Positions 1 through 7,113 of a stretch of 7,113 bases of DNA are shown in pieces. The DNA is taken from the NCBI GenBank assembly GCA_001412365.1, contig LKUE01000354.1:1-7113 (forward strand). Reading direction: 5' to 3'. This DNA is from Desulfuromonas sp. SDB (GTDB lineage Bacteria; SDB-A). Every line of letters starts with the position of its first letter. Positions within the stretch are counted from its first letter, which is position 1. A program made the position numbers and the translations under genes. The notes beneath the pieces were generated by a model, which ran no database searches, was not told the origin of the DNA, and worked only from the letters and a program-made list of their open reading frames with translations.

Positions 1-132
1 TCGCCGGGAAATTACCGGATAGAATGGGACGGCAGGGATAACCATGGCTCCATGGTGTCCTCAGGCACCTATTTCTACCGGATGACCGCAGGCAGCTTTT
101 CCGACGGTAAGAAGCTGGTGGTGGTCAGATAG
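1..132 (+). CDS. C-terminal end of an exported protein with a FlgD-like Ig / Por-type sorting tail (partial)
   Basis: Frame 1 is open from the left edge to a TAG at 130-132 and gives 43 residues; the start is outside the window. The peptide contains WDGRDNHG (residues 9-16), then SSGTYFYRM (20-28), and ends in GKKLVVVR. That order (W-D-G-x-D, a glycine turn, S-S-G-x-Y-F-Y-R, a final strand with paired basic residues and V/L-V) is typical of the FlgD-like Ig fold and the related type IX / Por secretion sorting domains. These form the last ~80 residues of many secreted or surface proteins in Bacteroidetes and other FCB phyla. The other two plus-strand frames stop within the first 40 bases. The catalytic or adhesive part of the protein lies upstream and cannot be named. 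The gene converges on the minus-strand operon. The family call is from motif memory; whether a type IX system actually exports it is inference. Confidence 0.8.
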   Translation, partial: SPGNYRIEWDGRDNHGSMVSSGTYFYRMTAGSFSDGKKLVVVR

Positions 133-133
133 G

Positions 134-152
134 CTAGATGTTTCACATCTAG
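134..152. repeat. 8-bp perfect hairpin just after the plus-strand stop codon
   Basis: CTAGATGT (134-141) and ACATCTAG (145-152) are perfect reverse complements around a 3-nt loop (TTC). The hairpin starts one base after the TAG stop of the left-edge gene. It has no T-run directly after it, so alone it is not a textbook terminator. Its right arm (147-152) can instead pair with CTAGAT at 187-192, so it competes with the next structure. Confidence 0.6.
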
Positions 153-202
153 GATTAGCAGAAATAAGTAAATAACTTTTTCTGCACTAGATATTTTGTT
201 TT
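147..202 (+). terminator. Possible intrinsic terminator of the left-edge gene
   Basis: GCAGAAA (158-164) pairs with TTTCTGC (179-185). Outside it, ATCTAG (147-152) pairs with CTAGAT (187-192), leaving GATTA opposite a single A as a bulge. Directly after the stem, on the plus strand, comes a T-rich stretch at 194-202 (TTTTGTTTT). Stem plus U-rich tail about 60 nt past the stop codon fits an intrinsic terminator. The internal loop is AT-rich, the stem is interrupted and the T-run is broken by one G, so this is a moderate call. Confidence 0.4.
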
Positions 203-205
203 AAC

Positions 206-242
206 CTTAGCAGAAAGCAAGCTTAGCTTGCTTTCTGCTAAG
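206..242. repeat. Perfect 17-bp inverted repeat with a 3-nt spacer
   Basis: Positions 206-222 (CTTAGCAGAAAGCAAGC) are the exact reverse complement of 226-242, separated only by TTA. This is by far the strongest hairpin in the window. It has no clear T-run on either side, so it is more likely a transcript-end stabiliser, a bidirectional barrier between convergent genes, or part of a dispersed repeat than a simple terminator. The core TTAGCAGAAA (207-216) also occurs at 155-164, and its reverse complement lies at 232-241. Confidence 0.75.
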
Positions 243-264
243 CTGAATCTTCTAAGGTTCAGCT
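241..264. repeat. 11-bp hairpin abutting the 17-bp palindrome
   Basis: Positions 241-251 (AGCTGAATCTT) pair with 254-264 (AAGGTTCAGCT), with one T-G wobble at 248/257 and a 2-nt turn. It begins inside the last two bases of the 17-bp palindrome, so the two stems sit side by side. Part of it, CTAAGGTT (252-259), is also the exact reverse complement of AACCTTAG (203-210), allowing an alternative long-range stem that encloses the palindrome. Confidence 0.5.
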
Positions 265-355
265 AGTCACAGATATACACTGGAAAACCCGTAGTAGCAG
301 GATTTTTGATTTAGGTTTATACTCCTATATTATTGAGAAATATTAGAGGAAGGGA

Positions 356-428
356 GTAAAAGCAGGGAAGTTTATTTTAAAGGTCCCCGCAGTGATTGAC
401 AGGCTTTTTTTCGATTTCCTGCTTTTAC
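356..428 (-). repeat. Inverted repeat spanning the rpe stop codon, possible operon-end stem
   Basis: GTAAAAGCAGGGAA (356-369) and TTTCCTGCTTTTAC (415-428) are reverse complements at 13 of 14 positions. The loop of about 45 nt includes the rpe stop codon. In the minus-strand mRNA the inner arm encodes the V-K-A-G-N stretch near the Rpe C-terminus and the outer arm lies just after the stop. There is no U-run after it, only a pyrimidine-rich stretch, so it could be a processing or stabilising stem and not a terminator. Confidence 0.35.
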
Positions 429-1010
429 CAGATAAGAACCGGAAATTAAATTTTCAATTCCCGCTTGCCTGGCTAAGACCGCAGAGGATTGGTTTATTCC
501 TCCATCAATGTAAAGGGGCAAATCCTTCATCTTCTTAATTTTTGCAACTTTTTCCAGAACCGAACTTATGAATTTCTGCCCTCCGAAACCGGGGTTTACG
601 CTCATAATTAAAACATAGTCAAAATACTGAATAAATGGTTTTAGCTGCTCGCAGTCAGTAGGGGGATTTATAGCAATTCCCGGAATAATCCCTTCTTTTT
701 TTAACTTCTGGCATAATTCCTGGTGATTAACCTTTACTTCAATGTGCCAGGAAATGCGGAATGGTTTAACTTCTACAAACCAGGGAACAACCTGCTGGGG
801 ATTATCCACCATTAAATGAACATCTATCTGCCGTGACCAGGCCTGTTTAACTGTCTTCACCAAATTTGGTCCAAAAGTTAAATTGGGAACAAAATGGCCA
901 TCCATCACATCGTAATGCAGAAAATCAACCCCTGCCTTTTCCAGATCAGTTAATTCATCCTGTAAATGCAGAAGATCAGCTGATAATATTGATGCTCCGA
1001 CTTTTATCAT
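372..1010 (-). CDS. rpe: Ribulose-phosphate 3-epimerase
   Basis: It interconverts D-ribulose-5-phosphate and D-xylulose-5-phosphate in the cytoplasmic pentose phosphate pathway. The 212-residue TIM-barrel has the family motifs in order: SILSAD (7-12), H-Y-D-V-M-D-G-H-F-V-P-N (32-43), HLMV (65-68), GxxxNPPT (111-118), MSVNPGFGGQKF (136-147) and DGGIN (169-173). The expected metal/catalytic residues H32, D34, H65 and D169 are present. I place the start at the ATG at 1008-1010: this gives the usual MIKxxxSILSAD beginning and follows the upstream stop by one base (TAATATG). An in-frame TTG at 1023-1025 would add five residues (a start at 1025, 217 aa) but has no better ribosome-binding site. There is no clear Shine-Dalgarno, so translation is probably coupled to the membrane-protein gene. 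It is the last gene of the operon. Its length is a few residues short of the common 215-225. Confidence 0.95.
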   Translation of the reverse strand: MIKVGASILSADLLHLQDELTDLEKAGVDFLHYDVMDGHFVPNLTFGPNLVKTVKQAWSRQIDVHLMVDNPQQVVPWFVEVKPFRISWHIEVKVNHQELCQKLKKEGIIPGIAINPPTDCEQLKPFIQYFDYVLIMSVNPGFGGQKFISSVLEKVAKIKKMKDLPLYIDGGINQSSAVLARQAGIENLISGSYLVKAGNRKKACQSLRGPLK

Positions 1011-1011
1011 A

Positions 1012-1443
1012 TTATTCAGTGGCAACGGTGAAAAAAGAACTCAGGCTTAAAACTAAATATAAAAACCAGTCTGATTTTAAATTATGCTTGTTAAACCAAA
1101 CCAGAAGACATTGCACAATTACTCCTGTAGTAAATATTCCCAGGCACACCAGGGAAAAAAACATATCAACTTTAATCAGTTTTATGAATGAATTAAAAAT
1201 ACCTAAAAATAAAAAACCGTAAAATATTAAATTTAATTTTGAGGGAGTCTCTCTTTTTTTATCTTCCACATACCTCCAGCTTAGTAAAACTATGGCGAAA
1301 ATTCCAAAGCGGAGAATCAACTGTTTGGTGTAAGTTTCAATGGGAAAATAATTGGTCATTAAAATTGCTGCCAACGCGATAATTCCCACTATTCTGAAAA
1401 TAAAAGAGCTGTCCCGGTTATAAAAAGACTTAGGAGGATTCAT
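1012..1443 (-). CDS. Small membrane protein, function unknown
   Basis: This is a 143-residue protein I do not recognise. It is strongly hydrophobic with about five likely membrane segments near residues 12-33, 41-58, 70-90, 93-117 and 124-141. A short charged loop (EDKKRETPSK, 60-69) separates the second and third, and another (NKHNLKSD, 118-125) the fourth and fifth. No signal peptide cleavage site or catalytic motif is evident. The ATG at 1441-1443 overlaps the end of the pfkB gene by 14 bases, and its stop is one base from the rpe start, so it is cotranslated with its neighbours. Only a weak purine-rich stretch (GGAAAAGA) precedes the start. Position in the operon and gap-free packing argue that it is a real gene. 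Nothing in the sequence ties it to sugar or lipid metabolism in particular. Confidence 0.8.
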   Translation of the reverse strand: MNPPKSFYNRDSSFIFRIVGIIALAAILMTNYFPIETYTKQLILRFGIFAIVLLSWRYVEDKKRETPSKLNLIFYGFLFLGIFNSFIKLIKVDMFFSLVCLGIFTTGVIVQCLLVWFNKHNLKSDWFLYLVLSLSSFFTVATE

Positions 1444-2341
1444 TAAAGATCTTTTCCGCCCGGAGGTCTACCTCTTCTCTGGTGGCAGCAGAAAGTCTGT
1501 CAATGCCAAAGGACTCTACGGAAAGAGAGGCAGTTGCTGTTCCGAAACACATTGCCCTGCACAGAATATCCCATTTAACCTGAGAAGAATTTTCACATTT
1601 TTCTGCCAGATAACCTAAAACCCCCCCTGCAAATGAATCTCCTGCTCCGGTGGTATCCACAACTTTTAAAACAGAGTAAATACCTACTTTATAACAGTTT
1701 TCCGGAGAGTGCAGCTCCGCCCCTCCCTTTCCCTTTTTTACTATTACCAGCTTGCAACCCTGGCTAAAAATTTTATCCAGTGCGGCTTGTTCTTCCTGTT
1801 CATTGGTCAGCTGATATAATTCTTCATTGTTAATCATCATTAAGTTTATTTCGGATAGAACCTGGTAAACTTGTGATGGATTTCCATCAATCCAGAAGTT
1901 CATGGTGTCCATGGCTGAAAAAACATTTTGATCAACCTGCTTTAAAACAGATAACTGCAAAAGTGGTGAAATATTTCCTAAAAAAAGAAAAGGTAAAGCA
2001 GCCCACTTTGAGTCAACTATCGGTTTAAACTGGGCGAAAACTCCCAGGTCGGTTAATACTGTTTCCCGGTAATCCATGTCTTCATGATAAATTCCGCTCC
2101 ACCGGAATGTTTTTCCCGGGGTTCGCACAAAGAATTTTAAATTTATTTTTCTATTTTTCCCCCAGGTTTCCAAGGGATCGGGGAAATCTTCCCCCACTAT
2201 GCAAACCGGGTAAACTTCTGTAAATAGCCCCGCCGCCGATGTAAAATAGGATAATGATCCCCCTACAATATTTTCCGCTTTACCCCACTTGGTTTGTATT
2301 GAATCAAAGGCAACTGAACCCACCGCTAAAATGGGATTCAT
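1430..2341 (-). CDS. PfkB-family (ribokinase-like) carbohydrate kinase, substrate unknown
   Basis: This is a cytoplasmic ATP-dependent kinase of the ribokinase/PfkB fold, 303 residues, normal length for the family. Visible signatures are the N-terminal strand LAVGSVAFDSI (5-15), the substrate-site VGGSLSYF (26-33), the phosphate-gripping VKKGKGGA (201-208), and the C-terminal DTTGAGDSFAGG (229-240), which holds the anion hole and catalytic base D235. NNEE (171-174) matches the usual N-x-x-E motif of the family. The subfamily beginning GSVAFDSI...GKTFRWSG is, as I remember it, widespread in bacteria but annotated only as sugar kinase; the substrate cannot be read from sequence. Neighbours allow two guesses: an inositol or inositol-phosphate kinase (archaeal and plant PfkB members phosphorylate myo-inositol), or a pentose kinase acting with rpe. 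The start is ATG at 2339-2341, sharing one base with the stop of the protease gene (TAATG), with GGAGAG at 2349-2354 seven bases upstream. Confidence 0.88.
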   Translation of the reverse strand: MNPILAVGSVAFDSIQTKWGKAENIVGGSLSYFTSAAGLFTEVYPVCIVGEDFPDPLETWGKNRKINLKFFVRTPGKTFRWSGIYHEDMDYRETVLTDLGVFAQFKPIVDSKWAALPFLFLGNISPLLQLSVLKQVDQNVFSAMDTMNFWIDGNPSQVYQVLSEINLMMINNEELYQLTNEQEEQAALDKIFSQGCKLVIVKKGKGGAELHSPENCYKVGIYSVLKVVDTTGAGDSFAGGVLGYLAEKCENSSQVKWDILCRAMCFGTATASLSVESFGIDRLSAATREEVDLRAEKIFNESS

Positions 2342-3978
2342 TAATATTCTCTCCGAATGCTGTCCTCATAAGCCATGGCAGTGGAGTCTATAACTTGCCA
2401 TTCCGGATGTTGATTAGCTATTTCAAAAATTTCCAAAGGCTGTTCAACCAGTTGTAAAAGATTTACTGCTATCTCCAGTTCTTCATCAGTTTTAAGTGAC
2501 TGTATGTATCTTCCCTTTGAACCAAAAGCTGCATTGGCGATGGAAATTTCCAGTTGACGGATAATTCTATCCTGGATGAAAGGAGAAATGGTGTCTGAAA
2601 CTTCAATATCGGTTAACTGGACTTCGGTTATGAAGTCATAATAATCAGCAGGAGAGATGGAAATATCATCTAAATCCACTGGTTGGTTTAAAATGTAATC
2701 ACGGGCATAGGTAAAGTAAAGTCCCTCGCTTAAAATTGAAGTTTCCAGGGGAGATAACAATGCGCTGTAATACAGAAAATCAGGATAAATGCCCCCTCCC
2801 CCGTAAACCTCTCTGGTTAGAGGTCCGATGGTGGTAAAAGGCCCTGAATCAGCAATTTCCACATTATCTTCTCTCTGCAGCCTGGTGCGGGTATGACCGG
2901 CATCTATTAGCCGTCCGGAAGGAGTGTAATATCTGCTGGTAGTTAATTTTATTGCACCTAAATGACCCCGGTCTAGAGGAAATATACTTTGCACTGAGCC
3001 TTTGCCATAGGAGCGGGAACCGATAATTAAACCCCTGTCGTGATCCTGAATTGCTCCTCCTACAATTTCGGAGGCAGATGCGCTGCTGAAATTAAGCAAC
3101 AGGATCAACGGCTGTTCCGGACAAATGGGTTGTTTCTCGGCAAAGAAACGATTACTTCCGGTTCTACCGTTGGTCTTTACAATGGTTGCCCCTTTGGGTA
3201 GAAAATTGTTGGCTACATCAATTGCTTCCCTCAGCAATCCTCCCGGGTTGCCCCGCAGGTCTAATATGAATTTTTCCGCTCCCAGATTGATCAGTGAATC
3301 TAAAGCTCCCTCCACTTCTTCTCCGGCATTCTGGTAGAAGTTGGATAGTCGTATATATCCAATATTGGTGCCGGGTATTATTCCGGCAAAGGGAACACTG
3401 TGAATACTGATTACTTCCCTGGTTATAGTTATTTCCTGAGGCTGCTCATGTCCGGGGTGTAAAACTAAAATAACCACATCTGTTCCCGGGGCTCCTCTTA
3501 ACTTCTGAACTGCTTCCTCGGTAGTTATTCCTTCAGTGCTTTCTCCATCTATCTCCAGGATAATATCTCCGGAAACTAAACCGGCTCTTTCTGCAGGAGT
3601 ATTTTCTATGGGCGCGATTACCGTCAGTTGATCTCCCCGAAGACCAATTTCAATGCCCAAACCTCCAAATGATCCCGAGGTGTTCTCTCTCAGCCGAGCA
3701 TATTCAGTTGAATCAATGTACACGCTGTAGGGATCCAGCTCTTCCAGCATTCCATTTACCGACGCTTCAATCAGCTCCTGAACTTCAACATTGGTCACAT
3801 AGTTGGATAAAATTATATTCAGAGAGGAGGCGAAAAATTCAAGTTCCTCATGAATATTAGCAGGGCTGCTGGAAACCGGATTTCTCAAACCCTGAGCAAT
3901 TAAACCTAAAGAAGTGCCTACAAAGGCACTGAAAAAGGTCATTATTACAATGACCAGGATAAATTGTTTTCTTGTCAT
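2341..3978 (-). CDS. ctpA: C-terminal processing peptidase (S41 family) with PDZ domain
   Basis: This is a serine protease of the Tsp/CtpA/CtpB type that trims or degrades exported proteins at their C-termini, outside the inner membrane. The 545-residue product has an N-terminal signal or anchor helix (5-28), a helical region (43-95), a PDZ domain around 103-185 (GGLGIEI; GLVSGDIILEIDG), then the protease core. The catalytic set is visible with the spacing known from E. coli Tsp (Ser430, Asp441, Lys455): S301 in SSASASEI, D312 in AIQDH, K326 in YGKGSVQ. Residues 352-359 (TPSGRLID) are the conserved strand after the active site. A tail of about 150 residues (395-545) has no motif I recognise. 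I chose the ATG at 3976-3978 because GGGGAGGT sits 4 nt upstream; the in-frame ATG at 4009-4011 would add 11 residues before the hydrophobic helix, has no ribosome-binding site and overlaps tmk. The symbol is a family-level label. Confidence 0.92.
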   Translation of the reverse strand: MTRKQFILVIVIMTFFSAFVGTSLGLIAQGLRNPVSSSPANIHEELEFFASSLNIILSNYVTNVEVQELIEASVNGMLEELDPYSVYIDSTEYARLRENTSGSFGGLGIEIGLRGDQLTVIAPIENTPAERAGLVSGDIILEIDGESTEGITTEEAVQKLRGAPGTDVVILVLHPGHEQPQEITITREVISIHSVPFAGIIPGTNIGYIRLSNFYQNAGEEVEGALDSLINLGAEKFILDLRGNPGGLLREAIDVANNFLPKGATIVKTNGRTGSNRFFAEKQPICPEQPLILLLNFSSASASEIVGGAIQDHDRGLIIGSRSYGKGSVQSIFPLDRGHLGAIKLTTSRYYTPSGRLIDAGHTRTRLQREDNVEIADSGPFTTIGPLTREVYGGGGIYPDFLYYSALLSPLETSILSEGLYFTYARDYILNQPVDLDDISISPADYYDFITEVQLTDIEVSDTISPFIQDRIIRQLEISIANAAFGSKGRYIQSLKTDEELEIAVNLLQLVEQPLEIFEIANQHPEWQVIDSTAMAYEDSIRREY

Positions 3979-3996
3979 ATTTACCTCCCCAGAGGT
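3976..3996 (-). promoter_or_regulatory. Ribosome-binding site of the S41 protease gene, inside a small hairpin
   Basis: On the minus strand, GGGGAGGT (3990-3983) precedes the ATG at 3978-3976 by four bases, the best Shine-Dalgarno in the window. It decides the protease start. ACCTC (3996-3992) and GAGGT (3987-3983) are exact complements around TGGG, so the site can fold into a 5-bp stem that hides it. The stem starts one base after the tmk stop codon (4000-3998), so a ribosome finishing tmk would cover and open it. Confidence 0.55.
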
Positions 3997-3997
3997 T

Positions 3998-4645
3998 TTA
4001 TTTATGGGCATGGTTGTTTTGTTTATTCCCTTTCAGTTGAGGTAATAAATTGGAAATTTTATTAATAATTATCTGATGTATTTTTTCAGGAGGGCGGGAT
4101 GCGTCAACCATATAGATTCGATCAGGATACTGTCTGGATAACTTTTTATATGCTGCCCGGACCTTTAAATGAAAATCAATATTTTCTCTTTCAATCCGGT
4201 CTTTCTTATAGCCTATTCTCTGTAATCCGATTTCCGGATCGAAGTCTAGTAAAAAGGTGACATCTGGCGACAATCCCTTGGTAGCCAGAGCATTAACTTC
4301 ATTGATGATCTTTTCCGGCAAACCCCTTCCCGCCACCTGATAGGCAATGGTGGATTCAGAATAGCGGTCGGCAATTACAATTTTATTTGATTCCAGGGCG
4401 GGAATTATGGTGTAGATGGTGTTTTGTGAGCGGCTGGCTAAGTACAGAAATAATTCAGTATAAGGGGCAAGCTTAAATTTGTTTTCCAGAAGAATTTCTC
4501 TGATTTTTTCACCTGCTTCTGTTCCCCCCGGTTCTTTGGTTAGTAAGGTTTTAAATCCTTTGTCTATTAAGTAATTATTTAAAAGGTGGACTTGGGTAGA
4601 TTTTCCGCTACCTTCAACCCCTTCAAAGGATATAAACAAAGACAT
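3998..4645 (-). CDS. tmk: Thymidylate kinase
   Basis: It phosphorylates dTMP to dTDP with ATP, an essential cytoplasmic step to dTTP. The 215-residue protein has the full bacterial pattern: P-loop GVEGSGKS (9-16) after FISFE, EPGGT (38-42), the DRY motif (93-95) in IVIADRYSEST, SPDVTFLLDF (126-135), and a LID region KKDRIERE (147-154). Length is normal (200-215), with a short hydrophilic C-terminal tail ending HAHK. The ATG at 4643-4645 lies one base past the stop of the inositol-phosphate synthase gene (TAATATG). The preceding bases are only A/G-rich (from the lysine codons) without a clear Shine-Dalgarno, which suggests coupled translation. The stop at 3998-4000 is immediately followed by the protease gene's ribosome-binding hairpin. 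Confidence 0.97.
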   Translation of the reverse strand: MSLFISFEGVEGSGKSTQVHLLNNYLIDKGFKTLLTKEPGGTEAGEKIREILLENKFKLAPYTELFLYLASRSQNTIYTIIPALESNKIVIADRYSESTIAYQVAGRGLPEKIINEVNALATKGLSPDVTFLLDFDPEIGLQRIGYKKDRIERENIDFHLKVRAAYKKLSRQYPDRIYMVDASRPPEKIHQIIINKISNLLPQLKGNKQNNHAHK

Positions 4646-4646
4646 A

Positions 4647-5768
4647 TTATTTTTTCTTCTTAGGAGTCGCCTTGGGCGAACCTTGAGTCTGCTGGTATTT
4701 CTTTATGAAATCTTCCGTTTTATTTTTACAAATGCTGTCTGGATATTGTTTGGGGGGTGACTTCATAAAATAAGAGGAAGGCTCAATTAATGGACCTGAA
4801 ATTTTATGATCTTTAGCTAATTTAATGCATCTTACTGCGTCAATAATTACCCCTGCTGAGTTAGGAGAGTCCCACACTTCTAATTTTAATTCTAAATTTA
4901 AGGGAACATCGCCAAAGGTATTTCCTTCCATCCTGATGTAACACCACTTACGGTCTTTTAGCCAGGGAATGTAATCAGAAGGTCCAATGTGGATGTTTTC
5001 TTCAGGCATTTTAAAAGGAAGTAAGGATGTAACTGCCTGGGTTTTTGACACTTTCTTTGAATTCAGTCTTTCTCTTTCCAGCATATTCAAAAAGTCAGTG
5101 TTCCCTCCCACATTTAGTTGGAAAGTTTTTTCAATATCTACTCCCCGGTCTAAAAACAACTGGGTTAATACCCGGTGGGTAATGGTAGCTCCAACTTGAC
5201 TTTTAATGTCGTCACCAATTATTGGTTGACCTGCGTCTCTAAATCTCTTTGCCCAGTAGTCCGAGGTTGCAATAAATACGGGAATAGCATTTATCATTCC
5301 GACTCCCGCAGTCAATATCTGTTCTACATACCATTTAGTCGCTTCTTCTGAACCTACCGGAAGATAGCTTATTACCACATCGGTTCCTGTTTCCTTAAGA
5401 ATCTTAACCACATCATCAGTTGGACCGGGGGCTTTTTTCACAATATCTTTCAGGTATTTTCCAATGCCGTCATGGGTCATCCCCCGGGATACTTGTATCC
5501 CTAGATTTGGAACATCGGTAAATTTATAGGTATTGTTAGGATAGGCAAAAATTGCCTCGGAAAGATCTTTTCCCACTTTTCCCTGAACCACATCAAAGGC
5601 ACAGGAAAATTCGATGTCACTAATATGGTATCCTCCGAGATTGACATGCATTAATCCCGGAATACGGTCAGTTTCTTTTGCATTTCGATAGTAATGAACT
5701 CCCTGAACAAACGAAGAAGCACAGTTACCGACGCCAATAATTCCAACTCTAACTTTCTTGTTGGCCAT
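4647..5768 (-). CDS. ino1: Inositol-3-phosphate synthase (MIPS)
   Basis: This NAD-dependent cytoplasmic enzyme cyclises glucose-6-phosphate to myo-inositol 3-phosphate (L-myo-inositol 1-phosphate), the only known de novo entry to inositol. The 373 residues match the short bacterial/archaeal form (the mycobacterial enzyme is about 367), not the ~510-residue eukaryotic one. Landmarks: Rossmann glycine motif [12 protein letters not shown] (9-20), [10 protein letters not shown] (134-143), NAIPVFIA (160-167), the core active-site stretch [17 protein letters not shown] (185-201), [11 protein letters not shown] (219-229), [10 protein letters not shown] (237-246), [13 protein letters not shown] (262-274) and [11 protein letters not shown] (296-306). 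The C-terminus is a lysine-rich tail (TPKKKK). The ATG at 5766-5768 has AGGAGGG four bases upstream (5773-5779), lying within the last codons of the CDP-alcohol transferase gene, which it overlaps by 20 bases. That overlap ties the two enzymes to inositol phospholipid synthesis. The symbol ino1 is the usual functional name. Confidence 0.95.
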
Positions 5769-6378
5769 TTTTCCCTCCTGCAGAAATAATTCCTTTAATT
5801 TTAAAAAATCTTTCTATTGATGTAATCAATGTAAAAACCAATAATAGTAATATTCCCCAATACAGGAAATATTTACCCAGTAGAAGTATGACTGTCAACC
5901 AGATAACTCTTTCCGGTCGGGAGAAGAAACCACCTTTAAATTTGTATTTTAAACCTTCAGCTCTTGCTTTTACATAACTTGTGAATAACGAGCAAAATAA
6001 TACCCCAAAAGAAACTAAAATAAAAGTATTTTTCTTAAAGGGTGTCCATGCGGATAGAAAAATTGCCCAATATACTAAACTGGCTAAAATAATAAATTCA
6101 CTTATCCGATCTAAGCTTGAATCTAAAAAAGCTCCAAAATCGCTTTGTTTATTTGAGTACCGGGCTAAAGAGCCGTCCAAGGTATCGAAAATGCTGGCAA
6201 GTATTAATACTACCGCTCCCAGTCTTAAATACCCAAAGCAGAGAAGAACTGCAGATAGCAGGGTAATGAGCAGACCGGTTAAAGTTAAGCCAAGAGGGGT
6301 TATACCCAGTTTGGACATTGTTTTTATAATAGGAGTTAAAATCTTTCTAAAAAATAGAGCTAGTTTATCAGGGATCAT
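5749..6378 (-). CDS. CDP-alcohol phosphatidyltransferase, probable phosphatidylinositol-phosphate synthase
   Basis: This inner-membrane enzyme is expected to transfer a phosphatidyl (or analogous lipid) group from a CDP-lipid to inositol phosphate, giving phosphatidylinositol phosphate. The 209 residues hold the complete family signature: D65-x-x-D68-G69-x-x-A72-R73, eight residues, then G82-x-x-x-D86-x-x-x-D90; the four aspartates bind metal. Hydrophobic segments near 30-50, 52-64, 92-112, 118-134, 158-172 and 174-187 suggest about six helices. Two features favour the inositol-phosphate subfamily (mycobacterial PgsA1, archaetidylinositol-phosphate synthase) over PgsA or Pss[11 protein letters not shown] (134-143) and RPER (154-157) in [10 protein letters not shown]. 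The overlap with the inositol-3-phosphate synthase gene supports this. It lacks the fused cytidylyltransferase domain found in di-myo-inositol-phosphate phosphate synthases. The ATG at 6376-6378 is four bases past the rsmI stop and has no strong ribosome-binding site. The lipid donor is not known. Confidence 0.88.
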
Positions 6379-6382
6379 AATA

Positions 6383-7051
6383 TCACTTGTCTTTTATAAT
6401 TAGTACAATTTCTCCTTTAGGTTTTGTTTTAAAATGGTCAATCAAAAAACCTGCGGTTCCCTGTAAAAATTCTTCATAATATTTGGTAATTTCCCTGCCC
6501 ATGAATAAATTTCTGTTTTGGTCTAAACTTTTTATTACTTCCAGGGTATCAATTATCCGCTGGGGGGACTCAAATATAATTACGGTTATATCATAATTGA
6601 GAAGTTGCTGCAGTTTGTTTTTTTTCTTGTTTTTTTTTCGGGGGAGGAAACCGCAAAATAAAAATGTATCTGTAGCTGAACCGGAAGCGGTTAGTGCGGC
6701 TAAAATACTGGAAGGACCGGGAATGGGAATTACTGAAATATTATTTTTAATTGCTTCTCTAACTAAATACAAGCCGGGATCGGAGATGGAAGGAGTTCCT
6801 GCATCGGAAACCAAAGCTACATCCCCCTGTTCAATTATATGCTTTATTATCTGGGGAGTTTTCCTGGTTTTGTTTATATCATTATAACTGGTGGTTTTAT
6901 TGGTCAGGTTGTAGTGATTTAATAAAATCCTGGTGGTGCGGGTATCTTCGCAGGCAATCAGCGAAACTTGTTCCAGCACTTCCAATGCGCGCAGGGTGAT
7001 ATCCTTTAAATTTCCAATGGGAGTACTAACCAAATAAAGGGCATTATTCAT
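6383..7051 (-). CDS. rsmI: 16S rRNA (cytidine-1402 2'-O)-methyltransferase
   Basis: It uses S-adenosylmethionine to methylate the ribose of C1402 in the decoding centre of 16S rRNA. The 222-residue tetrapyrrole-methylase fold shows all landmarks: LVSTPIGNL (7-15), ACEDTRTT (33-40), SDAGTPSISDPG (82-93), PIPGPSS (109-115), FCGFLPRK (132-139), ESPQRI (161-166), REITKYYEE (186-194) and KGEIVLII (212-219). It ends just after the core fold; the E. coli and B. subtilis proteins (about 286-292 residues) carry an extra C-terminal domain that is absent here, a form I believe is common in other phyla. Residues 138-146 are nearly all lysine and asparagine, encoded by two long A runs (T8 at 6618-6625 and T9 at 6630-6638 on the plus strand). 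The ATG at 7049-7051 overlaps the stop of the upstream gene by 8 bases and has no clear Shine-Dalgarno. Confidence 0.95.
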   Translation of the reverse strand: MNNALYLVSTPIGNLKDITLRALEVLEQVSLIACEDTRTTRILLNHYNLTNKTTSYNDINKTRKTPQIIKHIIEQGDVALVSDAGTPSISDPGLYLVREAIKNNISVIPIPGPSSILAALTASGSATDTFLFCGFLPRKKNKKKNKLQQLLNYDITVIIFESPQRIIDTLEVIKSLDQNRNLFMGREITKYYEEFLQGTAGFLIDHFKTKPKGEIVLIIKDK

Positions 7052-7112
7052 GATCAGAAATTATTAAAAGTTTAAGGAGTAGTTCATTCACTAAATTCCA
7101 GGGAGCTTTTTT
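7044..7112 (-). CDS. C-terminal tail of an unidentified upstream operon gene (partial)
   Basis: One minus-strand frame stays open from the right edge to a TAA at 7046-7044, giving 22 residues that begin KKAPWN and end IISDHE; the other two minus frames stop sooner, within 10 codons of the edge. The stop lies 8 bases inside rsmI (ATGAATAA), the kind of overlap seen at the other junctions of this operon. The tail has a hydrophobic stretch (LVNELLLKLLII). It is too short to identify. DNA polymerase III delta-prime is a loose possibility, since its C-terminus often has a similar N-x-x-L-x-x-E-x-L-L-L-x-L pattern and its gene is found near rsmI or tmk in some bacteria, but that is a guess. Confidence 0.45.
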   Translation of the reverse strand, partial: KKAPWNLVNELLLKLLIISDHE

Positions 7113-7113
7113 C

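Follow-up and report, generated by a model that had tools for sequence, protein, structure and literature searches.

A putative inositol-phospholipid gene pair within a conserved core-gene operon of a bacterial family

Two overlapping genes of the bacterial genome G000 encode what is probably a two-step route to inositol phospholipids built on bacterial CDP-diacylglycerol, with phosphatidylinositol or its phosphate, PI(P), as the probable main and possibly the only phospholipid; we put the probability of this reading at about 0.8. The enzymes are an inositol-3-phosphate synthase (INO1) and a CDP-alcohol phosphotransferase (CDP-AP) of the phosphatidylinositol phosphate synthase (PIPS) type, and sequence comparison together with a predicted structure makes us highly confident of both identities. 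The window, the whole stretch of DNA that was analysed, is the entire 7,113-bp contig C354 of G000, a genome of 3.14 Mb in 433 contigs that is 98.7% complete and 3.9% contaminated. All eight genes of the window are tightly packed on the minus strand, in the order rsmI, PIPS, INO1, tmk, S41 peptidase, pfkB kinase, small open reading frame and rpe:

6383-7051, minus strand: rsmI, 16S rRNA (cytidine1402-2'-O)-methyltransferase, next gene upstream (246 bits against TIGR00096, above the cut-off)
5749-6378, minus strand: PIPS-type CDP-alcohol phosphotransferase, 209 aa (NCBIfam profiles, motif, pocket residues, predicted fold)
4647-5768, minus strand: INO1/MIPS inositol-3-phosphate synthase of the TIGR03450 type, 373 aa (TIGR03450, PDB 1gr0)
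3998-4645, minus strand: tmk, dTMP kinase, next gene downstream (180 bits against TIGR00041, above the cut-off)
2341-4011, minus strand: S41 C-terminal processing peptidase with PDZ, part of the operon (291 bits against TIGR00225, above the cut-off)
1430-2341, minus strand: PfkB-family sugar kinase, operon member (PF00294, E=2e-20)
1012-1443, minus strand: 143-aa open reading frame with hydrophobic stretches (no family match)
372-1025, minus strand: rpe, ribulose-phosphate 3-epimerase, end of the conserved run (TIGR01163, 233 bits, over cut-off)

Five junctions between these genes are overlaps and two are gaps of at most 4 bp, so the eight genes are likely to be carried on one transcript. The PIPS and INO1 genes share 20 bp (5749-5768), and the AGGAGG ribosome-binding site of INO1 sits within the end of the PIPS coding sequence. 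The coordinates, the 20-base overlap and the rsmI and tmk flanks given in a preliminary description of this DNA all agree with the open reading frame positions. The 143-aa open reading frame has a counterpart in the same place in one relative (L026), with 32% identity.

The INO1 protein scores 535.6 bits against TIGR03450 (E=6e-161; curated cut-off 638), matches the inositol-3-phosphate synthase structure 1gr0 with E=4e-147, and has a PF01658 match over the cut-off. The inositol-3-phosphate synthase named in the preliminary description is thus upheld by both TIGR03450 and 1gr0.

The transferase matches the Pfam family CDP-OH_P_transf with E=1e-14. Its NCBIfam scores are 134.8 bits for archaetidylinositol phosphate synthase (AIPS; cut-off 180), 132.4 bits for PIPS (cut-off 170), 106.9 bits for the Bacteroides PIPS profile PIPSynBT1523, 33.6 bits for PgsA (TIGR00560; cut-off 109) and 32.6 bits for PssA (TIGR00473; cut-off 107), which places the PIPS profiles about 100 bits ahead of those of PgsA and PssA. 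The 170-bit PIPS cut-off is an annotation threshold rather than a biochemical feature, and the other PIPS-like proteins scored, at most 148 bits, also fall under it. The preliminary description had assigned the transferase to the inositol-phosphate subfamily and proposed a phylogeny as a check. In a tree of 42 rows, in which the reference PIPS rows are the aligned parts from the PDB search, the transferase lies outside both the PgsA-like and the PssA-like clades (support 100/100 each). The window family forms a clade of its own (98/93), the solved PIPS form another (100/96), and the tree gives the window family no clear nearest neighbour among the PIPS-like rows.

The CDP-AP motif of the transferase is complete (D65xxD68G69xxA72R73...G82xxxD86xxxD90). 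The roles of the residues of the inositol-phosphate pocket are taken from published work (PMC6506517, PMC4634129). In the alignment, R94, S132, Y133, K135, R137, R152, P153, R155 and R195 of Mycobacterium tuberculosis (Mtb) PgsA1 are all kept in the transferase, where the pocket is composed of R91, S134, Y135, K137, R139, R154, P155, R157 and R190. Six PgsA-like rows have, in Mtb numbering, K at R94, T or M at S132, I or L at R137, T at R155 and K or R at R195; at K135 they carry R, as do many PIPS. Six PssA-like rows lack nearly all residues of the pocket. Mtb D31 forms a bond with the amine of cytidine; at its position the transferase has L29, and the three relatives have D.

An AlphaFold model of the transferase, calculated from a 13-sequence alignment, has a pLDDT of 91.4. 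In a fold search of the PDB with this model, ranks 1-13 are all PIPS (best 6wmv, 6h59 and 6h5a, TM up to 0.79). They are followed by AF2299 and IPCT-DIPPS (4o6m, 4mnd), members of the same superfamily with a weaker match (TM about 0.75). PgsA, first seen at rank 20, and PSS are absent from the top 19 ranks and reach a TM of only about 0.5. Profile, tree, fold match and pocket residues thus agree with the proposed subfamily in pointing to a PIPS. The assignment of the transferase as PgsA or PssA, an outcome that the preliminary description had named as refuting it, was ruled out by the profiles, the separate clades, the predicted fold and the pocket residues.

The genomes G001, G002 and G003 belong to the same family as G000, and these four constitute the whole phylum in the genome set examined. 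One relative (L026) is candidate division WOR-3 bacterium Zod_Metabat.185; the division is now listed by NCBI as Caldifarciminota, and the taxonomy of the genome set may use another name. The order rsmI-PIPS-INO1-tmk is kept in all four family genomes, and the window proteins are 83-85% (INO1) and 47-48% (PIPS) identical to those of the three others. The full order from tmk through rpe, compared in one relative (L026), is identical to that of the window. In other families, G071 (L098, G071:C1:105000-122000) has rsmI-PIPS-INO1-tmk-S41 in the same order with an INO1 that is 68% identical, the stretch read in G028 (L099) shows rsmI-PIPS-tmk-S41 and lacks INO1, and in G101 (L100) rsmI is followed by PIPS and then S41. 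Judged from these gene orders, the rsmI-PIPS-INO1-tmk arrangement is not due to chance, because it recurs in the three other family genomes on longer contigs (45.6, 55 and 80.6 kb). The earlier observation that the pair sits in a core operon therefore extends to all four family genomes and to G071; since the placement recurs in other genomes, it is no peculiarity of G000, and common ancestry would be its simplest reading.

An origin of the short contig from contamination was ruled out, because its gene order and tree placement match the longer contigs of the three relatives and its G+C content matches that of other contigs of G000.

The rest of the lipid pathway was sought in the family genomes by family profile searches, in which absence is judged by homology only and which divergent enzymes can escape. 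A search with PF01066 yields a single protein per family genome. The PgsA profile TIGR00560, with matches considered down to E=10, recovers that protein alone in each genome and no PgsA. NF045883 finds PIPS alone in G000, G001 and G002, and a second protein in G003. This second protein (L091, 1465-2106, minus strand) is a CDP-AP-like protein of 213 aa that scores 79 bits against AIPS, and two of its four motif aspartates are, in our reading, apparently replaced. Beside it lie one gene that resembles acyl-activating enzymes or acyltransferases and another that resembles methyltransferases. As this protein escaped PF01066, a Pfam search used by itself may overlook some CDP-APs; by these profiles, the state of a single CDP-AP holds for G000, G001 and G002 and is qualified for G003.

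PS decarboxylase was searched for in all four family genomes and was not found. Nor was a phosphatidylinositol phosphate phosphatase, which the preliminary description had suggested looking for: the search for the PgpA type returned no PF04608 match over the cut-off in the four genomes. CdsA is present in G000, G001 and G002, the three genomes searched for it, and PlsY in all four, with GpsA adjoining PlsY in G000. PLD-domain matches occur in all four family genomes; the three in G000 (two single-domain proteins, one helicase-like) and one of two in G001 were inspected, and no cardiolipin synthase was found among these. Their highest scores are to the nuclease NucT, the DISARM protein DrmC, an anti-phage PLD model or HerA, in every case under the curated cut-off. 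Two of them also touch cardiolipin-synthase models, with scores far short of the cut-offs (no more than 35 of 290 bits for TIGR04265 and 47.6 of 281 for ClsB). A PLD-type cardiolipin synthase was rejected for all four proteins, as nuclease and defence families match better. A DrmC-like PLD protein of G000 (L049, 569-1033, minus strand; 100 of 133 bits) lies by a 410-aa open reading frame in a possible defence locus.

Lgt is present in G000, G001 and G002, and was looked for but not found in G003. Of the lipid donors tried with Escherichia coli Lgt, PG gave the highest activity (PMC4728403). The family Lgt proteins (L065, L066, L067) have YGGL where E. coli has HGGL. In E. coli, the H103Y change in this motif did not complement (PMC4728403).

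Among 112 sampled genomes of other families, exactly one PF01066 match was found in 11 and none in 11; all 14 control genomes match. Searching all 11 one-match genomes with the PIPS profile identified a PIPS-type protein (131-145 bits) in three of them (G071, G101 and G115), the remaining eight scoring at most 44 bits. The genomes with no PF01066 match (G007, G016, G018, G019, G038, G048, G061, G067, G078, G084 and G112) are 94-100% complete, except for G084 (86%). PgsA and PIPS profiles also gave nothing significant in G007, G016, G018 and G019. These no-match genomes call for caution, since they must either use other routes or have been falsely scored as negative. On the evidence of PF01066 and the PIPS profile, the PIPS-only state appears uncommon, yet not unique to the phylum.

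The PIP synthase of actinobacteria (PgsA1; 6h53, 6h59, 6wmv; RsPIPS 5d92) shares with the window enzyme the fold, the CDP-AP motif and the inositol-phosphate pocket, and its INO1 partner is of the same type. The identity between the window PIPS and the mycobacterial and actinobacterial enzymes is about 30%, with L29 in place of D31. Unlike in these bacteria, no acyltransferase or glycosyltransferase gene lies beside PIPS in the window. M. tuberculosis has further CDP-APs besides PgsA1, so that several stand against the single one, PIPS, found in G000. Other PIPS neighbourhoods were seen outside the family. In a Chloroflexi metagenome-assembled genome (L029, 3233-6204), INO1, a GT4-type glycosyltransferase and PIPS are consecutive, upstream of an adenylosuccinate-synthetase-like gene. 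In G115 (L069), the PIPS gene has a PHP-domain-like gene on one side and, on the other, an acyltransferase-like gene and then a GT4-like gene (names from sequence reading), an arrangement that recalls the actinobacterial PIM cluster.

In Bacteroides thetaiotaomicron (BT_1522-1526; PMC9246714), the MIPS and PIPS genes are close to each other and serve a two-step PIP route, as proposed for the window. The B. thetaiotaomicron genes form a dedicated inositol-lipid cluster that includes a PgpA-like PIP phosphatase (BT_1525), whereas the window genes belong to a core-gene operon and no such phosphatase was found in the family. The PIPSynBT1523 profile scores the window PIPS lower (107 bits) than do the PIPS and AIPS profiles.

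We infer the reaction products and the phosphatase step of the window route as follows. INO1 would convert glucose-6-phosphate to inositol-3-phosphate. PIPS, whose four aspartates would coordinate divalent metal, would replace the CMP group of CDP-diacylglycerol with inositol phosphate, yielding phosphatidylinositol phosphate (PIP), which a phosphatase would convert to phosphatidylinositol (PI). The CDP-diacylglycerol would be supplied by the glycerol-3-phosphate route (GpsA, PlsY, CdsA) encoded elsewhere in the genome. We further infer that most of the phospholipid is probably PI(P), because PgsA, PS decarboxylase, cardiolipin synthase and a second CDP-AP were not found in G000. The preliminary description had proposed a standard membrane component, and this suggestion gains strength from the finding of no CDP-AP other than PIPS in the genome. 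That PI(P) is the only phospholipid is a tentative extension, to which we give somewhat less than an even chance. In that case the donor for Lgt would have to be PI(P) or some other lipid. Several points weigh against the proposed reading: PIPS and INO1 score under their curated cut-offs, L29 stands where Mtb has D31, the search for a PIP phosphatase of the PgpA type found none, divergent enzymes can escape the profile searches, and Lgt is present in three of the four genomes.

The strongest competitor is that PI is one of several phospholipids: PG or PE would be produced by a divergent PGP synthase or another route, and the inositol lipid would serve as an accessory or anchor. We regard this as a real possibility, although short of an even bet. 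The presence of Lgt would fit it, as would the second divergent CDP-AP-like protein of G003 that escaped the Pfam search and the 11 of 112 other-family genomes without a PF01066 match. However, PF01066, TIGR00560 (to E=10) and NF045883 each find one protein in G000, G001 and G002, none of the four genomes yielded a PS decarboxylase, all 14 controls match PF01066, and the extra G003 protein apparently lacks two of the four motif aspartates. Alternatively, a promiscuous sole enzyme might also form phosphatidylglycerol phosphate from glycerol-3-phosphate, which would account for a single CDP-AP being found alongside Lgt; the full inositol-phosphate pocket, which differs from the PgsA-like rows at R94, S132, Y133, R137, R152, P153 and R155 (Mtb), makes this unlikely.

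Two further readings appear highly improbable. The transferase might be an archaetidylinositol-phosphate synthase acting on archaeal-type CDP-archaeol, given that the AIPS profile (NF040950) is its best single match, by 2 bits over PIPS. Unlike the setting of that enzyme, however, G000 has the bacterial glycerol-3-phosphate acyl route, with PlsY and GpsA for fatty-acyl lipids and a CdsA-type cytidylyltransferase. Equally, inositol phosphate might mainly serve a soluble solute or thiol such as di-inositol phosphate or mycothiol, as the INO1 profile is of the mycothiol/actinobacterial type. Against this use, INO1 overlaps the PIPS gene in a conserved order, and a separate DIPPS-type CDP-AP was not found. 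The bifunctional IPCT-DIPPS enzyme includes a CDP-AP domain, and the sole CDP-AP found here is the 209-aa PIPS, which, unlike IPCT-DIPPS, has no cytidylyltransferase domain. A dedicated di-inositol-phosphate route, which the preliminary description had named as one case that would overturn its proposal, is therefore unlikely.

The inositol-phospholipid route thus remains our preferred reading. Among bacterial phospholipids PG is very common (PMC9385802), and the production of inositol lipids in bacteria has been described as relatively rare (PMC9246714). Our literature search returned nothing on WOR-3 with phosphatidylinositol or on Lgt with phosphatidylinositol and, judging by titles, nothing relevant on PI as the sole phospholipid. 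We speculate, at less than even odds, that a phylum-level lineage, together with a few others, has inositol as its sole phospholipid head group and makes no PG, PE or cardiolipin, and that its Lgt takes diacylglycerol from an inositol lipid. The presence of Lgt with no recognisable PG synthase raises the question of the lipid donor. If the speculation holds, inositol lipids would be able to replace PG and PE in a bacterial lineage, and the lipid donor for lipoproteins would become a testable question.
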